Shown: positions 1 to 64,000 of the stretch, piece by piece
How positions within the stretch are numbered: position 1 is the stretch's first letter
Layout of the letters: the number at the start of each line of letters is the position of its first letter
Source of the DNA: Cylindrotheca closterium
Taxonomy: Eukaryota > Bacillariophyta > Bacillariophyceae > Bacillariales > Bacillariaceae
Length of the DNA stretch: 64,000 bases
Assembly (NCBI GenBank): GCA_933822405.4
Contig: CAKOGP040000446.1
Span: forward strand, 306,737-370,736
Direction of reading: 5' to 3'
Translations under genes and position numbers: made by a program
Notes under the pieces: generated by a model
Told to the model about the DNA's origin: nothing
What the model saw: the letters and a program-made list of their open reading frames with translations, nothing else
The model's database searches: none

Positions 1-99
1 GGGCTTTGCTGGTGTTTCAGTGGTTGAAGCTATCTTCTTCTTGCTTCCATTGCCCTTCCCTTTGCTTGGTGCCTTCTTGCTCCTTGCCTTGTTTCCCAT
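1..99 (-). CDS. N-terminal stub of a gene leaving the left edge, Lys/Ser-rich start
   Basis: An ATG on the minus strand at 99-97 opens a frame of 33 codons that is still open at base 1. The peptide begins MGNKARSKKAPSKGKG and continues rich in Lys, Ser and Thr. Such a basic, low-complexity start could be a nuclear or nucleolar protein, or the start of a mobile-element protein; nothing visible separates these. The 186-codon plus-strand frame over the same bases (6-566) has no recognisable domain and is more probably antisense noise. The call rests only on the open frame and composition. Confidence 0.35.
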   Translation of the reverse strand, partial: MGNKARSKKAPSKGKGNGSKKKIASTTETPAKP

Positions 100-1018
100 T
101 GCTCAATGTTTTAGATATGTGTGCTGTGAAATCTTTCTATCGATGGTCTAGGCTGGATTCAGTTGAAATGTACATGGCCCTGGTAGTACTAAAAGTAGCA
201 TTGTCATTATCGCGTACACTGCCCGGTCTGGCCTCTGTACCAGGAAGTGGTTCCGTCCGGCACTATCGTACCGGGTCCGACGTACAGGACCCGTTTTCTG
301 CCATGCCAATGGCATTGCATGGACTTCGTTCTTCTTTTGCAGCACCTACCTTTATCCGAGTCTCTACAAACAACGCCTGGAAGGTGACCCCCTTCTGCTA
401 CCTTTTGATGGTACCCCTTCAAATACCAAAGAAAGTCGCTTCTGGTCCCTCCACTGCTACCGCCGCGGTGGCTGCTCCCATGTCTCCCGAGGAGAGATTT
501 GCGGTGGTCGCCGTCTCACAATTGCCTCTGAAACCCAGGTCTACGAACATAGGCGTTGGCGCCTAATGGAAACCTCGTGAACGAGTCAAGATCACCATAT
601 ACTGTCACTGAAGTGCCAGTTGCTTGGGGGGAAGAGCAGTGTTTGTGGGTTGTACATCCACAAAGGCAGAGGGGGAAAGAAAAGGATGCAGGATTTATAT
701 CTTGCGGAGACTTCAAGTTCGTGGACTCTTCGAGTTGGAACTCTTCGAGTTCTACTCTTCGAGGCCCGAATCTGTGTCTCACCCGGATCGGAACCCGGAA
801 AGCCTGCGTGGGCTTGGACAATATCTAGCCACCAATTATGAAACGAGATGTACAACTCCTAACCACGTTGGAGAGTGGGATCACAAACAAAAATAATAAT
901 TATTCGAATTCAATTGAATGAGTGTTTTGTAATTAAAAAAGTGCATCACATTGCAATAATCCGGTCGCATTAAAGGAGACAAGAGCAACCACCGACAAAC
1001 ATTTCCAACCCAAAGGTT
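100..1018. other. Intergenic, no supported gene
   Basis: Several short frames are open on both strands but none shows a domain or a plausible start. A minus-strand TATA-like tract (TATAAATC) lies near 690-700, and three copies of ACTCTTCGAG occur in tandem near 724-765. The stretch is probably the upstream region of the gene leaving the left edge plus the 3' flank of the FAS1 gene. Confidence 0.4.
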
Positions 1019-3521
1019 CTAAAGAGCAAGCAGTGCAACCATGGAGGCAAAGATAATGCTGACATGATTGACAAAGGCGGCACTCGATTCGGTTGGTGGA
1101 GTCCCTCTGGGTGCTGGGGCATCGGTTGGAGCTGTCACTGGGGACATGGTAGACGGGCACTCGCTAAAGGATCCCGAAAGAATGACCTTGTCAATCCCAT
1201 GGAACATAACATCAGATTCTTCGTCCAATTGGTCGGCAAGAATGACCATGGCGTCATTTACCATCACCATTCCAGTCATTTCATGGCCCGCTAAACGACG
1301 CCCACCCATATCGCCTTCCACCCACATGACACGGACCTTAGTTCCAGCCAAAGTATCGAGAATAACGCATCCAGCTTCTTTTACTTGTGCAGCTGTGTGG
1401 ATACCTGGAACAATGTGTCCGAGCAACAACTGCGATTTGGGGCGAAGAAGAAAAAAAGAATCCATCATTAGTACATACCATGACGTCAAAGAAGACTGCA
1501 AGACGAACGTAAGTGCACTTACCTCGACTTCTCTCTCGGCAGCATCATCACTGTAAAATGGATATTCATCAAGAGAGTAAAATGCCTCGTCGGTTGGTCC
1601 GAAAAACGCTGTGTATCGAGAATAGTATCAATTAGTCAAATGTTACATGTCAAGAAGAGGAGAAAGAATATCTTCAGAGCACTTACTTGCACTTGATGCA
1701 AATGCCGCCACTGCCGCTTCAGTGACTTGTTGGTCATAGTAGGACGTGAGATATCCAACTACACTATACGGATCTTCAAAACAGGGTTCATATTGTCCAT
1801 CAAAAGCAAAATTGCCATCAATACCATGCAAGACTCCAAAGTTACCAAGAATGTCGGCCTGCACAAGGGGGATTCCATTGACGGTGATTTGCTCAGTAAC
1901 ATTGTCGTATCTGAAACTGACCATGGACCCCCCTTCCGTGAAAAATTCCATGCACTCTGAATCAAGGATCCACTGTGCATCAATGGTGTCAAATGCAATG
2001 ACATGAATGCGAAGTACTACGAAAGAAAAAAGACCGTTGCCCAGATAGTGAGTTGGAATGCTGACGATAGTTGCAACAAATGTGAAACAGCTAGAAGAAT
2101 CTCAGAACGTACTCTCTGCAATCTCCTCGTCCGATAGTCCTGTCAAGTTGCTTTGATACCGTGCAAACGCCGCGTCGGTGGGCGCCAGAATTGCTGCAAA
2201 AAGAAACACCAGGGCAACAGAATGAGTTCATCCAGAACAGTCTAGCAGGCAGTGAATTCGAATGCAGAATTATCCACTTACTGACGGGTCTAATTTCCTT
2301 GAGCTCGTCGACGAGGCCTGTTTGAGCCACCAAACTGAGAAGCGTGCTGTAGTTTCCAGCTAACTCTACCGAAGAAAAGTCAAGGGGATCTGCGGAACAC
2401 GGAACGTATTCCGAATCGACGAGGACGCCTTCAATTCCATGGAAGACATAACCTTCTCCATCAATGTCCAAGTTGGTAGAACTGATTGGGATGCCGTTGA
2501 CCGAGGCTATGCCTGTATTGCGGTTGAAGCGAACGGCTACGAATGTTCCTGCAAAGGTTTCCGCCTCAGCACATTCCAATGCGCGAAACTCATCAGAGAA
2601 TATTTCGCCATACGCCAGATGTCCCCAGAGAACCTCATTAAGCTGCAAGTGGACATAGTTCGATTAGACTGTTCCAAATATTGTAGGACTTATTGTACGA
2701 CTTGTCATTCAGATTGTCTCATACATACCTCGTCATTGTTCAATTCATCCAGAGTACTCTGAATGGCAGCAAGAACAGCGTCGCTCGGCCCAAAGATGGC
2801 TTTGTGAATTGGATTGAAAGGAGCAAACAATGAAGTAAAGAATTAGTACAGGTTGCTTTCAAAGAGCAGTCGCAACCAGATAAACAGTTGACGTACTTGT
2901 GTTGAAGAAACCGATATTGGTAGCGATTGTGAATTCGTTGTTTGTTTGTTCAAACGCAGCGAGAAGAGTCGAGTAGTTTCCAAGCTGGGCAATAGGCGAA
3001 AGGTCGAGGGGAGGAGGGCAGGGAAAGAATTTATGCTCTTCCGCGAGGATCACACGATCAATTCCGTGCATAACTCCATAGTCCCCGGTGATATCGGGGT
3101 CCACAACAACATGAAATCCATCAACATCGATAAGGCCGGTGAATGGATCACGGAAAATAGAAATCTCCAAGCCTCCGGCTGTTGTGGCTTCAATACAACC
3201 TTCTGCCGCTATCATTTCTGTGGTGAGATTAACACCAACGATCACGTGATTGAGAAGGACACCTTGAATATCTTCCGTTGTTAGAGTTTCCAACACATCG
3301 GTAATGTTATCAAAGGCCTCGTCCCAAGGGCCAAAAATCGTGACAGGGGCGTTTGAAGAAATCACCGCGTCGCTGCCAGTCTCATTGATGGCTCCCAAAA
3401 GCGAAGTATAGGATCCCTTTTCAACAATAGGAGAGAAGTCAGCTGCAAAGGGCTCGGTTCCATTTTGTGCAGTGGCAAGGCCAACGGCGGTAGTAAGAAA
3501 GGCAATAGCGCTGATTTTCAT
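1019..3521 (-). CDS. Secreted/GPI-type protein with four fasciclin (FAS1) domains, 7 exons
   Basis: Exons on the minus strand are 3521-2897, 2799-2729, 2642-2282, 2193-2113, 2016-1687, 1608-1523 and 1429-1019. All six introns (78-97 nt) are GT-AG and the exons sum to 655 codons (654 aa). The start is the ATG before a signal peptide (MKISAIAFLTTAVGLATA); an upstream ATG in the same frame lacks this context. Four FAS1 units follow (about 27-173, 181-305, 318-450, 455-600), each with an F1-like (T)(I)FGP/LAPxD...A segment and an HGID/HGIEG box. Many NxT/S sites are present. A Pro/Thr-rich linker and a hydrophobic C-terminal tail ending in LLAL suggest GPI anchoring. FAS1 proteins act in cell adhesion or extracellular matrix; in diatoms this could mean frustule-associated or adhesive mucilage, which is inference. 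Introns interrupt domains rather than separating them. Confidence 0.9.
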
Positions 3522-3909
3522 CTTTGACGTCTTTTGTGCGAGTTGAATATACCGGTACCGACTTTTGACACAGTCGTAGTCTTGATGCGTTCTCAAAATT
3601 TCCAAACCGACGACTGTCCGTTGATTTAACGGTCGTCATAATAAAAGTGGACGCCGCCGTTTTGTTGTTACACACCAACCAAGCTGACATATATTGGGTA
3701 CGGTTACCTGGCATCCTCCAAGTGTCTATATATTTTAATATATATAGGCTCGCAATAATGCAGAGAAAGTAGAGCGGCGACGAGGCACTACGGTACTTGC
3801 GATTGACATGCCAAGTGAATGTGCTCATAGTACGTAGGAAGTATATACCGGTAGAACCACATGGAGCCTTTCTGCCATCATGCTGATCACCACCACCAAC
3901 ACCAGAACT
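3522..3909. other. Intergenic between FAS1 gene promoter and HAD gene 3' end
   Basis: No gene is visible. The stretch has an AT-rich tract (TATATATTTTAATATATATAG near 3726-3747) and two exact TACCGGTA palindromes at 3550-3557 and 3846-3853. It should contain the FAS1 gene promoter. Confidence 0.5.
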
Positions 3910-4800
3910 TCAATACGGCATTTTCGGACCCAACACCCGATTGGCGGGAAAATTTTGGATTGCATTCTGCCATGCCTCGTAGGTTACTCCCTTTGGTGTA
4001 TACACACATGTCACCCCCAACTTGGCAACTTGTTTGCAGTTTCCGGCTTCATTGTCGAAAAATACCATGTCTTTGAACTGAAGTCGCTTGTGGTTGTTGC
4101 TCGTACTTTGATCATTCGCCTGCTCTAATAGTCGTTCAAACTGTGTTGCCTTGTCTGTATTCTTATCGAGTATGCAGAGGATAGGATCAAAGACATCCTT
4201 CATTTGGCAAGTCACTGCTGGGATCGTCGCCGTTGGAGTCTTTGTCATTCGATTCTTGTTGCCGTCGTCATCGTCGTTGACCTCATAGATAGCAAACATC
4301 TCCATCAGATTGTACGCCCATTCAGGTGGATCTGTTCGCGAGGAGATGCCGATTCGAGTGGGATACCATTCTTCTTGAGTATATAGCTCATGTAAAATCT
4401 GACGAGTGGATCCCAACAGTTCAATGCGTTGGCCTTGTTTCGACAACAGGGTGGTTCCTGCTGGAACGACAGTACTACTACTATCTTGTGGATTATGGGT
4501 AAATGGTGGACCATCCGCATTTGTCACGAGTTCAAAGAGCTCTGGCCTCCATAGGCAACCGTCTAGATCGAAAATGATGACACGTGGAAGCTTTGTAGAG
4601 CCGGATTTTGACTTCTTGTTGGACGATGACGATGACGACGACGACGACTTGTTGGATGCTTTCCTGTTTCGTTTTGCCTTTGCTGATAGTCGACTTGAAA
4701 AGGTGGTACTGTATGCTTCGTTCGGAAACTGATTCAACCTTTGTGTTGAGGCATTGGTGGATAAGAAGGTGAAGCACCAAGCAGCAATGACAAGTTGCAT
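3910..4800 (-). CDS. MDP1-like HAD-superfamily phosphatase
   Basis: A single-exon protein of 296 aa. I chose the ATG at 4800 because it opens a hydrophobic N-terminus (MQLVIAAWCFTFLST), likely a signal or organelle-targeting segment; the frame extends 36 codons upstream without a convincing start. After a Ser/Lys-rich linker (about 45-70) the HAD catalytic motif I, DLDGCLW, lies at 78-84. Motif II is ISSRT near 160, and motif IV FFDNEAGNC near 250 is followed by LGVTC. The order and spacing match magnesium-dependent phosphatase 1 (MDP-1), a HAD family acting on protein phosphotyrosine or sugar/ketosamine phosphates. The N-terminal extension is absent from animal MDP1. Substrate is unknown. 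It is divergent from the next gene, sharing a promoter region of about 210 bp. Confidence 0.85.
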   Translation of the reverse strand: MQLVIAAWCFTFLSTNASTQRLNQFPNEAYSTTFSSRLSAKAKRNRKASNKSSSSSSSSSNKKSKSGSTKLPRVIIFDLDGCLWRPELFELVTNADGPPFTHNPQDSSSTVVPAGTTLLSKQGQRIELLGSTRQILHELYTQEEWYPTRIGISSRTDPPEWAYNLMEMFAIYEVNDDDDGNKNRMTKTPTATIPAVTCQMKDVFDPILCILDKNTDKATQFERLLEQANDQSTSNNHKRLQFKDMVFFDNEAGNCKQVAKLGVTCVYTPKGVTYEAWQNAIQNFPANRVLGPKMPY

Positions 4801-5009
4801 CTCCGTTGGGTCTATATTTTGTTCTTCGCATGTCGAATAATATACTACGGTAGATGAGATGACGTTATTTTTGATGTGTGCGCGAAATTGCGCATCTCGA
4901 AGATACACTGTACAAAACCAATCATCAAAATGATCTGTATAGTTTTTCTAACATTATATTCCTTCCATCTATACAAGTACTGTCATTGTAAAACAACTTC
5001 CTGTTCACC

Positions 5010-6923
5010 ATGTCATCATCTCCGTATGCTCCAGCGGGAAATATTCTGAACCAAATAATAAAGACGAAGAAGGGACTAAAGGCAGTGGCCTACAACAAAG
5101 ATGGGGAACTGACTTGCAGCAAGACAGCGTATGCGCAAAGCTCACATGTTTTGCAACACAAGCCATTGTTGGACAAAATACTTCGAGAAGTGCCGGTCGA
5201 CGCCAATAACAAGGGATTGTTATACATCTTGCTGTATGAACTTTTGATGGGTCCTAACAGAGCCATTCGAGGGGGAGGGGCTCTCAAACGACAACTATTG
5301 AAACAACAGGAACAACTGCAAGCCACTCTGTTCAGGTTACAACCCTCCTTTGCGAATATGACCGCGTCTTCACCCGACCAATCCTCCTCGGACTATGTTA
5401 CCATTCCACGTTATGTACGGGTCAATACGATAGTATCTTCCATGGAGCAAGTACTTTCTCAAATCGATGCCAAAACAAAACCATCCAAGAACAACAAGAA
5501 CAAAAAGAAAACCAAAAAACCATCATTGCAAGACTCCTCTTCCTCATCAAAAATGCCTCGGTATGTGGACCCTCATGTTCCCAATGTTTTGGTTTTTCCA
5601 CCAACCGCATCCACCCGTGCAAATCTACAAGAGTTGGTGAAGTCGCAACAGGTAGTATTACAAGACAAGTCGTCTTGTTTTTCGGCACTCTGCATGGTCC
5701 ATGGGTTTGATACGCTACCATCCATGGAGGGGGATTTTTTGGATGCGTGTGCCGCTCCGGGCAACAAAACGTGTCACTTGGCGGCACTATTGACCGAACA
5801 GGCAGCAGCCGCAGCATCAACTACTACTACTACTACTAGTAAATCCTCCTCTTCCAAACGTGCGTCGTCAGTGGTGGTACATGCCTTGGACAAGTCCAAA
5901 GACCGATTTGAGCTATTGCAACGCCGCATGAAGGAACTCACAGAGACACCTCCCCGAGACGGAGATGCCAAAAAGAATAAGGTTACTACTGTAGAGTGTC
6001 ACAATGCGGATTTCTTGAGCATTGATCCCGAAACCGACGAGACCTTTTCCAATGTGACAGCAATCATGCTGGATCCAAGTTGCTCGGGAAGTGGCATGAT
6101 TTCCAATCATCAAGAAGCCATGGACCGAGATCCCTTGTCCAAACCCAAAAATTTCGATCGAATCGAATCCCTGTCCAATTTTCAATTTCAAGCGCTCCAG
6201 CATGCCACCTCTGCCTTTCCAAAGGTCCAACGTGTGGTGTATTCGACCTGCAGCGTCTACGTGCAAGAAAACGAGGGCGTCGTCCAACGCTTGTTGGAAT
6301 CATCATCATCATCCTCCTCCTCCTCCAATGATGGTAATGACGGAGGGGAATGGGAATTGGTGGCACCGAAATGTTTGGACCATTGGCACCGCCGAGGGTT
6401 GGAGCATCCCGATGTGGTTGGCCTTAGTCCCGAACAATTGCAATGTTTGATTCGAGTGAATCCCGAAGAAGATGGCACCAATGGCTTTTTTGTGGCATGC
6501 TTGCAACGGAAAGCAGCAAATAAGGCTCCAAAGAAGAAGAAGAAGAAGATGATTGGGGCCAAGAAGAATACATACGAAAAACCATTGGCGACCATGGGAA
6601 TGGAACTATATGACAACCAATTCAACAAGGACGATAATAGTACCGGTAAGGAAGAAAAGGAAGAAACGTCCACGGTGTTGTCATCATCGGCTGTCACGAC
6701 GATGAGCAATCAAAAATCGTCTGGCAAGATGAAGAATGATGATGATTCTTCTTCCAAGAAGAAGCGAAAAGCTGAAGGTGACAAAGAGGGTGACGAAGAA
6801 GAATCCAACATTGTATCCAAAAAGCGGGCCAAAAAGATGGAATGGAAAAAGAAGCAACGAGAAAAGAAGCTGTTACGACTGGCAAAGCAAGAGCAACAAG
6901 CAAACAACTCATCAGAACAGTAA
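5010..6923 (+). CDS. NSUN5/Rcm1-like RNA (cytosine-5) methyltransferase
   Basis: A single-exon protein of 637 aa. The S-adenosylmethionine loop DACAAPGNK is near 243-251, the first Cys motif DPSCSGSGM near 354-362, and the second catalytic-Cys motif STCSVYVQENE near 412-422. This two-cysteine arrangement is diagnostic of the NOL1/NOP2/Sun family. DPSCSGSGM together with PRYVRVNT and the N-terminal helical region points to the NSUN5 (yeast Rcm1) branch, which methylates one cytosine of large-subunit rRNA. Low-complexity Ser, Thr and Lys inserts sit between motifs, and a long Lys-rich C-terminus (from about 505) resembles a nucleolar localisation tail. It converges with the esterase gene, with 47 bp between stop codons. 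Confidence 0.9.
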   Translation: MSSSPYAPAGNILNQIIKTKKGLKAVAYNKDGELTCSKTAYAQSSHVLQHKPLLDKILREVPVDANNKGLLYILLYELLMGPNRAIRGGGALKRQLLKQQEQLQATLFRLQPSFANMTASSPDQSSSDYVTIPRYVRVNTIVSSMEQVLSQIDAKTKPSKNNKNKKKTKKPSLQDSSSSSKMPRYVDPHVPNVLVFPPTASTRANLQELVKSQQVVLQDKSSCFSALCMVHGFDTLPSMEGDFLDACAAPGNKTCHLAALLTEQAAAAASTTTTTTSKSSSSKRASSVVVHALDKSKDRFELLQRRMKELTETPPRDGDAKKNKVTTVECHNADFLSIDPETDETFSNVTAIMLDPSCSGSGMISNHQEAMDRDPLSKPKNFDRIESLSNFQFQALQHATSAFPKVQRVVYSTCSVYVQENEGVVQRLLESSSSSSSSSNDGNDGGEWELVAPKCLDHWHRRGLEHPDVVGLSPEQLQCLIRVNPEEDGTNGFFVACLQRKAANKAPKKKKKKMIGAKKNTYEKPLATMGMELYDNQFNKDDNSTGKEEKEETSTVLSSSAVTTMSNQKSSGKMKNDDDSSSKKKRKAEGDKEGDEEESNIVSKKRAKKMEWKKKQREKKLLRLAKQEQQANNSSEQ

Positions 6924-6970
6924 TAGCAATACTGTCATTACTTTTTCTATATCTTATATATCCTAGCACT

Positions 6971-8602
6971 TCATATGGAATTGATAATTTCCCTGGCCAG
7001 ATAATCCATGATTGGGATTCCAGGCTTGCACATGTTTCGATAGAATTCATTCTTGGAATTGGCCACCATGACCATGTGACCAATTGGTAGAGACTTGAGT
7101 CGTCCTGTATCAAATTGTTCCAGCAGCTCTTTGGCGGTCCATTGCTGCTTTTGCTGCTTTTGCTCGTTTGCGTCTTCAGTGCTACTAGTGCTACTAGTAC
7201 TACTAGTGGATGCTGACTCATTGTCGACAGCCGTATTCAGATTAATGGGCATTTCATGTCGAACATCAATGAGTACCTTGGTCCAGCCCAATTGATCCAA
7301 TCGTTTGGATATTTCTTCCGAGGTGGCGACAACCTGTTTGGGTTCCGTAATAATACTGTTAGATTCCTCCTCCTCTTGTTTGGGTGTGGTCAATGTCAGT
7401 GCCACCCCTCGTGGCACAATAAAGGCATGCTCCGCATCGTGCTCGACCACCGTGTGCACCGAGTCGGTGGGAGCCCAAAAGGCGGCCGATGGCAACGGCA
7501 CTTGCAAATCCGTTCCATGAGCATTGGCATAGGCCATGCGTTTGTGAAACTTGCGGAGAGGATTCAAAAAGGTGGGCGAAAAGGCCATTTCTTGAATGAT
7601 GTCATCTTTGCCGGAAAATAGTCGAAAGAGGTCCTGTCCCGTGCGTAGCATAATGTTCCCCAGGGGATGTTCAATGAATCGTGGTAATGGAAGATAGGTT
7701 TGTTGAAAGCCGCAACCCAAATGTGGTGTGGCCGTCGTGACAAAGTAATGCGGAATCAATTGGGACTGGGCTGGTGCTTGTTCTTGTTGTTGTTGTTGTG
7801 GATCATCATCATCACCATCATTGTTATTAGTGTCCTTGGTCGTCCAATCAATTTCCGAAAGGGCGTAACGACCATACAAGCCACCCAAGGAATTTCCCGC
7901 AATGGACAATCGAATATTGCCACCATTATTATTATTATTATTATTATCATCATTGACATTGGTAGTAGAAGTAGAACGATCTCGTATTTCTTGAATCATT
8001 TCATTGATTTCCGCAGCGACGCGTTTTCCACCCGCCACAATGCCATCGGAGGTTTTTCCATCATTGCATCGTACCGAGTGGACTACCACTCTGGACGATG
8101 ACGATGATGACGATGACGACTTCTTCTTATTGTCAGCATTTTCTTTTTCCTTGTCCAGTTGAATCTGCGATTGTTCCATCAAGGATTCTTTGAGTCCGTC
8201 CATTTCTTTGGGATTTCCCAACCATCCATGAATGAGAACAATCAAATGAACGTCGGATGGTGCATTTTGTAGGGTGGTGGTTGCGCCTTGCTCCTGTTGC
8301 TGCTTGTTATTATTATGATTCGTCTCGCTATTATCATTATTAGTAGTAGTATTGTTGTCCGTATCATCAAAAGGATTCACACAGAGTGATTGCGACAAGA
8401 GCCGTCCATTGGAAGCGCATCGCTTCATGTGCAATCCAGCTCGTTGGGCCAACGCGGAAGCTTTGATAGTCGTTGCAGCAGGATTGGTGCTCATCATCCA
8501 AGGTAAAATACTCGATGAATTGGGTAACAATAACGCAAGGACCATTAAGGGTAAACTATACAAAAGAGGATATTGCAGTGTGTTCATTCCAAATAAGGGC
8601 AT
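6971..8602 (-). CDS. DUF676-type serine esterase/lipase (alpha/beta hydrolase)
   Basis: A single-exon protein of 543 aa. A hydrophobic N-terminus (about 8-35) suggests a signal or membrane anchor. The alpha/beta-hydrolase core starts with LIVLIHGWLG near 119 (oxyanion-hole strand), followed by the nucleophile elbow GNSLGG near 233-238 and a YGRYAL helix. The segment TTATPHLGCGF is typical of the DUF676 putative serine esterase family (FAM135/ROG1-like). A candidate catalytic His lies in GHMVMV near 520. The insertions are poly-Asn, Asp, Gln and Ser encoded by trinucleotide runs. DUF676 members are thought to act on lipids; no substrate can be assigned. Confidence 0.85.
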   Translation of the reverse strand: MPLFGMNTLQYPLLYSLPLMVLALLLPNSSSILPWMMSTNPAATTIKASALAQRAGLHMKRCASNGRLLSQSLCVNPFDDTDNNTTTNNDNSETNHNNNKQQQEQGATTTLQNAPSDVHLIVLIHGWLGNPKEMDGLKESLMEQSQIQLDKEKENADNKKKSSSSSSSSSRVVVHSVRCNDGKTSDGIVAGGKRVAAEINEMIQEIRDRSTSTTNVNDDNNNNNNNGGNIRLSIAGNSLGGLYGRYALSEIDWTTKDTNNNDGDDDDPQQQQQEQAPAQSQLIPHYFVTTATPHLGCGFQQTYLPLPRFIEHPLGNIMLRTGQDLFRLFSGKDDIIQEMAFSPTFLNPLRKFHKRMAYANAHGTDLQVPLPSAAFWAPTDSVHTVVEHDAEHAFIVPRGVALTLTTPKQEEEESNSIITEPKQVVATSEEISKRLDQLGWTKVLIDVRHEMPINLNTAVDNESASTSSTSSTSSTEDANEQKQQKQQWTAKELLEQFDTGRLKSLPIGHMVMVANSKNEFYRNMCKPGIPIMDYLAREIINSI

Positions 8603-9374
8603 GAAGGTTGTTTTGTTTTTGTTTTTTGTCCTTTGTCGATGCGTTGTGATTGTATTGTGATTGTATTGTAATGATTGGTCAAATCAACGAAACATCCGGA
8701 GGGGCGTTGGGTATGTTTGGAGTCCGTCACGCACTTATTCCGATCGCATCTTCTCCCCTCTCCAAAAACTTCCACGCCGGCTCCATCATCAGAGTCAGTT
8801 GAGTGAGTCGCGCGGGGGAAATATTTGAAAATGTGGTTGGGGAGACTCCACTCGCCATTATTGGGGGGAGACGTTTGTTATCCATATATACAGTGATCGT
8901 ATCCCAATATCGTACCGGTAGGTACCGTACAATGACAAAACTATTTGGCGTTGGAAACAATCTTATGTTCTACTATACTATTAGATACGTTTGGTTCTAT
9001 TATGCATGTACCTAGTAGTATGATAATAACTATTAGTATAATCCACCAATATGAAATATAGTCGTCCTAGCTACTACTACTAGTACGATCATGTCATGAT
9101 CATAGTATCTAACAAGAACAAAGTGATCAGCCTCCTCCTGCTCATTCCGGCCGCCACCGCCAGCAGCACCACATCATCCGGTAGAGGAGAAAGATGATGA
9201 TTATTATGTAGGATTCATTCATTCCTCATGATTTTTGATGTCATGATGATTCTTGTTGAGGATCATGGACGACCACGAGACGACCAAGAGGCAGACTTGC
9301 TGGCTGCTTCTGTTGAATGTAGATGTACTTATAACTACTAGTAGGAGCGAGCTGCTTCTTGGCTTGTTTGGTGT

Positions 9375-9462
9375 GATCAATCATCATGCATGATGATGAT
9401 GATGATCAATCATCATGCATGGTGGTGATGGTGGTGATGGTGATGATGATGATGATGATAAT
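9375..9462. repeat. ATG-type microsatellite with duplicated 18-mer
   Basis: The 18-mer GATCAATCATCATGCATG occurs at 9375-9392 and 9404-9421, separated by GAT repeats and followed by GGTGAT/GATGAT repeats to about 9462. Confidence 0.7.
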
Positions 9463-10243
9463 GGCATTCTTGAGGAGGAGCTTTTGCTTGTCAAGGAACG
9501 GGGAGGGCTTTGGCGGTGGAAAGAAGCTGCATTGGCACCAGGCAGCACGGCCGGTGTTCCATACTATCCTCTTGCTTGACTTGTTCTCTTGAAGAAGCGG
9601 CCGGCTGCTGTCATTGTAGTAGTAGTTCCTCACCAGCAGGCATAATAATGATCTTGTTGTTATTGTAGAGGAGAAGGGCCAGCAAGAGGAGATAGGGGCA
9701 AGAATGAATGATGGGAGGAGTGTTCTCTCGTCGTCGTGGTTTTGATCTAGAGCTGCTGCTGCTGCTGCTGCTTCTGATTGTTGGTGTTGATGGACACCGT
9801 CGTCGCCAGAGGAGACTTTCATTTGATGGCATAGTACTAGTGCTGTAGAGGATTGAGGATGTCATCATGTTTTGATTCTATTTTTTTCTTTTCTTTCCGA
9901 TCTTCTTCTGGCTGGGTCGTTCCTGTTCTTGTTGTTTCATGCTAGTGTTGTTTCTGGCTGAGTACTAGTACTAGTTACTGGCTGGTGCTTGAACAAGAAT
10001 GGTCTTGGAAAGATACTCATGCTGTATATCCAGGTTCGGAAAAGAGTTTGTGGATTCATTCATTCGTCGTTGCAAGTACTGTACTGTACTGTACTTCTTG
10101 CGCTCGCCTTTGCCAGCTGTAAGAAGGATGATTGCTATGATTCATTCATTCATTCATTCATTCGATCATTGAGGAGGTATCCAAAACCCAAAAAAGGTAT
10201 CTTGTGGTGACAACTGCAATCCACGAAAAAAAAATAGCATGTT

Positions 10244-10396
10244 ACGTCAGCAACAATCCAATCCCAAACACTTGCAGTTCTGATCGGCTAATTCTGATTG
10301 GAACTTTTGACTGTTTGCTGACGTCGTTCTGGTCAGAAGCAGAGGAGGAATTTGATTTTGGCGCCATTTGATTGGATGAAATGATAATGCTGACGT
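10244..10396. promoter_or_regulatory. Three CRE-like GCTGACGT sites
   Basis: ACGTCAGC lies at 10244-10251, GCTGACGT at 10317-10324 and GCTGACGT at 10389-10396. All share the same 8-mer, the first inverted, at spacings of about 73 nt. TGACGT/ACGTCA elements are known CO2/cAMP-response elements bound by bZIP factors in a diatom carbonic anhydrase promoter. Their position 400-560 nt upstream of the plastid-protein gene suggests, but does not show, regulation of it. Confidence 0.4.
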
Positions 10397-10801
10397 CGAG
10401 AATTTTGAGAAAACAGAACCTTGGACAATGTTCGAACAGGCTTCGAACCTTCCAGAATGCCGATCCAACCAATCAAGTTGGTTCAACTTTAAGATGGAGA
10501 AGCCTGCGAGCGCAAGTAAGTTCCGTTTGAGTCGAAATTCTAAAACCTCCAAGTTTAGTTTTCAAGCCTGACTCAATTTTCACTTGATTGGCATTATATT
10601 GGAATAATAATTTTAGTTCCATCATACTGACTCGATTTTAGACTTTTGGAAATTACACATCATCACATCATCGTCGTCATCAGCATCAGCATCCCTCCAT
10701 TGGATCGGCAGCACACATATTACACTCACAAAATCTGATCAGCACAGACAATAATAAGAATAACAATAACAATAACAACAACAACAGGAACAACAGGAAC
10801 A

Positions 10802-12039
10802 ATGCCAAAGATATCCTCTGTTGTCACCGCAGCCTTTTTGGCGTACGCCGCTTCGACTGCAGAAGGATTCGCCCCTTTGCTTTCAAATGCTAATGCTAAT
10901 GCCAATGATCATCATCATCATCATCACAGCACAGTGTCGTCTCGAACGAATTCCGCACTTCACGTGAGCGTGGTATCTTCCTTTCTCACCAAAGAAGAAG
11001 CGGACAGCAAAGTCGCCAATGTCTTTGAGCGAGAGACTCCTTCGAGCGTGGGTGTGGAACAAGTGACCAAACAGCAACAACAACAACAACAACAACCAAG
11101 AGATACTACCAAGAACAACCGCCGCCGTCGCAACAAGAACAACCGGAGACGAAAACACAACTTTAGCGCCAATCCAGAATTCCGTCACGCACAACCCGAC
11201 ACTGACTTTTACACGCTTCACTCGTCTGCCGTGTCACACTTGCACAAGGACATGCCCATGAATGATATCACGTAAGTATCTAACAATCCAACTGAACTGA
11301 ACTGAACAAAACTGAACTGAACAAAACTGAACTCACTCTTTCACTCATTCACTCAATCTAAAATCTACTACAATACAGCCGCGCCATCAAACGTGCTCAA
11401 AACTTGCACGATGCTCACGATTTGGCCACCATTGCGGCCTTTTTGATTGACGAATGCGACGATTGGGGGTACGGCTTTCGGGGTTCCCTCTTGAGCCGCA
11501 CGGCCGTGGCGGCCCTGCACATGTCCCAGGTCGACATTGCCCGCCGAGCGATTGACACCCGTCGGAACCACGAACGCGAGTCCATGCAACCCTACGAATC
11601 GGCCGCCATGGTCCGCGGCCTCATGCGGGCGGGACAAATTGATCTTGCCTGGGAGGTACTGGAAGATGAACTTGGATTGCCAAGCACTCTCACCAACGAC
11701 AACAATAGCATGGAACTCTTGAAACATCGGGCCCATGTCTTGGCCAGCATTGTTTCCAGACACTTTTACAATGGTGAACCTCAACTTGCCACACGGGCAC
11801 TGGAATGTTTGAGTGCCATGGGAGTATTGTTGGAAGAATTGAAAATGACTCATGTGGAACTACAACTTCCATGGTCTCGTTTGGTCAATGCGGCAACCGA
11901 TTGTCAATTCAATCCAGAAGAATGCAGTGTGGATCTACCATCGGATCTGTCTGAATTGGTCTTTGAAGCCATTACTGCCTTTCCATGTCCCGGTGGAGAA
12001 GAAGAATGTGGACTCGATGATTACTTGTTTGATGACTAA
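10802..12039 (+). CDS. Plastid-targeted helical-repeat (PPR-like) protein, 2 exons
   Basis: Exons are 10802-11271 and 11379-12039, with a GTAAGT...CAG intron of 107 nt; the total is 377 codons (376 aa). The N-terminus is a signal peptide followed by STAEG-FAP, matching the bipartite ASA-FAP-type presequence that routes proteins into secondary plastids. A linker with His6, Gln8 and an Arg/Asn-rich basic patch (about 100-125) follows. From about 155 the protein is alpha-helical; the segment around ESAAMVRGLMRAGQIDLAWEV resembles one pentatricopeptide repeat. The acidic C-terminus ends DDYLFDD. A plastid RNA-binding or assembly role is plausible from the PPR-like motif but unproven. Confidence 0.8.
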
Positions 12040-13677
12040 GTGAGCCACTGATATTATCATGCTGTCAACATGCAAGCAACATGGAAATACTGATAGAATA
12101 TACTTTCTCTTTGTCAGTTGCATTGGGGCTGGGTTGACACCACCAATGCCAAAAGAGACTCGAAGAGGAATGAAACAAGGATTCATTCTTTTGATTGGAA
12201 TCAAAGCCATTTTCAATAGTATCAAAGTGACGATGAGAACTTTTTGCAAATCGAAATTGGTTGAGTACAATGATATGGATGCACAGGATTACCCCAAATT
12301 AGAATGAAATAGTCAATCTACATACATATATTATATTATATTATTAGAATAGAGTATATTGAATACGCTTTTTCCCTAATGACTACTAGCAGTAGTTGTT
12401 TATTGATTGATTGCAGGCAGGCTCATATTTGATGACCATATATTTCTGGTTGTTGTTGATGGTATCATAACCCTTCTATGTATGAGGAGAAGTTATGGAT
12501 ACCAATAATCTTATTTTGTACAAGAAAGGACGAACGGATCGATTGCACAGCTCGGTCGGTACCTAACGTGCTATCCTACGGTACTACTACTGTTAGTGAC
12601 ACTCCCAGAGTAGTACTACTACAGCAGTCGTACCACCTGGTGGTGGTGGTGGTGGTGGTGGTGGTGGTGGTGGTGGTGGTGGTGGCTAGAGTAAATCGTC
12701 GGCGTCGTCAAGAATGGTATCGTCGTGGTGATGGTCCTAGGTAGGTAGGAACAATAATCATTAGTATTATAGCATTAGTTGTATTGCATCCGTTGTTGCT
12801 TGTTGATGATGGTTGATGAGGAGGATGAGGGTTGAACAAAGGGATAGTATTGACGAAAGCAAGACCACAGAAGCTATTACTATACCGGTATAGAGGAGAG
12901 GGTTTGAGCAAATTATAGCATGGTACTGTCCGCGTGATGAAGGAGTACACCGGTAGTTCGTGCGATGGGGTACTACTAGTACTAGTTCATAGCTAAGAAG
13001 TGAGGAAGTTATCACGGTATGATGATTGTTGGCTGCTGCTGATGCTCAATCAACAAACAGCCAAGTACACCACTTTCCACCGAAAGTGGTGTATCACCAT
13101 GCTGAGTATTTCGTGCCGCAGAGGAATGAATCATTCATTCGCTTCTTCATCCTCCAGCATTGGTACGTGTATCCTGAGCGAAGAGAAGGAGTGCAGTGTG
13201 TGGTGGAGTACTAGGTACGTGTACGACTACGACGAATTGAGAATGTCAACGGAAAGAAACATGTGCGACTGTCTGTCCACGCACGGATACCGGTTATGGC
13301 GATTGATCAGAACTATATTTCTCGCGGACAAAACCAACCTCGCGCGAAACCAGCAAATCTTTTTTCGTGAATACACGTAGAAAATACTACGCTCCAAATA
13401 TATTAGTCGCACCTCTTGTCCTCAACGGCTCCTCAAGAATACAACCGAGGAAGGCCAATCGTCCCACGCTAGTTTGCCGGACAACAATAGAATGTGTAAT
13501 ATCAATGAGATCGCATCACATTTTTATTGTACCTCCGTCACAAATGCTGCCATCATTCCATTTATATCAGAACATCAATCATCTTTCATCCAACAACAAC
13601 TTGTTGACATAACGACGCTATAGGAGTGTATTACCACAAAGACTATATATACTGCAATCAAAAAGTGACATCCAAGG
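12040..13677. other. Intergenic, no supported gene
   Basis: After the stop at 12039 there are only short frames (up to 126 codons, 13000-13380) without domains or consistent composition. The stretch contains a long TGG microsatellite at 12638-12685 and a TACCGGTA palindrome at 12883-12890. ACTAGT-rich segments also occur. The TATATATAC tract near 13643-13651 may be a core promoter element of the gene at 13678. Confidence 0.45.
12638..12685. repeat. (TGG)16 microsatellite
   Basis: Sixteen uninterrupted TGG units are seen directly. The run lies between two gene-free segments and is not in a convincing reading frame. Confidence 0.95.
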
Positions 13678-14060
13678 ATGGAACTGCTGGCGGCAGACCA
13701 AAGCAACAGCAGCAGCATGATTATTGTCTCGGAAGAAGCAGCATCCGCAGTAGCATTATCATCATGGATTCCCATTGACGATTCCCTCGGTATCTGGACC
13801 GAGTTTCGTCATACTGATGCTGGTACTAATACTACTGCTACTACTATTTATGATGATGCAGACGGCCACAATGATGAACAACAACATCATCAACAACAAC
13901 AACAACAATCTGTCGCCTCTGTTGTTTCAAATCATCGTCATCCTTATTATTATTATCCTACTACTGCTAGTAGTAGTAGTATTCACGCCGCGGGATCTGA
14001 CCTTCGAGATTGGCACGATGATGTAACCTCGCCCATTCAAAACAGATCCTCGAACAATCA

Positions 14061-14091
<31 letters not shown>

Positions 14092-15507
14092 ATAGCACCA
14101 CCACAATACGATGATTATGATGACGTTGCATCCGCTGTCGATTACAATCCTGCCTTGGCAATGACGACATCATCTCTCTCATTCGAATCTGCAACCATGG
14201 ATACGGGAAGAATGCCAACAAAGCATCACCACTACCAACATCATCGAGAAGAAGCAGAAGAAGAAGAAGAAGTGGAGCCGCGACAGGATGACCCTGAGCT
14301 GCAGATAATCTCTTCACAAACCCCCGAGTCACCTTCAGAAACACCAGCGTCATCGCACCACCGAAGGACTTCCAGTGGAAGTCTTTGGTCAGGAATCGTC
14401 AAGGCAGAAATTAGTGGAGAGATGATTGAAGATACTGTCACTGGCACTGCTGATAATAATAAAGCTGGGGACGAGAATGGCGACTCAAATCATCATGATA
14501 CTCCTACTACTACCACTACAGAGAAGGAAAGTTCCACCCATTCCTTCTTTCGATCCTTTGTGGATACATCCTTTCCCAACAACAATAATAGTACCAACAA
14601 TGGTAACAACGATAACAGTGAAAGGGATACAAGTCCGAATCCACTTCGAGTACTTTCCGAGTTCATGTCCTTTGATTTCTTGTTTGGCAGTATCCCAACA
14701 CAAGAAGATCTTCGGGAGACCATGGAACTAACGAGGAATGTGAACTGGGAACTAGGAATGGCATTGAAACAAGAAACGGATGGCGACAATGCCATTGTGA
14801 TTGCTTCTTCTTCTTGTTCAGCAGACAAAAACAATAACAGCAACAGCAACAGCAACAAAAACAACAGCAGTAGAAGCAGCAGTCACATCATGTCCAAACT
14901 GGGATACAAACCAGGGATGCAAGTGGTCAAGATCAACGGTGAAGCTTGTCCCGACTCCCTCTCGGAACTTTATGCCCAGATGGAACTTCAAATCGAAGTG
15001 ATGGATGAAGTCACCAAAGAGACCAAAGTAGCAATCGTTGGAGCCCATGAGCCCAAACTTGATTTGTACGTTCACAAGGACAGCAAACGATCCAAACTCA
15101 TGTACATTACCAAGGTGGAACCCAACAGTGTGTTGGCAGACGCTGGTTTTGAAGCAGGAATGGTATTGACGCGGATCAATGAACGGAAATGTCCTGTTTC
15201 CTTTTCTGGATTGGTTCGTCTAGTAACGGCACACATTGTGGCCGTGCCCAAGGATTTGGCAGTCCCCATTGGCTTGGAAAGCAACAGGACGATATCCAAC
15301 CTGTCCCTGCCGCCAAAAGAAGAAGAAGATGGTGATGATGATGACGAGGAAGACGAACTGAGGCCAAGGCGTAGTGGTGGGCATCAAAGAGGAATCGGGT
15401 CATCTCGGTTTTGCTCGAGCAGAAGTCCCAGTAGAAGAAGTCATCGTCTGTTGGATCAGAAAAAGTCGCGGTGGCTACGAGGAGGATTGGTGGCTGCTGT
15501 TCAATAG
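13678..15507 (+). CDS. PDZ-like protein with long low-complexity N-terminus
   Basis: A 609-aa single-exon frame. Residues 1-330 are low-complexity (poly-Thr, Gln, Asn, His and Glu tracts) with no fold visible. Residues about 350-435 and 440-530 form two PDZ-like units: WELGMALKQ...PGMQVVKINGEACP and LDLYVHKDS...GMVLTRINERKCP. They share the GM-x-V-x-x-IN-x-x-x-CP signature of the PDZ genes downstream; the first unit has an Asn/Ser insertion in the middle. After an acidic stretch (about 542-560) the C-terminus is Arg/Ser-rich. From about 15369 to 15620 another frame is also open with more ordinary codon composition, so the true C-terminus could differ. Likely an intracellular scaffold; ligand unknown. 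Confidence 0.7.
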
Positions 15508-16208
15508 AAGAAGAAGAAGAACGACAATCGTGGATCGTTCCCCCTTCACAGCTAGCTATCTAGCTAGTAGCATGCATACTAGTACTGCAGAACCGAAACA
15601 AGCCATACTGGATCGTCCATAGTAATAGAACGGTAGGTCGTAGATATCAAATTGTTCAACATTAGATGTATTGTACATTTCTATTTCTATTCCCAAAGCC
15701 AAAGTCTTCCTCTCTATAGGAAAAAAACAGAACCCCCTCGATAATACCTACCTACAGTACATCGATCAACATGCCGGTACCACCAGGTACCGGTATGAGA
15801 AGATGAGAACTCTGAAACAAGTAGTCGAAGGGGTCGAAATCAAGATCGCGTAGAACTGGTAGAGATTTCAACGTAAATAACTGTCACGCAGACATCACTG
15901 TATCCATCGAAGACTTCGACGAAAAAATTATAATTTGGTCGGTGGATGATACGGTCAGCAGCATCTCAGCATCAGCATCAGCATCTCCTCCCCTTTCAGC
16001 GTACTGTAGCAATCCATATCGACCAATTACTCGACTTGACAGAAGATACATAGTAAACGACAGCTTGCTTACGCTATACTTCACACTGGAGAACAGTAGT
16101 ACAGTTGGAAGTTCAGCAAAATCGATCCAAAAATATTAAAATACTATCTTCACTCTGCCAACAACATCCTTAGAGAAGCATATACAATTCGCCAATACGA
16201 ATAAAAAG
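15508..16208. other. Intergenic between two PDZ-like genes
   Basis: No gene is seen. The features are a CTAGCTA-rich segment (15550-15572), a GGTACC-rich segment with TACCGGTA at 15788-15795, and an AGCATC repeat near 15960-15985. It should hold the promoter of the large PDZ array gene. Confidence 0.45.
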
Positions 16209-19200
16209 ATGAAGGAATTCGAAGTTACAGTAAAGAAAGAGAGTCCGTCGACTTATTTTGGTCTGATGCTGGCACAAAAGACAGGATCGTCTCAGATTAT
16301 TGTCAGGGACGTGGCTCCGAAAGGTGCCTTTGCCAATACAAAGATTGTACCAGGATTGCAATTGTTACAAATCAATGGTGAAACGGCGGATTCGGTTCAG
16401 GCAGCTGTTCAAACGCTCAAGTCGGCCCCCATTGGAAAGGTGACTCTTGTGGTGCAAGGTTTGGTGGCTACCGCCCACAAACAAGACAAGGATGCCAAGA
16501 TTGGCCTTTCGCTTCAAAAGTTGACAAGATCAGATGGGATTTCGGGACCAGCGGAACTTATCATTGCCAGCGTTTCGGAAACTGGCATTTTTGCCAAGTC
16601 GGGATTGCTCAAAGGATATCGGATAAGTACCATCAATGGAAAAGCCTGTCCTTCCCTGTTGAGCGAGGCCACCACCATGATACGAGACGCTACCGGTGAC
16701 GTGACCGTGGTGGCGGTGCAATCTGAAATCAAACCCTGTAAAAAGGCTTCGCTGGGTGCCTATTTGCTAAAGCATCACGTTTCCATGGGCGATTCTACTT
16801 TTGCATCGGAGAAAACTGTCAATGGAGAAGAGGCTGAATTCACTATTGAACCCAACTCGGAGGAAGTGATCGAACGAGAATTGAACAGTATGCCAATTGT
16901 CCACGACGGGGTTGTTGTGGAGGAGCAGCAAGGCGCCGTATTCGATTCCGAGTATGGGGAGCCAGAGTATACCATTGAACCCAATTCAGCAGAAGCTTCC
17001 GAACGAATGTTGTATACTCCCTTCAGCACGGAAGAAGAGGTGGAAGATGGCGTGGTAGATTCCGAATATGGTCAGGTGCAACATCATCACCATCATCATA
17101 TCAATGAAGTAACAACCACACTGTCAAAACGATTTCCAGGAGAAAAGGTTGGCATTGCGCTCAAGAACGTCAAGGAACCCAGGAGTGTCATTGTCAATCG
17201 GTTGGTGAAGGATGGTCTAGCGATACGTTCCCGGTGCCCCTTGAGCCTCGGTCAAACCATTCTGTACATTAACGATCAAAAATGCCCACCATCGGCCAAA
17301 CACGCCACGGCACTGGTTTCAGAAGCTCCCAGAACCATCACCATCATTGCCCGGAATACCAAAGTCACAGCCTTCAAAAAGACGGCCAAGACGAAACTTG
17401 GAATCAAGCTTCGGTCCTCGAAAAAAAGTCCCCGGGTGACTGTGGAATATGTAGACCCACATGGGCTGTTTGGCCGTAGCATCTTGTCCAAGGGACAAAC
17501 GGTGGCCGCCATTAATGGCGAAATTTGTCCCGACAATGCGCTGGATGCCATTGAGATGCTAAGATCCACAGTGGGTACCGTTTCCATCGAGGTTGGATAC
17601 AAGGGGTTGTTGTTGAAACCACCAAGACAGGGGATGGACAACTTTCCTCCCATTGTGGCGGCGACGATTGAAGAACCAGAATTAGTCATAGAAGAAGAAG
17701 GAGAAGAAGAGAGAGGAGTCCAGCAGGAACAACAAGTGCCCGAACCCGAAATTCTCGGAACACGGTCAATCGTTTCGAACAAGCAAGCTGGCAAATGGAT
17801 TGGTGTGAGTTTTGCAAAGACGGACGGCATGATCACGGTGTGCAAAATCCAAGACGAAAGCCCACTTCAGAATTCAGAACTGCAAGTGGGTCACGCAATT
17901 GTTGCCGTCAACCACGAAGCTTGCCCTGAGTCAATTACAGAATTGATTTCCAAGATCCAACGATCGTCCGGAGAATTAGTGATTACTTCATCACCAGTCG
18001 AAGGAGCGAGTGAGGTACTTGCAGCAGTGGCCCGACAACCCAAAATATCCAGCCCAGGCAGCACGATACCAAATAAGTTGCTACCGGGGCAAGTTGTTGC
18101 AAAGATCACCAAGAGTACGAAGGAAGACAAGATTGGAATCAAGGTGGTTCGGTCCTTGCAGGATCGGATAGCGATTAGCTCGATTACAGAAGGTAGCCTT
18201 TTGAGTACAACCGACCTTGCTCCTGGGCAGTTCATTGTGTCAATCAATGGAATACCATGCCCTCCCACCAAGGACGAAACAGTAAAGCTCATTCGGGATA
18301 GTATTGGGTCACTTGAAATCGTTGCCTCCAGTTCGATGGGTCTGGCAATAAAGCCAACGGTGGCTACAAAGGTTGGCATTACGATTGGCAGAACAATTTC
18401 AAATGAGATGATTATCATTGACGTTAAGAAAGGGTCCATCCTGGAAAGCGACGCGGTTTGGGCTTTGCGTCAAGACCAGCGTGTCGTTTCCATCAACGGT
18501 GTGGATTGTCCTGATAATACACAAGACGCCATTGCATTGATTCGAAACTGCGTTGGGGACCTGACCGTTGTGGCCGTCGACCGTTTCAAGCAGCAGACTT
18601 TGGGAAACTCGGAAAATCAGAGCTCCTCTGCAACGGTGCCCATTATCGAGAAGTCGCCTCAGAACGGAGCGAGATCAATGCCTGCAAGGCGCGAAGAAGC
18701 GCCTGGATTTTCCATTCCCGTCAACATTGCGAAATCACCGCAAAACGGAAGTGCCACCCCTGAGTTTAAGGAAATCCAAGCTGTGGCCTACGACAAGCAG
18801 GAGAGTGACATGTTAGGTTTGTCCATTGGCGTGACACAAGACTATGCTTTTGTCAACCATATATCCGCAGATTCACCGTTTGTGAACACGGATTTGTGCG
18901 TAGGACATCGGATTACAAAGATTGATGGCGAGGACTGCCCATTGCCCTTGTCAGATGCTGTGGATCTTTTTGCACAACATGTGGGCACAATGACAATCGA
19001 TGCGAAAGAAAAGATTGTTTCTCCCGGTCAAGTTTCTGCATCAATAGTGAAGCGGTCGCAGGAGACCAATAGTGGCGTTGGCTTTGGAGAATCTGCTCAA
19101 GGCCGTGTCGTCATCAGCAAAATTGATCCGAAAGGCTTGTTTGCCGACTCTGCACTACGAGTAGGCCAAGTAGTTGAATCGATAAATGGAAGGGGCTGTT

Positions 19201-20066
19201 TCGATGCGGTTGCAGCGTACGAGACCCTGGTGTCAGCGTCAGGGAAAGTCACAATCATTGCATCAGCTACGGTGGCTAGCGCTTTAAAGCAGAATATTGA
19301 CCAATCCACGGGCATTTTGCTTGGTCAGTCGGTTGATGGAAGAGATATCATTGTTCGAGGCGTTGACGAAAGTGGAATATTCGCAAATAGCGGCTTGAAG
19401 ACAGGCCAGTGTGTGGTTTCGATAGCTGGGGTCAGTTGCCCGCGAAGTCTTGCCGAAGCTGAAGGTCTGATTCAAGACCGTGTCGGAAAGCTGACCATTG
19501 TTGCACTTGACACAGTCGGCAATTCCCTGGAAAATGCGAACGGATACACACCAGAGACAAACCCCATTATCACTGTATCAGTCTACAAGAAAAACCAAAA
19601 TTCAAAAGTTGGAATGAAGATGAGAAAAGGGATACAAGACGGCAAAGTCGTTGTCAGTGGTGTGAGTGAAGACGGCCCCATGGGAGGAAAAGGACTTGAA
19701 GTGGGAATGTATATTATTTCAATCGATGGGATACCATGTCCGTTGGATCCAAAGACAGCTACGGGTATAATAAAGGAGGCGACGGGGCACTTTGCAATCG
19801 TCGCTTCACCAACTGTTGCCTCTATATCGAAGAGGTCAAAGGACGAGAAACTTGGAGTGACGCTTGCACGGACTCCAACTGACGACATTGTGGTCCACAG
19901 TATTGCTAATAACAGCGCTTTCAAACATACGGATTTGCAGGTTGGACAGAAAGTCGTTTCGATCAACCGAAAGAAATGCAGCGGCCTCTTGGACGAAGCA
20001 ATAAAAACGCTCGCAGACAGTGTCGGGTCTGTTACCATTATCGCCCTAGATACAATAAAACTGTAA
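16209..20066 (+). CDS. Giant array of about 12 PDZ-like domains
   Basis: A 1285-aa single-exon protein with no signal peptide or membrane span. I count 12 repeats of about 85-90 residues, each with the pattern (V/I)G(I/L)xL or equivalent, then an (I/V)xxG(x)(I/L)F-type segment, then GQxVxxINGxxCP, an A-x-x-x-I/L helix and GxxTIVA. Repeats 1-2 are followed by an acidic spacer (about 205-305) with a duplicated TIEPNSEE/TIEPNSAE block, a DSEYG motif and a His6 run, then repeats 3-12. The hallmark of the family here is the Cys-Pro after the ING turn. PDZ domains bind C-terminal peptides; the canonical GLGF loop is replaced by IG(I/L/V)xL-type sequences, so ligand class is unclear. A scaffold function is inferred. 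Confidence 0.85.
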   Translation: MKEFEVTVKKESPSTYFGLMLAQKTGSSQIIVRDVAPKGAFANTKIVPGLQLLQINGETADSVQAAVQTLKSAPIGKVTLVVQGLVATAHKQDKDAKIGLSLQKLTRSDGISGPAELIIASVSETGIFAKSGLLKGYRISTINGKACPSLLSEATTMIRDATGDVTVVAVQSEIKPCKKASLGAYLLKHHVSMGDSTFASEKTVNGEEAEFTIEPNSEEVIERELNSMPIVHDGVVVEEQQGAVFDSEYGEPEYTIEPNSAEASERMLYTPFSTEEEVEDGVVDSEYGQVQHHHHHHINEVTTTLSKRFPGEKVGIALKNVKEPRSVIVNRLVKDGLAIRSRCPLSLGQTILYINDQKCPPSAKHATALVSEAPRTITIIARNTKVTAFKKTAKTKLGIKLRSSKKSPRVTVEYVDPHGLFGRSILSKGQTVAAINGEICPDNALDAIEMLRSTVGTVSIEVGYKGLLLKPPRQGMDNFPPIVAATIEEPELVIEEEGEEERGVQQEQQVPEPEILGTRSIVSNKQAGKWIGVSFAKTDGMITVCKIQDESPLQNSELQVGHAIVAVNHEACPESITELISKIQRSSGELVITSSPVEGASEVLAAVARQPKISSPGSTIPNKLLPGQVVAKITKSTKEDKIGIKVVRSLQDRIAISSITEGSLLSTTDLAPGQFIVSINGIPCPPTKDETVKLIRDSIGSLEIVASSSMGLAIKPTVATKVGITIGRTISNEMIIIDVKKGSILESDAVWALRQDQRVVSINGVDCPDNTQDAIALIRNCVGDLTVVAVDRFKQQTLGNSENQSSSATVPIIEKSPQNGARSMPARREEAPGFSIPVNIAKSPQNGSATPEFKEIQAVAYDKQESDMLGLSIGVTQDYAFVNHISADSPFVNTDLCVGHRITKIDGEDCPLPLSDAVDLFAQHVGTMTIDAKEKIVSPGQVSASIVKRSQETNSGVGFGESAQGRVVISKIDPKGLFADSALRVGQVVESINGRGCFDAVAAYETLVSASGKVTIIASATVASALKQNIDQSTGILLGQSVDGRDIIVRGVDESGIFANSGLKTGQCVVSIAGVSCPRSLAEAEGLIQDRVGKLTIVALDTVGNSLENANGYTPETNPIITVSVYKKNQNSKVGMKMRKGIQDGKVVVSGVSEDGPMGGKGLEVGMYIISIDGIPCPLDPKTATGIIKEATGHFAIVASPTVASISKRSKDEKLGVTLARTPTDDIVVHSIANNSAFKHTDLQVGQKVVSINRKKCSGLLDEAIKTLADSVGSVTIIALDTIKL

Positions 20067-20127
20067 TTCGTTGTGATAATAACTAGTTGTTTATTTACAA
20101 CACAAATTACGATGATTGGCAAGACCT

Positions 20128-21183
20128 TCACTCTGCAGCATCCAGCATATTTTCAAATTCCATATCTAATTCATCAGATTCCCGTCTGATATCTCTCATT
20201 GCTGCAACATTCTGAACGAGTTCTTTCTCCATGCTCAGTGCTTGCTCTGTTCGGGGAACATCCCCATCTTGAATGTGACGAATGAACCTACGAGTGGAAC
20301 ATTCGAGTTTCTTGTAGTTTGCGTTTTTGACAATGTACGCATCAAGATCAGGACTCGTCTCGTGTCTTTCGCGAACGAAGATACGCTTGTACTCTATCAG
20401 ACGTTCTGCTTCGTTTCTGTTCTTGCGCGAGTGGTGCAAAAGTTGCATCATCTCATGGATTACTTGAGAAGCAAATTCATCTTCTTCCTCCTCCTCCTCC
20501 TCCTCTTCTTCTTCTTCTTCTTCTGTATATTCCGTGGATTCACCTGTATATTCCGTGGATTCACCTGTATTTTCTGTAGATTCCTCTTCTGTGTACCCGT
20601 CTGCACCAGTAGTTCCCCCGTCTGTTGCAGTGCTTCTTCCCGACAAAACTTGGATGAGTTGCTGTGTTGCCGGTTGTGTCCAATCAAATGCGTTCCCTTT
20701 GGATTTTGTCTGTTGCGGTGAAGTGGTTGGAGTGGTTGGGCCATGAAAGGTAAAATCAGGCTCGGCTTCCTGTTTTTGGATGTTTGAGAGGAAGTCCTCT
20801 TCAAACTGGCTCAACTTCTGTTTCAGTTCAAGCTCTCGGTTGCCACCGACGTCCTTGGCGCGACGCATGTTCTCCATTTCACGTTGTCGAATCTGGCGCA
20901 CGCGTTCCTGACGCTCTTCCTCCGAACTTTGAGTATTGTAGGAATAATCGTCCTCGTCTTGGCTCCTTTGAAACTCTTGTTTCATTGCTCGAATGGCGGT
21001 CCCCTGACCCGTTGTTCCTGTCCCTTCACTAGATTCATCATCCCAGTTTTTGGTTTCAAAATCAGTTTTCGTGCCAATCATCATGTTCATTCCATCTCCC
21101 ACCATATCTCCTGCCAATTTGAACATTTCGGTCAAAGTTGAACCCCGCTTATTGTGCCGTGCACTGGCTCTTACTTGTGCCAT
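20128..21183 (-). CDS. Acidic coiled-coil protein of unknown function
   Basis: A 351-aa single-exon protein starting MAQVRASARHNKRG. Residues 95-145 (EEERQERVRQIRQREMENMRR...) and 255-345 look like coiled coil. A 21-bp tandem repeat near 20529-20585 encodes ENTGEST/EYTGEST/EYT units that run into a block of 14 Glu, and the downstream part is Glu/Arg-rich. I see no catalytic motif and do not recognise the family. The gene converges with the PDZ array, with 61 bp between stops. Confidence 0.7.
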   Translation of the reverse strand: MAQVRASARHNKRGSTLTEMFKLAGDMVGDGMNMMIGTKTDFETKNWDDESSEGTGTTGQGTAIRAMKQEFQRSQDEDDYSYNTQSSEEERQERVRQIRQREMENMRRAKDVGGNRELELKQKLSQFEEDFLSNIQKQEAEPDFTFHGPTTPTTSPQQTKSKGNAFDWTQPATQQLIQVLSGRSTATDGGTTGADGYTEEESTENTGESTEYTGESTEYTEEEEEEEEEEEEEEDEFASQVIHEMMQLLHHSRKNRNEAERLIEYKRIFVRERHETSPDLDAYIVKNANYKKLECSTRRFIRHIQDGDVPRTEQALSMEKELVQNVAAMRDIRRESDELDMEFENMLDAAE

Positions 21184-21739
21184 GGTTGTTATACTATGTA
21201 GACTGAGTCTTTCTCAAACGGCAACAAGAAAACTGCGATGTACACACACACACGAAACTTGAAAGTGGGCAATCCAAAGATGGAGATTTGGGGATTCGGT
21301 CTAAATGTGGATGCGTTTCAACGTTGCAGAATGTATTTTCGATGCACGATGTCATTATGTGACAAGCCAAATCACAGAATCTTGACGCGCGCAACATTTA
21401 TTGCCACTACGAATCCAACGGCCAAAGCGTGCGCGAGATATCATTTTTTGTGATATTTTTATTAGGTAAAGGTTTTTTACGCAAAAGGTAGGATTTGACC
21501 CGTTCGACCGTGACGAATCCTCGGCGAGCAAAATATAGTTTGGCTTGGATCTTTTAAAAAAAAAGAGTATCCACTGCTAAAATATGTGCACCATATGCTT
21601 GAAATCGTACCCATCTTATCGCATGATGCTGTTGGTTCGGTCGTTTTGAAGCAAGGCAATTTGCGCTCCAGCAGTAGTACGACCCCCCCCCCCCACTGCT
21701 GACAAGTTTTCCACTTCTACAGCATTGATACATGTCAAA
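21184..21739. other. Intergenic, no supported gene
   Basis: Upstream region of the minus-strand coiled-coil gene. It contains short ACAC and poly-A tracts and a C12 run near 21683-21694. No gene is supported. Confidence 0.45.
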
Positions 21740-22345
21740 ATGTAAGTAAATGTCTTTTGCCCACAGGTGGCACCATTATCTGGTTCGAAGTCCTGACGCT
21801 ATTTGTTTCCACGTTCAATAATTTCAAACCACCGCATGATCCTCTTTGGCCCTGGAAGAACATGCGTGTTTTATTCCTCTCCATCTGTATCATAGTATGC
21901 TGGACGTAGTATACATCATTATTCATTGGAAGTTTCTAGCGTCAATGAACGAGTCATGGCCAAGAAAACAATAATAATTAGTAGCTTGTTGGGCCCACCA
22001 CCAGCATTGGTGCTTCATGGTCAATTGAAGACGATCAATCGCAGACGATGGCTGATGCCATTATCAGTATCGCCACCCTTCACCATGACTGTCCACTGAC
22101 TACTTCTTTTTTCTTTTTGTTGATCAAAATATTCTTGAAACCACCTTCTTCTTTTCCCCTCTTGCTTCTTGTTCGTCAATTGGTGTTTCTTGTTTGGTGG
22201 ACATTTTAATGCATCGCTTCGGAAATGAATCCAAACACAAGTTTGGTGGGATGTCGTATCTAGCATCACACTGCCCAGTGATGAATGATTTCTCGCTGGC
22301 GAGGATCTCTTTTTGCTATACTTTTGGGTTACCTCAAGGGGCTAT
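21740..22345 (-). pseudogene. Decayed copy of the 3' part of the gene at 26096-27070
   Basis: This stretch aligns in the same orientation with about 25910-26490. Shared landmarks are the GGAAATGAATCCAAACA block (22221 vs 26380), CAGTGAT...ATGATTTCT (22276 vs 26434), ATACTTTTGGGTT (22318 vs 26479), CAATCGCAGACGATG (22036 vs 26179) and GTCAATGAAC...AGTCATGGCCAAGAA (21942 vs 26114). The translated match includes DTDNG(I/V)SHRLRL. Indels break the frame, and the upstream two-thirds of the parent gene is missing. The homology continues into the 3' flank, so it is a DNA-level duplication rather than a processed copy. Confidence 0.75.
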
Positions 22346-22384
22346 ATGCGTCTACTATATGCGTGCGTGACCTTCAAACATCCT

Positions 22385-22500
22385 TGTTCGAAAGGGTACG
22401 CAGGACCGTGGTAACGGTCGCGTGTCGCGTGTAACGGTCGATATCGACGCGACGGCGACGTCGCGACGGGTGCTACGATGTCATTGGATTCGTTCGACTA
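22385..22500. promoter_or_regulatory. CpG-dense patch upstream of the fusion gene
   Basis: From 22391 to 22480 CG dinucleotides are very frequent, with a repeated TAACGGTCG and palindromes CGATATCG and GCGACGTCGC, in otherwise AT-balanced DNA. It sits about 150-240 nt upstream of the ATG at 22630. It may be a promoter element or a methylation target; function is not shown. Confidence 0.35.
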
Positions 22501-22629
22501 CACGAAGAAAGTGAGTGAAATGAGACCGCACGTATTTTTTATAATATATATCGTACCGCCATAAAATGCAACAGAAAATGGACCACATGATGTCCGCCTG
22601 ACTTGACTGAAGAAGGAATCATCAAGGCT

Positions 22630-25562
22630 ATGGACCAATTGACTACTGGAGAACAGCAGGAGATTGTCAAGCGACTGCAGAATCAATTGAATTTCAATCG
22701 CGAACATCCCTTTGGAGTTTCACTGTTGGCACTGGACAACCAATACAATCGTCGACTCTTTCCCAACGGACCTTTTGGAACTATTGATGTTGCCGAGTCG
22801 GATTGCCTCCATGGAAGTTGTCCCCACTATTCCAAACAAGCAGATGTGAAGTTGGAAAATGCCAGAAAGACTCCCATTCATATTCTGATTCCTGCCTTTA
22901 GAGATAAGTTATGTTCTCGGACATTGCATTATGCCTTTACGCAGGCAGAAAATCCATCGCGACTGTTTATTCGTGTGATTGATCAGGTCCAACCACGATC
23001 AGATCTGGAAGACGACGCTGGGTGCTGGGAACTATATTGTGAAAAGCACAATCGTAATTGCAAAGAGTACGGATCGCAAGTCCGAATTGTCAAGATTGAT
23101 TCGGCTCAATCAATGGGCCCAACCTATGCTCGGTCGAAATTGTCTGCCATGGTTCATTGGGATTACATCTATCGTAATGAGTCTGATGAGATTGATCTGC
23201 AGCCTGTCAATGAACAAGATTTCTGTATGAATGTAAGATTCTTCATGTCATGGTGAATGAGTTTCTACTTATCAGTAGTCGTGTCTGTCGCCTTCAAGGT
23301 TCCAATTCTGATTGCATATCACCTTTTTCCCATTTGCAGATCCACAGTCGCATGAATTTCAGCAAGCGCTTTGACACACGTCTGATTGAAATGCATCATC
23401 GTACCAAGAATGATTATGGCGTCTTGAGCACCCATGTTACAGGGATGGAATCCAACGACCAAGATGGACGAATCGTCCCCAACATGTGTACGGTGGCCTT
23501 TACTGAGAGCATTCATCATTGGGGAACGAAACAATGCAGCTTCCTTACCCGTCCAAAGCTGACCAATGCCATGTGGGGAGCTGGTTTGAGTTTTCAGAGA
23601 TGTCATGGAGAACTTGTTGTTCCTACCGATCCGTTTTTGGACAATGCATTTGACGGCGAAGAGGTTAGCCGTGGGATTCGATTCTTTACCCATGGATACG
23701 ATATGTATACTCCAGACATTGTCTTGGTAAGTCACGATTACAGCACCGATGCAGAAAATCTAGTGATGGGAGTAAAGCCTCGTCACGATGAAGACGACAG
23801 CGAAGAAGAGGATGAAGAAAAGGACTTGAGTCTGGGCAAAAGCGCATGGAAATGGGTTGAAGAAATCGAGAAGTCCCGTCTCGGGCTCGCTGTGTTTGGT
23901 ACAGATCGAGTCAATATGCTTTTGGGAATAGGATCCCATCACAACAATACGGAACAAGAACGCAAAGAGCTGGACTTGATCCGCAACTCTCGTTTTGGTC
24001 TGGGGACGAAGCGAACGATGGATCAAGTTAGAGAATTCACTGGAATCGATCTGCTGAATAAGAAAATGGAATGCAACAAGTGTGGCAACAACTATTGGGT
24101 TCCGTTTGAAGAGTCTCCCAACTATGGCGTACAGGAGCTTCTAGAGCGAGGAAACATTGGTAAGGCACAGCGGCAGAAAACGGATGTTGTTGTAGAGGAG
24201 CCAAATAGAGAAGGCCAACGGGAACAGAAAATCGAACAGTTTCAAGGACTGGTTCAAGGAATAATGGGAAACGATGGTGCTATACAAACCGAATGCACAT
24301 CTGAATTCCGTCGATTGCTCAGTATCGAGAAGAACCCACCTATCCAACAAGTTATTGATGCCGGGGTAGTACCTCGTTTTGTTGAGTTCCTCCAGCGCGA
24401 TGACAGCCCAGCATTGCAATTCGAAGCTGCTTGGGCACTGACCAATATTGCATCCGGAACTCGTAAACACACAAAGCTGGTTACGGAAGTTGGCGCCGTT
24501 CCAATCTTCGTCCGCCTTCTAACGAGTCCAAACGCCGATGTTCGTGAACAAGCTGTTTGGGCACTCGGAAACATTGCAGGTGACTCACCACCATATCGCG
24601 ATTTTGTGCTTCAAGCTGGCGCAATGGAGCCTCTGCTTCAGCAACTTCACCAAAAATCCAACCTTTCAATGCTAAGGAATGCTATCTGGGCACTTTCCAA
24701 CTTTTGCCGTGGAAAGCCACAGCCAGATTTTGAAATTGTCCGACCCGCCCTTCCTATTCTGTCGCAACTGATGTTCAGTGGGGACGAAGAGGTTTTGACT
24801 GATACCTGTTGGGCCCTTGCCTATTTATCTGGTGGCCCCAACGATAAAATCCAAGCAGTCATTGATGCTGGGGTAGTCCGTCGTCTTGTCGAACTCCTCC
24901 TCCACCCTTCTCCCTCAGTTCAAAGACCTGCTCTATGCACAGTCGGAAATATTGCAACTGGAAACGAGACTCAAAATCAACTAATCATCAACGACGATGT
25001 CCTTCCTAATTTGTTGGCTCTTCTGTCGAGTCCCAAAACGAAGATCAGAAGGGAGGCATGCTGGGCCCTCTCCAATATTCTCGCAGGAAACCAGGAACAA
25101 ATCCAAGCTGTCATTGAAAGCAATATCATCCCTCCCCTTATTCAATTGCTCACTAATGGTGAATTCGAGATTCGAAAAGAAGCAGCTTGGGCAATTTCAA
25201 ATGCAAGTTCAGGTGGAAATAGCCAACAAATCAAATTTCTTGTCCAACAGGGTTGCATCCGACCACTCTGTGATTTATTGACCGTAAACGACCCAAAGCT
25301 TGTAACTACTCTTCTTGAGGGCTTGGAGAACATCCTAAAGGCCGGGGAAGAGGAAGCGAATGCATCTAATGGGCAGAATCAAATGGCCGTACTCATCTCA
25401 GAAGCTGAGGGTTTAAAAAAAATTGAAGACCTCCGACAACGCTCCAATGATGATATCTATGAGAAGTGTATCGAGATTATGGAGACTTACTTTGGTGTAA
25501 AGGAGGAAGAAGAAACGAATTCGCTTGCACCAAATACTAGGGAGCCCCGTTCAGCATTATAG
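22630..25562 (+). CDS. GNT1-like glycosyltransferase fused to importin-alpha ARM array
   Basis: Exons are 22630-23232 and 23340-25562, with a GTAAGA...GCAG intron of 107 nt; 941 aa. The first ATG in frame is 22630, although the frame is open from 22591. Residues about 50-470 match the GlcNAc-transferase family typified by Dictyostelium Gnt1 (PF11397): ILIPAFRD, MGPTYARS, FFTHGYDMYTP, GLGTKRTMDQVREFTG. The family's D-S-H motif in the acceptor segment appears as H-S-R (MNIHSRMNF), so catalysis may be lost. From about 515 the protein is importin alpha: the post-IBB tail QGLVQGIMGND, then ten ARM repeats with the W...N ligand-binding ladder (WALTN, WALGN, WALSN, WALSN). The N-terminal importin-beta-binding domain is absent, replaced by the glycosyltransferase. 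The join lies inside one uninterrupted frame with no intron nearby. Confidence 0.8.
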
Positions 25563-26095
25563 TCACCTTTCAAGTCACTGAAGGCTCACAGACCAAAGCG
25601 GAAGCGCCCTTCTTGGCTGGAGATGCTGGACTGATAGAAAACATGGAAAAGGTCAACTCCACAGGCCAAGTGGAATCCCGATTCTTTGGTGTCTTTTCAT
25701 GTGTAGTTGTTCTGCTGTGTTTCGTCTTTTCGAAACAAGGATCAAAAAAAGGAAAGAAGAAAAAAGACCACAGGAAGAAGAGTTGATACTCGGATTTTTT
25801 TGGAAATCTTGGAGTGAGCTTGAATCAATCAATCGAGTTGTCATCGTGACAAATGGAGGAATCAAGGGTCTGCTTCGTTATCCTGCAACCTTATGTTGAC
25901 AAACTTGATACGAGTCAAAAAATGTAAATAGATTCATTTAATGCCCAGGTAGCAGCATCATCTGATTCGAAATCCTAATGTAATTGATATTGTACTATAC
26001 ACGAACCAGATGATCCTCTTCAATCCTGAACCATACATTATGTAGTATCCCCTTCCATTTGTATGACATTATGCCAGATGTAGACCACGAAATTA
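25563..26095. other. 3' flanks of convergent genes
   Basis: No gene is seen. From about 25910 the sequence is homologous to the 3' flank of the decayed copy at 21740. It includes an A/G-rich stretch at 25740-25780. Confidence 0.5.
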
Positions 26096-27070
26096 TCAGC
26101 TTGCAGCGTCTGGCGTCAATGAACTAGTCATGGCCAAGAATACAATAATGAGTGTTGGATCCACCTTTGGCTTGATGGTCAATCGCAGACGATGACTGAC
26201 GCCATTATCGGTGTCAGTATCGTCATCGTCATCATGATCGTTTTTCATGAATTCTCCAATGGCCACTTCCTTTTTCTTATCGTTCGTCAAAATAATCTTG
26301 AAGCCAGCATCTTCCCCCTTTATCAATTTGAATTCTTGGGGTGTTTCATGTTTGGTCGACATTTCTATCGCTTCCGACAAGGAAATGAATCCAAACATCA
26401 TCTTGGTGGGACGTCGTATCTTGGTACTTCCCCAGTGATATATGATTTCTTTGGCCTCGGGTCCCTTTTTGCGATACTTTTGGGTTTCATAAAGTGGTGT
26501 CTTGCCATACAACTCCAGATCCATTGGTTTGAGCTTTTGGACCGCCTCGGTTTGTTCCAAATGACTGGCAAAATCGGTCGATTTGTGCTTGTAACAGGCA
26601 AGTTCCAGGCCGGTTTCTGCATTGACAAAGGCCCAAGGAAACTTGTCATCCCCGGTCTTTTGTGCAATAAAGGATGCTACTGGAGTCGGAGGTAATTTTT
26701 CTTCCTCATCATTATCATTATCATCATCTTCTTGCAAGACTTGAATTTTGGTGACACCTGCTGCAGCAACAGTAGTAGTAGTGATCAATTGAAAGCTTCG
26801 CTCCACTTTTCTAGAAATAGGAAGAGCTTGGCCCAAGACACTTTTGCGTCGTTGGTTTTCTTCCTTTTTGGCTTGCATCACATTGCTCATGCTGGAAGCT
26901 GGTGAGATCACCCAATTGTTGCGAACATCGGGGCTCAAGGTTTTGGCGGGTTTGCTCGGGTCGGGCCGTTTGGCGTAGGGCTCATGGTGCTGAGGAGGTA
27001 CTTCCTTGTCTCCATATGCCGTGAAACCCTCAAAAGGAGGAGAGAAGGAGTGGGCAACTTTGTCGCTCAT
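26096..27070 (-). CDS. Unrecognised 324-aa protein, parent of the nearby pseudogene
   Basis: A single-exon protein starting MSDKVAHSFSPPFEG. The N-terminal third is Pro/Lys-rich and probably disordered, followed by an acidic DDDNDNDEEE block (about 115-124). Residues about 135-300 look like a compact beta-rich domain (PWAFVNAETGLELACYK, KEIIYHWGSTKIRRP, GFKIILTNDKKKEVAIGEF), and HRLRLTIK leads into a short hydrophobic tail (DPTLIIVFLAM). I do not recognise the family. A degenerate duplicate of the last third and its 3' flank lies 4.2 kb away, on the far side of the fusion gene. Confidence 0.75.
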   Translation of the reverse strand: MSDKVAHSFSPPFEGFTAYGDKEVPPQHHEPYAKRPDPSKPAKTLSPDVRNNWVISPASSMSNVMQAKKEENQRRKSVLGQALPISRKVERSFQLITTTTVAAAGVTKIQVLQEDDDNDNDEEEKLPPTPVASFIAQKTGDDKFPWAFVNAETGLELACYKHKSTDFASHLEQTEAVQKLKPMDLELYGKTPLYETQKYRKKGPEAKEIIYHWGSTKIRRPTKMMFGFISLSEAIEMSTKHETPQEFKLIKGEDAGFKIILTNDKKKEVAIGEFMKNDHDDDDDTDTDNGVSHRLRLTIKPKVDPTLIIVFLAMTSSLTPDAAS

Positions 27071-27559
27071 TGTAAATATGATTGTTGTGTTGGTGGTAGT
27101 GCTGATGACTGCTGATGATGACTGCCTTACACCTGATATGTGGTTTTGTTGATGTCTTCTTCTTCTGATATGATGATTTTGTCTCTTCTCCGACTATCAA
27201 TTTCAAAAGCTAAAGTGTTATGATACTAGTATGCTTGCTACCTGATGCACCGTTAGGAAACGTGAGTTTGCTGTTGCAAGTCTTGGATGAATTATAATAT
27301 AGAGGCGTATCTCTTTCAATCATGCAATAATAACGCTGGAGTGATCAAGGAATGCGTAACATATCATAAAAACGTCACGGCAAAAGACATTTTTCATTCT
27401 TGCAGGACTACTTCGAATTAATTTGAAATTGACTGAAATGACCATTAACTTCCGGGTCTCCAAAGACGATCTTCTTTTTCAATATCTCATTTTACAAAAC
27501 CGTCACACATCAAAAATACTCTGTTTGACGACGTGAAAACACACATACAGCATCCGAAG
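27071..27559. other. Divergent intergenic region
   Basis: No gene is seen. It is AT-rich and should contain the promoters of both the minus-strand gene ending its 5' side at 27070 and the hydrolase at 27560. Confidence 0.5.
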
Positions 27560-28708
27560 ATGATAACAATATGCACTTTCCTATTACTATTGCTTCAGTT
27601 GACTACGATTTGTCATGGGCTGTCTTCGTCTTCTCCTCCGCCTTCAAGGAACAACAACAACAATAAAAACAACAACAACAACAATCAGAACAACAACAAC
27701 AGCGGAATGCCAACGACTGAAAATCTGGCCGCGGCCGTCTTGGTGCCCGGGTATCTCACGGGAGCCAACGAACTAAAAAGCTTGCAATCCAACTTGGAAA
27801 AACAAGGACTGTTGACGGTCACGGTACCAATGGCCAGCTGGCACTGGGTTTCCGTGGTGGGAGGACGATCGGTACGACCCATTTTGGAACGGATTGATTT
27901 TACCGTCCAGCATTTGATTGCGCAGTTGGAACGTATAGAGGAACAGAAAGAGGAAATGGACCAGCCGTTTCCGACCTTTCAATATTCACTACTAGACGCC
28001 TGGAGAGACTTTCAAGAAAATCCAGGTGGAGTGGCAGAAGTCGGGGGATCCTCCTTGCCAAACCTCTATCCCAAGGATGTTCGACCACGAGGTAAATTCC
28101 CAATGCCAGTAGTAGATGACGATTTGGTGGTGGCAAACAAGAGCCAGAAAAAGATCGCCTTGATTGGACATAGTGCCGGTGGATGGATCAGTCGGATATA
28201 CTTGAGTGAACAAGAATATGGGGGCAAGGTATACCATGGATCCAGATACGTCCATTCGCTAGTAACCTTGGGGACTCCTCATGCATCGGCACCAGGTCCA
28301 GCCTTTGCCGGTATATCTTGGATCAATGAACAAGAAAAGCAATTCGTACCAAAAAGTAAAGTTCGGACTCTGGCGGTGGCTGGAAAGGGTTTCTCGGGAG
28401 ATCAATGGGGAGGCATGACCAAAGGTGCCTACTCGTTCTGCTGTCCGGATGGGTCCGATGGTGCTACATATGATGGAGATGGCATGACACCCATATTTTC
28501 ATCACTGGCCATGCCAAACTCCGAATCACTCATATTACCACAAGAAAAAGTCAATCACTTTGGATGGACAGATGTGGGATGGGTCGGAAAACAAGTCGCA
28601 CCAGAACTTTATCAAGATATGGAAACGAACCAAAGCCCATGGTATGGAAGTGATGAAGTGGTTGCTGAATGGCTACCTTGGATTCTAGAAGGTGTCACGA
28701 ACAATTGA
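27560..28708 (+). CDS. Alpha/beta-hydrolase (lipase-like) with signal peptide
   Basis: A single-exon protein of 382 aa. The ATG at 27560 starts a hydrophobic signal sequence (ITICTFLLLLLQLTTICHG); the frame's only upstream start is a GTG. A poly-Asn linker follows. The hydrolase core opens with AAVLVPGYL near 56-64, and the nucleophile elbow is GHSAGGW near 199-205, followed by RIYLSE. VTLGTPHAS follows near 236. The candidate acid is in DGDGMTP near 305 and the His in VNHFGWTD near 332. This pattern matches PGAP1/lipase-like hydrolases, including plant plastid members with GHSAGGWISRIYL. It may act on lipids in the secretory system or plastid; substrate unknown. Confidence 0.85.
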   Translation: MITICTFLLLLLQLTTICHGLSSSSPPPSRNNNNNKNNNNNNQNNNNSGMPTTENLAAAVLVPGYLTGANELKSLQSNLEKQGLLTVTVPMASWHWVSVVGGRSVRPILERIDFTVQHLIAQLERIEEQKEEMDQPFPTFQYSLLDAWRDFQENPGGVAEVGGSSLPNLYPKDVRPRGKFPMPVVDDDLVVANKSQKKIALIGHSAGGWISRIYLSEQEYGGKVYHGSRYVHSLVTLGTPHASAPGPAFAGISWINEQEKQFVPKSKVRTLAVAGKGFSGDQWGGMTKGAYSFCCPDGSDGATYDGDGMTPIFSSLAMPNSESLILPQEKVNHFGWTDVGWVGKQVAPELYQDMETNQSPWYGSDEVVAEWLPWILEGVTNN

Positions 28709-28970
28709 AAAAGATAGAAAAAATGATTTCGTTGTTAGACGGCATACATCAGTGTCATCGTCATTCTTCACATGCATTTTGTTCATGAACTCGGAGCAGT
28801 CGAATGTATCACGAACGTACGCGAGCGAGCACGCAATATAAGCGCGATATCCAATATCTTTTCAAGTGCGTATATTATTATCGTCGATACCGTATACCGG
28901 TATACCGTAGATTTCGCATCATCATCGTCATCTATACCGGTAATATATGTGAGGCATTTTGACAAACTCG

Positions 28971-31900
28971 ATGGACGATACAGCAGAAGACATGATATCA
29001 AATGAAGATGAAAGTTCGCCTCAGCAAACGATGGGTGATGAGAGTGAACAAGAAGAACAAGAAGAACAAGAATCCTCAAAGGATGAAGAACAAGTTATCG
29101 AATTTGTGTACGAAAGCGAAGATCAAGAAATACCAAAAGCCATCCAAAATACCATGAAGAAATTGATTGTGCGTGGGCCTGTAAAGACCATTGGAAAGCG
29201 CGCCTTTGAGAAATGTGAAACGCTGGAAGAAATTGACTTCACCGAGGCAACAGCTTTAGAAACCATTGGAAAGGAGGCCTTTTCCAAGTGTCGCAATCTC
29301 CTTGCTTTCCAGTGCCCGTCCAACGTCAAAATTATTGGACAGATGGCCTTTGACGAGTGTACAAACCTGAGAGAAATTGATTTTAGTGAGGCAACTGCTT
29401 TGGAACTCGTTGGAAACGCAGCCTTTAAGGAGTGCCGTAGTCTTCTTGCTTTCAATTGTCCATCAAATTTGAAGATCATTGTAAGGTTTGCCTTCATGGG
29501 ATGTGAAAATCTAAAGGAAGTTGATTTCACCCAGGCAGCAGCTTTGGAAACGATTGGAGAGCAAGCTTTTTGTGACTGTTCGAGTCTTCTTGCATTCAAG
29601 TGTCCATCTAACGTCAATTTTATTGGAGATATGGCCTTTCAGGAATGTGAAAATCTAAGGGAAATTGATTTCAGCGAGGCTACAGCGTTGGAAGCAATTG
29701 GAGGACAGGCTTTTTTGAAATGTCCTTGTCTCCTTGCTTTCAAGTGCCCTCCCAGCGTCAAAACTGTTGGAAGACAGGCCTTTGAGAACTGTGAATAGCT
29801 GAAGGAAGTTGATTTCAGCGAGGCAAATGCTTTGGAAACGATTGGGGAACGAGCCTTTAACGAGTGTCGTAGTCTTCTCGCTTTCAAGTGCCCATCTAAC
29901 GTTAAGACTATTGGAAATAAAGCCTTTGGTGAATGTGAAAGGCTAAAGGAAGTTGATTTCAGCAAGGCAACAGCTTTGGAAATGATTGGAGAGGAAGCTT
30001 TCATCTATTGCACTAGTCTTGGTGGTACTTTCAAGTGCCCACCCAGCGTCAAGACGATAGGATACCAAGCGTTTAGCCAATGCGTGAACCTGAAGGAAGC
30101 TGATTTCAGCAATGCCAGAGCTTTGGATACGATTGAAGCGATGGCCTTTTACCAGTGCTGGGATTTACATTCTTTCAAGTGCCCATCGAACGTGAAGACT
30201 ATTGAAAACCAAGCCTTTGAGAGATGCTATCGGCTGAAGGAAGTTGACTTGAGAGAGTCGACAGTTTTGGAGACGATTGGAGAGGAAGCCTTCTACAACT
30301 GCGGTTGTCTTGAGAAGTTCTCTATCCCTTTCAACGTGTCTGTTGTTGGGAAGAATGTCCTTAAAAGATGCAATAATCTAATATCTTTGGACGTTCCTAG
30401 TGCAAATCCAGCCATCCACATTCGGTTCTACACACAACTCGGCGAAGAACAAAAGCATTTGATAAACTGGGATAATGTCGTGAATCTCTATGCCTCCAAT
30501 CCAATACAGAGATCCGAGTTGGTGGAGAACTTAGGCAAAGATATAACAGTTCTCGAAAAAGTCAGAGCAAGCTATATTGGTTCAATTATTGATGGTACGC
30601 GGCGCTTACATTCTATTCCGGAACGCAACGGGTGGTTGAAATTCTTGGCAAACAATGCAGCTGACGAAGAGGACCCATATATGATCAAGTTGTGCGACTA
30701 TCTGAAAGAGAAGGCCAATTTGAAAAGAGTTCGACAACTCGCCGACATCAAAGATCAATCCGCCCGCGTTGCAAAGTCGGTGGCACCCAGACACATCCAA
30801 AAAGTGTTTGAAGAACGGCTGTTCTTTCTTGGCCGCTATGATATTGAAAAAGGACCACCCATTCACCAGTCGGCAACCTGTGTTGTGGTCAAGGCAACGG
30901 ATGCCAAGATGATGGAATACTTTGAAGAGAAGTACAAATCGTATGAAGGAAAAGAAGTAGGCAAAGATGCCTTCAAGGCGATATTGGGCAAGGTGGAGCT
31001 CATTCCACACGACGACAAGAACATCAACCATTTGTTCCAACGGGCAGATGTCGACAAAAATGGAATTATTTCCAAAAAGGAGTTTGTTGAATTTTGCTTG
31101 GACGAAATTGGTTGCAATGTCGTTCTAAAGTTTATGCGGAACAAGGATCAGTTTCACCGAGAAGTGGATCGTCGGAAAAATAATGGTTTGGATTCGAAAT
31201 ATATTGTCGGCAGTATTGGAAGCCATGATCAAGAAAAGAGCGATACTGGATTGGTCCAATCACTGAGGAACTCGTTCTTGCAAGAAGATGGTGCCGATAC
31301 GTCGTTTTTAGAGCAAGATGAGGTCTCTACAGAATACAGAAGCGTATTGGTGATGCCTTATGGAGATCGGAATTTGGACACAATATTTCGAAGTGAGCGC
31401 CCTGCACCAATTGCTGTCCGTAACTTGATGACCGAAATTGGAGAGGCATTGCTGCACTTACATGAGAAGGATATCGTCCATGGTGACATCAAGATGTTGA
31501 ATGCGGTGAGAACAAATCGACGGCTATTGTTGATTGATTTGGATGCATCGACGAAAGTTGGTGACTACATCGGGTCGAAGTTTTCTTCTGGCGTACTTCC
31601 CCCGGAGATGATCCATGAGCTGAAAACTCGAAAGGAATTGGATCTTTACGAGAATTATGTTGAGCAAGGAAGGAACAGCGAGGACGAGAAAGATAAGAGG
31701 AAAGTTTTGACCACCACTGGACAAGATGTTCGACACTTCGTAGTTCGCTCGTTTTGGGAGGAGACGCAAGAAGTGAAATCATGGGACGAGTTCAATGAAA
31801 GGTACAATGCTGTGCAAACGTTGGTGCCAATTAAAAAAGCTGACTTGCCGTATGAGCTGCTGGCTGCTCATACGAGTCTAGATGTTTGGTCTTTTGGTGT

Positions 31901-33734
31901 GTTGTTGTTTGAGCTGATAACAAAGGAGTCGTTATTTAAAGTGAACAATGAGGACGATATCACAGATGGTGACGCGATGAGACAGCTACACGACTGGAAT
32001 GATGAAGATACGAAGAGCAAATTGAAGCTCAAAGTAACAGATGCCTATGGTCGTGATTTGCTGCAGAAGATCCTTCGCCGCGATATGAAAGATCGCTTGA
32101 CGATGCAGCAAGTGCTAGCTCACGACTACTTCAAACCCGATGCTGTGAAATCAGAATCAGAAGCCCTGTCACGAATTGAGAAAAGAGCGATGGAGAATCA
32201 AGAAATCATCAAAGTCAATTTTGCTCAAATCCACAAGTCTTTTGGACAAATCCACGATTCGCTAAAGCGTGTTATGAGATATCAAGCTGCGGCCAACGAT
32301 CTTTTGAAACTGATCTTCAAAGGCGAAAAGCCACAACCAAAGTATTTTGTGATTCTTCCAGTAGCCGAAGAAGTCAATAAAGAGAAGGGTTTTTCGCGGT
32401 TTATTACAGCAATGAAGAAAGCCTCAATGCCAAGCAGCATACTCACGACCAAGGCAATGTTATATTTCATCTGTCCACTAACGCTGCAGCCAGTTGTGGG
32501 AACGGATGGTGAAGCGATTGGCTATGATATCGATATGCCTCAGGGTTGGATCAAGAAATATGGACCTGCTATTCTCATTGGATTGAAGGTTGTTCAAGTA
32601 GGACTGGCAGTAGGCCGCGGTTTTGGCCTCCCTCTTCCATCGCTAAGTGGGGCTGAAGAAGGTTTAAAGGAGACCTCCAATCTTTTTTCAGAGATGCAAG
32701 GTTTGTTGGTGGATGAAATGGGCGGCGATAACGAGGAGGATGGCCTAGCTGATGTGTTGCTGGAACGATTCACGGATCGAATCGATAGCGCAGCTTCGGC
32801 CGAAGGTCCAGCTTTGACAAAGAAACATTTGAACAGAATTCAGAAGTCGTATGATGGCATTGGATTACTCATTAAAGACGAAAGCTTCGAGCGTTGCGGT
32901 TTGACAATGGCAGTCAGTAAGGATGAGACAGAATATGTGCATCCAGAAGTGGAGCAACTCTTTGAAAAGTTTGGATCGAAATGCTTGGAGATGTCCATTG
33001 AGCAAAGGGAAAAGGAAAATGCCACATTGTCTGCGGTGGCTCGAAATACAAACAGAGATACTGAGCACGGATTCTCTGCCAATGGAGATGTTGAGAACAA
33101 GGCCGAGAGTGCGGTTTCCGTAGAATCGTCAGCCTGTATTCCTGAACATGAGATGGCCCAACAGCAAGAAAACCTTGGGACGAAGCAACTCCAATCAATA
33201 AGCGCCGATAGTGCGGTAATTGCGCGCTTGGAAGACGTGAAATCGAAGTTAACGACGTTGGAAGACGTGAGTTTGAAGCTGTCAAAGTTTGAAGGATTGA
33301 ACGCAAAAATCGACCATATGAACTATGCTATTCAGAACAAGTTACAAGGGATACCACAGGGATCCACCAATGTGATTCACAAAGGCTGGCTGCGTATTCA
33401 AAGCCGCCGGTCTCCCTTTCTTTGGAATGCAAGGTATGTCGTGGTCTACAAGAATGGCAGCATTACGCACTATCCCAATGCTGGTTCTACTTTTCTTGAA
33501 GTCAAATGGATAGATAGAAAGGATGGAACCATTGAGCTGCGTTCTGAAGACAAAATGATTGCGAAAGCCAAGCTCTCGGCCCGCTGTTCTAGTACGACTA
33601 CCGACTGGCTTAAAGGGAACACCTGGAATTCCGATTATGAGCGATTTGCCACCAATTCGAGTCGCAAAGCAGCAGTTGCATCTCGCACCGATCTCACTGG
33701 GAATGTCATCAAAATCGAAACTGCCGATTGCTGA
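28971..33734 (+). CDS. LRR_5 (BspA-type) repeat-protein kinase-PH protein, with an in-frame TAG
   Basis: From the ATG at 28971 the frame spans 1588 codons including one internal TAG at 29796-29798 (codon 276) and the final TGA. Residues about 60-475 are eight pairs of LRR_5 repeats (TIGxxAFxxCxxLxEVDFSxATALE / TIGxxAFxxCxxLLAFKCPSNVK). The TAG replaces the residue after CE in one repeat where neighbours have N, T or R; the next codon resumes LKEVDF. A kinase domain follows (about 620-1050): putative ATP lysine in CVVVK, VHGDIKMLN loop (HGD for HRD), LIDLDAS (DLD for DFG), PPE, and DVWSFGVLLFE. An EF-hand loop (DVDKNGIISKKEF, about 694-706) is inserted in the kinase N-lobe. The C-terminus is a PH domain (GWLRI...WNARYVVVYKNGSI, from about 1472). 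Either a real gene with a nonsense allele or readthrough, or a young pseudogene. Confidence 0.75.
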
Positions 33735-34126
33735 GAATCATTTTTTAATTTTTCTTTACAACGAACTATCCAACCACTTACAGTAGATGGCGTATCATGA
33801 GTTTGTACCTAGATGCTAGTGGCCATTCATTCATTCGTTTGGTCAACAGGACATTGCAGTGCTCGTTACTTCATACCGGCACCATACTGTATGCATGTTC
33901 AAAGCCAAAATGAGTCTATCAGAGTACCATTTTTGAAGCGAGCTAGGAAAATATATTTACTTATGCGGTCCATCGCTACTCCGATTTATTTACTTATGGC
34001 ATCGAAAAATCACTCACAAAAAAGAACCAAATTTTACATCCTTGAAAAAAAAAAACGCCTTGCGATTAACCACCGACAAAACTTGTAGTTCCACCCAACA
34101 ACAAAACAAGGTGGTTGACAAGTGAA
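33735..34126. other. Intergenic before the PDZ cluster
   Basis: No gene is seen. ATTTACTTATG is duplicated at about 33956 and 33986, and an A11 run lies near 34045. It should contain the promoter of the gene at 34127. Confidence 0.5.
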
Positions 34127-36439
34127 ATGCCGCCGCAGCTCACTGAAAGAATCACCGTAGCGGTGTCAACCAAAGACTACAGTCCTCGGAAAAGATGGCC
34201 ACTTTTGACATCAAAGAAAGGGCAACTACAAGATCATCATCCAACCACTACTTCTACTCCTCCAGATGATTATAGTTCACTTCACGTCAAAGATCGAACG
34301 TCCAGTCACCTCCGCAAAAATCAGATGAAGCTAGCTGACTCAAGAACATTAAGATTCGACGAACCTGAACTTCAAGACCGACAACAAGTGGTGGTTGAAA
34401 TCCAGCTTGAGATGGACCAGCTCATTGGGAAACCAGGACTTGTTTTGGAACGAACCAGAGGGACAACTCTACTCCTGGTCAACACGATTCGAGAAAAAGG
34501 GTGGTTTACGTCCACTGCGCTTCGAGTTGGAATGGCCGTTCTATCTGTCAATGGTGTTCCAATGGCTGGCCGCACTCCTTCCAAAGTCATCAAGGCGCTC
34601 TGCCAGGCACAAGATGAGGGGAAGCTATCACTTGTGGCAGGCTGTTATACCAAGCCGGAAACCAACAAATGTCCCCCAGAAAAGGATGAGTCAAATATTG
34701 CGGAATGTGGAAGTATCGAAGTGAAGTTGACCAAAGATAATGTTGCCATTGAAGGTTCTTCTTCTACTACTTATAATGTGCCAAGATATTCTCGATTACA
34801 CACAATTGTCACAAAGAAGACAAAAGAAGATGTCTTTGGAATTACATTCCGAAAGAACGCCAGAGATGCACCTCTTATCATCAAATCATTTGCGAAAAAA
34901 GGAAAGTTTCAAGGGTCAGAACTTTGTCCTGGAATGGTTGTAATTCAAGTGAACGAGAAGGATGCAACATGGATGAATCCACGAGAAGCCGTCGAAGAAC
35001 TTCAAAATGCTGCGCCAGGTGAAGTATCCATCACTACCGAAGGCTACACTGGGAAGGCTTTCAAAGCTATCGCCGGCGATTCGCTCGGCCTTTCAGTGAC
35101 CAGTTCTTCGTCTCGCGAAGGAGTCTTTATTGTTGGCATTGACCCAGCTTCCGAGTTTGCAAGGTCCGAATTGCGCGCTGGAATGCAAGTTATTCTCATC
35201 AACGGAAAGCCTTGTCCACTCAAGGCAGAGGATGCAGTGGATCTATTGGATGGAACCGAAGGGGAGGTTACCATCCTTGCTACTTTAGCCTTTCTGGACG
35301 GCGACAACATCACAGTGTCCGATATGACATGCGACTCGGAGCATGATGTACATGAAAGTATGATGAATACCATTGGAGCCGACTTCCAAAAAGATAACTT
35401 GCAAAGTCCTCGACCAGAAGAAGAAGTCATGATACTGAGAAAGCTTCCAACAAGACGGAAGACGACTGACGCCATGCTCTCCTCCCATCCAATTGTGAGC
35501 TGTTTTGGTGGATCAATGCCAAAGAAGGATCCAAGAAAGCAAAGAAGTGAGCTCGTGCACATCTCTTTGCAGAAAGAACTCCGAAAGACCAAACCAGGGA
35601 TTGTCCTTTCTAGGAAAAAGGACAGTTTGGTGGTCAAGGAAATCCGCAAGGACAGTTGGTTCTCGAAAACCGCTCTTGAAGCGGGCATGGTTCTACTTGC
35701 CGTTGACAACAAGTCCGTTGTTCAGAAGGATGTCGAACACGTCTTCAAGCTTTTCCAAGAAGCCAGAAAGTCGGGACGAATGCTACTAACAGCAAGAAAA
35801 GGTGAAAACGGAATACACCAAGATCAAAGGCTATCCCGAATCCAAGCAATTGCATACAAGAAAACACCTACTGCACCGATTGGAATTACATTTTCACGGG
35901 CTGACTCGACATCTCCACTGGTCGTTAAGGAAATTTCTGAGACTGGCATCATGAAAGGCAGCATGATCCAACCTGGAATGGTTGTATTGCAGATCAATGG
36001 TCGGCGTGCCTCATGGCTCCTCAGCCCTGCGGAAGCATCCGCAGCTATTCGACATGCACCGGTAGGGCGTATCTCTATTACAGCAGAAGGCTTCTGTGGA
36101 ACGGCATACAAGTCGAGGCGAAATGAAGGATTCGGTTTGATTGTTAAGAACTCATCGAGTCGTGAAGGACTATTCATCTCGCATATCAAGGAGGACAGTC
36201 CATTTGCTTTCTCTCCATTGAAACCAGGTATGCAGATCCTTATGATCAACGGTAAGCCTTGTCCCTCTACTCTGAAAGCAACCGGCAAACTACTACGAAA
36301 GTCTGGTGAGAAGGTGGAAATTTTGGCGACATCAGCCTTCCAAGAGGGATTCAAGGTGACGGTGGATGACTTGGCATCCCGACAAGAAGGTCCATTCTTG
36401 GACAGCTATTTCAAATGCCTTGTGTTCGACTTCGACTAA
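34127..36439 (+). CDS. Six-PDZ-like protein built as a duplicated A-B-C triplet
   Basis: 770 aa, single exon; the ATG at 34127 is the first in frame. Residues 1-85 are basic and disordered. Six PDZ-like units follow in the order A-B-C-A'-B'-C'. A and A' share KPGxVLxR, (W)FxxTALxxGM and V(x)AV/SVN. B and B' share GITFxxxxxxxPLxxK, PGMVVxQ(V/I)N and APxGxxSITxEG. C and C' share GLxVxxSSSREGxFI, LxxGMQxxxINGKPCP and VxILAT. The match extends through the linkers, so the protein arose by internal duplication of a three-domain block. No membrane segment is seen. Scaffold role is inferred from the fold. Confidence 0.8.
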   Translation: MPPQLTERITVAVSTKDYSPRKRWPLLTSKKGQLQDHHPTTTSTPPDDYSSLHVKDRTSSHLRKNQMKLADSRTLRFDEPELQDRQQVVVEIQLEMDQLIGKPGLVLERTRGTTLLLVNTIREKGWFTSTALRVGMAVLSVNGVPMAGRTPSKVIKALCQAQDEGKLSLVAGCYTKPETNKCPPEKDESNIAECGSIEVKLTKDNVAIEGSSSTTYNVPRYSRLHTIVTKKTKEDVFGITFRKNARDAPLIIKSFAKKGKFQGSELCPGMVVIQVNEKDATWMNPREAVEELQNAAPGEVSITTEGYTGKAFKAIAGDSLGLSVTSSSSREGVFIVGIDPASEFARSELRAGMQVILINGKPCPLKAEDAVDLLDGTEGEVTILATLAFLDGDNITVSDMTCDSEHDVHESMMNTIGADFQKDNLQSPRPEEEVMILRKLPTRRKTTDAMLSSHPIVSCFGGSMPKKDPRKQRSELVHISLQKELRKTKPGIVLSRKKDSLVVKEIRKDSWFSKTALEAGMVLLAVDNKSVVQKDVEHVFKLFQEARKSGRMLLTARKGENGIHQDQRLSRIQAIAYKKTPTAPIGITFSRADSTSPLVVKEISETGIMKGSMIQPGMVVLQINGRRASWLLSPAEASAAIRHAPVGRISITAEGFCGTAYKSRRNEGFGLIVKNSSSREGLFISHIKEDSPFAFSPLKPGMQILMINGKPCPSTLKATGKLLRKSGEKVEILATSAFQEGFKVTVDDLASRQEGPFLDSYFKCLVFDFD

Positions 36440-36775
36440 GCGTATCAGTAGAAATAAGATAACAATAATAATAATAATAGTGAGAACAATGCGTTCCTAG
36501 TGGTATAATAAAACCAAAGGGTACAGTACTAGGACTAATAACACATAAAATAGTATTGGTTTTGGCATTCGAACTAGTCATTCCACTTATTCGAACTAGT
36601 CAGTCTGATTTTGATCGCCAAAGAAACGTCCGTAACCCGAAATCGCGGAGTCGGCAACTGCCTACATTTCATTTATATTCGTACGCGTATGATGAATATA
36701 AACCGGACCAATATCCTCTGATTTTCACTCCTTCACAATTTTGCAACAACGAGAAGACAACGTGAATCAATCAGC
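36440..36775. other. Intergenic within the PDZ cluster
   Basis: It contains an (AAT)n run at 36461-36478 and the direct repeat ATTCGAACTAGTCA near 36568 and 36589. No gene is seen. Confidence 0.5.
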
Positions 36776-37402
36776 ATGACAGTGAAAGTAATCTCCGGTG
36801 TTAGAGCCACAGTCGACTCGAAATACGGCATCTCGTTCTGCCGTAAGACCACGGACTCTCCTGTGATCATCAAGGAAGTTCGAAAGGAAGGGATATTTGC
36901 AAAACATGGTCTTATCCCTGGAATGGTTGTCAAGGCAGTGAATGGAGTTGAAGTCGAGTGGAAGCGCCCCACTGAAGCAGCTACACTTTTGGCCCAAACC
37001 GATGTTGGCCAAGAGGTTTCTCTGACAGTGGAATGTTTCACTGGAACTGTCCACAGAAGCAACAAGTACCAAAAATGGGGTTTGACATTGAAAAATTCAA
37101 CCAAGATGTCTGGAATCTACATCTCCGGAATCGAAGAAGACGGTCTATTTGCTTCCACCGAACTTACGGCTGGTATGAAAGTTATTAGAATTAATGGAAA
37201 GCGATGCCCTCGTGAGGCAAAGGATGTCATCAATATGGTTGCACAAACTGGGGATGATTTGGAACTCGTTGGCGTTCATGCTATGCCACGTTCACCTGAG
37301 GACAAGGAGAACTCCAGTTCTCAGCAGGCTGCACCACGAAGTACAACGCTGACTGAAAGCGCCGCTGTAAATAGACAGCATCCAGCTCTGGCACTCTTGT
37401 AG
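36776..37402 (+). CDS. Two-PDZ-like (B-C) protein
   Basis: 208 aa, single exon. Unit B (about 3-85) has KYGISFCRKTTDSPVIIKEV, LIPGMVVKAVNG and the W-x-x-P-x-EAA helix; unit C (about 90-172) has WGLTLKNSTKMSGIYI and AGMKVIRINGKRCP. A short Ser/Gln-rich tail follows. It is essentially one B-C block of the six-domain gene upstream and very similar to the genes at 37880, 39160 and 42904, so it belongs to a tandem duplicate set. No targeting signal is seen. Confidence 0.8.
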   Translation: MTVKVISGVRATVDSKYGISFCRKTTDSPVIIKEVRKEGIFAKHGLIPGMVVKAVNGVEVEWKRPTEAATLLAQTDVGQEVSLTVECFTGTVHRSNKYQKWGLTLKNSTKMSGIYISGIEEDGLFASTELTAGMKVIRINGKRCPREAKDVINMVAQTGDDLELVGVHAMPRSPEDKENSSSQQAAPRSTTLTESAAVNRQHPALALL

Positions 37403-37879
37403 TGCACATAGTATTTTTTTATGTGTACTCTCGCCCTGTCACCAAATAGAAACCTATAACAACTGAACAAACACTAATTCCAATGGCTACAACTAAAGAT
37501 TAATTTGAAGTTGGTACTGAAAAAGCGTAGAAGTGGGTTCGGTGCATGGTACGATGAAAATAGTAGTATGCATCGTGATTGTATTGCCCTTCCTGCTTCT
37601 GTGTGGCGCCGATAAAAGGAACATCCAAATTGAAAATACCGTTTCAACAGAAAACGCGTCACCATAAAAAAATATTATATACCGACAATTTTCATTAGCG
37701 ATTGTGTGCGACATCAAGAAGACGGTCGTATCGCCCGCAGGCGATAATACGTTTCGTGCGCACTTTTTCACTGTCAAGAACCGGAAAACCTTCAGGACCG
37801 CAGACAACACCACACGGTGAAGGGCGTCAGAAGCGAGGAGGAATTGCTACAAACAAGATAACTCAGTACAACAAGCAAA
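37403..37879. other. Intergenic with a 7-bp-stem hairpin
   Basis: TATCGCC-CGCA-GGCGATA at 37729-37746 forms a perfect 7-bp stem with a 4-nt loop, about 135 nt upstream of the next ATG; it could be in the 5' UTR. No gene is seen. Confidence 0.45.
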
Positions 37880-38881
37880 ATGACGCTTCGAAGAGTCACA
37901 ATTCTAAGAAAGAAGGACACCAAGTTTGGTATCATTTTTTGTAGGAAGTCGCCGCACAGTCCATTGACCATTCAATCGATGCTGAAGGATGGCGTGTTCT
38001 ATGGTCAGGGTTTTGCACCTGGGATGGTAGTCACCGAGATCAACGCTAAACGTGTACAATGGGAAACGCCAGTGGAAGCTGCAATGATGCTTCAGAATAC
38101 TCCTATCGGAGGGTTTGTTTCAATTGTAGTTGAAATTTTCTGTGCAGTAGGCAAGAGGCACAGCAAGTACACGCCCTGGGGCTTGTACCTAGTAAGACCA
38201 AAAGAGTCTTCAGGTGTAATCATTGCAAAGGTTACTGGTCAATTTGAAAACACTGAGTTGAGGGAAAATATGAAAATCATTGAGATCAATGGCGAGCCTT
38301 GTCCTAGAAGGGCACGAGATGCTTTCAAAATATTGGACGAAACAAAGCATGAATTACAAATAACAGCAGTGAACCTGCATATTGTAGACGTTGATGAAAA
38401 CTGGCCCAAACCAGGAGTTCCGGAGACAGTGACCCCGAATCCAGAGACTGCACCTGGGAACATTGCTTGTGCACTGGATGGTTACGTCAGTGTCTTCGGT
38501 TGTGGCTTTGTTGCTGAAGGTGAAGGTCAAAACCCAAAAAAACAATTACGATCAATGAGAGAAATGAAGTCCATAACTTTTCCACTCTCCGCAGAATACT
38601 ACAAGAAGACTCAGGGTGGAGCAAAATCGAGCCCATCTCAACACGCGCCTGTGGCAAAGAAGCCACGAAAGAAACCCAAAAATACACGATCATTCTTTGA
38701 AATATGGACCCAAAGATGGCGAGACGATTCCATCTCAGAAACTAGCCTCGAGGAAGGCCCCAGTGAAGAAGATCCGGATGTTGTCTACGAGAAGACGAAG
38801 AAATCAATATTTAAGAAATTGGTTCCAAGATTACGGAAGAAGACATCGATCAGCACTTCGGACTCGGTAGCACTCCCGTAA
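37880..38881 (+). CDS. Two-PDZ-like (B-C) protein with basic C-terminal tail
   Basis: 333 aa, single exon. Unit B (about 5-90) contains KFGIIFCRKSPHSPLTI, APGMVVTEIN and VEAAMMLQNTPIGG. Unit C (about 95-172) contains WGLYL and ENMKIIEINGEPCP; it lacks the NSTK tract of its paralogues, having VRPKESSG instead. Residues 180-333 are low-complexity and basic (AKKPRKKPKNTR, VPRLRKK). The tail differs completely from the paralogues, so tails diversified after duplication of a common B-C core. Confidence 0.8.
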   Translation: MTLRRVTILRKKDTKFGIIFCRKSPHSPLTIQSMLKDGVFYGQGFAPGMVVTEINAKRVQWETPVEAAMMLQNTPIGGFVSIVVEIFCAVGKRHSKYTPWGLYLVRPKESSGVIIAKVTGQFENTELRENMKIIEINGEPCPRRARDAFKILDETKHELQITAVNLHIVDVDENWPKPGVPETVTPNPETAPGNIACALDGYVSVFGCGFVAEGEGQNPKKQLRSMREMKSITFPLSAEYYKKTQGGAKSSPSQHAPVAKKPRKKPKNTRSFFEIWTQRWRDDSISETSLEEGPSEEDPDVVYEKTKKSIFKKLVPRLRKKTSISTSDSVALP

Positions 38882-39159
38882 TGCTACTATTGGACAATGT
38901 ATCATAATCACTATTTTATTATAATGAATCTACTGCATCATCAAACTATGCTCTATCTGCCTTATTCAACGACTGCATGCGCTATTCTTCAAGTTTCCGC
39001 GCTATGCAGTACGCTGGTGCGTTACGAATATATAGAGCTAAATATTTAGCACGTGCCTAAATCTTGTCACATTTTGCGATTGTCAACGCACGAAACCAAA
39101 TATAATATACGTTTGGAGCACCACATCGAACCCAATCCCCTCCGCCGTCTATTGTAACA

Positions 39160-40749
39160 ATGGGTTTCCTTCGAAGGAGCAAGAAGAATGAATGTCAACA
39201 ACATGGGAGTGTGGTGGAAGCGGTAGTACGTAAAAAGTCAGAGAAAGTGAAATATGGAATCGTCTTCCATCGCAGCAAGCCAAATATCCCAACAACGATA
39301 GAATCCATTCGATCAAAATGCTTGTTTACTCGTAAGGGCCTTTTACCAGGAATGTATGTTCTCGAAGTGAATGGGCAAGACGCGACCTGGAAGACTCCAA
39401 AAGATTGCGCTCGTCTTCTTAAGAGTGCACCTGTCGGATCAAATGTATCGATCAAAGCTGCCATTCCAAAGACCATCAGAGTGAAGAGAGACTCAGAAGA
39501 GAACAGTTGGGGATTTTCCATCAAGAACTCTACAAAACGAGAGGGGATTTTCATTGACAATGTCGCACCAAAGAGTATTATGGCTTCTTCAGGCTTGGAG
39601 CACGGAATGCTGATTATTAAGATCAATGGCAAGACATTTCCGAATGAAATCAAGGATGCGGCATTGGCATTGAGAGCGAGCGGGAATTCCATTGAGATTA
39701 CTTTGGTGCAGCTAGAGGCTCAATTGGATTTTGATCTTGATGATATCAGTACTGCTACTGATATCCAGCAGGAGGCAGGTGACGAAATGGAACCAGGTAA
39801 ACAAGAAGAAGAAAAGGCGACTGGAGGTGATATTATTGAAGGATCAGGAGAAAAAAATGAATCAAGTAGCCACCCTCGAATATCTACTGCAGAAGCTCTT
39901 GAGTATTCTGGAGACAAAGTCAAAGAAACAAGTAAACAGAAACAGACGACTGCTGTTTTGCAAACAGTGACTGAGAACCGCGACGACGTGACGAACGCCC
40001 CCACGAGCAAAGTTGAGCCCTCTACAGCCCGTGAACCACCAATGGTGCAAGAATTTGATATTGACATGGACGACTTTTCATTTGCCGAGAGCGAAAGCAA
40101 AATCCCTATCCAAAAGGACGAGAACAGTCCTTCCGGGTGGTTTTTCAGGAACTCGAAGAAGGAGGAGGAATGCTTCGACCTTGATGATCAGTTTCCCGAG
40201 CGCTATACAAAGAATAACAACCCACTGTTCCAAAGTGTTCTCCCTCCATCAAGGAAACAATCTAGAACCAGCGAAGTCGTGTCACAAGTAATGCAGCTTC
40301 GAAAGCTCCGCAAACCTATTCCCAAAAGTTCCATCGCGACCGTACAATCTCCCGTCGATGATGAGAAATTGAACCGACGAGCAATCATATTCGGACTGAA
40401 GAAAGAAGCTGCAGTACCGACGGTACAACGGTTTGATCCAAAGACACGCCGACCTAGATTCTTCAGGGGGGCGTCCATATTGTCGCTCAAATCTCGATCA
40501 AGCAAGGTCACAAAAGAGGAGAGACTTGGAGAACAAAATGGCCACAATTCTTCCACCTCAGTCCAGAGTCTATTCGACATATTATTGAGTTTTCAGGACA
40601 CACTATGTGCAACACTGGTATCTGGTCCGACTCAAGACTCCACGGCGGTAGCAAATGACACAAAGTCTCGTAAACGAACAGTGATACCGGTACGAAAAGC
40701 CAAAGCCGAAAATCCACGCGAAATAGAGGAGCAAGTGTTGGAGTTGTAA
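39160..40749 (+). CDS. Two-PDZ-like (B-C) protein with long acidic/disordered tail
   Basis: 529 aa, single exon. Unit B (about 17-105) has KYGIVFHRSKPNIPTTI, LPGMYVLEVNGQDATW and SAPVGSNVSI. Unit C (about 108-187) has WGFSIKNSTKREGIFI, HGMLIIKINGK, with TFP in place of the usual CP. From about 190 the protein is disordered: an Asp/Glu-rich part with repeated DxDDxS/FSFAESES motifs, then a basic part with many Ser-Arg/Lys sites. Phospho-regulation would fit the composition but is not shown. It is a member of the tandem PDZ set. Confidence 0.8.
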   Translation: MGFLRRSKKNECQQHGSVVEAVVRKKSEKVKYGIVFHRSKPNIPTTIESIRSKCLFTRKGLLPGMYVLEVNGQDATWKTPKDCARLLKSAPVGSNVSIKAAIPKTIRVKRDSEENSWGFSIKNSTKREGIFIDNVAPKSIMASSGLEHGMLIIKINGKTFPNEIKDAALALRASGNSIEITLVQLEAQLDFDLDDISTATDIQQEAGDEMEPGKQEEEKATGGDIIEGSGEKNESSSHPRISTAEALEYSGDKVKETSKQKQTTAVLQTVTENRDDVTNAPTSKVEPSTAREPPMVQEFDIDMDDFSFAESESKIPIQKDENSPSGWFFRNSKKEEECFDLDDQFPERYTKNNNPLFQSVLPPSRKQSRTSEVVSQVMQLRKLRKPIPKSSIATVQSPVDDEKLNRRAIIFGLKKEAAVPTVQRFDPKTRRPRFFRGASILSLKSRSSKVTKEERLGEQNGHNSSTSVQSLFDILLSFQDTLCATLVSGPTQDSTAVANDTKSRKRTVIPVRKAKAENPREIEEQVLEL

Positions 40750-40814
40750 GCGTAAATCATAAATTTACTAAGCAGTAGTCGATATATAAAATATGTTAGC
40801 GCAAGGTGTTTATT

Positions 40815-42425
40815 TTATGACCAGGCTTCTGGATATGTTTTCAATAAATTAGTGCACTCTTGACAATCCACATTCCGTCTTCGAATGAGATGTACGGATG
40901 CAAAGTCGAACTTTCGATCCATACCCAGTGTTTTCAGAAACTCAAACTGATGGTAGTTGTTCATGTATCTCTTGGGCATTTGTCCATTTTCTGCCATTTC
41001 CTGCATGGTCGAGTCGACAATCTTGTCAGCATCCAGCATAGAAATGTGTGGTACATCCTTGCTCAAGTCCATGACTGCCTGCCGGTACTCGTCGTCGTGT
41101 TCGTCACTTCCCAACAAGAAGGTAATATGTTTTCCAGTTTGTTCCGTTCCAGCAATGGAGCAATCAAAAAATTCTTTCAAGACGGGCAATGTGGTGTTGC
41201 AGGATTTGGTACCATCCCCTCGTCGAATGTGAAAGAAACCAAAGACAGAGGTGTTGGATGGAGCCAGAGATCGAACACGGGCCCGTATGGCTTCTCGGAT
41301 GGGTTCCAACTGAGTTGGTGACATTCTATATTGATCGTCATCTACATAGTTGCATCCAGTCACATTGCTGGGACTCCAGCGCAAGAAGGGTTGCATACTG
41401 GGAGAATAGGAGGAGCCAAGCATTGCTTGGAGGTCTTCCGGCAGCTCTGGCAAGGTATCAGATTTCCGCAGCTCGGATTTGAAGTATGGCTTGTGAATTT
41501 CCCAAATAAAGCCAGTTTCGGCATCCGGCGATTGTTGGAATGAAAACTCTTGCAATTCCTGGTAATGTTCAGTCATGTTGTCCTTCTTAGACGTAACCAC
41601 AATTTTCCATCCAGGATAATCCGCTTGTTTGTAGGTTCCAGAACTACCCCAATATACGTCTGCTGGAAACTTTGGATTATCGTTTGCCTCCAGTAATGAT
41701 GATGTTCCATCATCCACAAAGGTCATGTTGAAAAAATCAATCCATCGGAGTTCCGTGTCGACCATTTTGTTGTGATTGTGAACCGCTTGGAGCGATACGG
41801 ATGGCGGTGGAATCTCCACCAGAGCGCACAAGTATCCAGCAAGATTGGACATTACGTGATACGTCAGCTCTCGATCCAAAAGACCAGCTGGTTTGTTGTG
41901 AAAGAATATGCGATTGATTCGTTTGGGACAATGTCTCTGGCAACTTGTTCTGGATGCCTGTGCTGTTGCTGTTGTTTCTGCTGAAGAAGAAGTAGTAGGT
42001 CCTCCAGTTGGAGGGTCTGTCGGCGTAGCTACTGGTGGTTCTGTCTCTGATTTTCTCTCGCCCTCGTCCTCCTCTTCATCTGATTCTGATTCCTCCTCAT
42101 CGCTCTCTTCATCGCTCTTTTCGGATGCTTTGGAATTGGATGGTTCTGTAATTGGTTTCGCAATCGCACTTTCCAAATTAGGGGACAATGGAGGCTTTTG
42201 CATTTCCAACTGACGGGTCGTTGATACTGGCTTTTGGTGATTTTGTTGTATTTGTTGTTGTCGCTGAACTCGTTCCGGATCATTCACATTCAATTCAACG
42301 CTCTCTGGACTTGAAACTCGAACAATGACAACCATGCATCCCACAATGACAATGGCCAACTTCCGCAAGACGCTGCTCAGACTCGCTGTGGATGACCGCC
42401 GACTTGCTGCACGAATTTGTGCCAT
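40815..42425 (-). CDS. Type II membrane O-fucosyltransferase-like glycosyltransferase
   Basis: 536 aa, single exon; the ATG at 42425 is the first in frame. A basic N-terminus and one membrane segment (about 20-38, KLAIVIVGCMVVIVRV) give type II Golgi topology. A Gln-rich and acidic stem (about 45-140) is followed by the luminal domain. FGFFHIRRGDGTKSC near 393-407 matches the H-x-R-x-G-D donor-binding motif of O-FucT-like enzymes. Several NxT sites are present. Length and layout fit a Golgi glycosyltransferase; acceptor unknown. It interrupts the otherwise same-strand run of PDZ genes and ends 65 bp from the gene on the opposite strand. Confidence 0.7.
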   Translation of the reverse strand: MAQIRAASRRSSTASLSSVLRKLAIVIVGCMVVIVRVSSPESVELNVNDPERVQRQQQIQQNHQKPVSTTRQLEMQKPPLSPNLESAIAKPITEPSNSKASEKSDEESDEEESESDEEEDEGERKSETEPPVATPTDPPTGGPTTSSSAETTATAQASRTSCQRHCPKRINRIFFHNKPAGLLDRELTYHVMSNLAGYLCALVEIPPPSVSLQAVHNHNKMVDTELRWIDFFNMTFVDDGTSSLLEANDNPKFPADVYWGSSGTYKQADYPGWKIVVTSKKDNMTEHYQELQEFSFQQSPDAETGFIWEIHKPYFKSELRKSDTLPELPEDLQAMLGSSYSPSMQPFLRWSPSNVTGCNYVDDDQYRMSPTQLEPIREAIRARVRSLAPSNTSVFGFFHIRRGDGTKSCNTTLPVLKEFFDCSIAGTEQTGKHITFLLGSDEHDDEYRQAVMDLSKDVPHISMLDADKIVDSTMQEMAENGQMPKRYMNNYHQFEFLKTLGMDRKFDFASVHLIRRRNVDCQECTNLLKTYPEAWS

Positions 42426-42903
42426 TTTCACTCTCTTGAGGCTGGGAGGATCAAGTCTACTTGGTACTTGTTGTACCTATTAGGAAGATTTGTCCTTCAC
42501 AATAACCGCAGAGTTCAGGTCAATCAATGGTCAGTATTATTATGTGTCTCTTGTCATGCCTTTTGTTTTCTTCCGGGGTGAATCTGGGGGTATCGGTTTT
42601 CCCTCTTATCATAACCCCTTTTATATTTGTTCGGCTAAATGAAGAGAAACTCGTGGGCGAATCGGCGATTGGTGCGACCTGAAACTACCACGGCCATAGG
42701 TAGGACGTGAGCCAACCGCCGAGCCAACCCGCCCAGACCTTCTCACAACAATCGCAAACGAATAACTCCCACGAACGGAAAATCGACAACTCCCTCCACC
42801 TTTCTTGTAACCTATCTACATATCTACATATCTACAGTGCCAGCAGTCCTAGAACACTTACTCACTAAACAAAAACAAAGGCAACACTATCAACAAGAAG
42901 GAC
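42426..42903. other. Divergent promoter region
   Basis: It separates the minus-strand glycosyltransferase from the plus-strand PDZ gene. It carries an ATCTACAT tandem repeat at about 42813-42838. No gene is seen. Confidence 0.5.
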
Positions 42904-43545
42904 ATGGTCGTCGTCAAAGCCGCTGCTACCAAACAGGCTGGAGCCAAATATGGAATTGCCTTTTCCCGAAAAACACCCGATTCTCCACTCATGATTCGAA
43001 CAATCCGCGACGAGTCTCCGTTTGCGGGGAAAGGTTTGGAGCCAGGAATGATTGTCACCAAGGTGAATGGGGAAGAAATGACTTGGTTGGGTCCAAGAGA
43101 CGCTGCCAAAGTCTTGCAAAAGGCTCAAGTAGGCGCGACAATGCAGGTCGAAGCGGCCACTCTCTTCAAGGCGGCTGGCAAGAAACCCAAACGCAAAACC
43201 AAATGTGGCATCTGGCTCAAGAATTCCACCAAAGTACCAGGTCTCTTTATCTCCCAGATTAACGGAGACAGTATCTTTGCTGGATCCTCTCTGGAGACGG
43301 GCATGAAAGTCATCCAATTGAACGGAACATCGTGTCATGACGATATGAAGTTTCACGAAGCCTTGGAATTATTGAAAAAGGCTAGCGGACAAGTGGAAAT
43401 TGTGGCCGCGGATACTCCCTACAAGGGAAAAATGAAGGGTGCCAGTGGAGGAATACCGGGGTTGTCGCCTCTGTCCGACTCGGAGGACGAATTGGACCGA
43501 AAGCCCTTGTTGGATCGATTATTCCCAATGCTAGTGGATTTATAG
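42904..43545 (+). CDS. Two-PDZ-like (B-C) protein
   Basis: 213 aa, single exon. Unit B (about 8-85) has KYGIAFSRKTPDSPLMI, LEPGMIVTKVNGEEMTW and DAAKVL. Unit C (about 92-175) has CGIWLKNSTKVPGLFI and ETGMKVIQLNGTSCH, where the Pro after Cys is replaced by His. A short acidic tail with SDSEDE follows. It is the last of the tandem PDZ set, separated from the others by the minus-strand glycosyltransferase. Confidence 0.8.
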   Translation: MVVVKAAATKQAGAKYGIAFSRKTPDSPLMIRTIRDESPFAGKGLEPGMIVTKVNGEEMTWLGPRDAAKVLQKAQVGATMQVEAATLFKAAGKKPKRKTKCGIWLKNSTKVPGLFISQINGDSIFAGSSLETGMKVIQLNGTSCHDDMKFHEALELLKKASGQVEIVAADTPYKGKMKGASGGIPGLSPLSDSEDELDRKPLLDRLFPMLVDL

Positions 43546-44419
43546 AGATGGACAGCAATGAATGACTAAATGTTGAATGTGTGACTATTGTTGCGGTGCG
43601 CAGCAAAAGGAACGAGCTGTAGAATTCCTTTTTTGAAAGCATGGGAACAGTTCAAGAATCTGGTGTTCCAAGAACAAGAATGATTGGCTTTGATGATGAT
43701 TTGTTGTTAGCACCAGCACCAGCCACTTGCTTGGTGATGGGTTGAAAAGAGTATTGTCACTATTATCTTGGCGTCTTGATCGCTCGCTAGATAGTTCATG
43801 TTTCTCCGAGCGGATGTAAAATGTATAAATTGAATAATAATTGTGGCTACCTTTGATACACTGTCCCTCTTGGACGTACAATACTTAGCACTTTCAACTC
43901 TTTATTTTGGGGGATCCTCTTTTCTATGCGACCCGAAAAATACTCGTAATCGTAATCCTAAAAATGACTTTCATGCCCATGCATGCCCATTTCTACGTAG
44001 TGTAAAAATTCAAAAATGTCTATTTTACTTAACAATTAGCCCAAATCCGGTACTGTGGTTGCACCAATTCCTCCGACATTCCCCAACAGGGCCAATTCAT
44101 CACCTCCGAAACCGCCACTGGGCTGGAAACATGCTGCCTGGTACTGCCGAGAAGCGGAAGTTTAGTACAGCACATTACTTGGAACGGCTATACTCTAGCA
44201 CTTCAGCTACAGCCGCATCGTAGTTAGAAACACTCCATCCTAACAGCTTTGGAAGTAGTGTATCAAATCACTCATACAACAACAACAACAGCGAATAATC
44301 ACTTTCACAACAGGCGGCATTTTAGAAATCTGAACGCTGAACGATAGCTGAAGAAACACCTTGGAACCCTTTCCTTCACTACTCAATCGCATATCTATAC
44401 AGTATATATACATATAACC
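43546..44419. other. Intergenic, possible decayed minus-strand exon
   Basis: No complete gene. On the minus strand about 44140-44040 reads QPSGGFGGDELALLGN... to a stop, which looks coding, but no start or upstream exon can be connected. ACAACAACA runs lie near 44277-44291. Confidence 0.35.
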
Positions 44420-46503
44420 ATGGGAATTCGAAAGCGCAATGCCCCAAAGGCGGCAGAGCAAGCTCCTCTGACAGATGTTCCGGATGAATTGCAAGAAAAG
44501 GCCCAAGAAGTGATGAAAGACAACTTGGAAATGATGAGAGACATTGTTATGAAAATCCGGGAGGACCCTGATTTTGCCTCTGGAATTTACAAGGATTGTC
44601 CACGCTTGCAGCACTTGCTGGATCAGTATCCTGATTTGAGACCAGTCTTTGAAGACCCCAAACTTGTCAAGATTAACTTTGAGACCGTCTACCGTGAGGC
44701 AGGTGGTGTCTTGCCAGGCGATGAAGAAAAGAAGCAGGGATGCTGGAAATGGTTTGTCAACTCTCCCTTCTTCAAGGTCGTCAAGTTTCTCCTGTTTATC
44801 AAGAAGTTGATGGGATGTATCGCCGGTGGAGGTTTTGCCTTGGTGACAGGTGCCATCATGGGATGTTGCTTTGAAGATGCTCTGGATGGTAAGTTTCATT
44901 TGATTGATTGATTGCTTGATTTATTCTTGCATTGCAGCTTTTGTTGCTAACCATCAACACACACTTGTTCCTTTTGCTTGCTTTTTTGTTTCCTTCAACA
45001 GAACTCGATGGTGACGGAGATGGGGACGGTGATGCCGAAGGTGACGACTACGAAGGCATGGACGAAAACAAACGTGCCCTGAACCTAGCCGCGGATCACA
45101 TGGAAGACCCCGAAGTCCAAGAGAACATGCAACGGCTGTTGGACGATCCCGACAATCTGGAAGAGAACATTGAAAATGACGAGGAACTCAAAGCACTTCG
45201 TGACTCGAATCCCTTGTGCGAAGAGTTGATGCAAGATCCCGAAACCATGAAGGTCTTGGTGGATCCTGATAACCTTCGTGCTCTTGGAGAATGTCCCGAA
45301 CTGATTGAAGCCGATTTCATGGACCCTGATGGCTTTGCTCCCGATGATGTCGAGATGCAAAATATGGAAGGCATGGAAGGCGGTTACGATACCTGGGATG
45401 GTACGGGTGGAGACTTTGATGACTTTGAAATCGATGTCGATGAAGATGTCGAACTCGATGACGATGGAGTTGATGGAGGAGATGATGACCTAGATGGAGA
45501 TGATGATGGCGAAGACGGCGAGGAAGAAGAAGAGGAAGGAAACTGGTTCGATGATGCCGAATTGGAAGAACAAGAACCCGATGAACCCGATAACGATAAC
45601 GATAACAAGGGCAAGAAGGCTCAAAAGAAGCCCAACCGTTCCAGAGCAGCAAATCAAGCAGATGCGCCGGAAGACCCTGGCAAGAGCAAGTTCGGTGGTA
45701 TCATGGCATCCATTGGAGCCGCTGCCACTGATCTTATTGCGGCCCAAATTGTCGGATCCGTCATGGGAGACGTCGACATTGCCGAAATGGGAGACAGCGG
45801 CGGCGGTGGTGGCGGCGATCTTGGTGGCTTGGGAGGCGATGATGGTAAGACCATAATATTGGATATTCCTATCTGTCTACTTTGTTCACCAATGTACAGA
45901 TTGCGTCTAACACAAACATTCTTCCTCCTTTCTATTATCATTGCAGGCATTGGCAATGCTGCCGAAAATGCTACCGAAGTTGTCGACGATGATGTCGCAG
46001 GAGTCGCTGAAGATACTGTCGATGAAGTGGACGAGAAGAAGGAAGGAGCAGAGGAGGAAGACGATGGCAAGAAAAAGAAGGATGGTGGTGCTGCTGCTGG
46101 AGGCGCCGCTGGTGGTGCCGCTGCCGGAGCTGCCGTGTCGGGCAAGAAGAGCAAGAAGATGCGTGACATTGAAGAAGGAGAAGGCGAAGAGGAGGAGGAG
46201 GAAGAAGAAGAGAGCAAGACCAAGAAACGATTCGGAGGCTTTTTGGACAAGGCTAAGGATCTTGCTGCTGCCACCGCCACTGCTGCCAAGGAGACTGTAG
46301 CTGGAGCAGTTCTTGGAGATGACTGGGGTGAGGCTCTTGTCGAACGCATGGAAGATGGCGGTGATGACGACGAAGAAGATGATGAAGAAGAAGGAAGCAA
46401 GGATGGTGAAGATGATGATGAAAAGAAGAAGAAGGACGGTGATGACGACAGCGATGACAAGAAAAAGAAGAAGAAATTCTTTGGACGATCCAAAAAGGAC
46501 TAA
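44420..46503 (+). CDS. Highly acidic protein with STI1-like helical repeats, 3 exons
   Basis: Exons are 44420-44888, 45002-45844 and 45947-46503 (introns of 113 and 102 nt, GTAAG...CAG); 623 codons, 622 aa. Residues about 22-85 and 175-255 contain repeated helical DP-rich motifs (REDPDFASGI..., DPETMKVLVDPDNLRAL...PELIEADF) resembling STI1/HOP-type segments. A hydrophobic, Gly-rich stretch (about 118-150) could be a membrane-associated helix pair. The rest is Asp/Glu-rich with Ala/Gly-rich amphipathic parts and a Lys-rich C-terminus. The second intron is a multiple of three with no stop, so its retention would still give a protein. The STI1-like comparison is tentative; function unknown. Confidence 0.7.
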
Positions 46504-47390
46504 GGACGAGAGGGATTGTACACGAGCCATACCTGGCAACCTCTCGTAAAGCTGTAACTATACATTTTAAAAAATATTTCTTACTATTAACTTTTGTTAG
46601 CTTGCGCAGATGCTTGCTGTGTGGAGGTTGGCGGGTTCATCTTTTCCGGTTTGTGCAGATACTTGGTGTGTAGGTAGAGGTTGGCGGGTTCATCTTTTCC
46701 TGCTTGTGCGGAGCCGCGTTGGTATTAGGTTTGCCATCATCCAAGTCAAGCAACTTACTGTCATATTGCAGCTAGGAGTATCGTGGCTACATCAAAACAT
46801 TTTTGAAATGCATTGAACCTCACCCCTGACTATTCCGGTAGGTACATTTTTAAATACAAGCTGCACTGTTACTGTATATTACAAGCATCTATGAGGATAG
46901 CCGCGATAGGAGAGGAGTCAGTCTACTACCGGCGCTATCAATGATGGAGCGAACGCGACCCTCCTCGAGGTACGTGTACCAGGTACTAACACCGGTAGAA
47001 CTACCAGGAATCCCTGCGCATTTTCGGACGGACGCACACGCTTCACAACTCCTAATCTTGGAATATTTTGTGATGTCTCTTGACATTCCAAAGAACCGAA
47101 GCGTTAAACCTGGCATTTGGAGAACAGACGGGACTTTTAGCCCCCTTGGGCCCATTCGAACATAAATGTCGGACATTGTGCTTCTCTTGCTATCAGATGG
47201 GATCGCTCTTGTTAAGTAGAGAGGCATTTGAGGTACCAGTCTTGGTTTTCCCAACACGCACGCGGCCTGTGATCACGTGTTCTCTCCCACTAATGGTACG
47301 GCACCACTCGTCTGATTGAAGATAGTGAAAAATTCCAGACTTTCCAACACAAATCACGAACTGACAAAGAGGAAAACACAAAACAACATC
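46504..47390. other. Intergenic with a 53-bp-spaced duplication
   Basis: No supported gene. A minus-strand frame of 122 codons (46889-47257) is open but has no recognised domain and overlaps open frames on the other strand. Confidence 0.4.
46625..46703. repeat. Short tandem duplication, 53-bp period
   Basis: AGGTTGGCGGGTTCATCTTT occurs at 46625 and again at 46678, with related flanks (GCTTGTGCGG vs GTTTGTGCAG). Confidence 0.75.
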
Positions 47391-48220
47391 ATGAAGTCGG
47401 CTTTGAAATCATCATTAAGCCTAGACGAGGGAGAGCCAATGACAGCATCACCATCCACCAAGAGCGTAGGCTTTGGAAGGCTTGAATTCCGCGAGTATCC
47501 TATCATCATGGGAGACAATCCCAGCGTCAGTGATGGTGTTCCACTCGCCCTCGATTGGGATCACTTTAACGTATACGATGTGGAAGTAGACAGCTACGAG
47601 ATTGCAGCCAACAAGGCATTTACATGCACAGCAGGATCACGAAAGTGCCCGAGATTTGATGTCACGCAACGTGCTCACATGTGAGTTATTCTTATTACTC
47701 TACTCTGATGCTGATGCTGATATTGTCCGATGTTCCGTCCAATTTTTTATTCGTGGAATCTGACCTTTGTTTTCTTTTTCTTATTTTGGCATCCTCCAGG
47801 CTAATGACGCAAGGTTACAGCATGAGAGATATTGTAGAATGCACCTTGGAGGTCCTTCAAATCAAAGAAGGACGATCCGAATCCGTTCGCAATCGCAAAT
47901 GGGACGGTCTCAACAATTTCATGGAAGTGACCAAACGTGCCATGAAACGCAAAAAGTCTTCCCGTAGATTCAATAACCAGCAGCAACCATTGTCGCTGGA
48001 GGCACCTCCTGGCAGCTCCGTTATGGCCACCCCTCCCATGCGTCGTCCCAGTCGACGACGCTCTTTGGAGTTGACATCCAGTTCATCATCATCATCATCA
48101 CCACATGAACAAGAGGTGGACACCATCATGCACAAGATTCGAAGCAAGGCACCTCGCCGACGATCTACCTTGATGGTGACAGAGTCCATGATGAACCCTA
48201 CTTGGGCCTCGTCTGCATGA
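47391..48220 (+). CDS. Diatom family protein with KSVGF/REYP-GDNP motif, 2 exons
   Basis: Exons are 47391-47680 and 47800-48220 (intron GTGAGT...CCAG, 119 nt); 237 codons, 236 aa. The conserved core is KSVGFGRLEFREYPIIMGDN near 24-43, then PSVSDGVPLALDW. This is a family that I recall as expanded in diatoms and without assigned function. KSVGF fits the [K/R]x(V/I)xF docking consensus for protein phosphatase 1 and is followed by basic and Ser-rich C-terminal sequence (RRPSRRRSLE). A regulatory or PP1-binding role is inference. The TTG codon 75 nt upstream is not used as start because the ATG at 47391 begins the family-like sequence. Confidence 0.75.
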
Positions 48221-48355
48221 AACACATTTGCCGATTGAGATTTTCCATAATTTTTTTCCCATAAGTTTGCCAATACGACGATACAATAAAACGAATACAA
48301 TAATATATACAAAAGCAAAGAGTTGTTTATAAGCAATAAGTTACCACAGTTTACG

Positions 48356-49709
48356 CTATAATTCTTCTTTCTTCTCTCCCTCCTTTGGCAAGACTGCCTT
48401 GACAAAGGCATCAATCTCAGCGGCGATTTCTTGATGATGGTAGAGTCCTTCCTTGAGTTGGACGGGAAGGTTTGCATCGGAGGCTCGTGCTCCCAGAATA
48501 GCACCAATCACGGATCCCCGATGGACATTTTCTCCACCCACATTGGCATTGGCCAAGAGTCCAAACCATGGATTGTTTTCTGGTAGGTACTTGGCAATCA
48601 GGTCCATCATTGCTGGCAAACTTTGGGATAGATAACAGGCACACAAGGTGGAAGCATCAGAAGCACGTGGATTCGGAAGTCGCCGTATGGTCTGTTTCGA
48701 AAAGGTATTCAACGCCGTCTGAAAGCTCGGTTCGTCATTGTCGTGCAGTGACGAATGTACCACACTGGCCCATTGACTGGCAATCTGTTCCGAAATGCTC
48801 GATCGACGAGTGACGGCTACGCATGCGGCACTCATGGATCCAATGTCAGGATTTCGTTGACAACTTCCCGCCAGAGCCACAATGGTGGGTAAAATTAACG
48901 AGTCAATGACGTCTACATTGTGCGAATCGTTGTCGGGGCAATCCTTGGCAGGCAAACCTTTGTGAACCAAGTTGGCAAAGAACATGCGATGACAGGTACT
49001 GGCGTAAGTATCATTGTGGCTACCCGGAGTGGTCATGAATTTAACATAAGCATCTCGAAAGTGGTCCGCATTGAAGTTTCCATCATTTGTCACAATGCTC
49101 TTCATGAGGACTCGTGCAATTTGGACTTCCAAGGTGTTTTCTCCTTTGGCCAAAGTGGCATGATAGTGAATGCTCTTTTTGGGACTCCACAAATCTTGTT
49201 TGCCATGGTTAATGACATCCCCAATGATGGTTTTCTTACTGTTATTGGATCCGCCATACCCACGTCGACCTCCACCATTCAAATCTGACTTGTTCAAGAT
49301 GGAACCAGCAAGCTTGTGGTTGGGTTTGGTGTAGTCAGTAATTTCCTTTCCATACTCTTGAATGACTTGGTATTGTCCTCCATAATACCAGTGCTGAATA
49401 AGTTTCAGAGAACATCGTCGTGTCGTCGAGACAGATATTTCTTTTAGCAAGAGACAAGAAGCAACTGAAAAGCAAGACGAACAAACAGCAAAGGCGTACC
49501 GTGGGTGATGCCAAGGCATCTCCGGCCATGAAGGACCATAGAGCTCCTCTCAGTCTGTCTTCCAAGGTTGCAGATGTAGCTGCCATTTGATTCATTATTA
49601 TCGTTGACTTGTTGTTCGAAACGGCGGTGGCACTTGCTTTGTTCTTATTCTTGCTAAAGAGGGAAAATAGAGTCATGAACCAAAATAGATTGAACAAGCC
49701 TCTTTGCAT
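48356..49709 (-). CDS. ADP-ribosylglycohydrolase-like protein, 2 exons
   Basis: Exons are 49709-49500 and 49393-48356 (intron GTACGC...TCAG); 415 aa. N-terminal residues 1-25 are hydrophobic (GLFNLFWFMTLFSLF), perhaps a signal or anchor. The ARH fold starts with RLRGALWSFMAGDALASPTH-WYYGG across the splice junction, which confirms the intron. The late glycine-rich motif is GGENVHRGSVIGAILG (about 365-380), where classical ARH/DraG enzymes have a GGDxDT metal-binding motif. The two metal-ligand Asp residues are thus replaced, so it may be a non-hydrolytic or differently specific member. Function is unassigned. Confidence 0.8.
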
Positions 49710-50497
49710 CACTATGTATGATGAATGCTTTCAAAAGGTTCAGTCTAGTAAATAAGAGGAACACTGAAGAATCAATCGTGCCGAAGATGATGATGGTGGT
49801 CTCATCGTCGCAGTTTATTTGAGGATGCGAGATGTGCGAAACTGACTCAGCATTCGACTTCTCCGACCCGAAAAAGTCACAACTTGCAAAGATCCATGCG
49901 GTATCGTTGACTTCCTACAGTATGTATTTATATTAAGCATTGCGCTAGAGGGGGATGGACAAACAAACACGAAGACATCGATATTACTTGAACAGCAAGA
50001 TTGCATTGGCATTCTAGACTACTGTACAATTCCGGCGGCCTAATGTGATGGAGACGGTGGCGCGCCGATGCTGGTTCTTGGTACGATAGAGCAACTCACA
50101 ATCCATAGTGTCCGATTTTTCTGGTGTCCTCTATTGCAAACATACAAAGCTAGAAATGACTGACATTTAGCTTTCTAACTACTAGTTTAGGAAAACCTCA
50201 ACATCGCCGAATTCGACCTTTTCTCATGTGGATATATCGGTTTCTCATCAAGATTTTGTGGTGCGCGCGAATTCCTCCACGTCGAAAATTTCATGCGTTT
50301 GTGCACCAAAAAAAGACTCAACGGTCTTGGTCCTCGCTCGTAATTATGGTCGGCAGAATTGCCACGTATTGTGTTGGCTAAAAAAATTCAGGCCACATTT
50401 TGTATTCGCACGGCGAATTGAAATTTTCTTCTTCTCCAATCCGGCTGTCTCAGTCATTATTCATTCGTTCATTCTACTTTGCACACCACCAGAAACC
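49710..50497. other. Divergent intergenic region
   Basis: No gene is seen. The plus-strand frame of the next gene is open from 50228 but its first ATG is at 50498, so I take that as start. The sequence should contain promoters for both flanking genes. Confidence 0.45.
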
Positions 50498-51676
50498 ATG
50501 CAGCTCAAGAAACAGCGATCTCTTCGGGGATTGCGCTCGATACAGCCATTTAGCATCAACAATAAAGGATCAAAGTCCTTACGGGGAATGCGATCGTTTG
50601 GACGCAAGACGACGACGACGACGAATCCTGAAGATCCAACAACAGCAACCTACTACACGGAAGGATCTTCGTCGTCCAACAGTTCCGTGGGTTCTCTTGA
50701 ATTCAATCTCGACAGTATGAATGATAAACGAGAGCCTCCTACATCAAGCACGGGTGCTAAAGAAGTTAAAGCTTCCCTCAACAATGATAATCAGTGGGCG
50801 ATCTTTCCTCCTTCACCAACGGTGGGCCGAGAGAGCATGAAAAGCAAGACTGCTCCTAGCATGAAACTTTCCAAGGATAGTATTGGCCAACAAAAACCTC
50901 CTGTAGCAGAAGTGAGCCTGGAGAGCAAGAAGGCTCAGACTTATTCACCTACTAGTACTCAGACTGTGAAATCTTCCACGACGAACAAGATTGACCAACA
51001 AAAACCACGACCTTCGGCGATGGAAAGAAGCCAGAAGAACAATGAAATAAAGAGTAGCGAGCCGAAGTCTAGTTCAACTATAGTGCATCGGGAGAACCAG
51101 AAAAGAACACAGGCTAGCCAGGTGAAAACCCCAACGCCAAAAGTGATCCGAGAGAGCAGGCGAGACAAGAACAGGTGGGGCCAAGAGGCAATGTCTTCCA
51201 CGAAGAAGGATAGCAAACCAGCCAATTCAACCCGTTCTAGACCTGCGGCTGTTCTTGCTACAGGTGCCGTAGTCTCGTTACAAACAAATGATGAGAGAGC
51301 ATCATCAGGTGACAGAATCAGAATGGCTGTGGAAAAGTACTACAGTAAGCTCGAAGCTGTCAAACAAAAGCAGGAGGAAGAACGAGACTACCTGTTTGAT
51401 GATGCATTGTCCGCCTCCGAGGATGATTACACGGATGCTGGCTACACAGTTTTTTCTGATATGACAGGAAATACGGATGGTTACACAGTTTTTTCTGATA
51501 CAGCAACAGGACACTCCCGAATGGTGGACATCGATGATATCATTGAGGATGATGAATTCAAAAGAGCAACATTCGGAGACGATATGGCGTCCGTAGACTC
51601 AATGGCTACTGGTATCTCCGGTGGGGAACAGTGGGGGACTGGATTGTTTGATTGTGTTCTGTTGGTATGTGTATAG
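50498..51676 (+). CDS. Disordered basic protein of unknown function
   Basis: 392 aa, single exon, starting MQLKKQRSLRGLRS. The N-terminus has a repeated (S)LRG(L/M)RS motif (RSLRGLRSI, KSLRGMRSF). Residues 40-280 are Ser/Lys/Pro-rich without fold. A short coiled segment (about 281-300, EKYYSKLEAVKQKQEEERDYL) and an acidic part with two GYTVFSD repeats (about 314-340) follow. The DDIIEDDEF segment is acidic. No domain recognised; the frame and amino-acid bias support a real gene. Confidence 0.6.
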   Translation: MQLKKQRSLRGLRSIQPFSINNKGSKSLRGMRSFGRKTTTTTNPEDPTTATYYTEGSSSSNSSVGSLEFNLDSMNDKREPPTSSTGAKEVKASLNNDNQWAIFPPSPTVGRESMKSKTAPSMKLSKDSIGQQKPPVAEVSLESKKAQTYSPTSTQTVKSSTTNKIDQQKPRPSAMERSQKNNEIKSSEPKSSSTIVHRENQKRTQASQVKTPTPKVIRESRRDKNRWGQEAMSSTKKDSKPANSTRSRPAAVLATGAVVSLQTNDERASSGDRIRMAVEKYYSKLEAVKQKQEEERDYLFDDALSASEDDYTDAGYTVFSDMTGNTDGYTVFSDTATGHSRMVDIDDIIEDDEFKRATFGDDMASVDSMATGISGGEQWGTGLFDCVLLVCV

Positions 51677-51871
51677 AACTCATGTTGATACTTAGGCAAC
51701 ATGCTTAGTTTTTAAAACTTTTAGAACCTTCATAACTGCATCAAATAGAATAATACACTTTAGTCCGTTTGGTCGGCGCTGTGAAAATATCCAAATGTCA
51801 TATCATGACATAATCATCTTCATCGCATTGGTTGGAGCATCATAATCATCGCCTAGAGATACAATGTTACC

Positions 51872-52624
51872 ATGAGACCTTCCTTTACTGCTCTTTCCCT
51901 TTGGAAACACAATAGTGTTGAATGGAGCCCCAAACTTACAGCTGTTCAAGCTCACTTGCGAGCGAATACCCGCTATGTTTTGCCCGACTTACCGCACGTG
52001 TTGACTTCGGAGGAGCGAGAGGATTTCATGTTACAAGTGTCGCCTCCCAATCGTGTAGTGACTATTGCAACTTGCCATCATACTCCATCATCTCTGAAAG
52101 AATTCAGTCTTAAGGCAGACACAATCTTGCTCGTCGGAGGGAATGATAAATCTGACAAAACCCTTTCCACCAGTGATGCCGCAATATTACTGAAGGAGCA
52201 AAACGAAGATATTTCGTTATGGGGAGTCACCAATCCAAATGATCCGTATAGTTTTGAAAGTGTGAATAAAAAGATTGACGCTGGAATGGAAGGTTTCATC
52301 ACACAACCATTATTGTCCACTCCTGCCTTGGATATTTTTGAAAGCTATCCTAGAGATGCTGACACAAGGTATGTTGCCGGTCTGGCAATGCCAAGGAGTG
52401 CCAAGAATCTTCAATTTTGGTTGAAACTATTAGATCAACCCGAGCTGGAACAAGATGCTCTGTTCAAGGCTCATTTGGCCTTCTTTTCACAACCTTACTT
52501 CACGTCCATGGCTTGGCTTGGAAGGGAGTTGGAAAACCTATCAACACGAGCCACACTTGATGGTGTCCATCTAATGCCCATGGGAAACACAGAAGACTTG
52601 ATCAATGTCTCTAGATTTATTTAG
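51872..52624 (+). CDS. Methylenetetrahydrofolate reductase-like (beta/alpha)8 protein
   Basis: 250 aa, single exon. The order LWGVTNPNDP, KIDAGMEGFITQPLL, and then ..VAGLAMPRSAKNLQFWLKL resembles the C-terminal half of MTHFR/MetF (FAD-linked TIM barrel; LGV.GYPE..., K.DAGADF.ITQLFF, GI.P). It is shorter than MTHFR (about 290+ residues) and the N-terminal substrate-binding segment is divergent, so it may be a remodelled relative. FAD use is not shown. It lies close to the DUF6824 gene. Confidence 0.6.
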   Translation: MRPSFTALSLWKHNSVEWSPKLTAVQAHLRANTRYVLPDLPHVLTSEEREDFMLQVSPPNRVVTIATCHHTPSSLKEFSLKADTILLVGGNDKSDKTLSTSDAAILLKEQNEDISLWGVTNPNDPYSFESVNKKIDAGMEGFITQPLLSTPALDIFESYPRDADTRYVAGLAMPRSAKNLQFWLKLLDQPELEQDALFKAHLAFFSQPYFTSMAWLGRELENLSTRATLDGVHLMPMGNTEDLINVSRFI

Positions 52625-52692
52625 ACTGATTTGTGATACATAACCTCAACGTATATTTGAACATATAAACCCTCATTCACCACGTCGCAAAA

Positions 52693-53511
52693 TCACTCAG
52701 AAGCTTGCTTCATGGTGTGCTGCTGGACGAGGATTTGACTAATAGCTGCTTCGTAAAGGGCGGACGCTGCCTGCTGTTGGGCTTGCCTTTGCAGATCCAT
52801 CATTGCTAGCAATCGTTGGCGCTGCAACATGTCTTGCATTTGCAGCGTTTGTAGTGCGTGAAGGGTTGCGACAGATGGCACCGGAGCCGCGGGCATTGGA
52901 GTAGCCGCCATGTTGGTTCCAATAGTAGAAAGACTGGCCTTGACAGCGACTGGTCTGGTGGTAAGAATTGGATCCATCGCAGGAGTGACTCTTCCAACAA
53001 CGGAAGCGGGGTCGATGGCGTGCATCTGATTCTCCTTCGAGCCAACCGATGATACCAAGTCTCCGAGAGTAGAGACGGTGGATTCGATCGTGCTGTTGCT
53101 GTCCTTTCTAATAGAAACGGCAGGCTTCTTCAGATCTATGATGTTCTTGGGGGATGACTTTCCCAAGTGCTTCTTGCATCTCAAAGCATGAGACACTTTT
53201 TGGGTGGCTAGCTCCCTTTTTACCAGCACCCATGTGTCAGTAGCCTCGTCCTTGCGCAAGAAGCGAGCTCCACCTTCCACAAGCTTTTTGTAAATGGTTT
53301 CTACAAGCGCTTGTTTCTGAAATCTCTTCAAGGCATTGTAGAGTTGTTTGTATTCATTGACACAATCTCTCATGCGTTTGTTCCCTTCGTGATCTTGGTA
53401 CTTTTTGCCTCTGCCAAAGATGATGTCCTTGGTGGTAGGCTCCAGTTTAGCATCACTGCCAAAGAAATAGCCAGGACTAGTAGTTTCAATTGGTGTTGTT
53501 GTTTGCTGCAT
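52693..53511 (-). CDS. DUF6824-domain protein
   Basis: 272 aa, single exon. Residues about 28-122 carry the DUF6824 domain: DIIFGRGKKYQDHEGNKRMR, then Y (Y-x-x-L), GGARFL, and TQKVSHALRCKKH. DUF6824 is strongly expanded in diatoms and is thought to be nuclear, but its molecular function is not established. The C-terminal half is Ala/Thr/Gln-rich with MQ repeats (LQRQAQQQA) resembling a transcription-factor low-complexity region. Its stop is 69 bp from that of the MTHFR-like gene (convergent). Confidence 0.85.
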   Translation of the reverse strand: MQQTTTPIETTSPGYFFGSDAKLEPTTKDIIFGRGKKYQDHEGNKRMRDCVNEYKQLYNALKRFQKQALVETIYKKLVEGGARFLRKDEATDTWVLVKRELATQKVSHALRCKKHLGKSSPKNIIDLKKPAVSIRKDSNSTIESTVSTLGDLVSSVGSKENQMHAIDPASVVGRVTPAMDPILTTRPVAVKASLSTIGTNMAATPMPAAPVPSVATLHALQTLQMQDMLQRQRLLAMMDLQRQAQQQAASALYEAAISQILVQQHTMKQASE

Positions 53512-54120
53512 TGTTCGTAATTGCAGCTTTTCTGATACTATAATTTGTTTGTTTACGTGAGAGAAATGCAGGAAACATGGTCGTGGAAAAGTGGCGGCGG
53601 TATTTTGTGTTCTGCAGTGTTACTCCGAAATGTCAGATTTATCTGGCGACTATACAAATATCGCGAAGCGAACAGCGTCCAGAGCCCCTCGCCCTAATTG
53701 ACGTGGTATAGAAAGGAGGCGAAGCATGTCGATTTAAACGAAATGCTACTAAAATGGCTCGCACTTTGCTGAAGTGGTGTCGTGAAAAACATCATTTTCG
53801 GAAACAACTACGTTTTGCGCTCCATGTTGGGACCTAGAGAAGCGGGATCGCTGTTGGGAGTTCCTCCGTGTTCCAAGTTCAAGTGGAACTGCGACCCATG
53901 ATAATATCAGTGGTACCGTCGTTTCGTTAGTTTCACAACCAACAGGTTTCCGATCCATCTGACTGCTGTCTCCGACTGACGTGATGACCATTATGAGACT
54001 GCGTCAGTGATCGGTTCAAAAAAAAAGGTGTCACTTCATCATCAATGCACGGCCCTCGATCAACTCATTCCATCTGAAGACCACTACGAATAGTAATCAG
54101 TCAGCGATTGTGAATGACAG
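53512..54120. other. Divergent intergenic region
   Basis: No supported gene; an 80-codon minus-strand frame (53749-53991) has no recognised domain. Promoters of both flanking genes should lie here. Confidence 0.45.
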
Positions 54121-55500
54121 ATGAGAGGAAAATCTAATTTATTTCACCTCCTGTGCTTCAAAACATTCCTCATCACGAGATGCTTCTGTTTCAGTCCTCA
54201 ACGTCAGCATTTTGAAACGACAGTTTTTCGAAATTCTATTCGGTTCAGACCTAGTAGAGCATGCAGTGTTACAACAAGCCTATCCGTCTTTCCAAGAAAT
54301 GATGCACCTGGGGGCAACACCTATCAGTCTTCTGGATCAAATTTTGTCAATAATGGATACCTGGATTCACTATCCGCCCCCCCTGCAGAAGAAATCAGAA
54401 AGGAAGAAGATTCAGAAGATTCAGAAATTTCAAAGAAACCTAAAGCTTGGAAAGATCCCTTCTCATCTGCAACCTCTGCTTTCTCGAATGTTGTAAGGAC
54501 TGGCAGTAACGACATTAGGTCTGCAGCAACTGCTGCCACAACCGGATTTGGGGCTCTAGCCCAACGAGGGACTTCTGATATTTCGAATGTTGTAAGGACT
54601 GGCAGCAATGATTTTAGGTCTGCAGCAACGGCTGCCACAACTGGATTCGGGGCTGTGGCACAACGAGGGACTTCCGACATGCAAGCCTTTGCGAATAAAG
54701 CGTCATTTAATGCCAAACGCGAAGCTGCCAAGGTACGATCTTTTTATCGAAAGGGCACGGGAAAAGTCGGAGGAGTGGCACTGTGGATTGACGGCCAAGC
54801 GAAAATGGGAACTCAGGCTATCGGATCCCAAGCAAGATCCGTGGTTGTCAAGTTTACCGGCAAGGAAGACTACGAGTTTGGAGACATTGTCAAAGAGACA
54901 CTTCGTCGAATATTATCTCAAGAAGTCAGCATATCCGACACAATCTTGTTACTCAAGATATTACTCGCCATTGGTGCCAGTATTGGTCCACTTGCCGAAT
55001 TGCTCCCTGTTGCCGTTCTACTTCAAGGGTTGAATGTTTCGTTAGAGACGCAAATTGGTGGCAAGATTTTGGAGGCACTGGCCCACTCGCTGGACAACCG
55101 ATTCGTCGCCGCTTTTACCGGAGACGACAAATTTCTCTTGGGCGCCGCTGCGAAAAAAACCTTGTTGGCAGGCATTCTCAAGTTCACTGGAAAGTCCACT
55201 TATGAAGCGGGTGACATCCAACGGACCGTTGAGGCTGGTGGTGGTGGTGTATCTGCCGATGGACATCACCAAGAGTCATTGCAGATTGCTGTGGATCCTG
55301 AACTGGAAGCTTGGGACAAGGCCTTTACGGAAAGTGTCGAACTTGAAAAGCAACGAGAACAAGTGGCATTGCTATACAGCAAACCGGATGGTACGCCATT
55401 GGACGAAGAATCGGCCAAGGAATTGGATATGAAGCTTGCCTCCGAACTGGAAGAATGGAGTTCGGTATTTCGAAAGGACTACGCCGACTATGGGCTGTAG
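54121..55500 (+). CDS. Putative plastid protein with 11-mer amphipathic repeats and FTGK motifs
   Basis: 459 aa, single exon. The N-terminus is hydrophobic and leads to CFCFSP and a basic, Ser/Arg-rich stretch, similar to a plastid presequence though the FAP motif is atypical. A 99-bp direct tandem duplication (54484 and 54583) encodes two 33-residue units SNVVRTGSNDI-RSAATAATTGF-GALAQRGTSDI, each three 11-mers, a pattern that forms amphipathic 3-11 helices as in perilipins. The C-terminal part has three FTG(K/D)xx(Y/F)xxG motifs (at about 244, 339 and 360) around a hydrophobic helical region (KILLAIGASIGPLAELLPVAVLLQ). Membrane or lipid-body association is inferred. Confidence 0.7.
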   Translation: MRGKSNLFHLLCFKTFLITRCFCFSPQRQHFETTVFRNSIRFRPSRACSVTTSLSVFPRNDAPGGNTYQSSGSNFVNNGYLDSLSAPPAEEIRKEEDSEDSEISKKPKAWKDPFSSATSAFSNVVRTGSNDIRSAATAATTGFGALAQRGTSDISNVVRTGSNDFRSAATAATTGFGAVAQRGTSDMQAFANKASFNAKREAAKVRSFYRKGTGKVGGVALWIDGQAKMGTQAIGSQARSVVVKFTGKEDYEFGDIVKETLRRILSQEVSISDTILLLKILLAIGASIGPLAELLPVAVLLQGLNVSLETQIGGKILEALAHSLDNRFVAAFTGDDKFLLGAAAKKTLLAGILKFTGKSTYEAGDIQRTVEAGGGGVSADGHHQESLQIAVDPELEAWDKAFTESVELEKQREQVALLYSKPDGTPLDEESAKELDMKLASELEEWSSVFRKDYADYGL

Positions 55501-55711
55501 TGTTCCTCGCGCTATATATATATATTTATATATACAACTTGACATGTACAAAGGCTATAGACTATCATTTTAATTATTTTGACAATGACACATCTAATTT
55601 GCTCAACAAGTATCACGTTCATCTTCCTTTGCTCGGCACTGTTGGCCGGTGCATTTCGAGTTTATCTGAAGACATTTGGTGTTGCGGTTCGACCTTTTTA
55701 CAATACTATCC

Positions 55712-56599
55712 CTAACTACAGCACGAGCTTGGTTTCTCTCCAACCTTGACCCTGCAATGAGGACAATAATGATCCACCTGTTTGCAATCTGTCATGACCA
55801 ATGGAAGCCAAAACAACGGCCAAAAGAAAAAGAGGAGAAGGATAATGGCAACAATGGTCCCCGTGCTAATGACCACGTCCGTTCGCGTTAGGCCTTGGCG
55901 GTGGCAGTTGGGGCAAGTAATGTCGAATGGGCGTCTGGTGGAGAGAAGAAGTGGGCATTCATATGAGAAACCAAGTCGACAGAGACGTACTTTTAAAACA
56001 CGAATGGAGGCATATTACTTACGATCCAAACTTTCCAAGGTACTGTGGGGGTCTTTGTCCTGTAGCCTGATTTGGAGTGTGAGTTGGAGTTTGTTGGGCT
56101 ACTGTTGAGGAATAGCCGTGATTGACGGGAGAGGAATATCCCTGTGTTCCGTTGTTGTTGGGGGCAGGCACCGTCGACATGGGTTCGTGTTGATTTGAAT
56201 GTGCCACGACTACTGGAGATGGTGCACTGTACCCAGGTGCTGCTCCTGTGGTTGCTGCAGGGTATTGCATTTGATCACTATCGTGGATATAGGCAGCAGC
56301 TACCATTGGAACGCCACTGGCATCTGCAAATGTCACGGAGGAGAGAAGGAGAAGGATGAGATGGATGATTATAATCGCCATGAGTCCAACATTCAAAAGG
56401 ACATAGACCCTGCAATTATTCATTCCTTAGTGTATCGCATACCTGCCGCTGCCATTTCTGCCTCAGGCGGAGCTGAAGGTGCCACTTGCCCACCTCCACC
56501 GCCAGAGTCGTCTTGCATCTTTTTCCATTTGTTGTATTCAGGATTCAGCCTCATGATTCCATTCACGTTGATCATCTTCTTTGGAGGTGTGGTAGTCAT
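55712..56599 (-). CDS. LITAF-domain membrane protein, 3 exons
   Basis: Exons are 56599-56443, 56323-56023 and 55934-55712, with introns of 119 and 88 nt; 681 nt, 226 aa. No single open frame covers it. The N-terminus is Pro/Gln/Ser-rich (APSAPPEAE, PPQYLG), as is usual for this family. The LITAF domain is in exon 3: CPNC (160-163), hydrophobic helix with WPLFWLPL (about 179-198), then C203 and HYCPHC (208-213), followed by KVGEK. These Cys pairs bind zinc and the hydrophobic segment inserts in the membrane face; LITAF proteins act at endosomes and lysosomes. All three frames join exactly, which supports the model. Confidence 0.85.
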
Positions 56600-57303
56600 G
56601 ATGAGAGGAATCTACTTCTCTAGCCAAAGGAACGCTTGCGGTGGGAAATATGATAGCTGCGCTACCAATCATCCGCACTCGTCGTCTCTCAGGTCGTGTA
56701 TGCGCCGCGGTTGAAGGAAAAGGTTCGCAAATGTTCCAGTCGCGCTACTGACTACTTCGACTCAATAATGTCTTTCAACTAATTTTAACCGTTTCTGGTC
56801 AGACAATACATTCGTCCGTAGAGCCAGTACAAAATGTACGTGAAATCGACTACACCGAACAGTACCTAAAACCTCTAAATACTACTCGCCAAATTTGGCC
56901 ACCAAAGAACTAAACACATAGTTCAAAGACATTTATAAAGAAGAGGTCTGATAAGAGTATATATATATGTGGGTAAATTGGAAGTCACTTTCCTATTTTG
57001 ACGTTCAAACAAAGGGCTTTTTTAGTTTCTTTCACGTAGATTCAGTACATTTGCAACAGTTATGGGAAACACAGCATCAATTATCAAAAAGTGGTCCAAC
57101 CAATTATTCACACATAAAAGGAAAGTGTTTTCAAATCTATTGTATTCAATACTGGGCCTTTGTCGTGTTATATCGACAATGCCTCTAAACAGCAGATCTG
57201 GACCTGACTATTCAGTTCAGATACACCATTTTGACTAATTTTACTACGTAGAATTTGTACCAGGTCTACGAAATGTACGTCACCATAGCTATAGTTTCAC
57301 CTT
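56600..57303. other. Intergenic, no gene seen
   Basis: AT-rich, with a TATATATATATGT tract near 56959-56970. No supported gene. It contains the promoter of the LITAF gene and the 3' end of the SDR gene. Confidence 0.45.
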
Positions 57304-58786
57304 TTAATTAGTCTTCTTGAAGTTTAATCCAGTAAGATGCTCACTGACCTCCCATAACCGCTTGGCATCAGGAATTGATTCCGAAGCCGGAGTTGTGGCC
57401 GCGTCGTCCGCGTGGTGATGGCAATTGTGCACCAAGGATCCGCTGGGAGGCAAATTGTCGACAAAGGCTGCGGCACAATACACGCTGCTATAGGCTCCTT
57501 GAGTCGGTGTCTTTTGCATGGCAGCAATGTACCAGGAGAAAATGGCATTGGGGACTCGTAGGTACCAACTCATGTTGGAGGTGACATTGGTTCGAACAAT
57601 GCCAGGATGGACGGCGTAGGCCAGCAACTTGGGATACCTCCTTGATAGTTCTTTGGTATACAAGACATTCGCGAGTTTGGTCTGGCTGTATTGGCCTGGA
57701 AAAAGGAAGCCAGAAGGAGAATGTGAGAAACAAGAATAGGTATCATGAAAACTCCCCCAAACGAGGGCAGTATCAATGAATGAATAGGTCACTCATTCAT
57801 CCATATATCGCTCTTTCGAACTTACCAAACATGGTATATTTTCGGCCTTTTTCGCAGAACATGTCGTCAAAATCAAATCCCTCCTTGCCCACTAGTTTGA
57901 ACGTGGACGACGTCAAGTTGATGACTCGAGGGGGCCTTGATGATGGATCATCACCGTCGCTTATTTCCGGATTCAACAGTTTTTCTTGTATCAGTAGTTG
58001 GGTCAAGAGAAAATGTCCTAGATAATTCGCTTGCATCATGAGCTCGTATCCATCCTTTGATTTAGAATGTGTCCCCATGACCAATCCTGCATTGTTGATG
58101 ATCACATCCACCGTTTCAATCTTTTTGTTTGTTTTTATATGGTGCACTGCAGTTCGAATAGAGACAAAGTCACTCAAGTCACATTGGCAGACAATCAATT
58201 CGGTATCGTTCCCATGCTCATAGGGTGGTTGGGTCGACAGTTTCATGCGAATGTCCCATTCGGCTTGCTTTCCCTTCTTCTCCGACCGACACAGCAAGAC
58301 GATGCGCCTGGCTCCCATGCAGGACAATTGATAGACGGTTTCCTTGCCAATCCCCGCATTGGCACCCGTCACGAGAATGGTTTGTCCCTTCAAGTGTTTT
58401 CCACCATAGTAAGGAATCTTGGATGTGGGAATCCCCACCACAAGGGATTGTCGTAGATGATACAGCTGATGGATCGACAGGATCCAAAAAAAGACATTGT
58501 ATCGATAAATCATGTCTGGATCTACTTGATTATTGTCAACAACAGTCTTCCAGGCAGCTGCCACCGCTGCCAGTTGAATCGCCAAGGGTGGAAATAGGAC
58601 TTGCGGAATGCTGGAGATCCACCCAAACTCATGAGAGAGGGCATAGGTGAACCAAATGCTGAGGGCATACACCATGGTGATGGAGGGACCAAGAAGCAAT
58701 ACCCGAGATGGACTATAGGCTTCTTCAAATAGCAGCTGAGTCAGAAAGGACGCTATTGTTGATGCTCTCAGTTGGTCAAAATTCAT
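57304..58786 (-). CDS. Membrane-associated short-chain dehydrogenase/reductase, 2 exons
   Basis: Exons are 58786-57826 and 57695-57304 (intron GTAAGT...CCAG, 130 nt); 450 aa. The ATG at 58786 is the first in frame. A hydrophobic N-terminal region (about 22-75) suggests membrane anchoring. The SDR core has TGANAGIG (139-146) for NAD(P) binding, NNAG (about 229-232), and the active-site YSQTK across the splice junction (Y323). The layout resembles retinol dehydrogenase/WWOX-like SDRs, which act on lipid or steroid substrates. Length exceeds the usual 300 because of the N-terminal extension. Substrate unknown. Confidence 0.85.
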
Positions 58787-60866
58787 GGTATTGGTTTGGT
58801 CGGACAATGTTATATATTCTTGTGAGGTCTTCAGGTAGATTGGTGAAGCTTATGGATTTGCCAGAGAAGAAAGGAATGGAGGAACAACAGGTGGAACGGA
58901 TCGCAATGTAATCAGGCAAGCTGAGGTATGGTCTTGGATACCGGTTCCAGGTATGTTTGAAGTATGATGATGATGATGACGGCGCCAGATTTAGCTTCTT
59001 TTGAGGTCCAAAAAAGGCTAAGCTAAGCCCAAAAACCGACGGAGCATTATATAATAAAAATAAGAGTAATATCCGGGTATATATAAATCACAGGCGCAGC
59101 ATAATAAAAAGCGGAACCTAAGATGGAGCTGAGGGACAGTACAGTAGCTGTGCGTTTGCCTGGAGATTGTTGGACACCTTCTCATTATTGTTACAGTACG
59201 ATACAGGAAACTGTTCTAATTGTACTGCTGGCCAGAGGAAATATATCTTTAGGAACAAGGCGAGGACGAGCAATCATATAATATTCGAGTATACTGAAAC
59301 CATCACCCTATTATTACAGTAATACCTACAACACGCAGAACTGGCACCGCAAGAGTAACACCATGCTTGTTGTTATGCGTACAATAACACATAGCCGTCT
59401 TGTTGCGTTATTGCTGGTCCTGCACACGTGGGTATAATAGTGGCTATAGAAGCACCTCGGCAGCATACAAACGAGAAAACAACAATAACAACAACAAGAG
59501 CATGGATAATATTCAAGATGATGAATGGCAAAGGTGATTGATGCTGAATTTCGAAAACAGCAGCAACAACAACAATGACAATGACAATGAGAAGAAAGAG
59601 TACGAATGGACCGTCAAAGCTCCTACGATAGCTTGGGGGATCTGCTCTTGAGAGAAAATGGTCCGCCAATAACGTCATCATGTGCTATTCGGGGGTACCC
59701 CACAGCATAATTCATGGTCGATAGCTTTGAGGTTGCAAAATTGTTTTCCAACTGCACAAGGAGCGACGACGCGCATGTGCTTCTATATATATAGGCCGGA
59801 TTGTGATTAGCTACATTGATTCTGAGGAGTTTTGTGCGGCGTGGGTGTCTTATTGGATAGTGAAAGTGACGCTAGAGAGAGAGAGAGAGAGAGAGAGGAA
59901 CAAGATTTTTGACCAGGAGAAAGTTTGCCAGACAGATTTGGGGAGAGCACAGATGACACCACTTGTCCCCGCCTGCGCAGAATGACAACCTGAGGCGGCA
60001 GAACCAATATAAGTTACGCACCAAGCAGAGAGTCATCAACAAGCTCGGAACCGACTCAGACAATCATTAGCCCACCAAGTAGTAGGGATGAACCACCAGC
60101 ATCCGGAAAAGTGGACGAATGTAACGGATGCACCCCGCCCCGGCGGGCAACAACAACAGGACAGTGATGCGAGTATTGACCGGAATATATGTAATGCGGA
60201 CTTATGCACACATTTTTCGCACGTACAGTAGGACTGTTACAAGTTCTTGGTAACATGTGATTTTTTAAAAATAAAAATGAGATGGCACTCGTCAAGAACA
60301 CAAACGGCGCGATTGATAGGATCTCGCGGACTGGGTGCCCCTCGCAGCTTGATGATTCAAAAAACAATTTCAAAACATTGGACCACGATTTTAATATAGG
60401 TACTTCAAGCGGATACTGTACAAATGTTGGGATATTTAGCTATAGACATTTGGCTATAGTACTGTGCAATGGAGATGGATACACGTTGGAATACTATACG
60501 ACGTCTGTGATGGTGAGTGATGAGTGCTTCCTTGTTGTATGGAAAAGTAATCACTGGCATCAAGGGAGCGTCTTTAACAGGATTGATTAATAGGTTACTA
60601 AGCTGCGCTCTGACATCCATATATGTACCGGTATATGAAATATAGCTTGAAGAGAGAAGTCCAGATTTAGTTTCGTTGTTTTTCGATTAACGACAACGGG
60701 CATAAAAACTCTTTTATTTAGGAAGGCTATGTGATTTCCAACGGTGGGCCAGACAAGACGCGCGAGATGATTTTCAGTTGTCCACAACCAACTGACCTCC
60801 TTTCCCGAATAGCAAGTCTTTTATTAGCTTTGTGATTTTATTTTTTAACCCTTTTGCGAACAGAAT
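58787..60866. other. Gene-poor, repeat-rich region
   Basis: Only short frames (up to 105 codons) without domains. (GA)n microsatellite at 59874-59897, CAACAACAA tracts near 59480-59500 and 59560-59580, and one TACCGGTA at 60626-60633. No gene can be supported. Confidence 0.5.
59874..59897. repeat. (AG)12 microsatellite
   Basis: Uninterrupted AG dinucleotides over about 24 bp. Confidence 0.9.
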
Positions 60867-61044
60867 TCAAATCTGAGAGTTTCTCAGATTTGATTATGGT
60901 ACATTCTACATACGTCAATCAAAATTTTGGTCCAATTTTGGATACCTTGGCTTTTCAAATCTGAGAATTTCTCAGATTTAAAAAAAATTGCACGCCAGCC
61001 TGCCAAAGGCCAAAATTAATTAAATCTGAGAAATTCTCAGATTT
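60867..61044. repeat. Three near-identical AAATCTGAGA palindromes
   Basis: The arms AAATCTGAGA/TCTCAGATTT occur as hairpins at 60867-60893, 60957-60979 and 61022-61044, with 11-12 bp stems and 1-3 nt centres. Spacing between starts is about 90 and 65 bp. They lie in AT-rich DNA without a gene. Confidence 0.85.
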
Positions 61045-61914
61045 GAATTCGGACCGAAATCACAGACAACTTGCCATCAATTTTTATATATCATTCATGT
61101 CATATATATTTTTTAAATTTTTTTTGTTGGAATGCATGATCTCACGGTCAAACAACCAAAGGTGCGCCATATATCTCCCCAAAACCATTGAATATTCAGC
61201 ATCATGCTTGGATGATACTATACAGGGAGAAGAAACCCACCAAAACTTCTGCTAGTAGCACCTTGCAACCATGGCAGAAGATCTTGCCAATAGAAGAATG
61301 CGTGGACTTGGTTCTTGTGTTTGCTGGGCCAGAGGCTCCACCTTATTGTGGCAATCATTGCAAGGCCAATGTCTTCAATTGAATCCATGCGATCTTATTG
61401 GAGATGATTGCCGAGCACTGTACCATCAATGCATTTGATCAATTTCCTTGCATAGCAACAATGCCATAGTGAAATCCATTTCCTGGTCATGAGAGTTGCT
61501 TTTAAAATGGGAGCAGGATTGAGGAGATCCAACACTTGATACGATTGAAGAATTAGCGATGTGGCGTTTACAAGACAATCAGCTTCATGACGGCATCTTG
61601 GAATCAGGCTGGCTCTTCCTAGAAGATGAGACAAGGTTTCATGGACAGCCAATGAATCAGGCTCCCAAGTTGGAAGTCAGAACAAGAACAATAACATTAC
61701 TATTGAGATCCACCTCCTGGTCAGGAGAGTTGCTTGTCAATTGGAGGCTGAAGAAGATTACCAACCATGGCTATGTAATCTTGTCCGATGAGCTCATAAA
61801 TAGTACAGTAGCATATGTTTTAAAAAACATTAGGCCTATTACCACCTAGTATAAACTATTTACCTACTAATGACTACCGGTAGGCAGCATCACCAAACAT
61901 CTGTACCCTGGGGG
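61045..61914. other. AT-rich intergenic segment before the satellite
   Basis: No gene is supported. Frames up to 96 codons (61559-61849) are open without recognised domains. A TACCGGTA palindrome lies at 61875-61882. Confidence 0.4.
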
Positions 61915-63430
61915 AAGCATAGGTAAGCATGACAATCAACTGAAACTCTTGACCAACAAGAAGCATCAGCTGGAACTCACAAACTGGGCCATCAGGTCCA
62001 GTTCCATACTTGACAGAATTGCCTCTGCGATGTCCCAATTGCTCACCAGTATGTATTCATTGATTGTAACAATCACCATATTGGAGCTATATGGTGGAAG
62101 CACATGGTAAGCATGATGATGGATCAAAATTCCGCAACAAGCATCAGCTGGAACTCACCATTTTGTCCATCAAATCCAGTTCTACTCATCAGAATTACCG
62201 TGGCCATGTCCCAATTGCTCACCAGTATGTATTTCTTGATTGGAACAACCATCATATTGGACCTATATGGTGGAAGCACATGGTAAGCATGATGATGGAT
62301 CAAAATTCCACAACAAGCATCAGCTGGAACTCACCATTTTGTCCATCAAATCCAGTTCTACTCCTCAGAATTGCCTCGACCCTGTCCCAATTGCTCACCA
62401 GTATGTATTTCTTGATTGGAACAACCATCATATTGGACCTATATGGTGGAAGCACATGGTAAGCATGATGATGGATCAAAATCCCACAACAAGCATCAGC
62501 TGGAACTCACCATTTTGTCCATCAAATCCAGTTCTACTCCTCAGAATTGCCTCGACCATGTCCCAATTGCTCACCGGTATGTATTCATTGATTGGAACAA
62601 TCATTATAACGGACCTATATGGTGGAAGCACATGGTAAGCATGATGATGGATCAAAATTCCGCAACAAGCATCAGCTGGAACTCACCATTTTGTCCATCA
62701 AATCCAGTTCTACTCCTCAGAATTGCCTCGACCCTGTCCCAATTGCTCACCAGTATGTATTTCTTGATTGGAACAACCATCATATTGGACCTATATGGTG
62801 GAAGCACATGGTAAGCATGATGATGGATCAAAATCCCACAACAAGCATCAGCTGGAACTCACCATTTTGTCCATCAAATCCAGTTCTACTCCTCAGAATT
62901 GCCTCGACCATGTCCCAATTGCTCACCGGTATGTATTCATTGATTGGAACAATCATTATAACGGACCTATATGGTGAAAGCACATGGTAAGCATGACAAT
63001 CAATGGAAATTCAAGAACAGGCATCAGTTGGAACTCACTAACTTGACTATCAAATCCAGTTCTACTCCTCAGAATTGCCACGGCCATGTCCCAATTGCTC
63101 ACCAGTATGTATTCATTGATTGGAACAATCATTATATTGGACCCATATGGTGAAAGCACATGGTAAGCATGATGATGGATCAAAATTCCACAACAAGCAT
63201 GAGTTGGAACTCACCAACTTGTCCATCAAATCCAGTTCTACTCATCAGAATTGCCTCGGCCATGTCCCAAGCAGTCGCCAGAATGTAGCCATTGTATGGA
63301 ACAACCATTATATTGTTTCTATATGGTGGAAGCACATCGTAAACATGATGATCGATCAAAACTCCAGAAGAAGCATTCTCAGCTGGGACCTATAAATGCA
63401 GCCATCAAATTCACTTCCACTCATCTGATT
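61915..63430. repeat. 176-bp satellite, about 8.5 units, with 352-bp higher-order repeat
   Basis: The landmark ACATGGTAAGC or its variant recurs at 62102, 62278, 62454, 62630, 62806, 62982, 63158 and 63334, exactly 176 bp apart. A diverged unit precedes it near 61920. Units at 62278 and 62630 share GACCCTG and TTTCTTGATTGGAACAACC variants; units at 62454 and 62806 share GACCATG and TTCATTGATTGGAACAATC variants, so the unit pairs form a 352-bp dimer. Flanking units (62102, 62982, 63158, 63334) are more diverged. Because 176 is not a multiple of three, each frame reads through two to three units, giving rotating ORFs that are unlikely to be genes. Confidence 0.9.
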
Positions 63431-64000
63431 TGCACTGCTTTTCATTTCATCCCATTGTCGGCAAACATAGAACTCTTTGGAGAATAGTCTTCATACTGGA
63501 GTAATATGATGGAATGAAACTGCAAGCAGCTGGAACAATGAAATGTGTAGTGTTGCCAGAAGCAGCAATAGACATCCTTTAATTTGCGATTCAATCTCAT
63601 CTGATCCCCATCAGCATTGCTTAATAGATGACCCATTCTTCCAATATTCTGCATGTAGTCATATGAAGAATCTTCTTATCCACTCCTTATTGTGGAAGCA
63701 TAAGAGGTTTAGGACCAGAGGATCAAAATTGAAAAAAAGCTGGATGCAAGCATGAGTTGAACATTTAGTAACGCATCCATAAACTCTCACCTTTCCTAGG
63801 TCTTTGCTGATTGTAGAATATTCAAGGGCAGTGTCAAACTTGATCACATACTATCACATGTATCAGCAATGAGTCAATGCGGTGGCGAGTCATACAAGTT
63901 TTGGACTGGACCCAGATGGCAAGCTTTCTTGACTGGGTGTAGAACTGAAAAGAATCGGAACAATGAAACTCATCTATCAACCATCAGCCATTCCAATGCC
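63431..64000. other. Diverged right flank of the satellite, no gene seen
   Basis: The sequence keeps weak resemblance to the satellite (ATTCT..CAGCTGG, TGGAAC..) for the first part and then shows no structure. Short frames up to about 70 codons have no recognised domain. Confidence 0.4.

Follow-up and report, generated by a model that had tools for sequence, protein, structure and literature searches.

The glycosyltransferase Gnt1 of Dictyostelium is a cytosolic enzyme with a role that concerns Skp1, and we take the domain PF11397 to be of its family, the CAZy GT60 type. Importin alpha lacking its importin-beta-binding (IBB) domain is a familiar laboratory construct, in which the NLS groove is free of autoinhibition and the route to importin beta by way of the IBB is lost. 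Such a protein can also come from an allele: a mouse importin alpha 7 allele gives a product without the IBB through a cryptic start in exon 3 (PMC3066239).

A gene of the diatom Cylindrotheca closterium joins these two kinds of protein. In the window (the whole stretch of DNA that was analysed, 64,000 nucleotides), exons at 22630-23232 and 23340-25562 encode a product of 941 aa in which a PF11397 glycosyltransferase (GT) domain precedes an importin-alpha ARM array that is complete, with no IBB domain. The public C. closterium gene model P0001 is an identical fusion protein. The first-pass annotation had read both the domain order in one open frame and the missing IBB from the bare letters, and both readings are borne out. 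The features of the locus are as follows.

21725..22341, no strand assigned: degenerate gene copy upstream of the fusion gene, with 67% DNA identity to the 3' part of the minus-strand gene 26096-27193
22630..23232, plus strand: exon 1, N-terminal part of the PF11397 domain, aa 1-201
23233..23339, plus strand: intron 1, GTAAGA...TTGCAG, 107 nt, at the same position as in the C548 paralog
23340..24170, plus strand: GT part of exon 2, aa 202-478; DNA homology with the C548 paralog stops at 24165
23343..23351, plus strand: codons 203-205 (HSR), at the position of the DxH metal-binding motif, which is DSH in 76 of 77 relatives and DAH in one
24160..25583, plus strand: hypothetical in-phase intron GTAAGG...GAAG, 1424 nt, with a weak acceptor; removal of the ARM part would give a GT-membrane-anchor protein
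24168..24227, plus strand: GT-ARM connecting stretch of about 20 codons, aa 478-497
24228..25499, plus strand: importin-alpha ARM array, aa 498-921, gapless against P0086 residues 98-521, 351/424 identical
24936..24938, plus strand: codon 734, Cys in ARM6 where P0086 has Arg
25500..25562, plus strand: brief C-terminal tail, closed by a TAG stop and lacking the GFG/TFDF end seen in canonical P0086
25578..25786, plus strand: remnant of the C-terminal tail of the GT gene, with hydrophobic segment, basic end and TGA stop, in a frame that differs from that of the ARM part

An importin segment inside a glycosyltransferase gene

The origin of the chimera can be followed through a GT paralog (C548), in which an intron lies at the same position and the GT exon runs on into a charged linker, followed by a hydrophobic segment at the C-terminus and by a basic end. 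At the DNA level the fusion gene matches this paralog over 22609-24165 (the intron excepted), then breaks off, and matches it again at 25590-25784, a right-hand match that local alignment stretches to 25578. The interval between the two homologous stretches is taken up by the ARM array, bordered at either end by about 60 to 80 bp. Since homology to the GT paralog flanks the ARM part on both sides, a segment of importin alpha has either replaced the linker of a duplicated GT gene or filled it, a feature that goes beyond what the first-pass annotation had described. The stop codon of the ARM part precedes the remnant of the GT tail, which lies in another frame. Compared with the paralog, the remnant differs 17, 17 and 19 times at the three codon positions, with a dN/dS of 0.60 over 61 codons, and because codon-position bias is absent, it is by its sequence relaxed, evolving as expected of a fossil.

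In the maximum-likelihood tree the GT half groups with C548 and P0002 (support 100/100), apart from P0005 of C. fusiformis; the first split among these three, which unites C548 with P0002, is weakly supported (81/46). The ARM half falls beside P0086, P0088, P0089 and P0200 of C. fusiformis with no support for the branching order, and its branch is so long that the tree tool flags the placement as unsure. At 11 sites P0086 and P0200 differ from one another, and the fusion has the residue of P0086 at nine and that of P0200 at two. These shared residues suggest that the fusion event is probably, not surely, younger than the P0086/P0200 split, a dating that is only probable because some of the 11 sites represent ancestral states.

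The chimera would thus have begun, in the C. closterium lineage, as a 5'-truncated duplicate of a tail-anchored PF11397 gene, the C-terminal linker of which took up an IBB-less segment of a canonical importin-alpha gene comprising the whole ARM array. The stop codon that ends the importin segment would have removed the membrane anchor and left a soluble protein of 941 aa. If so, the case illustrates that an insertion into a duplicate can give rise to a pseudoenzyme and, with it, to a new domain combination.

The glycosyltransferase half

The PF11397 profile matches the fusion at 129.5 bits against a curated cut-off of 21, and the GT half is 78% identical to the C548 paralog. Assuming that the start codon of the paralog is correct, about 98 acidic N-terminal residues are missing from the fusion. 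In addition, and beyond the earlier description, the GT metal motif is lost: DxH is replaced by HSR, while the D and H are kept in 77/77 relatives. Fourteen conserved GT columns are changed in the fusion, compared with 0-3 in close relatives and 11 to 31 in the twelve highest distant relatives, and the distant relatives with many changed columns still keep D and H. The changed columns cluster in the active-site blocks around DxH, blocks picked after the fact, with 13/28 there against 1/95 elsewhere. A candidate further metal-binding His (H333) and its HDY context are retained. From the loss of the DxH ligands and the clustering of conserved-column changes around them, the GT half is almost certainly inactive.

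Judged from codon comparison, the whole domain is nevertheless under purifying selection, with an overall dN/dS of 0.19 and two of eight blocks below 0.07, a constraint that could be older than the insertion or than the loss of the motif. Polarised replacements number 51 on the branch of the fusion GT and 12 on that of the paralog. Loss of catalytic residues and a constrained fold, the two marks of a pseudoenzyme, are found in the sequence and the predicted fold, with loss of activity as the prediction. A search of PDB sequences with the relative P0002 gave one match, with an E of 0.65, which is not meaningful, and NCBIfam held no match above cut-off for P0001, P0002 or P0086.

The PF11397 homologs P0002-P0077 have a C-terminal hydrophobic segment in 76/76 cases and one within the first 60 residues in 6/76. 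The constant C-terminal segment suggests that these homologs are tail-anchored enzymes facing the cytosol. The fusion product has no such anchor.

The ARM half

Along the 424 residues shared with P0086 the fusion has no gap and no stop, 83% identity and 73 replacements, which are mostly conservative and rarer at conserved columns; about four stops were expected. Over 428 columns, the fusion and P0086 are identical at 354 positions, compared with 416 for P0086 and P0090 of Nitzschia inconspicua. Highly conserved columns are changed at 40/283 positions in the fusion and at a median of 0 in other importins, in counts based on 107 of 119 matches (12 were dropped by length) that include at least one plant protein (P0151). 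The terminal branch of the fusion ARM is 1.05 long and that of P0086 0.015.

The Trp/Asn pairs W566/N570, W608/N612 and W651/N655 of the major NLS-binding site, which we assign to ARM2-4, are intact as in P0086. In the minor site (ARM6-8) W776/N780 and W818/N822 are retained, the Arg of ARM6 is changed to Cys 734 and the aspartate of the TGND motif to Glu 744; by motif position, Cys 734 presumably corresponds to Arg315 of mouse importin alpha. One Asp of ARM5 is changed to Gly, and the canonical C-terminal end is absent. The minor-site residues named in PMC12871931 are G323, D325, W357, N361, E396, W399 and N403, and when mapped by motif position all of these are retained in the fusion except Asp325, which is Glu.

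The lost IBB and the other importins

PF01749, the IBB profile, has no match in the fusion and scores 73.8 bits in P0086. An IBB exon was sought throughout the 64,000-nt window, which yielded only one 14-residue chance match (E 0.94). The first-pass annotation had proposed to look for a separate importin alpha with an IBB, and two are present: P0086, a full canonical C. closterium protein encoded on a contig of 69,664 bases, and a second one encoded on C371. With these at hand the fusion is probably dispensable for nuclear import. The P0086 gene was not found in the searched genome copy (G000), which we take as incompleteness of that copy, and the viral_contigs and genome_contigs searches confirmed no relative of canonical diatom importin-alpha DNA.

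Twelve importin-alpha records (P0093, P0133, P0168, P0188, P0191, P0192, P0195 and P0197-P0201), among them P0200 of C. fusiformis, begin where the IBB ends or beyond that point. An IBB-coding first exon overlooked by gene prediction would explain them, and absence of the IBB from a gene model therefore calls for checking. A divergent importin-like ARM protein is encoded at L021 1703-4216. Its frame spans 837 aa, and behind the ARM part lies a Cys-rich stretch that by eye resembles a zinc finger and has no Pfam match.

The same join elsewhere, and the assembly

Each protein search scored the 8000 candidates with the most shared words. By Pfam label, Arm domains occur in one of the 77 GT matches, which is P0001 itself, and among the best 120 of 5613 importin matches PF11397 was found in the fusion alone. 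A query across the junction, with a length limit that leaves out P0001, gave among its best 120 of 3925 matches none labelled PF11397 and none that is a fragment of the fusion gene, at identities of at most 83%. The join that the first-pass annotation suggested seeking in relatives was thus not seen among the matches listed, and the titles and abstract openings among the literature matches listed, from searches partly aimed at such fusions, did not report this fusion.

A chimera made during assembly is unlikely: the ARM copy forms a paralog of its own, for which the searched genome copy (G000) showed no second location, the same GT gene lies on both flanks and the public model is identical, although that model probably comes from the same strain or assembly and is not independent support. 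Judged by its sequence, the fusion is a genuine chimeric gene specific to its lineage, and C. closterium is the one species in which it was seen.

Neighbouring genes

The degenerate copy at 21725-22341 has five stops. For the minus-strand gene 26096-27193, which it resembles, Pfam gave no match at E 1e-4, and this copy was the only match found in the genome. At 28953-33734 lies a gene for BspA-type LRR and protein kinase domains, for which the Pfam basis covers 29799-33731 and the LRR look of 28953-29798 was judged by eye. It consists of two open frames, in the same frame, with a single stop between them at 29796-29798, which may reflect a pseudogene, unusual splicing or a sequencing error. 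Three large PDZ-domain proteins are encoded within 25 kb, at 16140-20066, 34070-36439 and 39106-40749.

Proposed function and its rivals

A proposal for the function can start from direct observations on the chimera, namely that its sequence has an importin segment lying within a GT gene, that DxH has been lost, that the Trp/Asn array of the major NLS site is intact and that both halves bear signs of constraint. With the autoinhibitory IBB lost, the ARM half would bind basic NLS cargo constitutively. The chimera would be unable to couple this cargo to importin beta, and so, in the cytosol, would compete for NLS proteins, trap them or serve as their scaffold. A folded pseudoenzyme without sugar transfer is what the GT half would be, and it may retain binding to its earlier acceptor protein or to a different partner. 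We give about an even chance to the view that the gene makes a soluble NLS-binding chimera, devoid of an IBB and carrying a pseudo-GT domain, which serves as cargo competitor, trap or scaffold and not as an NLS-targeted glycosyltransferase. More tentatively, it may be a natural NLS receptor uncoupled from importin beta and kept by selection, which captures NLS proteins or takes them to the former partner of the pseudoenzyme without importing them. Of the two functions offered by the first-pass annotation, the cargo trap stays viable, given the intact major-site Trp/Asn residues and the absent IBB, whereas glycosylation targeted to nuclear cargo finds no support.

The trap or scaffold is the best of several readings, and gene decay is its main rival: the gene would be an accidental chimera, weakly or not expressed and without function, with a frame that is open mainly since loss is slow. 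The fast branches of both halves also fit relaxed, decaying sequence, and the ARM6 Arg to Cys change and the 40 altered conserved columns likewise count against the trap or scaffold. Further signs of decay are the missing metal motif and anchor, the truncated 5' end with a degenerate partial gene copy alongside, the relaxed tail remnant, and the single member sequence in the protein collection searched. We nonetheless think decay unlikely, as 941 codons are open, the 73 ARM replacements are mostly conservative with no stop or gap in 424 codons, the GT domain has a low dN/dS with two especially slow blocks, and only one conserved GT column beyond the active-site blocks is changed.

Improbable is an ARM half made from its own start as a short IBB-less importin alpha, with the GT half as a separate or truncated product; an in-frame methionine (Met 510, at 24264) stands where the ARM array begins, and the mouse importin alpha 7 allele makes its IBB-less protein from a cryptic start (PMC3066239), but the frame is continuous and the public gene model unites both halves. 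Slightly less probable again are two products from one gene, in which splicing from 24160 to 25583 would drop the ARM part and restore a GT with its membrane anchor, while the unspliced form would give the fusion. A GTAAGG donor that the paralog does not have coincides with the left homology break, an in-phase AG coincides with the right one, and the spliced frame is open through the anchor to TGA; against this stand the intron length of 1424 nt, a weak GAAG acceptor (pyrimidines at 11/20 positions, compared with 15/20 in intron 1), the relaxed tail and a GT without metal motif in either form. Least probable of all is an active enzyme whose GT half transfers sugar and whose ARM half steers it to NLS-bearing proteins: the profile match far above cut-off, H333 with its HDY context and the overall purifying selection speak for it, yet both DxH ligands, kept in every one of the 77 relatives, are replaced and nearly half of the conserved columns in the active-site blocks are changed, which makes an NLS-targeted active glycosyltransferase very unlikely.

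If the trap or scaffold reading is true, the gene, kept open despite its fast change, would offer a natural experiment on the action of an NLS-binding array that is unable to import; should it be a relic without expression, it is instructive as a chimera and no more.

Comparison with known systems

With other PF11397 glycosyltransferases the fusion has in common the domain match, the intron position, its close identity to the C548 paralog and a fold that is predicted to be retained. It differs from them in lacking DxH, in the changed conserved positions around that motif, in the anchor that has been cut off and in the missing acidic N-terminus. Compared with canonical importin alpha (KPNA / SRP1 type, e.g., P0086), it has the same gapless ARM stretch, the same Trp/Asn NLS groove and the same predicted superhelix, whereas the IBB and the canonical C-terminus are lacking, Cys replaces the ARM6 Arg, a GT stands in front and evolution is far faster. 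The closest likeness in function would be to importin alpha deprived of its IBB, as in laboratory constructs and in the mouse alpha7 allele (PMC3066239), where the ARM part in principle binds NLS without autoinhibition or coupling to importin beta. Unlike these, the fusion is a natural gene, in which an N-terminal pseudo-glycosyltransferase takes the place of the IBB.
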